DNA from: a virus
DNA length: 38,650 nucleotides
Virus record (IMG/VR): IMGVR_UViG_3300014325_000028
Span: 1 to 38,650 of that record
Strand: one strand, 5' to 3'
A program made the translations under genes and the position numbers. Below are positions 1 to 38,650 of this stretch, piece by piece. The first letter of the stretch is position 1. Every line of letters begins with the position of its first letter. The notes beneath the pieces were generated by a model. It did not search any database. It was given only the letters and a program-made list of their open reading frames with translations, and was not told where the DNA came from.

Positions 1-1
1 C

Positions 2-2965
2 GGGGGAGTTATTCAATACGGGGGAGTAAATTACAACCCGGGAGATACCTTTACGGGTTCTGGTGCAATAGGGCCTAATTACACAGCGGTTGCGGGTACG
101 CCTGTAGTTAACGCGTGTATAATTATAAGGAGGTACGTTTCTAATACTTCGACTGTAGTTGCTTCGGGTAGCTTAGTAGCTGGTACTTATTACATAGTAA
201 ACGGCAGCACGGGAGATAGCATTACCTACAACGCGGTAACTTACAATCCGGGCCAGTCGTTTTTAGCGGATACTACTACGGTTTATACTACTACTGGTGG
301 AGCTACGGTTACTTTAGCGAAGGTTAATAATAAAGTAATCCCTATAATGGATGATTACTTTGATTACCGGGGGATGGCTTCTACGCAGTACTTGAGGCAG
401 TACTGGACTAATGAGACGTATAGGTTTGCTATCTTGTTTTATGACAAAAAGGGAAACCCATACTTCGCCAGGTGGATAGGTGATCATGCAATTTGGTCGG
501 GAGGTGCGGCTACTCCAACTGGAATAACAAATAAGGGCGGCCTATTAATTCAAAGACCAACCAATTCATTCTCTTTAACATGCAACGGCATTACCGTTAG
601 CGGAATTACCATCCCCTCGAGTATAATAAACAACATAAGCGGGTTTAGTATCATGCGTGCCCCTAGGGACAAGCAGTACATGGCGCAGGGCGTGATAACT
701 CCTACAGTACCAGATGGGGCAAATATCAGGCCGATGGCCGTGGATGCATTGAAAAGAGATACGTACGCTAATTCTGCGGGAACGGGAGTTTTGGGAGTTT
801 ATAACTGGTATTCTCCGGACGCTTTATTTGCGTACCCCGACACAAATTTTATCAACTCTGGAAATATTTTAGAAGGAGAAAACTTTTTAACAATAAGCCC
901 ATACATTTCACACGGACTGGCAGAAGAAACTTATGCCAAGTGCTATCAACAGGCTGGAAATCCCTCAAATCCATTTCACATTCCTATCACCACATTTTCT
1001 AACATTAATCCACAAGGAAGTTATGGGAACATTTTGCCCGGACAGAGCTTTGAAAACGAACTTATAGAACCTAATGCTTACGGTGGCGCAGGGAGACAAG
1101 GTACGGGAAATAAGTGTGCTTTAATTCGAACGCAATATTCAATAAATTACCTTCCAGGCTCGCCGGGTGGGTATGACATATCTGGCCCAGTGGCTTTAGC
1201 AAATGAATTTACCGGCCTACCCATTGCGAACTACAAGATACAAAAAGGCACTCTTTACGGGGGGCAGAGCGCAGACGCTATAGCGGCTACCCCATTTATA
1301 TCTATAGGGCATTTTCAGGAAATAAACTCAACGATCCTAGCTTCATTACCCGTTGACGCAAATGGGAACTACGTTTTCAACGACATTGAGGTTTACGGCG
1401 GGGATTCGTTCGTGGGTATCGTTGACTACCAAAGGGTGATGTACAACGACACTTTGGGCCCTGGCTCGTGGAGCGGGGGTTTCTTTTTCCCTATCGAATC
1501 TAACGTTAACCACTACTTAAGGCAAGGTAGGCACATCACAAAAGACGGGGCGCAGAACCAAACAAACGGCGTGTGGTTTTCAAAAGGAGGCACTACTAAT
1601 TTAGAGGACTTCAATGTAAACATCGCCTACACCAGTGACGGGGATGTTTTTGAGTACCCCGCTTTGCCTTACAACTTCAACGAAGTAAACCGGTACCCCT
1701 TTAGAGTTCGGTGGGCGGGCCCCAAAATCTCAGGAGAAAGGTTCGACGCTTTCAGGAACTTTTTAGCCAATAACTACCGGGATTTGGACGGGCAAAGAGG
1801 CGAGATAAACAACCTTTACGCTAAGATGGATAAGGTGTTTTACTGGCAGAATCAGGCCGTTGGCTACCTGCCTATACTAGAGCGCCAAACCGTTACCGGA
1901 ACGCTGGGAGAAGCCACGCAATTAGGGGTAGGGGGAGTGATAGATAGGTTTGACGCTTACGACACTTATTTTGGCAACCAACACCAGTGTAGCTTAGTTT
2001 CTACCGAGTTCGGGTTTAGCTGGTTCGACATGCGAAGGAGGGCATGGATGATTATGAACATAGGAGGCCAAACGCAGGAAATAAGCGTGGCCAAAGGGCT
2101 ACATTCTTTCTTTAACTCGGCTTTCGACAACCAGACCTTTGACGGATCTATAATCTCAACCGACAAACCACTTATGGGCGTGGGTATTCACGGGGTGTAC
2201 GATGCGAAGTTTAAGACCACGCTAATGACCTTCAAGGACTTCGTGCTGCCGGCTTTTGACGATCCCAACCCGTATGTTAATTACGATTTCACGGTAGGGT
2301 ATAACCACGTAAGGGATGCAATAGTAGGGTTCTTCCCGGGAATGACTCCTGCAATATGGCACCAGCACAACTACCAGTTAATTTCAGCAAAGGATGCCAA
2401 CGGAAAGGCTATAAGGTTCAACAAAACCTACAACGTAGGTGACGAGGTTCCTGTTAATAACACGGAGTACGTCAATATTGAAACCTTTACTACGCATAAC
2501 CCCGTTCAACCTTTCGAGAAGCCAGATGCGCCGGGGTCACTTCTTTGGGCCAAGACCTACGCGAACAACGAGGTTTACATGAACTGGACTGGGGATGTTT
2601 GCAAGCATTACGGAAGGGTGTACCCTCATTCACTAGATATCATTGTTAACCCTACAATGCAGGAAATGTTCACGGTTTACACGATGCAGGTAAAGTCTTC
2701 GCTAGACCAAAACTTCGACTCGGTTACTTACTCAACCGATACCGATACCGCTACTGATAGGAACCTTAACAAGAAAACTAGGTTTTATAGAGTTCGGGAC
2801 GCTGTTTGGGAAAACAACACGCCGATAGGAAAAAGAGGGAGGCTAGTTGATTTTTACCTCAAGATCAGCTTTAACCTGAATAATTTCTTAACGAACCCTA
2901 CTGTAAGCAAGAACCTGGAAAAGGTAACGGTATTCGTTAATTCAATGTTTGGGGCGAAGTACTAA
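2..2965 (+). CDS. Large virion (tail/appendage) protein, 5' end outside window
   Basis: The frame is open from base 2 to the stop at 2965 (987 codons visible), so the gene starts before the window. The ATG at 347 is internal: the same frame upstream encodes two copies of a motif, YGGVNYNPGDTF and YNAVTYNPGQSF, each followed by a Thr/Val-rich beta segment. Motifs of this kind occur in structural proteins of Bacteroidota phages. The rest is rich in Asn, Gly, Tyr and Phe with no enzyme motif, signal peptide or membrane segment, which suits a beta-rich virion component. Its 3' end overlaps the convergent gene at 2937 by 29 bp. I infer a tail or receptor-interacting protein; the exact role is not recognisable. 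Confidence 0.75.
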   Translation, partial: GGVIQYGGVNYNPGDTFTGSGAIGPNYTAVAGTPVVNACIIIRRYVSNTSTVVASGSLVAGTYYIVNGSTGDSITYNAVTYNPGQSFLADTTTVYTTTGGATVTLAKVNNKVIPIMDDYFDYRGMASTQYLRQYWTNETYRFAILFYDKKGNPYFARWIGDHAIWSGGAATPTGITNKGGLLIQRPTNSFSLTCNGITVSGITIPSSIINNISGFSIMRAPRDKQYMAQGVITPTVPDGANIRPMAVDALKRDTYANSAGTGVLGVYNWYSPDALFAYPDTNFINSGNILEGENFLTISPYISHGLAEETYAKCYQQAGNPSNPFHIPITTFSNINPQGSYGNILPGQSFENELIEPNAYGGAGRQGTGNKCALIRTQYSINYLPGSPGGYDISGPVALANEFTGLPIANYKIQKGTLYGGQSADAIAATPFISIGHFQEINSTILASLPVDANGNYVFNDIEVYGGDSFVGIVDYQRVMYNDTLGPGSWSGGFFFPIESNVNHYLRQGRHITKDGAQNQTNGVWFSKGGTTNLEDFNVNIAYTSDGDVFEYPALPYNFNEVNRYPFRVRWAGPKISGERFDAFRNFLANNYRDLDGQRGEINNLYAKMDKVFYWQNQAVGYLPILERQTVTGTLGEATQLGVGGVIDRFDAYDTYFGNQHQCSLVSTEFGFSWFDMRRRAWMIMNIGGQTQEISVAKGLHSFFNSAFDNQTFDGSIISTDKPLMGVGIHGVYDAKFKTTLMTFKDFVLPAFDDPNPYVNYDFTVGYNHVRDAIVGFFPGMTPAIWHQHNYQLISAKDANGKAIRFNKTYNVGDEVPVNNTEYVNIETFTTHNPVQPFEKPDAPGSLLWAKTYANNEVYMNWTGDVCKHYGRVYPHSLDIIVNPTMQEMFTVYTMQVKSSLDQNFDSVTYSTDTDTATDRNLNKKTRFYRVRDAVWENNTPIGKRGRLVDFYLKISFNLNNFLTNPTVSKNLEKVTVFVNSMFGAKY

Positions 2966-3167
2966 CGAAAGTAGTATCGTGTAAAAGTTCTCCCCAAAAG
3001 GTGTTGTAGTCTTTCTCGGATAACTCGCAGATAGAGAGGATAACCACATCTTTAGCAGCTTTTTGTTTTTCTACTATTTGTCTGAGTTCGTATAAGGATG
3101 GAAAGTCTTCTCTTTGGCAGCCAAAGTTAGCGTTGTGAAGAGCGGTTTTCTCCACATCAAACTCCAT
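2937..3167 (-). CDS. Hypothetical protein, last gene of the small-gene cassette
   Basis: This 76-codon frame starts at ATG 3167 and ends inside the 3' end of the convergent virion gene (29 bp overlap). The product is acidic and soluble, with a Lys/Glu-rich helix in the middle and no recognised domain. A 57-bp gap separates it from the preceding gene (3225-3482); the gap contains only a weak GAGG/CCTC inverted repeat. Codon use looks normal and it is the only sensible frame here. Function unknown. Confidence 0.55.
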   Translation of the reverse strand: MEFDVEKTALHNANFGCQREDFPSLYELRQIVEKQKAAKDVVILSICELSEKDYNTFWGELLHDTTFVSTSPQTLN

Positions 3168-3224
3168 GTATTTTTATTGAACCCACACTAGGTAAGAGGC
3201 TCCAAAAACAAAGTTCCTCATAGG

Positions 3225-3482
3225 CTAGAATTTAATTTCTTCCAACTTGCCTTTGGCGTACTTCATAGCCTCTTCCATCTCAACTTCTGTAAAAGGCTCT
3301 CCTGGGAAGTACTGCGGTAACCCATAAGCTGTGTTGGGGTCTTTTGCCATTCTGTACTCGATAGTTACCCCTATTTCCTTGTCTGCTATATTTAGCTTGG
3401 GGTCGTGGTTTTTAATCTCTATTTCTACCTCCACTCCTTCAGAGTCGGTGGCTACATCAATCAGGTTTTTGGGTGTTTGCAT
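3225..3482 (-). CDS. Hypothetical acidic protein
   Basis: An 85-residue acidic protein with alternating hydrophobic and charged stretches (VEVEIEIKNHD, then IGVTIEYRM) that predict a small beta-sheet, and a C-terminal helix starting near EVEMEEAMKYAK. Its start overlaps the end of the preceding gene by 26 bp, as in the other tightly packed genes of this minus-strand cassette. The plus-strand frame across the same bases (3331-3561) is low complexity and looks like a shadow. Function unknown. Confidence 0.7.
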   Translation of the reverse strand: MQTPKNLIDVATDSEGVEVEIEIKNHDPKLNIADKEIGVTIEYRMAKDPNTAYGLPQYFPGEPFTEVEMEEAMKYAKGKLEEIKF

Positions 3483-3699
3483 GTTGAAGTTGTTTTTTTA
3501 TTTGGTGAACGAATCCTTGAAAAAATCGGTCTTGCACATCATCCGGCAGGTTAAAGTATGACTGCATGAATGATTTGTACAAAACGTCTTTTTGAGCATC
3601 GGTAAGCTCTGATTCTTTTATGGATAGGTACTTTCTTTTCTTGCCCGTGGGGCCGTCCTGTACCACGAATTTGTATCGGCGTTCTTTAGTATTATTCAT
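3457..3699 (-). CDS. Small basic hypothetical protein
   Basis: An 80-residue protein with a basic N-terminal half (ERRYKFV, GKKRKYL) and a helical C-terminal half. Its ATG at 3699 overlaps the upstream gene's stop in a 4-bp ATGA junction, which suggests translational coupling. No domain is recognised. The basic N-terminus could bind nucleic acid, but nothing more specific can be shown. Confidence 0.7.
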   Translation of the reverse strand: MNNTKERRYKFVVQDGPTGKKRKYLSIKESELTDAQKDVLYKSFMQSYFNLPDDVQDRFFQGFVHQIKKQLQHANTQKPD

Positions 3700-4190
3700 C
3701 TAGATATAAGTTGTAGAATGTTTTTAAGTTCTGATTTGTTATAAATTTTTCCATCAAAGTATATTATCCATCCATCCCATTTACCGGAACCATCACGTAT
3801 CTTATTTTTACCCTTTATTGTTACTTTGCTATTAATAGGAGTATGAAATATAGATATTAAGCCCTTAGTTCCTAATAACCCTTCATATTCCTGCTGACCG
3901 CCAACGCTTAATTTTCCACCTTCATGGGAATAGCCCAAGCTTTCGATACCTTCTCGGTCTAGGTATTTTACCCTTATTCCGCAAAGCCCATTGGCAGCAT
4001 TTTTCCCGTTTAATGCCCGATCAATATATGGAATATCACCAACGCATACAGTATGTAATTTCCATTCAGCTCGCTCATATTCTACCGATGTTTTTACGGT
4101 TCCATCCATGAACGATTGTTTCGCTTCGTATTCAAACCCTACGTGAAACTCTGATATATCGGGAGTGTAGTATTTTGGCTGGTCGGTCAT
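3696..4190 (-). CDS. Conserved phage-type hypothetical protein (YTPDISEFHVGFEYE)
   Basis: A 164-residue protein that opens with YYTPDISEFHVGFEYE. I recognise this N-terminal pattern as common in small proteins of unknown function in Bacteroidota phages and prophages. It has alternating beta strands and several Gly turns, no signal peptide and no membrane segment. It is joined to both neighbours by 4-bp overlaps (3696-3699 and 4187-4190), so it sits mid-operon. No catalytic motif is visible. Confidence 0.8.
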   Translation of the reverse strand: MTDQPKYYTPDISEFHVGFEYEAKQSFMDGTVKTSVEYERAEWKLHTVCVGDIPYIDRALNGKNAANGLCGIRVKYLDREGIESLGYSHEGGKLSVGGQQEYEGLLGTKGLISIFHTPINSKVTIKGKNKIRDGSGKWDGWIIYFDGKIYNKSELKNILQLISR

Positions 4191-4399
4191 ATAGATTTAT
4201 TTAATAAGATGTTTCTTTCTCCTAAAGCTTCGTAGCTAAAATACTTTAGAAAATTATCCATCATAAAATGGCAATTAGTAGCGCCTCCTTTTGATCTATC
4301 GAGTTTCATGGCGTTGTCCATGGCAATCCCTGCCGCCAAAGCCTTTTTTAGCTTGGGGTCGTTAGCATAAGCTATTCTTGCCATCTCCTCGTAATTCAT
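4187..4399 (-). CDS. Small hypothetical protein
   Basis: A 70-residue, mostly helical protein (Ala-rich KKALAAGIAMDNAMKL in the N-terminal half). It overlaps both neighbours by 4 bp. One short stretch contains Asn-Cys-His-Phe-Met-Met but no metal site can be argued. Function unknown; the packing of the cassette is the main support for its being a gene. Confidence 0.65.
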   Translation of the reverse strand: MNYEEMARIAYANDPKLKKALAAGIAMDNAMKLDRSKGGATNCHFMMDNFLKYFSYEALGERNILLNKSI

Positions 4400-4617
4400 C
4401 CTTGTGTGTTTGTGGGGTTAAGGGCTTCTGTCGCTATGTGCCAGCATCTGTTTAATGCATATTTATAATCTTCTCCTGGATGCTCTAATTTCATGTGGCA
4501 TATTTTATCGAGAGCCTCCCTTAGGCTTTTGATCTCGTAGTCCTTGTCAGAAATTTCTCTTTGCAGGCGCAGGATGGTATTAACCACCTTTTCGGACTCT
4601 TCTTCTTTGTTTCCCAT
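4396..4617 (-). CDS. Small coiled-coil protein
   Basis: A 73-residue protein whose first half is strongly charged with heptad-like hydrophobic spacing (VVNTILRLQREISDKDYEI, then LREALDKI), predicting a coiled coil. The second half contains a short Cys/His-containing segment (CHMKLEHPGED, CWHIA) without a clear zinc-site spacing. It overlaps the next gene by 4 bp and lies 2 bp after the previous one. Function unknown; oligomerisation is likely. Confidence 0.7.
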   Translation of the reverse strand: MGNKEEESEKVVNTILRLQREISDKDYEIKSLREALDKICHMKLEHPGEDYKYALNRCWHIATEALNPTNTQG

Positions 4618-4619
4618 GC

Positions 4620-4901
4620 TTATGTGGTTTTGATAAATATTTCGTACAATTCTTCGATTGAGTGTTTTCTGTTTTGCTGTTCAGAGAGGGGTTTAATAAG
4701 TAAGCCTAAATAGTACTCCTTATCAATAACCCTTACGTTGTCTAAAAACCATTTTGTAAATTTAATGGCTTCACTTTTCGACTCTTTCTCATTTTGTTCG
4801 TGGATCAGGCCAGAGAGGGCTGCGGTAATGCCATTTTCCTCGAAAGCAATGTCTCTAAGTATTTCACTAGCCTTTAAAGGCTTTTTGTTTTCTTCTTTCA
4901 T
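4620..4901 (-). CDS. Small hypothetical helical protein
   Basis: A 93-residue, Lys/Glu-rich, mainly helical protein. The N-terminal ASEILRDIAFEENGI and the C-terminal SIEELYEIFIKTT look amphipathic. There is no signal, membrane segment or known motif. Its ATG at 4901 overlaps the stop of the HTH-like gene upstream by 4 bp, so the two are probably translated together. Confidence 0.7.
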   Translation of the reverse strand: MKEENKKPLKASEILRDIAFEENGITAALSGLIHEQNEKESKSEAIKFTKWFLDNVRVIDKEYYLGLLIKPLSEQQNRKHSIEELYEIFIKTT

Positions 4902-5236
4902 AATCCAAATGTTTGTTTTGTTATCTCAGCCCACCTAGCGGCGTTCTTCTTACTATAAGGAGTGAGTTTATACTTAATGATATCCCCATCCAAATAGGGT
5001 CTGCCGGCATTGATATTTATATTTATTCCGTACATGGAGCAAATGAAAAGTATCTGCACCTCTGTTAATCCGTACTTCTTTGTTTTATTCAGGTAATTAC
5101 TTAGCTGCGGCTTGAAGATGGTAAAGCCGAGTTCGCTAGCATCATTTATAACCTGGGCCTGCGTAGCGCCCATTTCAGCCATGCGCTCTGTTATTGCCTT
5201 ATGAATAGTTGAAGAGGATCGGATTAAAGAGTTCAT
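4898..5236 (-). CDS. Probable HTH DNA-binding protein
   Basis: A 112-residue protein. Residues about 10-60 (TIHKAITERMAEMGATQAQV, then SELGFTIFKPQLSNYLN) follow a lambda-repressor-like helix-turn-helix plan: a first helix, a Thr-Gln-Ala-Gln turn, and a recognition-like helix ending at QLSNYLN. The C-terminal part is basic and may add DNA contacts or dimerisation. It is the second gene behind the promoter at 5831-5862, directly after the exported protein and overlapping it by 4 bp. It may regulate this cassette or the palindromic sites described below; both are inference. Confidence 0.65.
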   Translation of the reverse strand: MNSLIRSSSTIHKAITERMAEMGATQAQVINDASELGFTIFKPQLSNYLNKTKKYGLTEVQILFICSMYGINININAGRPYLDGDIIKYKLTPYSKKNAARWAEITKQTFGL

Positions 5237-5811
5237 TCACTAGAATTGTTAAAATCTTCTTGTAGAGAAATTTTCTCTGCGAAATAATTCACTTTGCTAA
5301 AGTAGTCGGTTGAGTTTCTGGGCTGATTGGGTACAACTGTTTTCCCATCTACGGTAACTTCAATTTCTTTTGTGCCGCAAAACGCAGATATTTCAGTTCC
5401 AGAAAAAACAACCCATGTGAAATTCCCCTTTTTATCGTAAACTGGCTTTTTAATAGAGTTCAATACGTAAGACATAGAATCCTCTCTCATTTCCTTGCAG
5501 GCTACGTTAGTTATTTTGAGAACGAAATTTTTTCCTTTTAGATTTATGTCGGGAATAGAAGCCCCAACGCCAACCATAGTGATGCCCCCATGTTTCTCAT
5601 TTCTGTAATAAGGGATGAAGTAAATAGGATACAAAGAAATCTCTTGCGACATATTATAGGTGCACACTAGCGGGGAAACCATTATGTTATACCCTTCTTC
5701 TGAAATACCTACGGTATCTATAATTTTGAAATCCTCGTTGTAATAGGTGGGCTGTACAATTTGTCCAAAAGATGCAGTTGCGCATAGCAACATTAAAAGG
5801 ATTGTTTTCAT
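5233..5811 (-). CDS. Exported hypothetical protein (signal peptide), first gene of cassette
   Basis: A 192-residue protein with a clear Sec signal peptide: MKT, a hydrophobic core, then ATASFG before QIVQP, so signal peptidase I cleavage around residue 16 is expected. There is no Cys at the cleavage point, so it is not a lipoprotein. The mature part is beta-rich with three Cys residues and no enzyme motif. It is the promoter-proximal gene of the minus-strand cassette. A phage gene for a periplasmic or secreted protein suggests host-envelope modification or superinfection exclusion, but this is inference from location only. Confidence 0.75.
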   Translation of the reverse strand: MKTILLMLLCATASFGQIVQPTYYNEDFKIIDTVGISEEGYNIMVSPLVCTYNMSQEISLYPIYFIPYYRNEKHGGITMVGVGASIPDINLKGKNFVLKITNVACKEMREDSMSYVLNSIKKPVYDKKGNFTWVVFSGTEISAFCGTKEIEVTVDGKTVVPNQPRNSTDYFSKVNYFAEKISLQEDFNNSSE

Positions 5812-5830
5812 ACGAATTTGTTTTATGATT

Positions 5831-5862
5831 CAAAGTTAGTAAAATTAATAACTAGTTCCAAA
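5831..5862 (-). promoter_or_regulatory. Bacteroidota-type promoter for the 5811-2937 cassette
   Basis: Reading the minus strand, TTTG (5862-5859) is followed by 20 nt and TAACTTTG (5838-5831), an exact match to the TTTG/TAnnTTTG promoter of Bacteroidota. The -33 element lies inside the palindrome at 5856-5873. The start codon at 5811 lies 19 nt past the -7 box. Confidence 0.75.
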
Positions 5863-5873
5863 CTTTTTTGTAA
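5856..5873. promoter_or_regulatory. Late-control palindrome, copy 1
   Basis: TTCCAAA, 4 nt, TTTGTAA: one base from a perfect inverted repeat of consensus TTACAAA-N4-TTTGTAA. It sits between the divergent cassette (start 5811) and the virion gene (start 5914). Its left half supplies the -33 of the minus promoter. The same 18-bp element recurs at 10989, 18883 and 20803, each at a promoter region of virion genes. Confidence 0.7.
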
Positions 5874-5885
5874 CTATTTTTTGCT

Positions 5886-5910
5886 TACCTTTGTGTCTCT
5901 AACCCCTCAC
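5886..5910 (+). promoter_or_regulatory. Late promoter -7 box and ACCCCTC leader
   Basis: TACCTTTG at 5886-5893 matches TAnnTTTG. No TTTG lies at the usual 19-21 nt upstream; the nearest, the right half of the palindrome, is only 15 nt away, which hints at activator dependence. The transcript would begin close to CTAACCCCTC (5899-5908), a leader shared with other late genes. This promoter fixes the downstream start at 5914 rather than the longer frame from 5818. Confidence 0.6.
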
Positions 5911-5913
5911 AGA

Positions 5914-8367
5914 ATGCGCCAGTATAAAGTAAAAAACGCCGTCAACCCCATTGACAACTCCACTCTTTTCTACACCGTTGGCACTCAGCCATTGAGCCAG
6001 AAAGATCGATTGCAATTAGGGTATAAGCACTTGGGTAACGGCGTTTATCAAAATCTGAACTACAACCCCGAAGATAAGGCTGATTACCAATACGCTTCTT
6101 ATAAGTCTATTCCAAAGAACCACCCTCAATACGACCCCAAGGTAGGCACTGCCTACGGGTTTTACAAAGTCAATGACCCGAACGCCCCTATAAATAACGC
6201 TCCTATGGAGCAAAAATTGCCTGATACGCAAAAAGAATCTGCGCCTATTCAGATAGAAACAAAACCTGTGCAAAACCAGCCTAAGCGGGTTTACACAGGC
6301 CAGTACAAAGGGGCGGACGGTCAAACCATACAAACCTATCAATACCCAGGCGGAACCACTAAGCACTTAGACCCTAATGGCAATCCGATAATTTCCTATA
6401 AAAAAGGAGGATTAGTGGCAAAATACGCTGATGGTGGGTGGGTTGATGCTAACGGGAATCCGGTTACGGATCCAAATATTTTGGGCTACTCGGATACTGA
6501 TAAGGCCGCAATGGGCCTAACCCGTTCTACTCCCAAACCAGGATTAGCGGGTAAATTCGGGCAAACTGGCTTGTACTCTTTAGCTGGAAATACCGCAGGT
6601 TCAATAGTTCAAAATTCAATCAATAATAAAAAAGGCGGTGAATCGATTTCCGGCGACATGGCTGGCGGTGCGCTACGAGGTTTAGGAACTGGCGCACAGA
6701 TTGGCTCTCAATTTGGCCCCGAGGGTACTGCCATCGGCGCGGGAGTTGGGTTAGTCTCTGGATTAGCTAAAGGGTATTTTACAGGCAAGAACGACAGAAA
6801 TGCAAGAGTAAAAGAAGGCTCTGGAATGGCGCAACAAGACGCTATTTCAAACATCAACAATCCTTACGCACTAAATAAAACATACAACTCTACCGATACT
6901 AACACGAACGATTATAAGTCGAAATATGGTATAACCGGCTTCAAAAAAGGCGGCTTGGTAGAAATGTGCAAAGACGGTGGCTACATAAAAGGGGGGAAAA
7001 TTGAAGGTAAAGGAACCTCGACTTCTGATAGCATTAAAGCTAAAGTGAAAGAAAAGTCATTTGTTGTTCCTGAAAAGAACGCCCATATTGCCGAAGAGGT
7101 TAGAGAAGAGGTTTTAGAAGAGAGTCCCAAAAAGAAAGCGGGCTTAAAGCAAAAAGGAGGCGAAGAGGTTAAGTTGTCAAATGGCGAACATCTTTTTACT
7201 CCTGAGGAGGTAGAAAAAATAGAATCTGAATTGGGAGAAGGGTTTTTAGAATCGCTGGCCCCAGATTCAGAAACGGCCGAAGGAAAAGCTAACGGAGGTT
7301 TAACTTCAGCAAAGGCAAAAGAAATACTAAAGGACGGTTCGGCTAACGGGAAGAAGCTCACGGACAAACAACGCCGATACATGGGATGGGTGGCCGGGGG
7401 CAAAAAAATGGCAGATGGTGGAGAGGTGCAAGATGATGGGCAAGAGCCCGACGAATATGAAAAACACCGACCTGCGTATAAAAAAGACGCAGAAATAACT
7501 AAGCTAATAAATAAATATGTAAAGCAAGGTAAACCTTATCAAGCGGCAAAATATTTAGCAGAAACAGAGTATAAGGGGGGCGCCAAATCTACCCCTACAG
7601 GAACTGGATTGGTCAACAAGTTCAAAAAACCCCAGGGACAAACTCTGGTAGAAAAACTAAAGTTTGATCCCTATAAACTTCTTGACGGAAATATCGGGGA
7701 TGATGTTGTTGTGCCCGAAGAAAAAAGGCAACAGGATACAGCAACGGCGCCTGTTGGCACCCGAAACGAAACCACGAATCCCAGCAATCAAAATTCGCCA
7801 ACTCCTGGGCTTACGAATAAGGCTAAAAGAGAATTGGGTCTAGCGGATGTTCTAGGTTACGGACAAGCGGCTTTAGGAACCGGATTGCTTCTTAATCAGA
7901 AACGACCAGTTTATGAGCCCACAAACGAGTTCAAAAGCCAACTTGCCAAAAGCATTGCATCATCAGCATACGGATACACGCCCGAACAAAAGTCCTACCT
8001 AAACAACCAGCTCACAGAGGCAAGGAATGGGGCTTTGGCAAACGTATACAACGTTGCCGGGGGTAACGGCGGAGTAGCGCTTAACAACGCAAGGGCGGTC
8101 TTTAACGATTCGTACAATAACAGGCTGAAAACTGCTAGCGACGACGAATCTTTAAGAATGAACAAAATGGGTCTGGCTAACTCAATGGCAGCACAAAACG
8201 AAAATATCCACAGGCAGATATTTGAAGATAAAATGGGGGGCTTTCAACAGAACATGGGCACAGGAAGTCAATTATTGAGTTCAGCAGTAGAAAATATCTT
8301 AGGGGCTGATAGGTACAAGCAGTACAAGAACGCTCAAAAGGATATCGATAGGTACAACCTATACTAG
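5914..8367 (+). CDS. Virion protein with phage-structural Gly/Lys motifs
   Basis: I start this 817-residue protein at ATG 5914, because the longer frame from 5818 would run through the promoter. Three motifs typical of phage structural proteins are visible: KKGGLVAKYADGGW (about residue 163), GKGTSTSDSIKAKV followed by SFVVPEKNA (about 360-390), and TSAKAKEILKDG with GKKLTDKQRRYMG (about 464-490). Versions of these occur in head, internal or tail proteins of podovirus-like phages. The C-terminal third is Asn/Ala-rich and helical (SQLAKSIASSAYGYTPEQ). No enzyme motif is seen. An internal or ejected virion protein is the likeliest role. It ends 4 bp inside the convergent gene at 8364. Confidence 0.8.
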   Translation: MRQYKVKNAVNPIDNSTLFYTVGTQPLSQKDRLQLGYKHLGNGVYQNLNYNPEDKADYQYASYKSIPKNHPQYDPKVGTAYGFYKVNDPNAPINNAPMEQKLPDTQKESAPIQIETKPVQNQPKRVYTGQYKGADGQTIQTYQYPGGTTKHLDPNGNPIISYKKGGLVAKYADGGWVDANGNPVTDPNILGYSDTDKAAMGLTRSTPKPGLAGKFGQTGLYSLAGNTAGSIVQNSINNKKGGESISGDMAGGALRGLGTGAQIGSQFGPEGTAIGAGVGLVSGLAKGYFTGKNDRNARVKEGSGMAQQDAISNINNPYALNKTYNSTDTNTNDYKSKYGITGFKKGGLVEMCKDGGYIKGGKIEGKGTSTSDSIKAKVKEKSFVVPEKNAHIAEEVREEVLEESPKKKAGLKQKGGEEVKLSNGEHLFTPEEVEKIESELGEGFLESLAPDSETAEGKANGGLTSAKAKEILKDGSANGKKLTDKQRRYMGWVAGGKKMADGGEVQDDGQEPDEYEKHRPAYKKDAEITKLINKYVKQGKPYQAAKYLAETEYKGGAKSTPTGTGLVNKFKKPQGQTLVEKLKFDPYKLLDGNIGDDVVVPEEKRQQDTATAPVGTRNETTNPSNQNSPTPGLTNKAKRELGLADVLGYGQAALGTGLLLNQKRPVYEPTNEFKSQLAKSIASSAYGYTPEQKSYLNNQLTEARNGALANVYNVAGGNGGVALNNARAVFNDSYNNRLKTASDDESLRMNKMGLANSMAAQNENIHRQIFEDKMGGFQQNMGTGSQLLSSAVENILGADRYKQYKNAQKDIDRYNLY

Positions 8368-8618
8368 GCGCAGCGTTTATTTACTATGTGGCTGCTTATC
8401 TGAAAAACCTCTGAGATTTGGTTTGCGGTTAGGCAGTTATCTCCATCCACATCATAGCAATCCAGTATTGAAACTAATTCCGTCGCCAGGATTAAATTAT
8501 CCCAACATGATTCACATTCATCCTCGCCATACTGTTCTTTTGCGCTCATAGAAAGAGCCCAATTAGCGCAGTAATTCTTAAGGGTAAGCGACCAGTATGT
8601 AATAGAATCAGCCAGCAT
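8364..8618 (-). CDS. Small hypothetical protein, end of collagen-like operon
   Basis: An 84-residue protein with six Cys residues (including CESCW and an internal DCYDVDGDNC segment). The latter resembles an Asp-rich calcium-binding loop (DVDGDN) followed by a helix, but only one such loop is present. Its ATG overlaps the stop of the upstream decoration protein (TAATG), so it is translationally coupled to it. It ends 4 bp inside the convergent virion gene. Role unknown; the context suggests a virion or assembly factor. Confidence 0.65.
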   Translation of the reverse strand: MLADSITYWSLTLKNYCANWALSMSAKEQYGEDECESCWDNLILATELVSILDCYDVDGDNCLTANQISEVFQISSHIVNKRCA

Positions 8619-8980
8619 TAGTAGTCCTCGCCATATACGACTGTTACCACGGAGTTAGAGGTCTGTGATCTCACCGTTACCGTTCCCTCTATGTTAAAGT
8701 ATTTCGTTCCTGCCGCGGTCTTTGGAACACCTAAGACTGTCATCAAATCAAAAAATCCGTTACCATCTGTAGTAACAGTGCCTGAATACATGGACTGGTT
8801 AGAACCGTCGTTAACATCCAGTTGAACACTGAATGCCGTAGTGGCGGCTCCATAAATGTATACTCCAACTATCTTGGTTCCATTGGTGCCAGCCGTAAAG
8901 ATTGTTTGAAGGCTACCAGTTCCCGTGGCAGACTTGGTTCTTCCGGCATTTGTGTAATTTATTATCGTATTTTTTGCCAT
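8618..8980 (-). CDS. Probable capsid/tail decoration protein
   Basis: A 120-residue protein of short beta strands rich in Thr, Gly, Val and Ser (FTAGTNGTKIVGVYIYGAA), ending in VVTVVYGEDY. Size and composition fit a small jelly-roll or Ig-like head decoration or tail subunit. It is the fourth gene of the minus-strand virion operon that starts at 10960 and sits 9 bp after the collagen-like protein. No signal, membrane segment or catalytic motif. Confidence 0.65.
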   Translation of the reverse strand: MAKNTIINYTNAGRTKSATGTGSLQTIFTAGTNGTKIVGVYIYGAATTAFSVQLDVNDGSNQSMYSGTVTTDGNGFFDLMTVLGVPKTAAGTKYFNIEGTVTVRSQTSNSVVTVVYGEDY

Positions 8981-8989
8981 TATTGAAAT

Positions 8990-9805
8990 TTAAAATTGTT
9001 GAAAATCTAAAGGAGCATTTAGGTCTGCCCTTACTTGACTGAAATTTATAAATACGTACCCAGTATCATCGGGCCTGCGTATTAAGAAGGAATACGGGTT
9101 CCCCATTGCTTCTGCGGGTATTCCGTTACCGTCTACAGTTTCATAGTTGAACCCATTTACGCCATCAGTCCCATCTATGCCGTCTTGGTTCATTTCTTGC
9201 CAAGAAGATCCATTCCAAACAAGAGACTGAGGAGGAGCATACGTAGTGTCTCTATAGGCCCAATTTAGCTGCGCTGTTCCGGGGGGCGGCCCAGCAAAAG
9301 TACCCTGCCATGCTATAGACTTACCAGGTGCACCCGGCGTTCCTGCGCTACCCGCTAAACCGTCCTCTACCATTTCCCTCCAGGCCGTTCCGTCCCATAT
9401 CCTTGCCATCTTTAAGGCCGAATCCCGGTAAGCGTCATTAACACTAGGGCTAACCGGAGGTGTGGCGAAGGTTCCCAACCAACGAACAGAGTTTCCCTGT
9501 ACGCCCCTTAAATCGGCAGCACTAGATAAGGCTCCAAAAGTTCCGTTTGCCTGAAGATAAATATTGGGTGCAGTAGGTGAAGATGGGGGCGTTCCGGTTC
9601 CACCCACCCATCCGTTAAATTTTAGACTGTATCTCTGTCCGGTTCCAGTTGTGGTTCCGTCATTTTGAATCAGCACAAGACTTTCCGACCAGCCATTATC
9701 ACCAGCCGAACCCTGTGGGCCAGTTGCGCCAACGGGGCCCTGAGGCCCTCTTTCTACTAAGATGGGGTTGCAGGAGCAATTATCTATACCGCAGTTATCG
9801 CACAT
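8990..9805 (-). CDS. Collagen-like virion fibre with duplicated CBM-like module
   Basis: A 271-residue protein. The N-terminus is Cys-rich (MCDNCGIDNCSCNPI), followed by collagen Gly-X-Y triplets (GPQGPVGATGPQGSAGDNG). A module of about 50 residues then occurs twice: a W-x-GTFA-x-PP opening, N-x-AYRD in the middle and W-x-G-x-x-W-x-EM at the end (about residues 107-150 and 165-210), with collagen-like triplets between and after. The Trp spacing recalls small chitin-binding-type modules, so sugar binding is a fair inference. Collagen triplets in phages form trimeric fibres. It lies in an operon with other virion genes. A head fibre or adhesin is likely. Confidence 0.75.
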   Translation of the reverse strand: MCDNCGIDNCSCNPILVERGPQGPVGATGPQGSAGDNGWSESLVLIQNDGTTTGTGQRYSLKFNGWVGGTGTPPSSPTAPNIYLQANGTFGALSSAADLRGVQGNSVRWLGTFATPPVSPSVNDAYRDSALKMARIWDGTAWREMVEDGLAGSAGTPGAPGKSIAWQGTFAGPPPGTAQLNWAYRDTTYAPPQSLVWNGSSWQEMNQDGIDGTDGVNGFNYETVDGNGIPAEAMGNPYSFLIRRPDDTGYVFINFSQVRADLNAPLDFQQF

Positions 9806-9816
9806 GGGAATATATT

Positions 9817-10281
9817 TTAAGATAAAACGTAACCATAGATATATATGTCCGCAGTTCCGGTTGTTCCTAATGGAGTGCCGAGGGATGCGTATATAGAATT
9901 TGAAACTGTAGAGTGTGTTTTTAGCCGGATAAATAAATTAGTCTCTCCAACCCTAGCCATAGATGATGATAAAGTCATGTAACTAAATACTTGATTTGAC
10001 ATGGCGGCTATTTGATTGCCCGATCTACCAGTTTGATCCCACCATTCCAAATCATCACAGGCAGATAGATTGGTTGAAGGATTGACCATTACAATATCTG
10101 TTATAACGAAATTGGTTCCTCCAAACAAAGTAATTAGTTGATCAGATGTTGAATTTGCGTTGAACGGGGTTGACCCATCCAATTTTCCTATTAATGCTAC
10201 GCCGCCGGACATGCCCACGTCGCCTTTATCGCCCTTTATTCCCCTGGGGCCCCTGAGTACTTCTATAGGGTTGCAGTTCAT
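9817..10281 (-). CDS. Virion protein with short collagen-like stem
   Basis: I place the start at ATG 10281, one base after the upstream stop, which gives 154 residues; the longer version from 10302 overlaps the previous gene. The N-terminus MNCNPIEVLRGPRGIKG matches the start of the next gene (NPILVERGPQGP), after which a few Gly-X-Y triplets (GPRGIKGDKGDVG) lead into a beta-rich C-terminal domain of about 120 residues. The shared N-terminal motif suggests both proteins dock on the same virion site. Probable decoration or fibre protein. Confidence 0.7.
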   Translation of the reverse strand: MNCNPIEVLRGPRGIKGDKGDVGMSGGVALIGKLDGSTPFNANSTSDQLITLFGGTNFVITDIVMVNPSTNLSACDDLEWWDQTGRSGNQIAAMSNQVFSYMTLSSSMARVGETNLFIRLKTHSTVSNSIYASLGTPLGTTGTADIYIYGYVLS

Positions 10282-10282
10282 T

Positions 10283-10960
10283 TTAACATCCTTTGCAGCC
10301 ACAGGCGCACAAATCTGAGGCTTTGGTTAATGATTTTTGCGCAGCATCGTATTGGCCCACTTCAGCGGAATAAATAGCGGACAGGAGCATTGCTTTGGCC
10401 TTCATTGCGCTTTGTAATTTGTCTTCACAACAGTTGCATCCCAGATTAACAAACATTTTCTTTACGCAGCAATCTGTATTGCACCATACAAGAAAATCAC
10501 AAGAAGTAGTTATGTCGAAATCCACGGGATCGCTTCCATCTAAGTAGGCTCCTGAAATTTCATAGGTAAAAGTCCAAACCATATCCGCAATAGCGATATC
10601 TTCTGGGTAATCTAAATACGTGTTTAGGATATTGAAAACAGATGACCCCGTGAAAGGGAAGGCGGTGTTTGTTAGGTCGGCGAAGATATTTACAGTGGTT
10701 TCATCTGGCTTAGTTAGCACAAGCGCAGAAACTACGTTAGAAGCAATCGTGAAAGTGAATAACCAAGGAACTGTTGCCTTGTACTGATAAACGCCTATTA
10801 TGGCCTGCGTAACGTCGGATGAATCAATGTTTGGCCCACCGTAGCCACCGGGGTTTGTTGAGCTGTTGTAGGTTCCTGTAGTATCCTCAAATACGAAAGT
10901 CTTTCCGTTGTTGGATAAGGTTATGCCAATATTGAGCGTAACATCGTTTAGAGTCGCCAT
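10283..10960 (-). CDS. Cys-rich virion-associated protein, first gene of operon
   Basis: A 225-residue protein with a beta-rich N-terminal region of about 150 residues, then a Cys-rich C-terminal part with many paired cysteines: CDFLVWCNTDCCVKK, GCNCCEDK, and the ending CACGCKGC. A helix (QSAMKAKAMLLSAIYSAE) separates the last two clusters. Such clustering suggests metal binding or disulfide cross-links, perhaps in capsid-attached parts. It is promoter-proximal behind the leader ACCCCTC and the palindrome at 10989, and heads a five-gene virion operon. Exact role unknown. Confidence 0.7.
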   Translation of the reverse strand: MATLNDVTLNIGITLSNNGKTFVFEDTTGTYNSSTNPGGYGGPNIDSSDVTQAIIGVYQYKATVPWLFTFTIASNVVSALVLTKPDETTVNIFADLTNTAFPFTGSSVFNILNTYLDYPEDIAIADMVWTFTYEISGAYLDGSDPVDFDITTSCDFLVWCNTDCCVKKMFVNLGCNCCEDKLQSAMKAKAMLLSAIYSAEVGQYDAAQKSLTKASDLCACGCKGC

Positions 10961-10983
10961 TCGTTTGAGGGGTTAGAACAAAG

Positions 10984-10991
10984 CAAAGTTA
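10984..10991 (-). promoter_or_regulatory. Late promoter -7 box for 10960 operon
   Basis: On the minus strand TAACTTTG abuts the palindrome, whose terminal TAA supplies the first bases of the box. No TTTG stands at the normal -33 distance. The leader then reads CTAACCCCTCAAACGA before the ATG at 10960, nearly the same as the leaders at 5899 and 20834. Confidence 0.6.
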
Positions 10992-11006
10992 CAAAAAAGT
11001 TTGGAA
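10989..11006. promoter_or_regulatory. Late-control palindrome, copy 2
   Basis: TTACAAA, 4 nt, TTTGGAA: one base from perfect. It lies between two divergent virion operons (start codons at 10960 and 11053) and provides the -33 of the plus promoter while touching the -7 box of the minus promoter. Confidence 0.7.
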
Positions 11007-11032
11007 CCCTTTGGGTAATTTTATTAAATTTG
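11000..11032 (+). promoter_or_regulatory. Promoter for the 11053-18716 virion operon
   Basis: TTTG (11000-11003), 21 nt, TAAATTTG (11025-11032): a full Bacteroidota promoter. The start codon at 11053 is 20 nt past the -7 box. It argues against the longer frame beginning at 11011. Confidence 0.7.
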
Positions 11033-11052
11033 TAAATTATAACCTACTGATA

Positions 11053-12582
11053 ATGCTTGAATACGGAGTGCCCCAGGGTCTTGCGGTGAAAGTGCCGTAT
11101 AATGATTACATCCAACAAGACCGGCAACAAGCGGAAGATTTAGAAAGAGCCAAATCTAGGGCAGAAGCCAGAGCCAAAATACAAGCAGATGATTTTGACT
11201 ACAAAAATGCCATCAACTCATGGGATCACGCCATCATTAAAGATTACGCCACTAAAAAAATATCAGAGATAGGTAAGTGGAAAGCGCAAAATCCGGGGTG
11301 GCAATATAACCCACAGCTTTATAGTGAATATAAAAATATGATAAAGGGCATAACTGATAATGAACATTTTTATAAGGGCTATAGGGTAGACTCAGAAAAA
11401 AACAAATTCGAGGCTTTTTTAAACGATCCCAAGAACGCTGATTTACGAGATTTACCCGAGGTTCAACAGTACAAGCAACATCTTGTTAATTACCTGCGCG
11501 AAGGGTCAATTGACGGCGTAAGGGGAAATAATATTGAATTTAAGTTCGAACCTCCCTCCGATTATGATTTTAATCCGCTTTTGGAGCAGTTTGGCAAAAA
11601 GACTCCAAAAGCACTAAAAAGCAAATCCGTTTTAGCTAACGGCTTACTTAGTCTTCAGTATGGGGCTACAGATAATGACATCAGAAATCAATCTAGGTCC
11701 TTTTTATCCAACTTAAATCCTTATCAATCGAAGAAGTGGGCCTACAACTACAAGCAAAAACTTGCGCAATCGGGTCTAACGCCAGAAAAATACAGCATAG
11801 AGGATTATACCAAAGATACCCTTGAAGGGCACGTTACTCCTGATGAGTTTCAACATGCCACATATCATGTCAATGACGGCAATCGTTCTGGGGGCGGAGG
11901 ATCGGGGGCAAAGAAGATAGGCACTAACAATAGCCTTCTAAGTCAAGTTTTAAAAAGGTCTTACGAAACCCCTGGCTCTGGCGCACAATATACGCCAGGT
12001 TCAGCCGAGGAACTTTACATAGGTAAAAATGGACTTCTAAACACCGAAGGGGCTAAAATATTCACGAAAAATTCAAGCGGAAGCATTAAAAACGTCACCT
12101 CTTTAAAAGGTGTGTCAACCAATAATTGGGATTTTTCTAACACTAAGGTAACGTCCTTTCCTATTTTCAATCCGGAAACTAGAAAAGTAGAGGGGTATAG
12201 CTCCTTTGTTAGTGGTAAAGTGCTATTGACCCCCGATGAATTCAATCAAATGGTTGGTGACGAAAACGCGGTTTATGACCCGTGGGGATTTGGTGAAACT
12301 GCGCTTCAAAAAAAATACGATGGGGACGCTAAAATTGTAAAAAAGGTAAATAAAGATGGCAAAACGGCCGATTTGATTGAAACGACAATCCATTTACCAT
12401 TGCAGGCCAATAATCCTCAAGTTCATTACGCATCCGATCATGGTGCAGGAACTAAGTCTGTAGAATATGGCGAAGGCGGAAATGAAGACCGATACAGGAT
12501 TAGCCCAGATGGTACTATGTACCAAGATACAGAGACCGGCATTATTTACGACCGTAGAACCAATAAGCCTATTCAACAATGA
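11053..12582 (+). CDS. Probable internal virion protein
   Basis: A 509-residue protein starting at MLEYGVPQG. The first 100 residues are helical and strongly charged with Ala/Arg/Gln repeats (DLERAKSRAEARAKIQ), predicting a coiled coil. The middle carries a Gly-rich linker (SGGGGSG near residue 280) and the C-terminal part is beta-rich, ending in GTMYQDTETGIIYDRRTN. No catalytic motif. It overlaps the 2045-residue polyvalent protein by 4 bp (ATGA), so the two are probably made together. Pairing with a giant ejected protein suggests an ejection or internal core role; this is inference. Confidence 0.7.
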   Translation: MLEYGVPQGLAVKVPYNDYIQQDRQQAEDLERAKSRAEARAKIQADDFDYKNAINSWDHAIIKDYATKKISEIGKWKAQNPGWQYNPQLYSEYKNMIKGITDNEHFYKGYRVDSEKNKFEAFLNDPKNADLRDLPEVQQYKQHLVNYLREGSIDGVRGNNIEFKFEPPSDYDFNPLLEQFGKKTPKALKSKSVLANGLLSLQYGATDNDIRNQSRSFLSNLNPYQSKKWAYNYKQKLAQSGLTPEKYSIEDYTKDTLEGHVTPDEFQHATYHVNDGNRSGGGGSGAKKIGTNNSLLSQVLKRSYETPGSGAQYTPGSAEELYIGKNGLLNTEGAKIFTKNSSGSIKNVTSLKGVSTNNWDFSNTKVTSFPIFNPETRKVEGYSSFVSGKVLLTPDEFNQMVGDENAVYDPWGFGETALQKKYDGDAKIVKKVNKDGKTADLIETTIHLPLQANNPQVHYASDHGAGTKSVEYGEGGNEDRYRISPDGTMYQDTETGIIYDRRTNKPIQQ

Positions 12583-15500
12583 GGGGCGTAAATATCTCTA
12601 AACAGATTGATACTTCGGATTGGGCTCCAGCAAAAGACCCAAGCGCTTCCCTCGAAATAGACACTTCTACCTGGAAGCCTGCGGGGGTTGCTAATATATA
12701 TAACCCCAATAACGAGCAATTTTTGCCAACAGGAGATATAGAAGAGAAAGTGCGTGGTATTCTAAAAGAGGTAAATAGTTCGGATTCAGAAAAGGAATAC
12801 ATCGTTGACATGGCCATGAAAGGCGCTTCTAAACAAGAAATATCAGATGCAATTCTTACAATTCAGGGAATTCACCCCAAGCAAAATTTAGACACGCAAA
12901 CAACTCTCGATAAGGTTACCGAGGGTGTTCAGGATTACTTAAAACTATCCGTTGCGCCAGCAGAAGTACTCTATGAGACGGTCGCTAAACTTAAAACTCC
13001 TGCCTCTTACTATTTGGAAGAAACCGGCAAAGGGTATTCTGTGCCTAAGCCTTTAAGTAAAGGAGAAAAATCTCCTGTGGGATCAAAAATAAATTCTATT
13101 TGGGGTACACCAACAGAATCGGAAGACGATAGCAGGGTAACGGATATAGGTAAGAAATTATTTAACATTTTACCACACGTAAAAGAAAGCGGCAATGATT
13201 TAGCACAAGTTGTTTATGGGGCTGCAACTGGCGAAGAGCTTCCTTGGTATCAAAGGCTTAAAAACGAAAACGAAAAACTGGAATTTGAGACAAGCTCAAA
13301 ATACAATAAAAATGTTCTTGATGTATCAAAAATAAATTCATTTGAAGACCTTAATCCCACGTCGGACGCATACGACTTCTCATTATCAACTATAGCTAAT
13401 ACTGCCGTAAATCTTGGCGCATACGTTTTAGAACAGGCGCTAACTAGGGGGTCATTAGGTACTGCAGGGAAGGGTGCTAATGCGGCATTACGAGCGGGAA
13501 AAATTACGGAAGAGGCTGCCCAAAAAGCAATAAAAGCAGAAAGTCTAGCGAAGGGATTTACGGCTTCCTACCTCACTAACTTGGGAGAGGCAATGGAAGC
13601 GGCTAATGAAAAGGGGATAACAGGTAGGGGTGCTTATTTAACTGCGTTGGCCGCGACGGCCCCAATAGCGGCTATAGATATGCTGGGTGGCGGGTATGGT
13701 CAAATTAACAAAGCCTTTGAAAAAGAGGCGGGGCAAAGTTTAATTAAAAAACTTGTTCAGGGGGCCATTGAAGATGCGGATGGCAATGTAACAAAAGAAG
13801 TTCTCGATGACCTTTATAAAACGTCAAATCTCGCTGCTGCCACAGTAGCCGAAAAAACACCAAAGAACATTCTTAGAACTGCCGCCGAGGAAAGTGCGCA
13901 AGAGCTTTCCCAAAATGTGATTCAGAAAGCCTCGCAGGTAATCCACGACAACTTAGTGGATGATGGTGACCCTAAATACGGAACAGAGCTTTTCAGCCCG
14001 CAGTCTATAGGAGATTACATAAACGATGCTTTTGGCGGCTTAATCGGTGGTGCGCAAGGTCATGTGTTAGGTAAAGTTTTAGAAGATAAAAATAAGAACG
14101 AGGAAAAGTCTAAGACGATAATGAGCGCCATTGCTCAAGGAAATGAAAACGAGTTAAAGACTGAATTATATGGTGCTTTCAAGGCAGGTAATATAACCAA
14201 GGAAGACCTTGATAAGGCTCTTTTTAAGATCGACAAATATTCAGAGTACCACGAATCTACCAAAGACCGCAACCTGGATGATGATAATAAACGAAGGATA
14301 TTTGATCTTACTTACGAGAAAGCTAACATTCAGGCAGGGCTCGATAAACTAGAAGAGAGTAACCCCGATGGAATAAATGATGGGGAAATAGGCTACAGGA
14401 AGGATTTGATTAAAGAAATTGAGGGAGAGGTAAAAGAAATATGGCAGGGTACCGAAAAGAAAGAAGAGCCTAAAAAGGAGCCGATAAAAAAGGCATTCAA
14501 AGATTTTAAAGCAAAGCCAGTTAAGGAAGGGCCTGTGCCGGAATTTAACGTTTCTGAAATGTCCCCCGAGGAGTTTGAAAATTTAGATCCAGTAGATAAG
14601 TTTCACGCTATTTGGCAAGCCACTACCGACAAGGGTAAATTCTTTAAGCCTAAAGAACTCAACGGCACCCTAGAGATTCCCATAGGTCGTTCGGCTAAAA
14701 TAAACGTGGATGGGAAGTTAATTGACCTTGCGTCCAGTGACCAGGAACGGGAAGTTGTGAGGGATGGCGAGAAAACTTTCCCCAATAAAGTGCTTTTATC
14801 TTACGAGGGAGAACCCGTTAGCATTAGACCTTCAAAGGTAGGCCAGCTTAAGGCACTTGCGGTTTATGATAAGGAAGGGCACCCGATAAAAGATTTGGAC
14901 GGGCAACCTTACTTTATTCGTGTGAGTGAGAAAGGTTACGGCAGGCCAAAGTATAACTCCGAAGAGTTCATTCACCCCGATTACGTAGAAGAGCATCGGA
15001 AAGGAAGCGAAGGTTTAATCTTAGTGCCCGATTTTGAAACCCGTAACTTAGGTAGAGAATTTGAAGGCGAGATAGAAACACCCGAAGCCAAAGAGATACT
15101 GAAAAAATCTATTCGCAATCCACACACCTCGTGGAAGCATGGGGAGAAGTACATAGATTTTGCTCAAAGAACTATCGGCGCGTATAAAAACTGGCTTAAA
15201 AAGGCCAAGGATAAATCGGTTATCGTTACGCACAGCCAGGTTATTTCACTCATAAACCAATGGGAAAAACAGGGGAGGCCCGAAAACCTTAATGAGCTGG
15301 ACTTTAAAAAACTTGCCGAAGACAAGGTTGGGAAGGATGAAGTCTATGAGCACACTTCAGATAATGGGAAAGTGTACCTTGTAAGGCACGGTGAAACTAC
15401 CGAGAACGGGCCTCCCGGCCAAAGCAAATTCAGGAGTAGACAAGTTTCTTTGAATCAAAGCGGGGAACAGACCGCCGTTGAATTAGGGGAAAAGCTAAAG

Positions 15501-18500
15501 GCAAAAGGAGTAACGGATATTATAACAAGCCCCCTAAAAAGGGCTAAAGAAACTGCTAATATTATCAAAGGCGTAGTTAGGGGCGAGGAGGGCGCTAAGC
15601 CGGTTGAACCTAAAGGCCCCGTTGAAACTCCTGTAGTAGATAAGCCTACTAAAAAGAAAGTGGCTTCAAAGGCTAAAGAGAAAATAAAAGGCGATGAACC
15701 AAAGGGTGATGAGCCTAAACTTCAAAAGCCACAAAAAGAAACTCGTGAAAAGGCAAATCCAGAAAGCGTTAATGAGGTTGTGAAATACTTAAAAAAAGCT
15801 AATCCTAAGCTAAGTATAGAATACGACGAAAATTTAAAAGCCGCAGGATCGGCAAAGGGCAATCAGATCAAAATAAACCCATTTTACGCAGGAATCGATA
15901 CGCCTATACACGAGGCGGGGCACATCTTTATAGATTCTATCGGTGGCCTTGAAAACAAAGTTATAAAAAAGGCTGTAGATCAATTAAGGAACACTGGACT
16001 CTGGAACGAAACGCAAGAAAGGTATCCAGAGTTAAGTCCCGATATGCTTGCTAAAGAAGTACTCGCCGAGGCTATAGGCAGGGAAGGTGCAGGTATATTC
16101 AAAAAAGCCTCGGAGACATCTAAATTTAAACAGCTACTTGACTACATTTTTGATCGGATAAAAGCGGTTTTCGGATTTAATAGGAATATTGCTAAGACGC
16201 TTGCTAAAAAGGTTTTATTAGGAGATGTTTATAAAAAAGAAAAGCAACCCGAAACTACTTCGCTACAAAAAATAAAGGAGGAAAAAAAGTACTTCGGTAA
16301 GGCCAAAGTTTTGCCAAAGAGTTATTTTTCAAAGCGCCAGTACGGATTAAGCACAAAGGAACTAGAAGCCAGGAAACGAGATTTAGAGGAGAAAATATTA
16401 GAGGCTTCTAACGAAGAAAAGCCCAACATGAAATCTCAACTGGAATCATTGGTTGATCAGATGAAGGTTATAGATGATGCTTACGAGGAGTACAAGGATT
16501 CTGTTACCAACATCAAAAAGATGCTGGACGAAGACAGGGATTTTTACGAACTGTCAGAGGACGAGCTTTTAGAGATGTACTCGTACATTATGCAGTTTGA
16601 CGACACGGCTCAATCGTCGTATTTCAAGGATATAATGTACAGGATTGCAAAGGCACTCGTTGAGAAGCAAAACAGGCTACTTGAATCAAAAGGTGTTGAG
16701 ATCGGGCAGCACAAGTTCAGAGACCTTAACGCCAGAGGGGTTTTATTTAAGTCTCTTTCTCACATCCAGGAGTATTTCCCCGAGCTACAACAACTTTCTA
16801 AAATTTGGGATAACGCGTACGAAGGATACGTTTCTGAAAGGGAAAAACTGAACGCAGAAATAACTAATCTTGCCAAGGAAGTAATTAAAGAAGAAAAGAA
16901 AAAAGAGGGTGTTTCCGATAAGGTTAAAGATTTTTTGTCCCCAAACAACGCTAAGTACTTTGGCTGGATGGATGATGGAGGAGAACTTTTAACTACCGAA
17001 AAAGCGCGAAGTAAAGGTCTTAGCGACGCTAAAATAAAGTACCTTGAAAAGTACAGGCAAATACGGGATTCATTTAAGGGCGAGCAATCAAAATTCGCCA
17101 ACTCCTTAGAGGATAACGCACTTGTTAAAACAGGCAGGAATTTCCGGGAAACCCTTGGGGATAGTGGGGTTATAGCCGCCATACAACAGTGGTTAAGCCC
17201 CAACTCAAAGACGGGTGAAATTAAAATGTACTACGAGGGTACGGGAAAGCAACACCTCAAAACCCTAAACGAGATAAATTTGGATCTGCAAGAACAGGCC
17301 AAGAAGGGAATTATAAGCAAAGTAATTGCGGGGTCTAAGTCGTTGTATTACGCTATAAAGGCTCAAAAGCTACTAGCTAAGAAAATAAACGAGGACGGCA
17401 GCAAATTGCCCGAAAGCTTTTACAGGACGTACACCATAAACCAACAGGGACAGATAGTAAACAAATTCGGCTCTCCGCTTGAAGGCAAGTACTCAAAGGA
17501 TTTCCATGGGGCCATGCTTCAGTACATAAACGAGATGAGCTTTTCAAAGAACGTTAATCCTGTTTTACCATACGTTTATTCAGTTGAGTACTACAACGCA
17601 AACAAATTTGGCGACAAAGAGGTTAAGCCCAACGTAACTAAGTTTATCCAGCTTTGGAGGGACAAGCATATTTTCAGGGAGAAAAAAACTTTACTTCCCG
17701 AGATAGATATCCCCATGCGTTTTCTTAGGCACCTTACCTCTATGATCTCAATGACGTTTAACCTAAAAGCTGGGTTGTGGAACGCGGTAATGGGGAAATA
17801 CAACGCCTGGAGGGAGTTAGGATTAAAAGCTATTGGGCGCGGCGAGAAAAGGTTCTTTAAATTAAATAACAAGACCGGTAAGTATTTTATCAGTTCAAAG
17901 GCAAGGAATATTCTTAATAAGTACAACATAGTTCAAACAGAAAACACCACGGATTTAAAACCCTATGTTGGCAAGTTGTGGGACGGAATGGCTACCATGT
18001 TAACGAAAATGGGGGAATTTTACGTTCAGGGAACTATGTTTTTGGGCCAAATATCCAACGAGGACTACGCTAAAATTGATGCCGAAGGAAACTACACGGG
18101 AGAAGATAAGGAAGCCTTTGAGACTCGTATGAAGCAGTATCGTAAAAAGGTTAGCGACATTCAAGGTAAGTATTCTGAAAAGGATCGAAGGAACTTTGAA
18201 CTATGGGAGCTTGGTAGGTTTGTTGGCCAGTTCAGAACCTGGGTTCCCGATTGGTGGAAAGAGCGTTTTGGAGAAAAGTACTACACGGCAGACGGGGAAG
18301 TTCATTACGGAAGCTATCGGGCTTTTGCCGGGCAGTCTTTTAAGGAGTTGTACACAGCCGTAAAGAGTCGAAAAATGTTTACTTCGGAAGAATACGTTTA
18401 CAAGCGCATGAGGCAAAATTTAAGAGGGGCTATGGTAACCGCAGTAGTATTGGCCGCATCACTTTCTGGAGATGATGACGAAAAGAAGCGGAAAAAAGGA

Positions 18501-18716
18501 AATGATCTGGCTGATGCCACCCAAAACTTATTATTTGTGTTTGACCCCTCGGCTCTGAAATACATGCTAAGTACGCCCGCGCCAGGTTTAAAGGCAGCCA
18601 ATGACTTTTACAAGGCTTTTGCCAGCGCGTTTGATGCTAAGGAAGGAACTAAGTTCTCAAAAATTATACCCTACAAAAATTTGATTGACAATGAATACGT
18701 TTCCGGAGAAGAGTAG
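12579..18716 (+). CDS. Giant polyvalent virion protein with permuted histidine phosphatase and HEAGH peptidase motif
   Basis: A 2045-residue protein, presumably packaged and ejected with the DNA, as large polyvalent phage proteins are. The N-terminus has two IDTS-x-W-x-PA repeats. Residues about 270-520 are Ala/Gly-rich and helical. At 815-1000 lie histidine-phosphatase motifs in swapped order: NLGREFEG (823), GEKYIDFAQR (855-864) and VTHSQVI (His885) come before LVRHGET (Arg936/His937) and SPLKRAKETA (984-993). A Lys/Pro-rich linker follows, then a metallopeptidase motif HEAGH (1111-1115) with Glu1160/Glu1164 as possible third ligand. The rest is largely helical, with a Trp-rich stretch (FRTWVPDWWKERFG) and a short hydrophobic segment near the end. 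Ejection is inferred. Confidence 0.8.
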   Translation: MRGVNISKQIDTSDWAPAKDPSASLEIDTSTWKPAGVANIYNPNNEQFLPTGDIEEKVRGILKEVNSSDSEKEYIVDMAMKGASKQEISDAILTIQGIHPKQNLDTQTTLDKVTEGVQDYLKLSVAPAEVLYETVAKLKTPASYYLEETGKGYSVPKPLSKGEKSPVGSKINSIWGTPTESEDDSRVTDIGKKLFNILPHVKESGNDLAQVVYGAATGEELPWYQRLKNENEKLEFETSSKYNKNVLDVSKINSFEDLNPTSDAYDFSLSTIANTAVNLGAYVLEQALTRGSLGTAGKGANAALRAGKITEEAAQKAIKAESLAKGFTASYLTNLGEAMEAANEKGITGRGAYLTALAATAPIAAIDMLGGGYGQINKAFEKEAGQSLIKKLVQGAIEDADGNVTKEVLDDLYKTSNLAAATVAEKTPKNILRTAAEESAQELSQNVIQKASQVIHDNLVDDGDPKYGTELFSPQSIGDYINDAFGGLIGGAQGHVLGKVLEDKNKNEEKSKTIMSAIAQGNENELKTELYGAFKAGNITKEDLDKALFKIDKYSEYHESTKDRNLDDDNKRRIFDLTYEKANIQAGLDKLEESNPDGINDGEIGYRKDLIKEIEGEVKEIWQGTEKKEEPKKEPIKKAFKDFKAKPVKEGPVPEFNVSEMSPEEFENLDPVDKFHAIWQATTDKGKFFKPKELNGTLEIPIGRSAKINVDGKLIDLASSDQEREVVRDGEKTFPNKVLLSYEGEPVSIRPSKVGQLKALAVYDKEGHPIKDLDGQPYFIRVSEKGYGRPKYNSEEFIHPDYVEEHRKGSEGLILVPDFETRNLGREFEGEIETPEAKEILKKSIRNPHTSWKHGEKYIDFAQRTIGAYKNWLKKAKDKSVIVTHSQVISLINQWEKQGRPENLNELDFKKLAEDKVGKDEVYEHTSDNGKVYLVRHGETTENGPPGQSKFRSRQVSLNQSGEQTAVELGEKLKAKGVTDIITSPLKRAKETANIIKGVVRGEEGAKPVEPKGPVETPVVDKPTKKKVASKAKEKIKGDEPKGDEPKLQKPQKETREKANPESVNEVVKYLKKANPKLSIEYDENLKAAGSAKGNQIKINPFYAGIDTPIHEAGHIFIDSIGGLENKVIKKAVDQLRNTGLWNETQERYPELSPDMLAKEVLAEAIGREGAGIFKKASETSKFKQLLDYIFDRIKAVFGFNRNIAKTLAKKVLLGDVYKKEKQPETTSLQKIKEEKKYFGKAKVLPKSYFSKRQYGLSTKELEARKRDLEEKILEASNEEKPNMKSQLESLVDQMKVIDDAYEEYKDSVTNIKKMLDEDRDFYELSEDELLEMYSYIMQFDDTAQSSYFKDIMYRIAKALVEKQNRLLESKGVEIGQHKFRDLNARGVLFKSLSHIQEYFPELQQLSKIWDNAYEGYVSEREKLNAEITNLAKEVIKEEKKKEGVSDKVKDFLSPNNAKYFGWMDDGGELLTTEKARSKGLSDAKIKYLEKYRQIRDSFKGEQSKFANSLEDNALVKTGRNFRETLGDSGVIAAIQQWLSPNSKTGEIKMYYEGTGKQHLKTLNEINLDLQEQAKKGIISKVIAGSKSLYYAIKAQKLLAKKINEDGSKLPESFYRTYTINQQGQIVNKFGSPLEGKYSKDFHGAMLQYINEMSFSKNVNPVLPYVYSVEYYNANKFGDKEVKPNVTKFIQLWRDKHIFREKKTLLPEIDIPMRFLRHLTSMISMTFNLKAGLWNAVMGKYNAWRELGLKAIGRGEKRFFKLNNKTGKYFISSKARNILNKYNIVQTENTTDLKPYVGKLWDGMATMLTKMGEFYVQGTMFLGQISNEDYAKIDAEGNYTGEDKEAFETRMKQYRKKVSDIQGKYSEKDRRNFELWELGRFVGQFRTWVPDWWKERFGEKYYTADGEVHYGSYRAFAGQSFKELYTAVKSRKMFTSEEYVYKRMRQNLRGAMVTAVVLAASLSGDDDEKKRKKGNDLADATQNLLFVFDPSALKYMLSTPAPGLKAANDFYKAFASAFDAKEGTKFSKIIPYKNLIDNEYVSGEE

Positions 18717-18738
18717 GGCGGCATTTAGGTAGCCGCCC
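18716..18738. terminator. GC-rich hairpin after polyvalent gene
   Basis: GGGCGGC and GCCGCCC form a perfect 7-bp stem with a 9-nt loop, beginning at the last base of the stop codon at 18714-18716. No U tract follows on either strand, so it is at best a weak intrinsic terminator or an mRNA 3' stabiliser. AGCCGCCC is repeated 17 bp downstream. Confidence 0.45.
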
Positions 18739-18766
18739 AATTAGAACTAGCCGCCCTCAGGAGGGA

Positions 18767-18853
18767 CTAGGACAACCCGTACTTGATACGAACGAAAGGC
18801 TTATCGAATAGTTTTACCAGCTCTGCGATATCAACTTTCAGGCGTTCAAGCAT
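18767..18853 (-). CDS. 28-residue micro-protein behind its own strong promoter
   Basis: A short frame from ATG 18853 to TAG encodes 28 residues (MLERLKVDIAELVKLF, then DKPFVRIKYGLS). It lies 5 nt past a perfect TTTG-19-TACCTTTG promoter, so its mRNA would be nearly leaderless. The peptide looks like an amphipathic helix followed by a basic beta strand. It is the only sensible content of the gap between 18716 and 18939 on this strand. A real micro-protein is likely because of the promoter fit; function unknown. Confidence 0.5.
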   Translation of the reverse strand: MLERLKVDIAELVKLFDKPFVRIKYGLS

Positions 18854-18858
18854 TTGTA

Positions 18859-18889
18859 CAAAGGTAGTTATTAGAATTTATAATACAAA
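18859..18889 (-). promoter_or_regulatory. Promoter for 28-residue gene
   Basis: On the minus strand TTTG (18889-18886), 19 nt, TACCTTTG (18866-18859): an exact consensus. The -33 lies in the palindrome, overlapping the divergent plus promoter. Confidence 0.65.
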
Positions 18890-18900
18890 AAAGTTTGTAA
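18883..18900. promoter_or_regulatory. Late-control palindrome, copy 3
   Basis: ATACAAA, 4 nt, TTTGTAA: one base from perfect. It provides the -33 elements for both divergent promoters (18859-18889 minus, 18894-18925 plus). Confidence 0.7.
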
Positions 18901-18925
18901 CTTGTTAATTATTAAAATAATCTTG
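18894..18925 (+). promoter_or_regulatory. Promoter for connector-like gene
   Basis: TTTG (18894-18897), 20 nt, TAATCTTG (18918-18925), one mismatch from TAnnTTTG. The leader contains ACCCCTCC directly before ATG 18939, matching the leader of other late genes. Confidence 0.6.
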
Positions 18926-18938
18926 TAAAACCCCTCCA

Positions 18939-19721
18939 ATGAATATTATTGAGATGCGAGACGCAATAGACAGCTTTTTGGATCGCACAAAGTCGGCCCG
19001 ATTCACCGATGCCGTTTACTGCCAGCACATGAACAATGCCATTACCGACGATTTCCGGGACCGTACCTCAAACATCAAACAGGCGAGGATGTACGACTTT
19101 CAAAGTACGGAGCAGGTTATGCGAGACCTATATACTTTAGTGGTAGATAATGCTCCTTTAGTTCCATCGGGAAACAACTTGCCTTACCCGGCAGATTATA
19201 GATATTTTGGAAGGTTGCTGGTTACCGTAGATGGATACACAACTTACCCTCTGCCTTGTGAATACCGGCAGGAAGGGCCCTTGTTAAAAGACGCTTTCAG
19301 AAAACCCAGCAAGACCAAGTTTTACTACGTCGAGACCGATACTGCCTTCAGGATTCTGCACGGGGGCACTACACTACAAGCTGGATCTTTCTCCTATATG
19401 AAGTACCCGGCTATCGTTACTATGGGCCAGGAAAGCGACAAGGTGAATGATACGGGCGTTCTGCAAACCAACACGCAGTATATAGTTTACGAGGACTGCG
19501 TTTACAACGGAACTTCTTATCCTTCAGGAGCTATATTTACCACGGGACTTGTTACTACATTAACTGATGGGATAGTAATCCCCACTTCGGTTATAGTTAA
19601 CTGCGACATGCCGGTTAATATTCAGGCGGATATAGTTAAGAAAGCGGCAGAAACAATGGAGTTAAGCATAAGCGAGTTCAACAAGTCGCAGCTTTTACAG
19701 CAGCAGAGCGAACAGGATTAA
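18939..19721 (+). CDS. Probable head-tail connector or tail adaptor protein
   Basis: A 260-residue protein. The N-terminal helices (MNIIEMRDAIDSFLDRT, then NNAITDDFRDR) resemble the start of adaptor or tail-tube-type proteins of podovirus-like phages. The centre is beta-rich, with TQYIVYEDCVYNGTSYPSG (about 175-193) related to the YN-x-x-Y-x-x-G motif in the first gene of the window. The C-terminus is a Gln-rich helix. It has its own promoter with the ACCCCTC leader and is monocistronic: it is followed by a convergent gene overlapping 4 bp. I infer a virion connector; no family can be named with certainty. Confidence 0.6.
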   Translation: MNIIEMRDAIDSFLDRTKSARFTDAVYCQHMNNAITDDFRDRTSNIKQARMYDFQSTEQVMRDLYTLVVDNAPLVPSGNNLPYPADYRYFGRLLVTVDGYTTYPLPCEYRQEGPLLKDAFRKPSKTKFYYVETDTAFRILHGGTTLQAGSFSYMKYPAIVTMGQESDKVNDTGVLQTNTQYIVYEDCVYNGTSYPSGAIFTTGLVTTLTDGIVIPTSVIVNCDMPVNIQADIVKKAAETMELSISEFNKSQLLQQQSEQD

Positions 19722-20125
19722 CGGAACCAGAATTTACGCTCTATCTCGTTACGCCTTTCTACTTCAGTTTGCCATTGTTCATCTGTAAGACCAAAACGCA
19801 GTTGAAAGGTCAATAGAGTAGGAGTCGAATTTTCATCAAAGAAAAAACTTGTTTCTTCTGGAATCTCCATTTTTTTGAAATATTCGACGGATATTTTTTC
19901 CACGTGGTGTCCAAGCCACCTGTTGTAACTATCCCCGGTATTATATCGAAATCCACCATTACTTTCATATACTTTTTTTATGGAATGAATTTTATAGATA
20001 TGTTTAATTTCGCCCTTATATGTAAAATATCCCCACCATCGAATACATAAGTCCGACACAAAAATTTCATTGTTGTTTCGATCTCTTTTGCCTGTTGATT
20101 CTAGTTTAACTTGCTCTTCGATCAT
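19718..20125 (-). CDS. YopX-like domain protein
   Basis: A 135-residue protein. Near the N-terminus, STGKRDRNNNEIFVSDLC resembles the conserved opening of the YopX family (TG-x-x-D-x-x-G-x-x-I-x-x-G-D), and the following Trp/Tyr-rich strands (RWWGYFTYKGEI) fit the small beta-barrel of that family. YopX proteins are common in phages and their function is unknown. It lies 5 bp after the gene starting at 20712 and overlaps the convergent connector gene by 4 bp. The match is by eye. Confidence 0.55.
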   Translation of the reverse strand: MIEEQVKLESTGKRDRNNNEIFVSDLCIRWWGYFTYKGEIKHIYKIHSIKKVYESNGGFRYNTGDSYNRWLGHHVEKISVEYFKKMEIPEETSFFFDENSTPTLLTFQLRFGLTDEQWQTEVERRNEIERKFWFR

Positions 20126-20130
20126 TATGA

Positions 20131-20712
20131 CTAAAAGTTGTGGTGAGGTTTTTCAATTATAATATATTCCCACCACTTACGAGGCCTTAACTCTGTTTTT
20201 TTGACGTTGAAATCTTTATCGAAAACAAGGCGTCTCACATACCTGTATTCGTCACCAAACATCTCGTACCTGCCATGTATGGAGCTGCGAACAAGCTTAA
20301 TTTTATCAAGAAAAAGCCAAAAATAAGACGATATAAAACTGTAGGCCAAGTATATTTTTCGCTGCCACGTAGTGTTTTTTACTTTAACTAGCTCCTTACT
20401 GCAACTTAAGCAATAGCATGCGTGTGTTTTATTTTGAAAATCCATAAACACTGCGTAAGTCGTACAGCCGTTTTTACAGTTTTTACACACTTCTGGTGAA
20501 TGGTATTTTGTATTTGGAGTAATAAATACATGTTCCAATCTTCTATAAAAAAGCCACCTAACAGTGTGAGTTTTCCAAATAGGTTGAATTTGCTTTAATA
20601 TTTCATCCGCCCTTTTTTGCGAAATCATGTAATCTTCCATTGCGCCCCACAGGTCATTCCCTTCTAACGATGCGAACTCGGGCTTTATTTTTTTAAACTC
20701 CTCTACTGTCAT
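20131..20712 (-). CDS. Hypothetical protein with Cys4-type zinc ribbon
   Basis: A 193-residue protein. Cysteines CKNCKNGC (about residues 78-85) and CYCLSC (about 100-105) have the spacing of a zinc ribbon. The C-terminal half is aromatic (FISSYFWLFL, RKWWEYIIIEK) with one stretch hydrophobic enough to be membrane-associated. It is the first gene of a two-gene minus unit inserted between virion genes, and a degenerate copy of the late-control palindrome (20730-20747) stands upstream. Its A/T-rich codon use differs from the virion genes beside it, so it may be an accessory gain. Function unknown. Confidence 0.65.
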   Translation of the reverse strand: MTVEEFKKIKPEFASLEGNDLWGAMEDYMISQKRADEILKQIQPIWKTHTVRWLFYRRLEHVFITPNTKYHSPEVCKNCKNGCTTYAVFMDFQNKTHACYCLSCSKELVKVKNTTWQRKIYLAYSFISSYFWLFLDKIKLVRSSIHGRYEMFGDEYRYVRRLVFDKDFNVKKTELRPRKWWEYIIIEKPHHNF

Positions 20713-20729
20713 ATCGTAAAAGTAAGGAA

Positions 20730-20747
20730 TTACAAACTTTCTTGTTA
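20730..20747. promoter_or_regulatory. Degenerate late-control palindrome (copy 5)
   Basis: TTACAAA, 4 nt, CTTGTTA: the left half is perfect and the right half has two mismatches. It lies 18 bp upstream of the minus gene starting at 20712 and 56 bp from copy 4. Confidence 0.4.
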
Positions 20748-20802
20748 TTAAAATTACTAACTTATTAAATATCAGTAAAATAATTTTACTTTTTTCTAAA
20801 AG

Positions 20803-20820
20803 TTACAAAATAGTTTGTAA
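20803..20820. promoter_or_regulatory. Late-control palindrome, copy 4 (perfect)
   Basis: TTACAAA, 4 nt, TTTGTAA: a perfect inverted repeat. Its last three bases begin the -7 box TAATTTTG (20818-20825) of the capsid gene, so a bound protein would sit where -33 recognition normally happens. Confidence 0.7.
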
Positions 20821-20846
20821 TTTTGCCTCATTACTAACCCCTCAAA
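20818..20846 (+). promoter_or_regulatory. Capsid-gene -7 box and ACCCCTC leader
   Basis: TAATTTTG (20818-20825) matches TAnnTTTG. There is no TTTG at -33, only a T-rich tract near 20791. The leader CTAACCCCTCAAAAC is nearly identical to those before 5914 and 10960. Confidence 0.6.
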
Positions 20847-20855
20847 ACTAAATTA

Positions 20856-22508
20856 ATGAATCCCAATCAGAAATCCGTACTGTTAAAGTCCTCCGGGAGA
20901 GGTAACATACAGTACACCGATGGCGCTTACTCCATCGCAGGTGCAGGATTCCGTAAAATCGGAATCAAGTCTATCCGTCATATTAAATATAAGCCGGAAG
21001 TAAAGCAAGTTGTAACGATAGCCAATAACTCGTACACGCCTACGGCTAACACGACTTATATCGTTAAAATTTTCTCTCCGCAGCGCAGGTTCGCCAGCGT
21101 TTCGCAGAAACCGCTTCCTTTTTCTTACACTACACCAGCAGACCTAACTACCTTGGGTGCAACAGCCGCGTTACAGCGAGAAGCCATTCACGTAGCTCTC
21201 GTTGCCGCAATTAACGCCGGGTTCTCTGCTTATATTACTGCCGCCACTTTAGGTACTGGCACAGGCTTCACTTTAACAGACGTTGGCCCATACTACGGAC
21301 CTCGCACTCAGGGTGGCTTTACTTTTTATGGTGCAAACCAAATTGAACTTGCTCTCGATGTAAACGGCCTGGGCTTTCCCGACACAAATTATGTGGCAGC
21401 AGGCTCAACTGGCTACCGCGTGTTAACTACTCCCGCCGTTTACTCGGTTGGTGTAGGCGCTACACTTCTGGCAGACGTTCCCGTTGTTGATGCCATGTAC
21501 GGCCGCATCATGAGTGGTATGACTGCCGGGCAGGCAATGTACAACCCGCCCCCTCCTATCGCAACCGATGGTACTTATGCTGTATCGGGCCAGAACTATG
21601 ATTTGTTTATCATCAACTGGTACCGTCATGCGGAAATTGCCGGCCAAAACCTTGCCCGTATCGGCTTCCAGGAGGCCCAAACGTTTATTTATGTAGATAA
21701 CGGTACCGGAACCTCTACTGCCAACTTACAAGGTTTCTTGGACTTCGAAAAAGCTTTCCACAAGATCATTGCAGAAAGCAACCAGTACGCGAAGACCATC
21801 CAGGAATTTTGGGATGACGTGGGCTTATTCCAAGGTGCTGCCGGCGCGGTTCCTTCGGGCACCGATGGCGCAACCAACAAAATAGCTACGTCTTATGGCC
21901 AGTACAACGAGTTCATCATTAACACATCTACGATAATTGTTCCCACTCCAACAAACACGGGGTACAACATTGAGCTGGATGTTACCAATGCAGAAGGTGA
22001 TGAGATCACCCCTTCGTTATCTACGGTGGCTCCCAAAGAGTTCGTTGTAGGCTCATCTGAGGCTATGATTTACTGTAAGTTCATCGAAACAACCGTGGCT
22101 AATGGCATTTTGAACATCGGCTTCCGTAAAAAAGAGGCGTTCCAAAAAACCATCACAAACTACGATTTCTACGCATACATTAAATTTGATGGCGCCGGAA
22201 CCCCTGCCGGAGCGATTACCACTGAAGGTAAATTAACTGGTATCTCGGAGGTGTTAACCGCAAGCACTACTGCTATTGCGAACGCTACCTGGAACGACTG
22301 TATCCTTAAAGTGGCGATGGATGGCACAGTAACCTGTATTGTAAATGGGGTAACTTATCCTATCTACTCGGTGGGCACAACTCCGCTAAAGTTCGTTGCC
22401 AACTCCATTATCATACCTTCTATCCGTTACCTGAACAATGGCGGTTCTGCTGCCGTACCTGTTATTGGTCAATGGATCGCTGGTACTAACACAACCTGGT
22501 TCGCTTAA
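20856..22508 (+). CDS. Probable major capsid protein
   Basis: A 550-residue protein rich in Ala, Thr, Gly, Ile and Tyr. The N-terminus has a basic arm (SSGRGNIQ) and GFRKIGIKSIRHI. A helical central stretch (DFEKAFHKIIAESNQYAKTIQEFW, shown here in part: AFHKIIAESNQ) lies between beta-rich parts, and the C-terminal part is beta-rich, perhaps an added Ig-like domain. The gene has its own promoter with the perfect palindrome and is followed at once by a strong terminator. Such an isolated, strongly controlled gene of this size amid virion genes is what a major capsid protein looks like. No HK97-fold motif can be proved by eye; a major tail protein is the alternative. Confidence 0.6.
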   Translation: MNPNQKSVLLKSSGRGNIQYTDGAYSIAGAGFRKIGIKSIRHIKYKPEVKQVVTIANNSYTPTANTTYIVKIFSPQRRFASVSQKPLPFSYTTPADLTTLGATAALQREAIHVALVAAINAGFSAYITAATLGTGTGFTLTDVGPYYGPRTQGGFTFYGANQIELALDVNGLGFPDTNYVAAGSTGYRVLTTPAVYSVGVGATLLADVPVVDAMYGRIMSGMTAGQAMYNPPPPIATDGTYAVSGQNYDLFIINWYRHAEIAGQNLARIGFQEAQTFIYVDNGTGTSTANLQGFLDFEKAFHKIIAESNQYAKTIQEFWDDVGLFQGAAGAVPSGTDGATNKIATSYGQYNEFIINTSTIIVPTPTNTGYNIELDVTNAEGDEITPSLSTVAPKEFVVGSSEAMIYCKFIETTVANGILNIGFRKKEAFQKTITNYDFYAYIKFDGAGTPAGAITTEGKLTGISEVLTASTTAIANATWNDCILKVAMDGTVTCIVNGVTYPIYSVGTTPLKFVANSIIIPSIRYLNNGGSAAVPVIGQWIAGTNTTWFA

Positions 22509-22513
22509 CCTAA

Positions 22514-22545
22514 GAGAGGGAGACTAAAAACCTCCCTCTTTTTTT
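22514..22545 (+). terminator. Intrinsic terminator after capsid gene
   Basis: AGAGGGAG and CTCCCTCT form an 8-bp stem with an A-rich loop, followed by a run of T. It starts 6 bp after the stop at 22508 and should set a high capsid-to-tail mRNA ratio by partial read-through into 22557. Confidence 0.85.
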
Positions 22546-22556
22546 AATCTTATTTC

Positions 22557-23297
22557 ATGAGCAACAAAGGCAATAATACCGACGGCCAGATATTACAGAT
22601 ACTCGGTTTGATGAGAACCGATACCGCTGGCATACTTGCGTCTATAGGAGCTATAGGGGGCGTTGATTATGAGCTTCGGCAGGTTACCTACAAGGCCAAT
22701 AAGGCCGGAACCGGGTACTCTAACGGAGATTTTATAGTTAGGGTTGACATAATTATTGCTTCAACAGGCGTAGTGTCTTCAACCGTTTACTTCAACGAAA
22801 CTACTGCGACAACTATTGCCGCTCCTCCAATTGCAGATTTAGACCCGTATTCTCCTCCTTCACAGATAACATTAGGTGCGGGCACATCAATTATCGGAAA
22901 AGTTGGTATAGATCAAACTACGCCCGGAACAACGAATTTGGTTACGGCGCTTCAAACGCTTGACGCTACCGCTACCTATAGTTATTCGATGGCCAGTTCA
23001 ACGGCTTATGAAGCATCCAGGATAGCAAAAGCAAGTGCGGGAAATCTATATGGAATTACGGGCTACAATTCAAAAACTACAGATCAGTGGATTCAGGTTC
23101 ACAACACCACCACGGTACCGGCAGATGCGGCAGTTCCTGTCATAACTTTTATAGCAAGGGCGCTAAGCAACTTTTACGTAAACATTGGCCAGAACGGGGT
23201 ATTCTTTTCTACTGGAATTACGATCTGTAATAGCTCAACTGGACCTACTAAAACAATCGGTAGTGCGGACTGCTGGTTTAACATAACATACAAGTAA
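22557..23297 (+). CDS. Phage tail/appendage structural protein
   Basis: A 246-residue protein. Residues about 37-110 ([19 protein letters not shown], then [10 protein letters not shown], then the [12 protein letters not shown] segment) follow a pattern I know from phage tail and appendage proteins: a GTGYSxGD turn, a strand pair, and a Pro-rich end. The C-terminal half is beta-rich ([19 protein letters not shown]). It is the first gene after the capsid terminator, and the following genes are spaced by 1 bp or overlap, so one operon reaches to 25598. Exact position in the virion unknown. Confidence 0.65.
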
Positions 23298-23298
23298 A

Positions 23299-23736
23299 AT
23301 GCAAGTATCAGACACTTCAAACGGGGTATTTTGCATAAACTCAACTATCCCCACGTCTTCACCAGCTGATTCAACGATTTATTATTTTGGTAATTTATAC
23401 CAAACCACATCCCTTATAACAACCCCCTTATTTAGGCAAACATCCATGCCATTTAACTGCGTTTTAGTCGGGGCAAGTATAACATCTAATGCCACCACGG
23501 CAGGGGTCACTCAGGAAAACAGCACGCTAGCAGTTAGAATTAATAATACAACAGATATCACATTAAGTTCTGTAGTTCAGTTCCAGAACAACGTGCTGAA
23601 TTTTTACAACATTACGGGGCTAAACGCTGTGTTTGCCGCAGGCGATAAGTGGGAAATTAAATGGACTACGCCTGCTTGGGCCACAAATCCAACGAACGCA
23701 ATCCTTTCTGTTAATTTATACTTCAAGCCTATTTAA
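23299..23736 (+). CDS. Small virion structural protein
   Basis: A 145-residue beta-rich protein with Thr, Asn and Ser in alternating hydrophobic strands, ending AILSVNLYFKPI. There is no domain, signal or catalytic motif. It starts 1 bp after the preceding stop, and its own stop overlaps the esterase start (TAATG). Probably a tail or baseplate component; the neighbours are the main basis for this. Confidence 0.6.
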   Translation: MQVSDTSNGVFCINSTIPTSSPADSTIYYFGNLYQTTSLITTPLFRQTSMPFNCVLVGASITSNATTAGVTQENSTLAVRINNTTDITLSSVVQFQNNVLNFYNITGLNAVFAAGDKWEIKWTTPAWATNPTNAILSVNLYFKPI

Positions 23737-24320
23737 TGGTGGAAACCAAAACAAATAGCCTTACCGCGCCCGGGGTTACCAATCCGTTGTTTTTTGGAGA
23801 TAGCCTTACCGCAGGACAAAACGCCTCTTCTCCTGGTATTTGCTGGGTATCTCAACTGTGCTCGGCAAGATACTGGACGCCTACAAACAACGGAGTAGGT
23901 GGGCAAACCGTCACTACCGGAACCGATAACCCCTTTAATCCGTCTTCAATTCCGACAAAGCCAGCGAACAACAACATCCTCTTTATGGGTTGGGGGATAA
24001 ACGACTGCTGGAAAAGCCCGAGCTTAGCTCAATTCACTACAGACTATACGACCTGTATAAACAATGCGCTTGCTAAATCTTACACAGTAATCCTAATAAC
24101 CGGGTTCTTCTGTTTGGACAACGCTTTTTTTACAGTAGCTCAATACATGACTTATGTTAACCAGACCATCACCATAGCCGCAAATACAGGGGTTAGGGTT
24201 TTGAATCTGTTTACTTACATGCAAAATAATGGCGGCGCGTCCCTGCTACAGGATGGGATAGTGCACGTCAACGATCAAGGTTCAACAATAATTAAAAACT
24301 ATCTAAATGCAAACATCTAA
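23736..24320 (+). CDS. SGNH/GDSL-family hydrolase (virion-associated esterase)
   Basis: A 194-residue protein with all four SGNH blocks: GDSLTAG (nucleophile Ser23), NNGVGGQ (Gly55/56), WGIND (Asn89) and DGIVH (Asp173, His177). Family members are esterases or deacetylases. In phages they often remove acetyl groups from capsule or lipopolysaccharide sugars during adsorption. There is no signal peptide, in keeping with assembly into the virion. It is short for the family but complete. It sits between a structural protein and the tail fibre, overlapping the fibre gene by 14 bp, which supports a receptor-processing role. Substrate not predictable from sequence. Confidence 0.8.
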   Translation: MVETKTNSLTAPGVTNPLFFGDSLTAGQNASSPGICWVSQLCSARYWTPTNNGVGGQTVTTGTDNPFNPSSIPTKPANNNILFMGWGINDCWKSPSLAQFTTDYTTCINNALAKSYTVILITGFFCLDNAFFTVAQYMTYVNQTITIAANTGVRVLNLFTYMQNNGGASLLQDGIVHVNDQGSTIIKNYLNANI

Positions 24321-25359
24321 ACTATTTTTATTCGCACTTATTTTATCAATTAACTCTTTCGCGCAGCCGATTTACAACTGGCAGGCTTTTTCTGATGGGC
24401 AAATCTACGATTTCATGTATGATTTGAACTCTAATGGGGTGTATAACTCTTCGTACAGGATTTTTCGAAGTGGAAAGATTCAATTCTTTCAAGACACCAC
24501 AGTCCTTAAATCGGCCAATAGCCTAAATACCTACGGGGTTCCAAATAACGTATTGTGGGGCGGAAGTGATGGCACTTTGTTCAGGAGTCACATCGATTCA
24601 CTTGCAAAAGGCGTAGATTATACTATGTTAAAGAACAAGCCTACTATTATTCCCACGTCCAGGTCTCTAACAATTAACGGAACTACACAGGATTTATCCA
24701 CGAATAGAACATGGGCATTAGTAACTTCTGATATAGGAGAAGGCACGAATCAATACTTTACCAACAGTCGTGCAAGATCTGCCATTAGCCTAACAACCAC
24801 TGGAACAACCGGGGCAGCTACTTATAATAGTTCGACGGGCGTGCTTAACATCCCCCAGTATACAGGAGGAACCGGAAGCGTTACTTCTGTGGGCCTAGCG
24901 TCTACCGATTTTTCAGTTTCGGGGTCACCTATAACCACCTCGGGTACATTTACCGCTAATTTAAACACGTCTGGCATAAGTGCCGGAACTTATAACTCGG
25001 CAACCTATAATTCAAAGGGTATAGCGACTGCTGGCGGCTCATTAGTTATAAGCGCACCCAGTGCGGGAAATAGCTTTACTTCAGGAACCGCATTTCAGCC
25101 TAATTCTAGCGGCTCGTGCTTTTTAAGTGTTCAATCCACCTTAAGCGGAATAGTGGGGGTAACCGGTACAGTAGTTGTATCTATGAGCGCCACACAGGGA
25201 GGCACATACACAACCGTTTCAACAACCAGGCTTTTAATTTCTGTTTCTCTTATAACTTCCGACATGGATAGTGGCGCAATTGCCGTTCCAGCTGGTTACT
25301 GGGTAAAAGTAACCCTATCCGGAGGCGTTACAGGAACTTACACGAAGTGGACTCTTTAA
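24307..25359 (+). CDS. Tail fibre protein with an N-terminal signal-peptide-like segment
   Basis: A 350-residue protein. The middle has typical tail-fibre phrases: DIGEGTNQYFTNSRARSAIS (about 140-160), GSVTSVGLASTDFSVSGSP (about 190-210) and SGISAGTYNSATYNSKGIAT. The C-terminal domain of about 100 residues is a compact beta-rich head. Residues 1-20 (MQTSKLFLFALILSINSFAQ) have the form of a Sec signal peptide, which is unusual for a virion fibre. The start overlaps the esterase by 14 bp and the next Met is near residue 37, so an N-terminal misassignment is possible. Confidence 0.75.
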   Translation: MQTSKLFLFALILSINSFAQPIYNWQAFSDGQIYDFMYDLNSNGVYNSSYRIFRSGKIQFFQDTTVLKSANSLNTYGVPNNVLWGGSDGTLFRSHIDSLAKGVDYTMLKNKPTIIPTSRSLTINGTTQDLSTNRTWALVTSDIGEGTNQYFTNSRARSAISLTTTGTTGAATYNSSTGVLNIPQYTGGTGSVTSVGLASTDFSVSGSPITTSGTFTANLNTSGISAGTYNSATYNSKGIATAGGSLVISAPSAGNSFTSGTAFQPNSSGSCFLSVQSTLSGIVGVTGTVVVSMSATQGGTYTTVSTTRLLISVSLITSDMDSGAIAVPAGYWVKVTLSGGVTGTYTKWTL

Positions 25360-25364
25360 TAACC

Positions 25365-25598
25365 ATGACTCCAGATCAGGAAAAAAAACTTGACAAAATC
25401 CACGAACTCCTGGCCGGCAGCCTGGAGAGCAAGGGTCTTGTGCATAAAGTAAACGAGATGGAGAAAGATGTTAAGGGTCTTAAAACGTATAAGGAAAAAG
25501 ACGAGAAACTAAAGAACAAAATTGCTGGGGGCGTGGTTATAGGCACCCCGCTGCTTACCGCCTTCTGGCACTATATATTGGGCAAAATAAGCCCTTGA
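25365..25598 (+). CDS. Holin-like protein (coiled coil plus one membrane segment)
   Basis: I start at ATG 25365 (77 residues), 5 bp after the fibre stop; a GTG at 25347 would overlap the fibre gene. Residues 1-50 are charged and helical (EKKLDKIHELLAGSLESKG, VNEMEKDVKGLKT), and residues about 55-75 form one hydrophobic helix (IAGGVVIGTPLLTAFWHYIL). This arrangement and the place at the end of the late operon fit holin-like or tail-anchored lysis proteins of phages. No endolysin is adjacent. A small membrane-anchored virion protein is the alternative. Confidence 0.5.
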   Translation: MTPDQEKKLDKIHELLAGSLESKGLVHKVNEMEKDVKGLKTYKEKDEKLKNKIAGGVVIGTPLLTAFWHYILGKISP

Positions 25599-25621
25599 TT
25601 ACCAAATCCCCCAAACCTCAA

Positions 25622-25637
25622 TCCGAATTATTTCCGA
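25622..25637. repeat. Att-region repeat, copy 1
   Basis: TCCGAATTATTTCCGA, a direct repeat of TTCCGA-type units about one helical turn apart. Related copies lie at 25819 (15 of 16 identical) and 28507 (15 of 16). Location beside the integrase suggests an Int or Xis binding site. Confidence 0.45.
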
Positions 25638-25647
25638 GCAAAAATTG

Positions 25648-25693
25648 AAAATCCTCGTAACTAGCTGGTTTAAAGGCTGATTACAAGGATTTT
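25648..25693. repeat. 8-bp inverted repeat after late operon
   Basis: AAAATCCT (25648-25655) and AGGATTTT (25686-25693) can pair around 30 nt, followed by one more T. It could be a weak end to late transcription or part of the attachment region. The surrounding 25599-25843 gap is otherwise A/T-rich without a gene. Confidence 0.35.
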
Positions 25694-25773
25694 TAGTGGT
25701 AACGGAGGGAATGCAGACAACTGCCTGTATTTCAATATATTACAAATTTCCGTACCACCATTTAACATAATAG

Positions 25774-25792
25774 TTGCCACTTTTTGCCACTT
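25774..25792. repeat. Tandem TTGCCACTT upstream of integrase
   Basis: TTGCCACTT occurs at 25774-25782 and 25784-25792, spaced 10 bp. Direct repeats of helical-turn spacing before a tyrosine recombinase gene are typical of arm-type sites; not proved. Confidence 0.4.
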
Positions 25793-25818
25793 GTTGAAAC
25801 CAATTGGTACCTTCGTTT

Positions 25819-25834
25819 TCCGAATTAATTCCGA
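25819..25834. repeat. Att-region repeat, copy 2
   Basis: TCCGAATTAATTCCGA, directly upstream of the integrase start at 25844. See copies at 25622 and 28507. Confidence 0.45.
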
Positions 25835-25843
25835 CTTGATAGC

Positions 25844-27049
25844 ATGACGATCCGGCCAATTATTGACAAAACCAAGCCCTTGTCTGATGGGCTTTACACG
25901 ATTAGCATTTACTTTTATAAGGACGGCAAGAAAAGGGTGGTGAAAACCGAGCATCGGATAAGGCCCGAGTTTTGGGCTAATGGCGCCGTGCACAAATCTT
26001 ACGCTGCGCACGAGTACCTTAACTCGCATTTAAAGAAGCTTTGCCTCGAGTACGAATCGAGATACCTGAAAAATCCGGGTATGAGTTTAGACGAGCTTAT
26101 AAACGGGAAGGACGAGGTGGTAGTGATAAAGCCAAACCTAAGGGAGTTTTTGCAGATGCAGCTTCAGTACCTGGATTCTGGGAGAACAGTTTCCAGCGCG
26201 GGGCAGCCTTATTCCCCTCATTTTATAAAGTCGATAAAACACTCTATAGCCCGAATACAGGAGTACATCACCAATGAAGATTTTAAGGACGTAAACGAGG
26301 AGTTTTACCACGGGTTTGTAAACTACCTTAGAAATGAGAGGAACTACAACGAGAACTCCCTGGGCAGGGTGGTAAAGGCCTTAAAGCGCCTTATGAGGAC
26401 GGCAAGGAGAAAGGGGCTGCATGATAACTTCGCTTACGAAGAGTTCGCCACAAGGAGCCAGGAGTCTTATGGAATAGCCTTATCGGAACAGGAGATCGAG
26501 CAGATGTTCTCTTGTGTTTTACCAAGGGCCCAGGAAGCCGAGAGAGACCGGTGGTACGTGGCCTATAATTTCTTACTGAGGTTCACAGATAGCATCACTA
26601 TTGACGAGAGAGATTTAGTTAAAGAAAAAGGCAAATGGTATTTGAGCACCATTCCCAGCAAGACTAAGGATAGGGTAATCATTCCGCTGCTGCCAAGGAC
26701 TTATGATATACTGAAAAAGTACAATTTCAAATTCCCACACAGCAGCAACCAGGATAGCAACTACAAAATTAAGGAAGTGGGTAGGAGAGCCGGGCTAACA
26801 GAACTGATTACCCTAACCGAGCAGAGGAAAGGAAAACTGGAGAAAAAGCAGGTGCCTAAGTACAAGTTGATCACGACGCACACCGCTAGGCGCTCGATGG
26901 CTACGAATCTTTGGCACAACGGGTTTGATATAAAACAGATCCAGCTAATGGGAGGGTGGAGAAGTTTAACTAGCTTGCAAAAGTACCTTAAGGTTGATAA
27001 AATGGACAACGCCAGGAAGGCTGCGGAGCATCCGTTCTTTAGTAGGTAG
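25844..27049 (+). CDS. int: Tyrosine recombinase (phage integrase)
   Basis: A 401-residue protein of typical length. The N-terminal arm domain (ISIYFYKDGKKRVVKTEHRI) is the kind found in Bacteroidota integrases, followed by an SAM-like core-binding domain (about 105-215) and the catalytic domain. The active-site set is complete: Arg246 (LLRFTD), Lys273 (SKTKDR), His346 and Arg349 (HTARR), Trp372 (GGWRS) and the nucleophile Tyr381 (YLKV). It should integrate and excise the phage. Phage genes lie on both sides, so the attP site is probably close by. It is convergent with the gene at 27052, 2 bp apart. Confidence 0.93.
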   Translation: MTIRPIIDKTKPLSDGLYTISIYFYKDGKKRVVKTEHRIRPEFWANGAVHKSYAAHEYLNSHLKKLCLEYESRYLKNPGMSLDELINGKDEVVVIKPNLREFLQMQLQYLDSGRTVSSAGQPYSPHFIKSIKHSIARIQEYITNEDFKDVNEEFYHGFVNYLRNERNYNENSLGRVVKALKRLMRTARRKGLHDNFAYEEFATRSQESYGIALSEQEIEQMFSCVLPRAQEAERDRWYVAYNFLLRFTDSITIDERDLVKEKGKWYLSTIPSKTKDRVIIPLLPRTYDILKKYNFKFPHSSNQDSNYKIKEVGRRAGLTELITLTEQRKGKLEKKQVPKYKLITTHTARRSMATNLWHNGFDIKQIQLMGGWRSLTSLQKYLKVDKMDNARKAAEHPFFSR

Positions 27050-27051
27050 CC

Positions 27052-27342
27052 TTACGCGTCTCCTTTTTGTGGCGAAGAGAACGGCTGTTGGTTATGGAAG
27101 ATGTCGCTGTAGCTGGTGACCGTGTTGATCTTTTGAATTTCTGACTTTAGGTCGTCTAATTTAAAGTCAACCTTGCCGAAGCCGGTCGTGGTATTGCCTT
27201 CTAGAGCATTTATTTTTGCATCAAGGACGTTGATCTTTTTCTCAATTACGTTTAGGTGGCTTGAAACCTGCTCAAATACGCTCAGCACGGTGTTATTTAC
27301 CGCCTTTACGTGATTAGCCAAAAAATCGAATTTGTTTTTCAA
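27052..27342 (-). CDS. Small coiled-coil protein
   Basis: A 96-residue protein made of heptad-like repeats (LNVIEKKINVLDAKINALEG, then KLDDLKSEIQKI), so a long coiled coil is expected. The C-terminal 25 residues are polar and probably disordered. It lies 22 bp after the retropepsin gene on the same strand. Such proteins sometimes scaffold or inhibit partners; the role here is unknown. Confidence 0.7.
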   Translation of the reverse strand: MKNKFDFLANHVKAVNNTVLSVFEQVSSHLNVIEKKINVLDAKINALEGNTTTGFGKVDFKLDDLKSEIQKINTVTSYSDIFHNQQPFSSPQKGDA

Positions 27343-27364
27343 TTCGCTTATAATTTCATATAGT

Positions 27365-27793
27365 CTATAGGTGAAGCTGGTATGAGTTATTCCAGCCGTT
27401 GTAGATAAGGGTGCATTCCCTCAGAATGTCTCTACCCAATAATGCAGAGTAGGGTTGGTTCGTTAGCTTTGCCTCAAGTACTTGTACCTGGATCCCCATG
27501 TGCTTTGCTAAAGGCAAAACAACGCTAACATCATAAGCCGCCTGTAAATCTTCTCCTCCAGCAGTTTGAACTTTTTTGGCGTCAAATGACACCAACTCCA
27601 ATTCCTTTGCCACAGAACTATCAATGCAAGTACACGTTGCGCCAGTATCAATTAAGGCCAAGACCTTTTTCTGGGGTATTTTTTTGCCTTGTTTGTGCAG
27701 AGCCTCCACAACGGATTTTGGGGGCAGAATTAGTAATTCTATGGTCGGGCCATGGAAAATTAAGTTTGGAGAAATAAACTGCTGTATCGGCAT
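27365..27793 (-). CDS. Retropepsin-like aspartic protease
   Basis: A 142-residue protein with the retropepsin signature: ALIDTGATCT (catalytic Asp49, Thr50, Gly51), a flap-like region around TAGGEDLQAAY, and the second conserved segment ALLGRDIL (Gly120-Arg121-Asp122). Such single-domain enzymes act as dimers. There is no signal peptide, so it is cytosolic. It overlaps the stop of its partner gene by one base (TAATG) and is followed by a coiled-coil gene. Its place beside the integrase, away from virion genes, argues against a prohead protease. The substrate could be the small partner; this is inference. Confidence 0.8.
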   Translation of the reverse strand: MPIQQFISPNLIFHGPTIELLILPPKSVVEALHKQGKKIPQKKVLALIDTGATCTCIDSSVAKELELVSFDAKKVQTAGGEDLQAAYDVSVVLPLAKHMGIQVQVLEAKLTNQPYSALLGRDILRECTLIYNGWNNSYQLHL

Positions 27794-28038
27794 TATGCAA
27801 ACTGTATGTGCCTGCTAAAGTTTATTATATTAGCGGGGTCATCTAAATCTTCCTGTATGTTTCTCACAAGAAAAGGCACGTTCCCGTAAGTTTCTACGCC
27901 TGCTTTTAGGGCATCTCCACGGTCATTCCAAACTCCAAGCACTTCGTCGCCCTTAATAACGACAAAGCCGCCGGTAGGGTTGTCTTTTAGTAGCGTTCCT
28001 TGAATCTCCTTGAATTTATCGAACTCCTTGTTTAACAT
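27793..28038 (-). CDS. Small partner of the retropepsin (DUF5678-like)
   Basis: I start at ATG 28038 (81 residues), 4 nt past a TACTTTTG box; the longer frame from 28065 would begin in the terminator. The protein has an N-terminal charged helix (NKEFDKFKEIQGTLL), a strand pair (GGFVVIKGDEVLGVW) and a helix with GD-ALKAGVETYG before PFLVRNI. This matches, by eye, the small proteins often encoded next to retropepsin-like genes in bacteria. Its stop and the protease start share one base, so the two are co-translated. It might be substrate, inhibitor or activator of the protease. No function is known to me. Confidence 0.65.
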   Translation of the reverse strand: MLNKEFDKFKEIQGTLLKDNPTGGFVVIKGDEVLGVWNDRGDALKAGVETYGNVPFLVRNIQEDLDDPANIINFSRHIQFA

Positions 28039-28042
28039 ATAA

Positions 28043-28050
28043 CAAAAGTA
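28043..28050 (-). promoter_or_regulatory. -7 box for the retropepsin pair
   Basis: On the minus strand TACTTTTG ends 4 nt before ATG 28038, implying a leaderless or nearly leaderless mRNA. No clear TTTG at the usual -33 distance; that position falls in the U tract of the terminator. Confidence 0.5.
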
Positions 28051-28065
28051 CGAAAAAAGTACCAA

Positions 28066-28096
28066 AAAGAAAAGCCCCTCACCGGGGCTTTTCTTT
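28066..28096 (-). terminator. Strong intrinsic terminator
   Basis: A perfect 13-bp stem (AAAGAAAAGCCCC / GGGGCTTTTCTTT) with a 5-nt loop, followed on the minus strand by further U-rich sequence. It begins within the stop codon of the 58-residue gene and insulates it from the retropepsin pair. Its symmetry may let it work on both strands. Confidence 0.85.
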
Positions 28097-28272
28097 CAGT
28101 TGAAGTGGATGCGGTACTTGTCGTTCCTGATCCGCTCGAGCTCCTCCTTGAGCTCTTTGATGGTTTGCTTTTGAACTTCGATGAGTTGCTTTTTCACTTG
28201 GTTCATCTCCTGCAAGAGTGAGATGCGTGAGTTTTCGCCATTCGGCGAGTTGGTGTCCCAGGATTGTGTCAT
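28096..28272 (-). CDS. 58-residue coiled-coil protein under a structured leader
   Basis: Reads from ATG 28272 to TGA 28098-28096. The first 17 residues (MTQSWDTNSPNGENSRI) are polar. The rest is a strong heptad coiled coil (LLQEMNQVKKQLIEVQKQ, then IKELKEELERIRN). A longer frame in another phase (28079-28396) runs through the leader and gives a compositionally odd protein, so I reject it. The gene has its own promoter, a 148-nt leader with a three-way-junction-like fold, and its own terminator. The first codons are complementary to a segment in the leader, so translation is probably switched. Function unknown. Confidence 0.65.
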   Translation of the reverse strand: MTQSWDTNSPNGENSRISLLQEMNQVKKQLIEVQKQTIKELKEELERIRNDKYRIHFN

Positions 28273-28297
28273 TTTGGGGAGTGTTGGTTAAAAAATA

Positions 28298-28368
28298 GGC
28301 CAGGTCGCTGACACAATCCTTATGCTGGGCATAACGAAAATTCGGGACTTGCACCCGTACGCCTGGCC
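28298..28368 (-). ncRNA. Structured 5' leader element (riboswitch-like candidate)
   Basis: On the minus strand a 71-nt element is closed by GGCCAGG/CCTGGCC (7 bp, 28368-28362 with 28304-28298) and contains two hairpins: CGGG-TGCAAGT-CCCG (28357-28343, a T-loop-like loop) and TTATGC-CCA-GCATAA (28334-28320). Between the second hairpin and the closing strand lies GGATTGTGTC (28319-28310), perfectly complementary to GACACAATCC (28270-28261), which begins at the last base of the start codon. A poly-U tract follows the closing stem. This fits a switch between a closed junction and a form that hides the start region. No known riboswitch class is recognised. Confidence 0.6.
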
Positions 28369-28420
28369 GTTTCTTTAAATTTTTTTGATACCCCATTTGT
28401 AATAAGAAATTGTGTCATTA

Positions 28421-28452
28421 CAAATATAGCACAAAGAATTACGAAAACAAAA
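28421..28452 (-). promoter_or_regulatory. Promoter of the structured-leader unit
   Basis: On the minus strand TTTTG (28452-28448), 19 nt, TATATTTG (28428-28421): an exact match. The transcript would begin near ATGACACAATT (28418-28408), itself a near copy of the gene start. Confidence 0.8.
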
Positions 28453-28506
28453 TTAATTTAAAAGGAAAATAGCCCTCCATTGTCTGGAGCGCGTATCATT
28501 TCCTTT

Positions 28507-28522
28507 TCCGGATTATTTCCGA
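28507..28522. repeat. Att-region repeat, copy 3
   Basis: TCCGGATTATTTCCGA, 15 of 16 identical to the copy at 25622. Copies 2 and 3 flank the 2.7-kb stretch holding integrase, coiled-coil protein, retropepsin pair and structured-leader unit. Confidence 0.4.
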
Positions 28523-28530
28523 TTGCCGGT

Positions 28531-29280
28531 TTACAGGGTGGCATAGAATAGCGCTGCCCAGCCCAAGGACATTAAAAGACCCAAAATCAATGCCGCAATT
28601 GCGAGCCCCTTACCCCTATACGCTTCTTTGTTTCTATTTATGCTATAAAGCGCAATTGACGCGAACACTACTGAAAGAATACCCGTCGCAATTCCAATTC
28701 CAAAATAAACGGCCCCTATTGATGAAAATAAGGCCAATACAAAGGCGGCAACAGCTAATCCATTCATTTTCTTTGCTCCCGATGGGCTGTCTTGGTGTGA
28801 AATTTCTGTTTTAGGTTCTTTAACAGGAATCGTATTGATTATATCTTTAGTCCCATTAGGGTACCGGATCATAAAAACTTCTTTTTTTGATATACTAATA
28901 GTGGGGCCTGATTGATTTTCGCATTTTTTGTACTTAACTTCTGTTAGCGTTATTTCTGTTACCTTCCCCTTTATCTCGTCTCCATTCTTAAGAATTATTA
29001 TGTCGCAATCCTCGATTACAAAATTATCTACTCTATTTTCAACGGTCAAGTATTCTTTTGTTAAGATGTAGTCGCCATCTCTATTTGACCCAGCCGTTGA
29101 TGCGGCAACCACCATTGGCTCCTCCGTATAATATGTTGGCCGTGAATCTGGGGCTTGTTTTGTTTTAGTAGTCGAATTGTGCTTTTGAACATAAAATCCA
29201 CGAAAGTAATGCCTCTTTTGAATGGAGCAGGAAGTCAAGATAACTGAAACAAGTACAAGTGATAAACCGTATTTTTTCAT
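28531..29280 (-). CDS. Lipoprotein with C-terminal DUF4190-like membrane domain
   Basis: A 249-residue protein. The N-terminus has a lipoprotein signal (lipobox LTSC, Cys18) followed by RHYFRGFYVQKH, a phrase common in Bacteroidota proteins. Residues about 95-150 (IIILKNGDEIKGKVTEI, then KKEVFMIRYPNGTKDI) match a small domain of Bacteroidota envelope proteins. The C-terminal 75 residues contain three hydrophobic helices in the order seen in DUF4190-like domains (GLAVAAFVLALFSS, GKGLAIAALILGLL). It follows the other lipoprotein by 12 bp. This is a host-type gene carried by the phage, so a lysogenic-conversion function is likely; role unknown. Confidence 0.75.
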   Translation of the reverse strand: MKKYGLSLVLVSVILTSCSIQKRHYFRGFYVQKHNSTTKTKQAPDSRPTYYTEEPMVVAASTAGSNRDGDYILTKEYLTVENRVDNFVIEDCDIIILKNGDEIKGKVTEITLTEVKYKKCENQSGPTISISKKEVFMIRYPNGTKDIINTIPVKEPKTEISHQDSPSGAKKMNGLAVAAFVLALFSSIGAVYFGIGIATGILSVVFASIALYSINRNKEAYRGKGLAIAALILGLLMSLGWAALFYATL

Positions 29281-29292
29281 AAAAAATTTGTA

Positions 29293-30000
29293 TTAATTTG
29301 CCACTATAATTTTATGTTCTGCTATTTGATAACTTTTAAATAAATATGTTGTTCCGTTAACTATTTTGGTGCTATAATTAACAGAGGTAATAATAACAGT
29401 TCCAGAGCAATTTGCCAAGTGTGCCGATGGAATTGTAAGCATAGATGGGATATTGGGCACTCCGTATGAAACTGTATTAAAGTAATTGTTTGAGAATCCG
29501 TAATAGGTCTGTATAAATATAGAATCAGAATAGGGTGTCGTATAGTTAAACGAGTAGTCATGTCCCTTATGTGCAGTATCGGGGGAAATTATTTTGACAA
29601 TTTCCGGAATAGGGTTTGCCGTGTATGTACCAGAAGATATACCTTTCGTTGCATCTCCCAAAACTTTCCAAGATGGCGATCCAGACATTGGCAAGAATCC
29701 CTGTATATTATACGTTACTGGATATCCTGGAGTAGGAACTTCGTAACTAGCAGAATCACCATTTACCAAAACTAGTGTCGTTCCAATTAGTCCGTATCCA
29801 CCTAAAAAAAATGAACAATGAGATCTCTGGTTATGCCCAACGGTATCGTTATAGTTGAACTGGGTGTAATTTCCGACATGGAACTCCCCTTTTATGGTGC
29901 TAGGGGGCGGCGTGGTGCTATTAGAGCTTTGAGAGGGTGGAGGGGAGGTCTTTTGGCAGGCCACCAGGGCCAGGGCTAAGAGGAACAGGGTGTGTTTCAT
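29293..30000 (-). CDS. Secreted lipoprotein, first gene of accessory pair
   Basis: I start at ATG 30000 (MKHTLFLLALALVACQK; 235 residues) because the lipobox LVAC and the promoter 8 nt upstream fit this start better than the longer frame. The Cys is followed by a Pro/Ser/Thr linker of about 30 residues and then a beta-sandwich-like body with Tyr, Asn and Ser repeats (FNYTTPYSDSIFIQTYYGFS). There is no enzyme motif. Surface lipoproteins in temperate phages can block superinfection or change host surface properties; this is inference. Confidence 0.7.
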   Translation of the reverse strand: MKHTLFLLALALVACQKTSPPPSQSSNSTTPPPSTIKGEFHVGNYTQFNYNDTVGHNQRSHCSFFLGGYGLIGTTLVLVNGDSASYEVPTPGYPVTYNIQGFLPMSGSPSWKVLGDATKGISSGTYTANPIPEIVKIISPDTAHKGHDYSFNYTTPYSDSIFIQTYYGFSNNYFNTVSYGVPNIPSMLTIPSAHLANCSGTVIITSVNYSTKIVNGTTYLFKSYQIAEHKIIVAN

Positions 30001-30007
30001 AGTATAG

Positions 30008-30039
30008 TAAATGTAGGCTTTTTTTGAACGCAAACCAAA
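30008..30039 (-). promoter_or_regulatory. Promoter for lipoprotein pair
   Basis: On the minus strand TTTG (30039-30036), 20 nt, TACATTTA (30015-30008), one base from TAnnTTTG. A short leader leads to ATG 30000. Confidence 0.55.
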
Positions 30040-30064
30040 TATTTATTTTTAGGGTAATTAGCGC

Positions 30065-30072
30065 TATATTTG
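30065..30072 (+). promoter_or_regulatory. -7 box before short gene at 30078
   Basis: TATATTTG ends 5 nt before ATG 30078, so the mRNA would be leaderless. The -33 region is only T-rich. Confidence 0.4.
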
Positions 30073-30077
30073 TGGTA

Positions 30078-30269
30078 ATGCAAATAGAGGAATTAAATGA
30101 CCGCGAAGATGTTTTAGAAGTGGAGAAATTCGGCAAGAAAGAGGTATACGAGGCTAGTTCAGGCCACCTATATTATCCACTACCCCACGAAGAATTTCTT
30201 CATCAGACAAAGACCGAAGCGCCAAACTTAAGCCCGAATCTGATAAAATTCGCTTCTCCAATTCAATAA
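30078..30269 (+). CDS. Possible small acidic protein (weak)
   Basis: A 63-codon frame from ATG 30078 (MQIEELNDREDVLEVEKFGK). The first 26 residues look protein-like, but from 30154 the frame runs over the 3' end of the convergent 132-residue gene (116 bp overlap). Support comes from the near-consensus box 5 nt upstream. It might be a real leaderless gene or chance. Confidence 0.35.
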   Translation: MQIEELNDREDVLEVEKFGKKEVYEASSGHLYYPLPHEEFLHQTKTEAPNLSPNLIKFASPIQ

Positions 30270-30552
30270 TTGAAGTATTTATAACGCATTTTAAAAGAAA
30301 CAGTTTTTCGTCCTGGAGGAGCTGCCCGGTTTTTTTGTTTACAGTAATAATTGCTTTTATTTTTATGTAGCAGCGCGGCTGTAGACTCTGGCTTATATTT
30401 ATTGTGTGATTAATAGCTACACGTAAGGGGGTTATGATATGGGCGAAATCATAATAGTGGCTGTCCCAAGCCTTTATACCCTGTTTAATCGAAAAATACT
30501 TATAGTCAACTACTGCATAATTAGCTAAAATATCATTTTGTTCAAATTCCAT
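30154..30552 (-). CDS. Hypothetical protein downstream of HTH regulator
   Basis: A 132-residue protein beginning MEFEQNDILANYAVVDYKYF, with alternating strands and a C-terminal helical part (IIELEKRILSDSGLSLALRS). There is no known motif. It lies 18 bp after the HTH gene (30571-30906) and is probably co-transcribed, so it may belong to lysogeny control or immunity. Function unknown. Confidence 0.7.
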   Translation of the reverse strand: MEFEQNDILANYAVVDYKYFSIKQGIKAWDSHYYDFAHIITPLRVAINHTINISQSLQPRCYIKIKAIITVNKKTGQLLQDEKLFLLKCVINTSIIELEKRILSDSGLSLALRSLSDEEILRGVVDNIGGLN

Positions 30553-30570
30553 AATGTTTGGTTTTATTCG

Positions 30571-30906
30571 TTATTTCCTTCCCTTTTTTAACAGTTCTAT
30601 TTGTGCCCTAAGAGACACTATAAGATCATCCTTGGCCCGGATATTCTCTCTCAATAGGCTAACCTCACTTTGGCTTTCTGGGGATTCTATGTCCCCTCCT
30701 CCAAGAATAAGCGCCCTGGCATTGACATCCTTATATTTCTTTAGGATCGCCTGTAAAATATCTACGGAAACCCCTGTTTTCTCCCCCAAAATATTGTAGA
30801 TCCGCTGGGTTTGCTCCATGCCTAAATCTATGGCGAATTTATTGGCGGAGATGCCCTTCCTTTTTATAAGCTCCTTTATCCTTTTATTTATTCTGTAATC
30901 TGCCAT
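30571..30906 (-). CDS. HTH regulator with C-terminal coiled coil (repressor-type)
   Basis: A 111-residue protein. Residues 1-65 form an XRE-like helix-turn-helix: RIKELIKRKGISANKFAIDL, then GMEQTQRIYNILGEKTGVSV. Residues about 80-111 form a coiled coil (LLRENIRAKDDLIVSLRAQI), so it is probably an oligomer. It has no S24 peptidase domain, so induction cannot rest on RecA-stimulated self-cleavage. It is divergent from a small plus gene at 30956, and a variant of the late-control palindrome (30928-30945) lies between them. This layout is that of a phage repressor/anti-repressor switch. Confidence 0.8.
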   Translation of the reverse strand: MADYRINKRIKELIKRKGISANKFAIDLGMEQTQRIYNILGEKTGVSVDILQAILKKYKDVNARALILGGGDIESPESQSEVSLLRENIRAKDDLIVSLRAQIELLKKGRK

Positions 30907-30927
30907 TTTAAAACATATTTGTTGTTA

Positions 30928-30945
30928 TTACCAACTTTTTTGTAC
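30928..30945. promoter_or_regulatory. Variant late-control palindrome at HTH promoter (copy 6)
   Basis: TTACCAA, 4 nt, TTTGTAC: two mismatches from the consensus, and the internal CTTT spacer is the same as in copy 1. It lies in the 49-bp gap between the divergent genes starting at 30906 and 30956. Confidence 0.45.
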
Positions 30946-30955
30946 ATTTACGCCA

Positions 30956-31087
30956 ATGAAAAAGAGACAAGCAAAGCCCCAAAAGAAACTAACCCCTTCC
31001 GAAAGGAGGCGGGAGCGGGAGTTAAAAAGTTGCGTTGCTATTAGAGGTGGTTCTACTAGGCCTGGCGCACATATTGCTAAATTTTAA
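30956..31087 (+). CDS. Small basic protein divergent from HTH regulator
   Basis: A 43-residue frame from ATG 30956 to TAA 31087: MKKRQAKPQKKLTPSERRRE, then RELKSCVAIRGGSTRPGAHI. It is very basic and mostly helical in its first half, so it could bind nucleic acid or another acidic partner. Its position opposite the repressor-like gene, with a shared control region, is where Cro-like or antirepressor genes sit. It overlaps the convergent zinc-ribbon gene by 11 bp. Confidence 0.5.
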   Translation: MKKRQAKPQKKLTPSERRRERELKSCVAIRGGSTRPGAHIAKF

Positions 31088-31268
31088 CTCCTAGTTGCTT
31101 AGCTAGGGTGTGCAAAAGCGCCCCTGTGTTATAGAACTCTAGCGCACCAACTACACATCCGCAACTGGAGCAATTAACGAATTGAATTTTATAATTTGAA
31201 TTTTTTGGGCTCGCTGTTTTTATCTCAAAAAAAACAGATTCGCATTTGGGACATTTTGGTGTGGCCAT
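31077..31268 (-). CDS. Zinc-ribbon protein
   Basis: A 63-residue protein with CPKCESVFFEI near the N-terminus and NCSSCGCVVGALEFYN in the middle: two Cys pairs of a zinc ribbon. The pattern (CPKC ... CSSCG-x-VVG) is widespread in small bacterial and phage proteins whose function is unknown. It is the last gene of the minus unit that begins at 31821, 6 bp after the 54-residue gene. Confidence 0.7.
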   Translation of the reverse strand: MATPKCPKCESVFFEIKTASPKNSNYKIQFVNCSSCGCVVGALEFYNTGALLHTLAKQLGVKI

Positions 31269-31274
31269 TTTTAT

Positions 31275-31439
31275 TTAATTTAAATGTATGTCGTCGAATA
31301 GCTTTAGCTGCTCGTATTGAGCAAGCCGCTCCTCAAGTCTCTTGATCTTTTTGTCCTTCTCCTTTAGAAGTTCTTTTTTTACGGCGTTTATCTGCTCCAG
31401 CACCTTTGTGGCTTGGCAGCTTTTGCACTTTTCCGTCAT
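31275..31439 (-). CDS. 54-residue coiled-coil protein overlapping the regulator gene
   Basis: From ATG 31439 to TAA 31277-31275: MTEKCKSCQATKVLEQINAV, then a heptad coiled coil (KKELLKEKDKKIKRLEERLA). The Cys pair CKSC could bind zinc or form a disulfide. The first 107 bp overlap the 3' end of the HTH regulator gene in a different frame. This frame is the more protein-like one and leads cleanly to the next gene, so I think it is real. Confidence 0.65.
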   Translation of the reverse strand: MTEKCKSCQATKVLEQINAVKKELLKEKDKKIKRLEERLAQYEQLKLFDDIHLN

Positions 31440-31821
31440 ACCCATTTCGTTTTAGAATAGCTAACAGTTCATCTACCTCTTCTTCCAGATCGCTTGTTTT
31501 TTCCTTGTAAACGTCCTTTAGCTCCCGTAGATTATCTATCAATTCACGCTGTTCGTCTATTTTTTTGCGAAGTTCGTATATATTTTTTGTATTTACATCA
31601 TTTTCTACATTATTAATTTCTTGTAGTGGTTTCGTTGACAAGGAGCTGCCTGGCGCGGTGGCCCCAATAAATGCTAGCGTTTTAATAACGAAGCTGTAGG
31701 ATAGGTCTTTCGCCCTGAATTTAGATTCAAGATGCTGGGGCGAGATACCTAAATGATTAGCAACATCCACTAATCTAACGTTCTTACCCTTAATTATTTC
31801 CCTCAGTTCCTCTCCTCTCAT
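31333..31821 (-). CDS. Second HTH regulator with coiled-coil tail
   Basis: A 162-residue protein. Residues 1-55 are HTH-like (ELREIIKGKNVRLVDVANHL, then GISPQHLESKFRAKDLSYSF), followed by a linker of about 25 residues and a coiled coil (LRKKIDEQRELIDNLRELK). The last 35 residues are very basic and are read in a frame that overlaps the 54-residue gene. It shares its HTH-plus-coiled-coil plan with the regulator at 30571 and likewise has no peptidase domain. It is divergent from the gene at 31847. Likely a partner or antagonist in the lysogeny switch. Confidence 0.7.
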   Translation of the reverse strand: MRGEELREIIKGKNVRLVDVANHLGISPQHLESKFRAKDLSYSFVIKTLAFIGATAPGSSLSTKPLQEINNVENDVNTKNIYELRKKIDEQRELIDNLRELKDVYKEKTSDLEEEVDELLAILKRNGYDGKVQKLPSHKGAGADKRRKKRTSKGEGQKDQET

Positions 31822-31834
31822 AGTCGAATTTGAT

Positions 31835-31842
31835 TATATTTG
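31835..31842 (+). promoter_or_regulatory. -7 box, leaderless gene at 31847
   Basis: TATATTTG ends 4 nt before ATG 31847. The distance implies translation from the transcript's first bases. A -33 match is not obvious; it would lie over the start of the divergent regulator gene. Confidence 0.5.
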
Positions 31843-31846
31843 TCTT

Positions 31847-32059
31847 ATGAATGGTAAACGAACTTCTTTAAATAAAAATGGACTGGAAGAACTACAGTCT
31901 TTTCTTTCAGAAAAAAGAAAAACACAATCCGGGCTAGTATTAAATTTCGGCAAAGAAACTCCATCTACTGGCCTTGACCTGTCTTCAGATAAAGTGTATT
32001 TGAGAAAAGATTTCACGGATTTTTTAATTGAAGCTGTGTGCAGCATTAAGCCTGTTTAA
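31847..32059 (+). CDS. Small protein divergent from second HTH regulator
   Basis: A 70-residue protein (MNGKRTSLNKNGLEELQSFL and onward) with a basic N-terminus, a Gly/Thr-rich middle and a final helix. It begins almost at its transcription start and lies directly opposite the regulator at 31821. The minus frame over the same bases (31834-32046) is Ser-rich and looks like a shadow. It overlaps the convergent gene at 32046 by 14 bp. Function unknown. Confidence 0.6.
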   Translation: MNGKRTSLNKNGLEELQSFLSEKRKTQSGLVLNFGKETPSTGLDLSSDKVYLRKDFTDFLIEAVCSIKPV

Positions 32060-32333
32060 CAAATACATTTAAAATCGAATTGTTCTTTCCGGATTCGCCT
32101 CTCTGAGAAAGGTCTACCCCGTATTCATTATCCTCTGTATTAGGCAGTACTTCAAACTGAATATCCGTTATTACAAACTTATCTCCATTAGTAGCTTCAA
32201 TGGTTCCACCAATCACGATCTTATAATTTTTATGAAGGGCGCTTTTTAATGCCCGGTAATCCCATATACTAGTTGCCGCTCCGTCCGAAGAGTGGCTGGA
32301 AAACAAAGCAAACTTTAAAATAATCGGTTCCAT
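32046..32333 (-). CDS. Hypothetical protein with own promoter
   Basis: A 95-residue protein (MEPIILKFALFSSHSSDG and onward) with a helical middle and a beta-rich second half (KIVIGGTIEATNGDKFVITD). There is no motif. It is expressed from a perfect promoter at 32449-32479 through a leader of about 110 nt. Being expressed away from the early operon, it belongs to the lysogeny-side genes. Function unknown. Confidence 0.65.
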   Translation of the reverse strand: MEPIILKFALFSSHSSDGAATSIWDYRALKSALHKNYKIVIGGTIEATNGDKFVITDIQFEVLPNTEDNEYGVDLSQRGESGKNNSILNVFVKQA

Positions 32334-32422
32334 TTATTTTTTTAATTAATTGGTTTACTGTAAATTAACAACAGTGTTAATAAGTTGTGAATTGTTTAGT
32401 TTATAATAAACAAATTCATTCA

Positions 32423-32430
32423 TAGATTTG
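32423..32430 (+). promoter_or_regulatory. Likely early promoter -7 box
   Basis: TAGATTTG, 35 nt before the first early gene at 32466. A TTTA at the right distance upstream may be the -33. It overlaps the transcript of the opposite promoter. Confidence 0.4.
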
Positions 32431-32448
32431 TATCTGTTACTAACAAAA

Positions 32449-32479
32449 CAAATATACGATAAACCATGAAAATACCAAA
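32449..32479 (-). promoter_or_regulatory. Promoter for 32333 gene
   Basis: On the minus strand TTTG (32479-32476), 19 nt, TATATTTG (32456-32449). The -33 lies inside the first codons of the early gene at 32466, so transcription from it would oppose the early operon. Confidence 0.7.
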
Positions 32480-32642
32480 ACGCCAAATCAATAGCTGGAA
32501 GCTGAAATGGAAGCACGGAGATGCTACCAAAATACATAAGAAATACGGGTTATGCCGACTTACCGTTATCAGGGCCTTTAATCTGGGCCGGGCCACCGAG
32601 GACAGTGTTAGCAAAATCCAAAAGTACTACGATAAAAAGTAA
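32466..32642 (+). CDS. Small HTH protein, first early gene
   Basis: A 58-residue protein from ATG 32466 to TAA 32642: KHGDATKIHKKYGLCRLTV followed by IRAFNLGRATEDSVSKIQKY. It has the pattern of a short helix-turn-helix (Ile-His-Lys-Lys-Tyr-Gly, then a recognition helix with LTVIRAFN), ending in a helix. Its stop overlaps the next start (TAATG). As the first gene of the early operon it may be a Cro- or CII-like control protein. Confidence 0.6.
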   Translation: MKIPKRQINSWKLKWKHGDATKIHKKYGLCRLTVIRAFNLGRATEDSVSKIQKYYDKK

Positions 32643-32887
32643 TGAGCCACGAGGACTACATAACCACCGAGGAGGCTTTAATTATGCTCAAGCTGTACGA
32701 CCCCGCAAGGCACAAGCACAAGAAGCCTGAGAGGCTAAAGTGGCTAGTTGACAGGGCACTCTTAACCAGGTGCGTTATAAACAAAAGAGTGATGCTGTAC
32801 AGCAAGAAAGAAGTAAAAGAACTCTTCAGAAGGCAGATTGTTGAAGGTCTTTCTCTGAGGGAAAAGCCCAACAAAATTGCCGCCTGA
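32642..32887 (+). CDS. MerR/excisionase-like winged-helix protein
   Basis: An 81-residue protein. YITTEEALIMLKLYDP, then LKWLVDRALLTRCVINKRVM and LYSKKEVKELF follow the plan of HTH_17/excisionase proteins (a T-x-x-E-A-x-x-x-L start and a Y-s-x-x-E-V end). The basic residues suit DNA binding. It may be an excisionase for the integrase or an early transcription regulator. It is translationally coupled to the gene upstream. Confidence 0.65.
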   Translation: MSHEDYITTEEALIMLKLYDPARHKHKKPERLKWLVDRALLTRCVINKRVMLYSKKEVKELFRRQIVEGLSLREKPNKIAA

Positions 32888-32923
32888 TTGTGGTAACGGA
32901 GGAACCAATTTTCGGAAAACACC

Positions 32924-33133
32924 ATGGAATACCAGCTATCACAGGCAGTGAGCCACATTAACGGGCTAAGATACGAGGAGGAGGAGCGGCACTGCAACCA
33001 ATGCGGGTGCTGGATAAGGCCCGGGGAGGCGGTGACGCTAAAAGGCAAGGATACTTGGTACGTGTGCTCTGGATACTGCGAACAGGATTTTAAAAAGGAA
33101 ATGAACGAGGAAGTTTTTGAAGTAGTAAAATAA
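32924..33133 (+). CDS. Small zinc-finger protein
   Basis: A 69-residue protein with CNQCGCWIRPGEAV and CSGYCEQDF: two Cys pairs about 25 residues apart, as in small treble-clef or zinc-ribbon folds. The C-terminus is an acidic helix. It lies 36 bp after the excisionase-like gene, and that short gap contains nothing else. Role unknown; small zinc fingers are frequent among early phage genes. Confidence 0.7.
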   Translation: MEYQLSQAVSHINGLRYEEEERHCNQCGCWIRPGEAVTLKGKDTWYVCSGYCEQDFKKEMNEEVFEVVK

Positions 33134-33138
33134 AAGGT

Positions 33139-33351
33139 ATGGGAAGCTTTGAAAAGATAATGGGAACCGTAGCGGCCTTGTTCTGGTTCACCCTGATAGG
33201 AATAATGATCTATTGCTTTGGAGAGCTACACAAGATAGACGAGAGCAAGAGCAGGGAGATACTGAGGCAGCACAGCGTTATTATTAAACTTCAAACGGAA
33301 AACGATTCACTAAAAAAAGAAATAGAATGCCAGAAAACGAAAAAGAATTAG
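33139..33351 (+). CDS. Membrane protein with coiled-coil tail
   Basis: A 70-residue protein. Residues about 8-28 (MGTVAALFWFTLIGIMIYCF) form one transmembrane helix; the rest is a charged coiled coil (LRQHSVIIKLQTENDSLKKE). Rz- or early exclusion-type proteins have this layout, but the early location argues against lysis. It overlaps the next gene by 25 bp. Confidence 0.65.
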   Translation: MGSFEKIMGTVAALFWFTLIGIMIYCFGELHKIDESKSREILRQHSVIIKLQTENDSLKKEIECQKTKKN

Positions 33352-33491
33352 ACCCAATCATCATAGAATTAATTTCAGATGTAGAATACATGTGCGGCTT
33401 GTATAAGAACGGAAAGCACGGAGCAGCCGAGAAAGAAAGGGACAAGATTGCCGATCGCTTGGATATTATAATGAGGCTTGGATTAAAATAA
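33327..33491 (+). CDS. Small hypothetical protein
   Basis: A 54-residue frame from ATG 33327 to TAA 33491 (MPENEKELDPIIIELISDVE and onward). Its acidic N-terminal helix, the KNGKHGAAEKERDKIADRLD segment and its spacing between two real genes support it. It overlaps the membrane protein gene by 25 bp. Function unknown. Confidence 0.6.
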   Translation: MPENEKELDPIIIELISDVEYMCGLYKNGKHGAAEKERDKIADRLDIIMRLGLK

Positions 33492-33525
33492 TTGATTCTC
33501 TTAAACACATAAAACACAAGTAAAA

Positions 33526-33828
33526 ATGGAAACAAGCCAACCGATAAACCAGTGGTTAAGAGACGGAAAACTGGTGTACATACTGCACGAAACCGGCAAA
33601 TATCGCAAAGGCGAACCAATAGTATCAAACAAATTTTGTTTGTCGGTTTATCCAGATTACGCCCATGGTATAACCGATCAAGATGCCGAGAAAGTTGCTA
33701 AGAAGATGGCCGCGGCCGATGATCTTTTGGAGGCTTGCGTAAAATTGGTTTCGGAGGCAGATACAGAAGGTCTTACTGAAGATACGTTAAATAAAATTGA
33801 AGCCGCAATTAAAAAAGCTACCGAGTAA
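33526..33828 (+). CDS. Conserved early hypothetical protein
   Basis: A 100-residue protein. The N-terminal half is beta-rich (GKLVYILHETGKYRKGEP) and the C-terminal half is helical and Ala-rich (DAEKVAKKMAAADDLLEACV), a pattern I know from small phage proteins of unknown function. Its stop overlaps the next start (TAATG). The 34-bp gap upstream is A/T-rich. Confidence 0.7.
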   Translation: METSQPINQWLRDGKLVYILHETGKYRKGEPIVSNKFCLSVYPDYAHGITDQDAEKVAKKMAAADDLLEACVKLVSEADTEGLTEDTLNKIEAAIKKATE

Positions 33829-33980
33829 TGGCACCGAGTTATGAATCCATAGTGTTAGGGGCGCAGATATTAGCGGTAGGCTTTCTTATCTACGGGCTAG
33901 TAAAGCTGTCGGCGCATTTCAGAAAGAAAATAGAGGCTACGATAAAGGAGCTAAACGAAGATCAGAATTTAGGAATTTAA
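33828..33980 (+). CDS. Small single-pass membrane protein
   Basis: A 50-residue frame from ATG 33828: a hydrophobic helix (SIVLGAQILAVGFLIYGLV) followed by a basic and then acidic helix (FRKKIEATIKELNEDQ). It is translationally coupled to the previous gene. It probably inserts in the inner membrane with the charged tail in the cytoplasm. Function unknown. Confidence 0.6.
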   Translation: MAPSYESIVLGAQILAVGFLIYGLVKLSAHFRKKIEATIKELNEDQNLGI

Positions 33981-33998
33981 ACTTAAATAAAAACACAA

Positions 33999-34379
33999 AT
34001 GGGAACAAGGGCAACAGTACATTTTTACAGTGAATTTAATCAAGAGAAACCTATACTATCTGTATACCATCAATTCGATGGGTACATTGATGGAGTTGGA
34101 CACGACTTAGCTAATTGGCTTCTTACAAAAAAAATCATAAATGGAATCGATAACGAAACTATGGAGGCTGGGTTCGCTAACGGAATGGGGTGTTTGGCGG
34201 CTCAATACGTAAAGGAAAACAAAACTAGGATCGGCGGCCTTTACTTAACTACCTCGGAAGATCTCCAAAGTTATAACTACCACGTAAGGTTAATAGGGGG
34301 TAAAATAGAAATAAAGGTTGACGATATATTTACCGGAACCCCAAAGGAATTACTTGAATTTGAACAAACAGAAGATTAA
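33999..34379 (+). CDS. Conserved phage protein (MGTRATVHFY family)
   Basis: A 126-residue protein starting MGTRATVHFYSEF, with YHQFDGYIDGVGHDLANWL. The order G-T-R-A at the start, then H-Q-x-D-G-Y-x-x-G-x-G, is typical of a widespread small phage/bacterial protein family without an assigned function. The conserved Asp, His and Gly residues might form a site, but this is not shown. It is followed 4 bp later by the next gene. Confidence 0.75.
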   Translation: MGTRATVHFYSEFNQEKPILSVYHQFDGYIDGVGHDLANWLLTKKIINGIDNETMEAGFANGMGCLAAQYVKENKTRIGGLYLTTSEDLQSYNYHVRLIGGKIEIKVDDIFTGTPKELLEFEQTED

Positions 34380-34383
34380 AGCC

Positions 34384-34647
34384 ATGAAAGTAGAAGAACT
34401 GATAGCAAAGATAAGGTCTAAGGCCGAGGCGGCCAGGGCTTTGGTGGACGGGAATACCTCGGTCAATGTAACTATTGCGGGTGTAGATCGTGGTACCCTA
34501 GAGCAGTCGTGTATCGAGATGAATCAACACCTTATGCGGCCGGGAAATTTCACTCACAAATACAAGTTCATTTATATGGAAAGCGGCGTATCGGTTCATG
34601 TTGAAACAAGAGAATACAAACAAGTAACCACCTATGAAGAAGCCTAA
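34384..34647 (+). CDS. Small early hypothetical protein
   Basis: An 87-residue protein (start at ATG 34384, after the preceding stop; an upstream in-frame start at 34318 would overlap the previous gene). MKVEELIAKIRSKAEAARAL forms a helix, followed by strands (NTSVNVTIAGVDRGTLEQ). It has no recognised motif and overlaps the next gene by 14 bp. Function unknown. Confidence 0.65.
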   Translation: MKVEELIAKIRSKAEAARALVDGNTSVNVTIAGVDRGTLEQSCIEMNQHLMRPGNFTHKYKFIYMESGVSVHVETREYKQVTTYEEA

Positions 34648-34813
34648 GACCCCTCGCCAGCTCTTGGCGGACAAAATAAAGAGCACTCTTAAGCTGGAGC
34701 AGAAAGCACTAAGGATCGGAGATTTTAACGCTGTTAGGTTCTTTCAAAAAAGGCTCTGGCGGTTAGACCGGTTCGGTGAGGACTTGGAGAAAGAGGTGGT
34801 GAAAGTTATTTGA
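34634..34813 (+). CDS. Small basic helical protein before the non-coding block
   Basis: A 59-residue frame from ATG 34634 to TGA 34813: MKKPKTPRQLLADKIKSTLK, then FNAVRFFQKRLWRLDRFGED. It is basic and amphipathic and overlaps the preceding gene by 14 bp. It is the last gene before the non-coding block at 34814-35283. It might bind the structured RNA next to it, but nothing in the sequence shows this. Confidence 0.55.
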   Translation: MKKPKTPRQLLADKIKSTLKLEQKALRIGDFNAVRFFQKRLWRLDRFGEDLEKEVVKVI

Positions 34814-34821
34814 AATATGTG

Positions 34822-34909
34822 TGGAGGAAAAGCCGCTTAATCGGCCGGGTTGCTGACGCACACGAAAGGCTCTTTAAGTAAGCCCCAGAGAAACCAGCAG
34901 CCCCCTCCA
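34822..34909 (+). ncRNA. Nested-helix RNA candidate, upstream part
   Basis: TGGAGG (34822-34827) pairs with CCTCCA (34904-34909). Inside, GGTTGCTG (34848-34855) pairs with CAGCAGCC (34895-34902, one G-U). Smaller hairpins GCCG/CGGC (34832-34845) and GGCT/AGCC fill the loops. No reading frame is credible here. It could be part of one RNA continuing into the tRNA-like element, or an independent element. Confidence 0.45.
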
Positions 34910-34926
34910 TTGTTCTTTAAAATATT

Positions 34927-35136
34927 GCATCGGTGGCGGAAAATTGGGAAGACGCATGCGTGAATGGCGCAGAGGGGTGAATGGAGAAGCCTAGCTGTAA
35001 GACAAGCGGTGTAAATACCCGGAAAGCTAGGATTCACTCAATTAGAAACTGAATGAAAATAATAACATCTATCCCCGCAAGGGTGGCCGCTAACATTCAG
35101 ACATAACTCATGTAGGTTCGAGACCTGCCCGATGCA
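34927..35136 (+). ncRNA. tRNA(Leu)-like RNA with a 125-nt structured insert
   Basis: GCATCGG (34927-34933) and CCGATGC (35129-35135) form a 7-bp acceptor stem. TG and a D-arm like that of tRNA-Leu (GCG ... TTGGGAAGA ... CGC, 34936-34955) follow the 5' strand. A standard T-arm (GTAGG-TTCGAGA-CCTGC, 35112-35128) precedes the 3' strand. An anticodon-like hairpin (TGCG/CGCA, 7-nt loop) lacks U33, so decoding is unlikely. The excess holds GTGAAT/ATTCAC stacked on CCTAGCT/AGCTAGG, CTGAATG/CATTCAG, and a CCC-GCAA-GGG tetraloop hairpin. CCA is not encoded. An intron-bearing tRNA is the alternative. Confidence 0.6.
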
Positions 35137-35213
35137 CAATGGCTAAAGGGAATGCCAGTTTCAATATCCCCCGTGTAGTCTTCCACAGTAAGAACGATAG
35201 CAACCAACGAAAT

Positions 35214-35243
35214 GGTGCTGGCAGCTCGGGAAAGACCGGCACC
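35214..35243 (+). ncRNA. Hairpin downstream of tRNA-like element
   Basis: GGTGCTGG and CCGGCACC form an 8-bp stem (one G-U) with a 14-nt loop, followed by CCC-TTA-GGG. The stretch 35137-35283 otherwise shows no frame and ends just before the start at 35284. It could be the 3' part of the same RNA or the leader of the annealing-protein mRNA. Confidence 0.4.
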
Positions 35244-35283
35244 CTTAGGGGTTAAGAAAGGCAAACACTTAAATAATATATAA

Positions 35284-36024
35284 ATGGAAACAACCGAAAC
35301 ATCATTACAACGCGCAGAGGAAACCGAACTTTCTTCGATAAACCTCTTCGCAAACAAGGATTTATTTGAACACGGGCAGCGAGTAGCATTAATGCTAAGC
35401 AAATCTGAATTGGTCCCTAAAAAGTACCAAAACAATCCTGGAAATTGCCTAATTGCACTAGAGATCGCCGGACGAATTAAAGCCAGTCCATTAATGGTGA
35501 TGCAAAATCTGGATGTGATACTAGGCAAGCCATCATGGAGCAGCAAATTTTTAATAGCCTCTATCAACTCTTGCGGAAAATTCAGTCCCCTGAGATACGA
35601 AGAGGACGAACAAAATGGCGGTAGGACACGCGCATGGGTTTACGACAAAGCAACTAAAGAAAAGCTTTATGGAGAATGGGTGTCTATGGACATGGCAAAA
35701 TCTGAAGGGTGGATAGATAAATCAGGTTCAAAGTGGAAAACAATGCCGGGCCTGATGCGTAGATATCGAGCGGCTTCTTTCTTTGTAAACCAATTTGCGC
35801 CCGAGATTTCTATGGGTTTCCAAACTCAGGATGAGGTTCAGGATGTGGAATACGTTGAATTAAAGGATCAGCCAAAGGATTATAAAGAGCAAGAGCGGAT
35901 TATTCTTTTAATTAACGCCTCAGATACAATAGATGAGTTGGATAAGTTAAAACTGCACTTTAAATGCCGTGAGCAATGGGACGCTTACGACAAAAGGAAA
36001 ATTGAATTAACCGAAAAAGCTTAA
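35284..36024 (+). CDS. RecT-like single-strand annealing protein (probable)
   Basis: A 246-residue protein. FEHGQRVALMLSKSELVPKK, LIALEIAGRIKASPLMVMQN and the C-terminal MRRYRAASFFVNQFAPEISM, then GFQTQDEVQD, form the pattern I associate with RecT-type annealing proteins of phages. The exonuclease-like protein that follows 3 bp downstream completes a typical pair. It should bind single-stranded DNA and promote annealing during phage replication and recombination. The family assignment is by eye. It follows the structured RNA block directly. Confidence 0.65.
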   Translation: METTETSLQRAEETELSSINLFANKDLFEHGQRVALMLSKSELVPKKYQNNPGNCLIALEIAGRIKASPLMVMQNLDVILGKPSWSSKFLIASINSCGKFSPLRYEEDEQNGGRTRAWVYDKATKEKLYGEWVSMDMAKSEGWIDKSGSKWKTMPGLMRRYRAASFFVNQFAPEISMGFQTQDEVQDVEYVELKDQPKDYKEQERIILLINASDTIDELDKLKLHFKCREQWDAYDKRKIELTEKA

Positions 36025-36027
36025 GCC

Positions 36028-36810
36028 ATGAACGCCAACGAAATTTTATTCCGCTGCTCAGCGCTAGGATACCTCATGGTTGATCCAAAAGACAAGAAGC
36101 AAAATATTTCCGAAACTACGAAAACACACCTTGTGGACGTTTTTGTGTCTAACAAGTACAATAGGTTCACCGAAATAAAAGGCAAGCAACTAAGTAAGGG
36201 AAACGACTGTGAAGAGGATTCTATTACTGTGGTTTCCTTGATTACAAAAAAATTCTTCAAAAAGAACGAGGAGCATTTGAGTAACAAGTACATCAAGGGT
36301 ACACCAGACTTGTACGAGGGTTCGGATATTCACAAAGCAGAGGTTGTTCGCGACACTAAAAGCGCGTGGGACATATACACCTTTAACCGCGCAAAGGCCA
36401 AAGGAGTTAATGATATGTATTACTGGCAGGGCATGGGTTACATGGCATTAACGGGGGCTAAAAAGTGCTTCATTGATTATTGCCTAAACAACACGCCGTA
36501 TTATTTGGTTATTAAGGAGCTATACCACGAAGGGTTCAATCACGATCAAAACACTCCTGCTTGGGTTGAGTTGCAAATAATTGCTAATCACGTATACGAC
36601 AAAAAAACGTTTGATGATTACATCCATAAAAGAGGCGTTAATATTAACACGGATGAATATTCTAAGGCGGTGTATGCGGGTTTTGTTGAAGTTCCTTTGG
36701 AGGAAAGACACTTCTCTTTTGAGTTCGACAGAAACGATTCCGAAATAGAATTGTTGTATCAGCGCATTAGAAATTGCCGAGAATACATGAATGAAAATCT
36801 TTTTATCTAA
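36028..36810 (+). CDS. PD-(D/E)XK exonuclease (YqaJ-like, recombination partner)
   Basis: A 260-residue protein of the usual length. KGNDCEEDSITVVS (Glu62/63) is the first acidic site, IKGTPDLYE (Asp94) the second, and VVRDTKSAWDIY (Asp109, Lys111) the D-x-K motif, followed by DMYYWQGMGYMALTG, whose aromatic Gln helix is typical of YqaJ/lambda-exonuclease-like enzymes. It should resect double-stranded ends so that the annealing protein upstream can act. It is 3 bp after that gene, so co-expression is certain enough. Metal dependence follows from the family. Confidence 0.8.
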   Translation: MNANEILFRCSALGYLMVDPKDKKQNISETTKTHLVDVFVSNKYNRFTEIKGKQLSKGNDCEEDSITVVSLITKKFFKKNEEHLSNKYIKGTPDLYEGSDIHKAEVVRDTKSAWDIYTFNRAKAKGVNDMYYWQGMGYMALTGAKKCFIDYCLNNTPYYLVIKELYHEGFNHDQNTPAWVELQIIANHVYDKKTFDDYIHKRGVNINTDEYSKAVYAGFVEVPLEERHFSFEFDRNDSEIELLYQRIRNCREYMNENLFI

Positions 36811-36874
36811 ATCAACCCTATCAGCTAATAAACAATAAACAGAGTAAAATTAACTAATCAATAAATAAACAATT
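36811..36874 (+). repeat. A/T-rich gap with repeated AATAAACA
   Basis: The 64 bp between the exonuclease and the next gene are A/T-rich and hold several AATAAACA-like units (near 36828, 36835 and 36861). It could be a leader or protein-binding repeat; no promoter of the TTTG/TAnnTTTG type is visible. Confidence 0.3.
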
Positions 36875-37303
36875 ATGCAAAATCAAAAACAAGCCTACTT
36901 CAAAAGCCTTTCTGACATCGAAAGAGCAACGGCACTAAAAGAAAATGCGGTGTCGGCGTACACTAAAAATGTTGTTCGGGACTTCACCGAAGAAGATTTA
37001 GACGAAATGAAATCTCGCCTAAGTGAGGTTGACATCGAGTTGAACGATACTGAGATTGAGAAAAAAGAACTCACTCAGGAAATCAACGGTCGTATCAAAA
37101 TTTTCAAAACAAGGCGTTCGGAGCTTTTGCGCGACCTGAAGAATAAATACTTCGAGAGTAACGAAACGGTTTACGATATAGACAACCAAGAAGATGGAGT
37201 TATGGAAACATACGACCACGCAGGCAATTTGATCGGCACCCGTAAGCTATCACCCAAAGAAAGACAGACAACAATTAAAAACTTAAACGCTAAAACCGCA
37301 TAA
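36875..37303 (+). CDS. Coiled-coil early protein
   Basis: A 142-residue protein. Residues about 40-100 form a charged coiled coil (EEDLDEMKSRLSEVDIELND, TEIEKKELTQEINGRIK). The C-terminal part (DNQEDGVMETYDHAGNLIG) is a short strand pair. It resembles small proteins that lie beside recombination genes in Bacteroidota phages and whose role is unknown. The next gene follows 2 bp later. Confidence 0.7.
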   Translation: MQNQKQAYFKSLSDIERATALKENAVSAYTKNVVRDFTEEDLDEMKSRLSEVDIELNDTEIEKKELTQEINGRIKIFKTRRSELLRDLKNKYFESNETVYDIDNQEDGVMETYDHAGNLIGTRKLSPKERQTTIKNLNAKTA

Positions 37304-37305
37304 TC

Positions 37306-38007
37306 ATGAAAGAACTCGAAATAAAACTCGCAGAAGGTCAGAAAGAATTAATCGTTAGGGAGGGTTCGGCCCTTCCTTTAAAAGAGCCAGTTAAAGTAGC
37401 AATTGACGGAACCATTGAGGCGCCAGCCGAATACTACGCAAAGAGAAAAAGCCTAGTTGAGGCGAATAAGGCGTACGTACTTTTCTCTTACGTTGGGATG
37501 TACATAAAGCTTTTCGTTGACGAAAAAGACCATTACAGAACTGAGATCGGAGGATCTTTATCTATGAATCCTGACCTTAAAAAGTTCGGTATCAACGAGG
37601 GTAAAATCTGGACTAAGAACGAGCTAAAACAGTTCTTAAAAATGAACCGCGCTTTCTTCGGCGATGTTGATTCAAACATGAAGATAGTAACCAACCTAGA
37701 AAAATTCTCTATGTCGGTACAGGCTCAAATTGACGACCACTCCGACAATCGCGGCAACGCTAAAAACAGCTCAGAGATAAAAGTTGATACCAACCTAGAA
37801 ATGAATTTCGTACTTAACCTCCCAATTTTCACCGGCCAGCCTAAAGCAAAATTCATGGTCGAAATCTGCTTTGATGTGCGAGACAAAGGAATTAACCTGT
37901 GGCTTGAATCTGCCGAATTACAGGAGTTTATTATTTCTCAGCGAGAAACGATTATCAATAAAAACATCGAGCCTTTCAAATCAGACTTCGTTGTAATCGA
38001 AAAGTAA
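37306..38007 (+). CDS. Conserved early phage protein of unknown function
   Basis: A 233-residue protein. The central YYAKRKSLVEANKAYVLF, DEKDHYRTEIGGSLSMNPDL and WTKNELKQFLKMNRAFF make up a pattern I have seen in early proteins of Bacteroidota phages, with no assigned function. The C-terminal half is beta-rich (FVLNLPIFTGQPKAKFMVEI). No catalytic residues stand out. Its stop shares one base with the next start. Confidence 0.7.
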   Translation: MKELEIKLAEGQKELIVREGSALPLKEPVKVAIDGTIEAPAEYYAKRKSLVEANKAYVLFSYVGMYIKLFVDEKDHYRTEIGGSLSMNPDLKKFGINEGKIWTKNELKQFLKMNRAFFGDVDSNMKIVTNLEKFSMSVQAQIDDHSDNRGNAKNSSEIKVDTNLEMNFVLNLPIFTGQPKAKFMVEICFDVRDKGINLWLESAELQEFIISQRETIINKNIEPFKSDFVVIEK

Positions 38008-38054
38008 TGCCTAAGAAATGTAAGTGCGGCAACGAGTTCGGGCCCTACAAATAA
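38007..38054 (+). CDS. 15-codon Cys-containing ORF, possible remnant
   Basis: MPKKCKCGNEFGPYK from ATG 38007 (overlapping the previous stop) to TAA 38054. The start resembles the beginning of small zinc-finger proteins (C-x-C-G-x-x-F), but it stops before a second Cys pair could follow. It is either a decayed gene or a coupling peptide before the HNH gene, which begins 1 bp later. Confidence 0.35.
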   Translation: MPKKCKCGNEFGPYK

Positions 38055-38055
38055 T

Positions 38056-38430
38056 ATGAAAGGAATTGAAAAAAAATTAGATGATGCCTGGTCTACCTTA
38101 GTTAAGTTGGAGGCTGGCGGCAAGTGCGAATACTGTGGCTCTGCATCCCCGTTAAATTCACACCATGTTTATTCGAGATCAAAACTATCTACCCGGTGGG
38201 AAATCGTAAACGGAGTTTGCCTTTGCGTGGGGCATCACACTTTCAGTTCAGGCTTCTCGGCTCACAAAACGCCTACCGAATTTACAGAGTGGATAAAAGA
38301 AAAAAGAGGCGATGCCTGGTATAGCGAATTAAGATTAAAAGCTCATCAAACAGTCAAATTACATAAACACGAAAAAGAGGAATTACTTAAATCATTAAAA
38401 GAAAAAATACAACAGTATGATAAAAATTGA
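38056..38430 (+). CDS. HNH endonuclease-like protein
   Basis: A 124-residue protein. KCEYCGSASPLNSHHVYSRS holds a zinc CxxC and the His-His of the HNH motif; NGVCLCVGHH carries the Asn and the second Cys/His part (CLC ... HH). The spacing C-x-x-C ... HH ... N ... C-x-C-x-x-HH fits zinc-containing HNH nucleases of phage early regions, which act in recombination or DNA processing. The C-terminal half is a Lys/Glu-rich helix. It overlaps the next gene by 14 bp. Confidence 0.75.
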   Translation: MKGIEKKLDDAWSTLVKLEAGGKCEYCGSASPLNSHHVYSRSKLSTRWEIVNGVCLCVGHHTFSSGFSAHKTPTEFTEWIKEKRGDAWYSELRLKAHQTVKLHKHEKEELLKSLKEKIQQYDKN

Positions 38431-38650
38431 AATTAAGAACCGTTGGACAGGATCTATTATCTTCTCTTACGAAAAGGAAAACAACACTTTAAAGGATACC
38501 ATTAAAGAGTATATCCGTCAAGAGGTTGAGGAAAAAGGTAAATACCGTGCGGACCTTACCCGTGCGGACCTTACCCGTGCGAACCTTACCCGTGCGGACC
38601 TTACCCGTGCGGACCTTACCGATGCGGACCTTACCGATGCGGACCTTACC
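38417..38650 (+). CDS. Pentapeptide-repeat protein, 3' end outside window
   Basis: 78 codons are visible and the frame is open at the window end. The N-terminus (MIKIEIKNRWTGSIIFSYEK, then NTLKDTIKEYIRQEVEEKG) is a small domain that I know from phage pentapeptide-repeat proteins. It is followed by seven A(D/N)LT(R/D)-type pentapeptides encoded by 15-bp DNA repeats. Such repeats fold as a right-handed beta helix; some family members bind DNA gyrase, but this cannot be inferred for this one. It overlaps the HNH gene by 14 bp. Confidence 0.75.
   Translation, partial: MIKIEIKNRWTGSIIFSYEKENNTLKDTIKEYIRQEVEEKGKYRADLTRADLTRANLTRADLTRADLTDADLTDADLT
38546..38650 (+). repeat. 15-bp tandem DNA repeats in pentapeptide gene
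   Basis: Seven units of CGTGCGGACCTTACC-type sequence, the first five with CGT and the last two with GAT, one carrying AAC instead of GAC. The near identity at DNA level, including third bases, points to recent expansion by slippage. Confidence 0.85.

What the first reader, a model, noticed from the sequence alone, without database searches (positions are those of the whole stretch)
34927..35136. A tRNA(Leu)-like shell around a 125-nt structured insert
Seen: 7-bp acceptor stem, TG linker, tRNA-Leu-type D-arm, and a perfect T-arm directly before the 3' acceptor strand, but 210 nt end to end, with several extra perfect helices inside and an anticodon-like loop without U33. Known: normal tRNA-Leu is about 85 nt, and introns in bacterial tRNAs are usually longer group I elements with P/Q/R/S motifs that I cannot see. 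Inference: a tRNA-mimic RNA, or an unusual intron tRNA, made with the early genes. It lies in a 470-bp non-coding stretch of an otherwise fully packed operon.
Basis: partly seen in the sequence, partly recalled or inferred. Interest (0 to 1): 0.88.

Follow-up and report, generated by a model that had tools for sequence, protein, structure and literature searches.

The report
Phage tRNA-mimic RNA with pseudoknotted core
Many unrelated bacterial viruses carry a previously unlisted RNA that has the outline of a transfer RNA but holds an intricate, strongly conserved knot of RNA where a tRNA's extra arm would be, so it probably borrows the tRNA maturation route for a job other than reading codons.

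Summary
At 34927-35136 lies a tRNA-Leu-type shell (acceptor stem, D arm, a 7-nt-loop hairpin in the anticodon position without U33, T arm). Its ~125-nt insert sits in the variable-arm position, not in the anticodon loop. Homologues of the insert itself were found: 37 covariance-model matches (34 distinct sequences), mostly in viral contigs, some in E. coli prophages. They share covarying stems and a 6-bp pseudoknot that was not part of the search model, yet pairs 6/6 in all 36 members that span it. In 26 of 37 the core is closed by an acceptor-like stem and a T-type arm; nine lack the T arm. Rfam finds nothing even at E = 10, while it does detect a real group I intron in another phage tRNA-Leu shell. 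Best reading: a new family of phage structured non-coding RNAs with a tRNA-like shell, probably matured by host tRNA enzymes, that does not decode. Its function (decoy or effector aimed at a tRNA-handling host factor) is inferred, not shown. It belongs to a broader, poorly annotated set of phage tRNA shells with replaced anticodon-side domains (also phiC31, P1, HK620).

The parts
34927..35136 (+). whole tRNA-like RNA element (210 nt)
   Evidence: shell scan, homologues and covariance model
34927..34933 (+). 5' acceptor strand GCATCGG
   Evidence: 7/7 pairs with 35129-35135
34936..34955 (+). tRNA-Leu-type D arm
   Evidence: same motif in L417, L422, L425
34957..34971 (+). hairpin TGCG-TGAATGG-CGCA in the anticodon position, no U33
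   Evidence: comparable 7-nt-loop hairpins in about a dozen members
34975..34982 (+). stem A, 5' strand GGGTGAAT (pairs 35032-35039)
   Evidence: 5-9 bp found in all 14 first members, with differing sequences
34983..34989 (+). purine-rich bulge GGAGAAG between stems A and B
   Evidence: recurrent GRAGRAG-like segment in homologues
34990..34996 (+). stem B, 5' strand CCTAGCT (pairs 35025-35031)
   Evidence: changes on both sides at 7 of 7 pairs
34997..35017 (+). conserved loop GTAAGACA-[pseudoknot 5' strand]-GTAAATA
   Evidence: alignment A4
35005..35010 (+). pseudoknot 5' strand AGCGGT (pairs 35086-35091)
   Evidence: 6/6 paired in all 36 members that span it
35025..35031 (+). stem B, 3' strand AGCTAGG
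35032..35039 (+). stem A, 3' strand ATTCACTC
35049..35055 (+). stem C, 5' strand CTGAATG (pairs 35094-35100)
   Evidence: 97.9% of cells paired, changes on both sides at 6 of 7 pairs
35056..35066 (+). conserved segment AAAATAATAAC
   Evidence: alignment A4
35086..35091 (+). pseudoknot 3' strand GCCGCT
35094..35100 (+). stem C, 3' strand CATTCAG
35112..35128 (+). T arm GTAGG-TTCGAGA-CCTGC
35129..35135 (+). 3' acceptor strand CCGATGC, followed by A 35136; CCA not encoded

Best explanation
It is a member of a new family of phage-encoded structured non-coding RNAs. Shown: (1) a conserved ~125-nt core of stems A, B and C plus a 6-bp pseudoknot kept by compensatory change; (2) in most members this core is enclosed by a tRNA-like shell, in the window and several others a tRNA-Leu cloverleaf with the core in the variable-arm position; (3) in the window it lies on the same strand as, and 147 nt before, the recT-like gene. 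Inferred: the shell lets the transcript be cut out of the operon RNA and finished by host RNase P, 3' tRNA-processing enzymes and CCA addition, giving a stable RNA of about 210 nt that cannot decode. The tRNA-like face then probably engages a host factor that handles tRNAs while the pseudoknotted core does the specific work, most likely as a decoy or inhibitor of a tRNA-directed host activity (defence nuclease, repair system or translation factor) during infection. The choice of target is a guess.
For: Core homologues from motif scans that ask for no tRNA feature and a covariance model, window 115 bits. Covariation score 0.740 against 0.202 in shuffles and at most 0.113 when partners are slid; the pseudoknot was not in the model and pairs 6/6 in all 36 members that span it. 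26 of 37 members closed by an acceptor-like stem plus T-type hairpin. Several members, and the related P1 shell, lie in tRNA clusters. In the wider set of odd phage tRNA shells 28 of 95 encode CCA after the discriminator, about 1.5 expected. No frame is generally open through the core. No Rfam match at E up to 10.
Against: No transcript, processing or binding data. Nine members lack a T arm, so tRNA mimicry is not essential to the core. The window copy encodes no CCA. The element often ends 10-30 nt before the next start codon, which would also fit a cis-acting role. No partner gene is shared. The CCA statistic comes from the wider set, not from the core family itself.
Confidence: 0.6

Rival explanations
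1. A cis-acting element of the operon: the tRNA-like fold is a processing site or leader structure that separates or regulates neighbouring messages, and the RNA has no role after release.
For: Same strand as the operon and often 10-30 nt before the next gene. Hafnia phages carry different tRNA-like elements at one and the same place before an N-like gene.
Against: Downstream genes are unrelated, the window copy is 147 nt from its next annotated-size gene, and the elaborate conserved core is more than a cleavage site needs. Copies also lie inside tRNA clusters.
Confidence: 0.2
2. An intron-containing tRNA-Leu: the core is a new small self-splicing or enzyme-spliced intron and the shell is the pair of exons.
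For: Several shells are of tRNA-Leu type, and a true group I intron does occur in a similar shell in L041.
Against: No group I or II match at E up to 10. The insert is in the variable-arm position, and joining the flanks gives no decoding anticodon arm. The core also occurs with non-tRNA D arms and without a T arm.
Confidence: 0.1
3. A phage version of a bacterial Y RNA (YrlA type), partner of Ro60/Rsr and the RNA-repair system.
For: Known bacterial Y RNAs mimic tRNAs (own knowledge), and a tRNA-like RNA with enlarged anticodon side lies beside rtcB and rlaP in Chryseobacterium.
Against: No TROVE/Ro60 gene in the window's record or in 50 records of the wider set, and RtcB in only one of those 50. 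No Rfam match. A host-encoded Ro60 is not excluded.
Confidence: 0.05
4. A decayed tRNA gene or chance fold without function.
For: Modest folding z-score and no tRNA call.
Against: Compensatory change throughout the core in unrelated phages; no shell hits in shuffled DNA.
Confidence: 0.02

Closest known systems
Phage T4 stable RNA C (species 1 RNA, rnaC)
   Same: Small phage RNA in a tRNA cluster with a perfect T arm near its 3' end and partial acceptor-like pairing.
   Different: No D arm and no acceptor match found by the shell scan; the interior does not show the core; not tested by covariance model.
tmRNA
   Same: tRNA-like ends that close a pseudoknotted body without an anticodon (architecture, own knowledge).
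   Different: ARAGORN and Rfam call no tmRNA; no generally open tag frame; about 210 nt.
Bacterial Y RNA YrlA
   Same: A non-coding RNA that mimics tRNA (own knowledge).
   Different: No Ro60 partner gene, no Rfam match, different layout.
Group I intron in phage or bacterial tRNA-Leu
   Same: tRNA-Leu shell with a structured insert (example L041).
   Different: No catalytic core found, variable-arm position, about 125 nt.
Phage tRNA shells with enlarged anticodon arm (phiC31 family, entries such as 'tRNA-OTHER')
   Same: tRNA acceptor, D and T arms without a normal decoding arm.
   Different: Different and smaller inserts; the pseudoknotted core was not seen there.

Membership tests
decoding tRNA | acceptor stem, D arm and T arm | tested here: met
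decoding tRNA | 7-nt anticodon loop with U33 and an anticodon | tested here: not met
   loop TGAATGG has no U33; ARAGORN makes no call
decoding tRNA | end processing, CCA addition and aminoacylation | not testable with these tools
   needs RNA work
group I intron | match to the catalytic-core model | tested here: not met
   no Rfam match at E up to 10; positive control found in L041
group I intron | exons that join to a normal tRNA | tested here: not met
   no decoding anticodon arm in the flanks, by reading
tmRNA | tag reading frame and tmRNA model match | tested here: not met
   ARAGORN and Rfam negative; no frame generally open
bacterial Y RNA | Ro60/Rsr (TROVE) partner encoded with it | tested here: not met
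   a partner in the host genome was not tested
bacterial Y RNA | Ro60-binding stem | not tested
   no model at hand beyond Rfam, which is negative
the new core family | stems A, B, C and 6-bp pseudoknot with compensatory change | tested here: met

The most novel reading that the evidence does not exclude
A widespread phage strategy that uses tRNA bodies as natural scaffolds: the tRNA shell gives processing, stability and access to tRNA-binding host factors, while the anticodon or variable side is replaced by exchangeable functional domains, of which the pseudoknotted core in this window is one conserved module that counters a tRNA-directed host activity.
Probability: 0.3. Interest if true: 0.95.

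Novelty: categorically new. Interest (0 to 1): 0.85.

Why it matters
It is a structured RNA family with strong covariation, absent from Rfam and from the papers that could be searched, carried by diverse phages including enterobacterial prophages, and it mimics one of the most heavily used RNA scaffolds of the cell. It offers defined ends, helices and a pseudoknot to test, and it makes the old question of what anticodon-less phage tRNA-like RNAs do (T4 RNA C, 'tRNA-OTHER' entries) directly testable. If it counters tRNA-cleaving or tRNA-repair-based immunity, it would be an RNA-based counter-defence.

Tried and rejected
DNA similarity of the region in annotated phages: two spurious 29-nt matches only. 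Exact 3' end in viral contigs: none. RecT and exonuclease relatives: none carries the same element, but L009, L010 and L017 carry other odd tRNA shells, which led to the pattern scans. Gene-neighbour enrichment around ~100 odd shells: no common partner. Ro60 and RtcB co-occurrence: absent or nearly absent in phages. AlaRS identity pair G3-U70 in the wider set: 7 of 95, not a rule; a first run of that script used a wrong acceptor offset and was discarded. The genome search with the covariance model scored only part of its candidates in most genomes, so its empty answer is not informative. An exact-pattern search of 398 Pseudomonadota genomes found nothing, although E. coli prophage copies exist, so the pattern is strict or copies are rare. 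Literature: nothing describing the core. The prophage sRNA svsR (PMC12803456) was considered and is a different RNA, at the 3' end of cI. Pas sRNAs (PMC13192938) likewise do not match this description.

Full report
What is there. The window holds, at 34927-35136 on the + strand, a cloverleaf of tRNA-Leu type: a 7-bp acceptor stem, TG, a D arm with the tRNA-Leu motif, a hairpin with a 7-nt loop in the anticodon position, a ~125-nt structured insert, and a canonical T arm directly before the 3' acceptor strand. The insert stands where the variable arm of a tRNA-Leu would be. ARAGORN and Rfam do not recognise it, Rfam not even at E = 10. Its folding energy is only mildly unusual (z = -1.7), so the evidence had to come from relatives.

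How relatives were found. The nearest recT and exonuclease relatives do not carry the same element, but L009 and L010 carry other tRNA shells with enlarged anticodon loops, and L017 carries a tRNA-Ser-like one. A scanner that requires acceptor pairing, a D arm and a T arm gives no hit in 2.2 Mb of shuffled sequence. Scans for the tRNA-Leu-type D arm brought in L417, L422 and L425, whose inserts align with the insert of the window. Two scans with conserved motifs of the insert alone, which ask for no tRNA feature, gave 10 and 39 viral loci. BLAST with one of them found E. coli prophage copies. A covariance model made from 14 members matches 37 places among the loci tested, the window at 115 bits. 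The 14 match by construction; the rest are independent of the model, though they were collected by motif.

Structure. The 14 first members have stem A (5-9 bp), a purine-rich bulge, stem B, stem C, and a 6-bp helix between the loop of stem B and the inside of stem C, that is, a pseudoknot. On those 14 the covariation score is 0.731 against 0.239 for shuffles. On the 34 distinct sequences of the larger set it is 0.740 against 0.202, and at most 0.113 when partners are slid. The pseudoknot was left out of the model, yet it pairs 6 of 6 in all 36 members that span it, with AGCGGT/GCCGCT in the window and AGTTCG/CGAACT, AGTAAG/CTTACT, AGCCGT/ACGGCT and others elsewhere. No reading frame is generally open through the core.

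Shell. In 26 of 37 members the core is closed by a 6-10 bp stem with a T-type hairpin directly before its 3' strand. Some have canonical tRNA-Leu D arms and TTCRA loops. Enterobacterial members have a different D loop (GCTGAT) that is complementary to the T loop (ATCAGC), with a changed but still complementary pair in L525 (TACTG/CAGTA); this was seen by reading and was not tested formally. Nine members lack the T arm but still seem to have a closing stem, judged by eye. About a dozen members have a hairpin with a 7-nt loop in the anticodon position, with varying stems and a loop that usually ends in CG or GG, not a decoding loop.

Context. The window copy follows small genes and precedes a recT-like gene (246 aa) and an exonuclease-like gene; these names rest on the relatives found by tblastn and on reading, since Pfam gave no match. 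Other copies lie near HNH, helicase, methylase or repressor-like genes (named by reading), commonly 10-30 nt before the next gene on the same strand, or inside large tRNA clusters (L417, L532, L538, L547). The core is thus not tied to one gene.

Mechanism. Shown: conserved core, tRNA-like shell, orientation with the operon. Inferred: maturation by host tRNA enzymes. Indirect support comes from the wider set of phage tRNA shells with enlarged anticodon side, in which 28 of 95 encode CCA right after the discriminator, about 1.5 expected, and from the P1 shell that follows tRNA-Asn and tRNA-Thr. Also inferred: action in trans on a host factor that handles tRNAs. LeuRS does not need the anticodon (own knowledge), so a Leu-type shell could in principle be charged; this was not tested. 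The intron reading fails on position, on missing catalytic models and on the absence of a recoverable anticodon arm. A cis-acting role is the strongest rival, because the next gene often starts just downstream and because Hafnia phages carry different tRNA-like elements at one and the same place.

Comparison with known kinds. T4 RNA C has a T arm and partial acceptor-like pairing but a different interior. Tests for tmRNA, group I intron and Y RNA membership fail. No paper in the searchable library describes the core; that library is limited to openly licensed PMC text, so an unseen description is possible, and the mark 'categorically new' should be read with that limit.

Verdict. The family appears to be new. 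Its function is open and directly testable.

Noticed in passing
L021-L140 and L273-L500: About 100 tRNA shells of ordinary D/T-arm type and about 100 of tRNA-Leu type in viral contigs have a very diverse 34-92 nt middle part instead of a decoding arm; 28 of 95 of the first kind encode CCA.
   Followed up: partly
L262, L268 and alignment A2: Streptomyces phages phiC31, phiBT1 and relatives carry an unannotated or inconsistently annotated tRNA shell between genes 13 and 14 with an enlarged anticodon arm whose stems appear to covary.
   Followed up: partly
L553 (phage P1), about 735-960: Two unannotated tRNA-like elements appear to follow tRNA-Asn and tRNA-Thr in phage P1.
   Followed up: partly
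L517, L520: HK620 and E. coli prophages carry a short-insert shell between Q and the holin gene; its 3' part matches in 632 of 5426 E. coli genomes.
   Followed up: partly
L192 3304-3412 and other Chryseobacterium loci: A conserved tRNA-like RNA with a 50-60 nt middle part lies between rtcB and RNA-repair genes (RlaP) in Chryseobacterium.
   Followed up: partly
L515, L516, L519: Hafnia phages carry different tRNA-like elements, one annotated tRNA-Gly, at the same place upstream of an N-like gene.
   Followed up: partly
L261 1409-1547: T4 species 1 RNA has a perfect T arm near its 3' end with partial acceptor-like pairing.
   Followed up: partly
window 35139-35255: A short open frame (MAKGNASFNIPRVVFHSKNDSNQRNGAGSSGKTGTLRG) begins 3 nt after the discriminator base; no coding test was made.
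   Followed up: no
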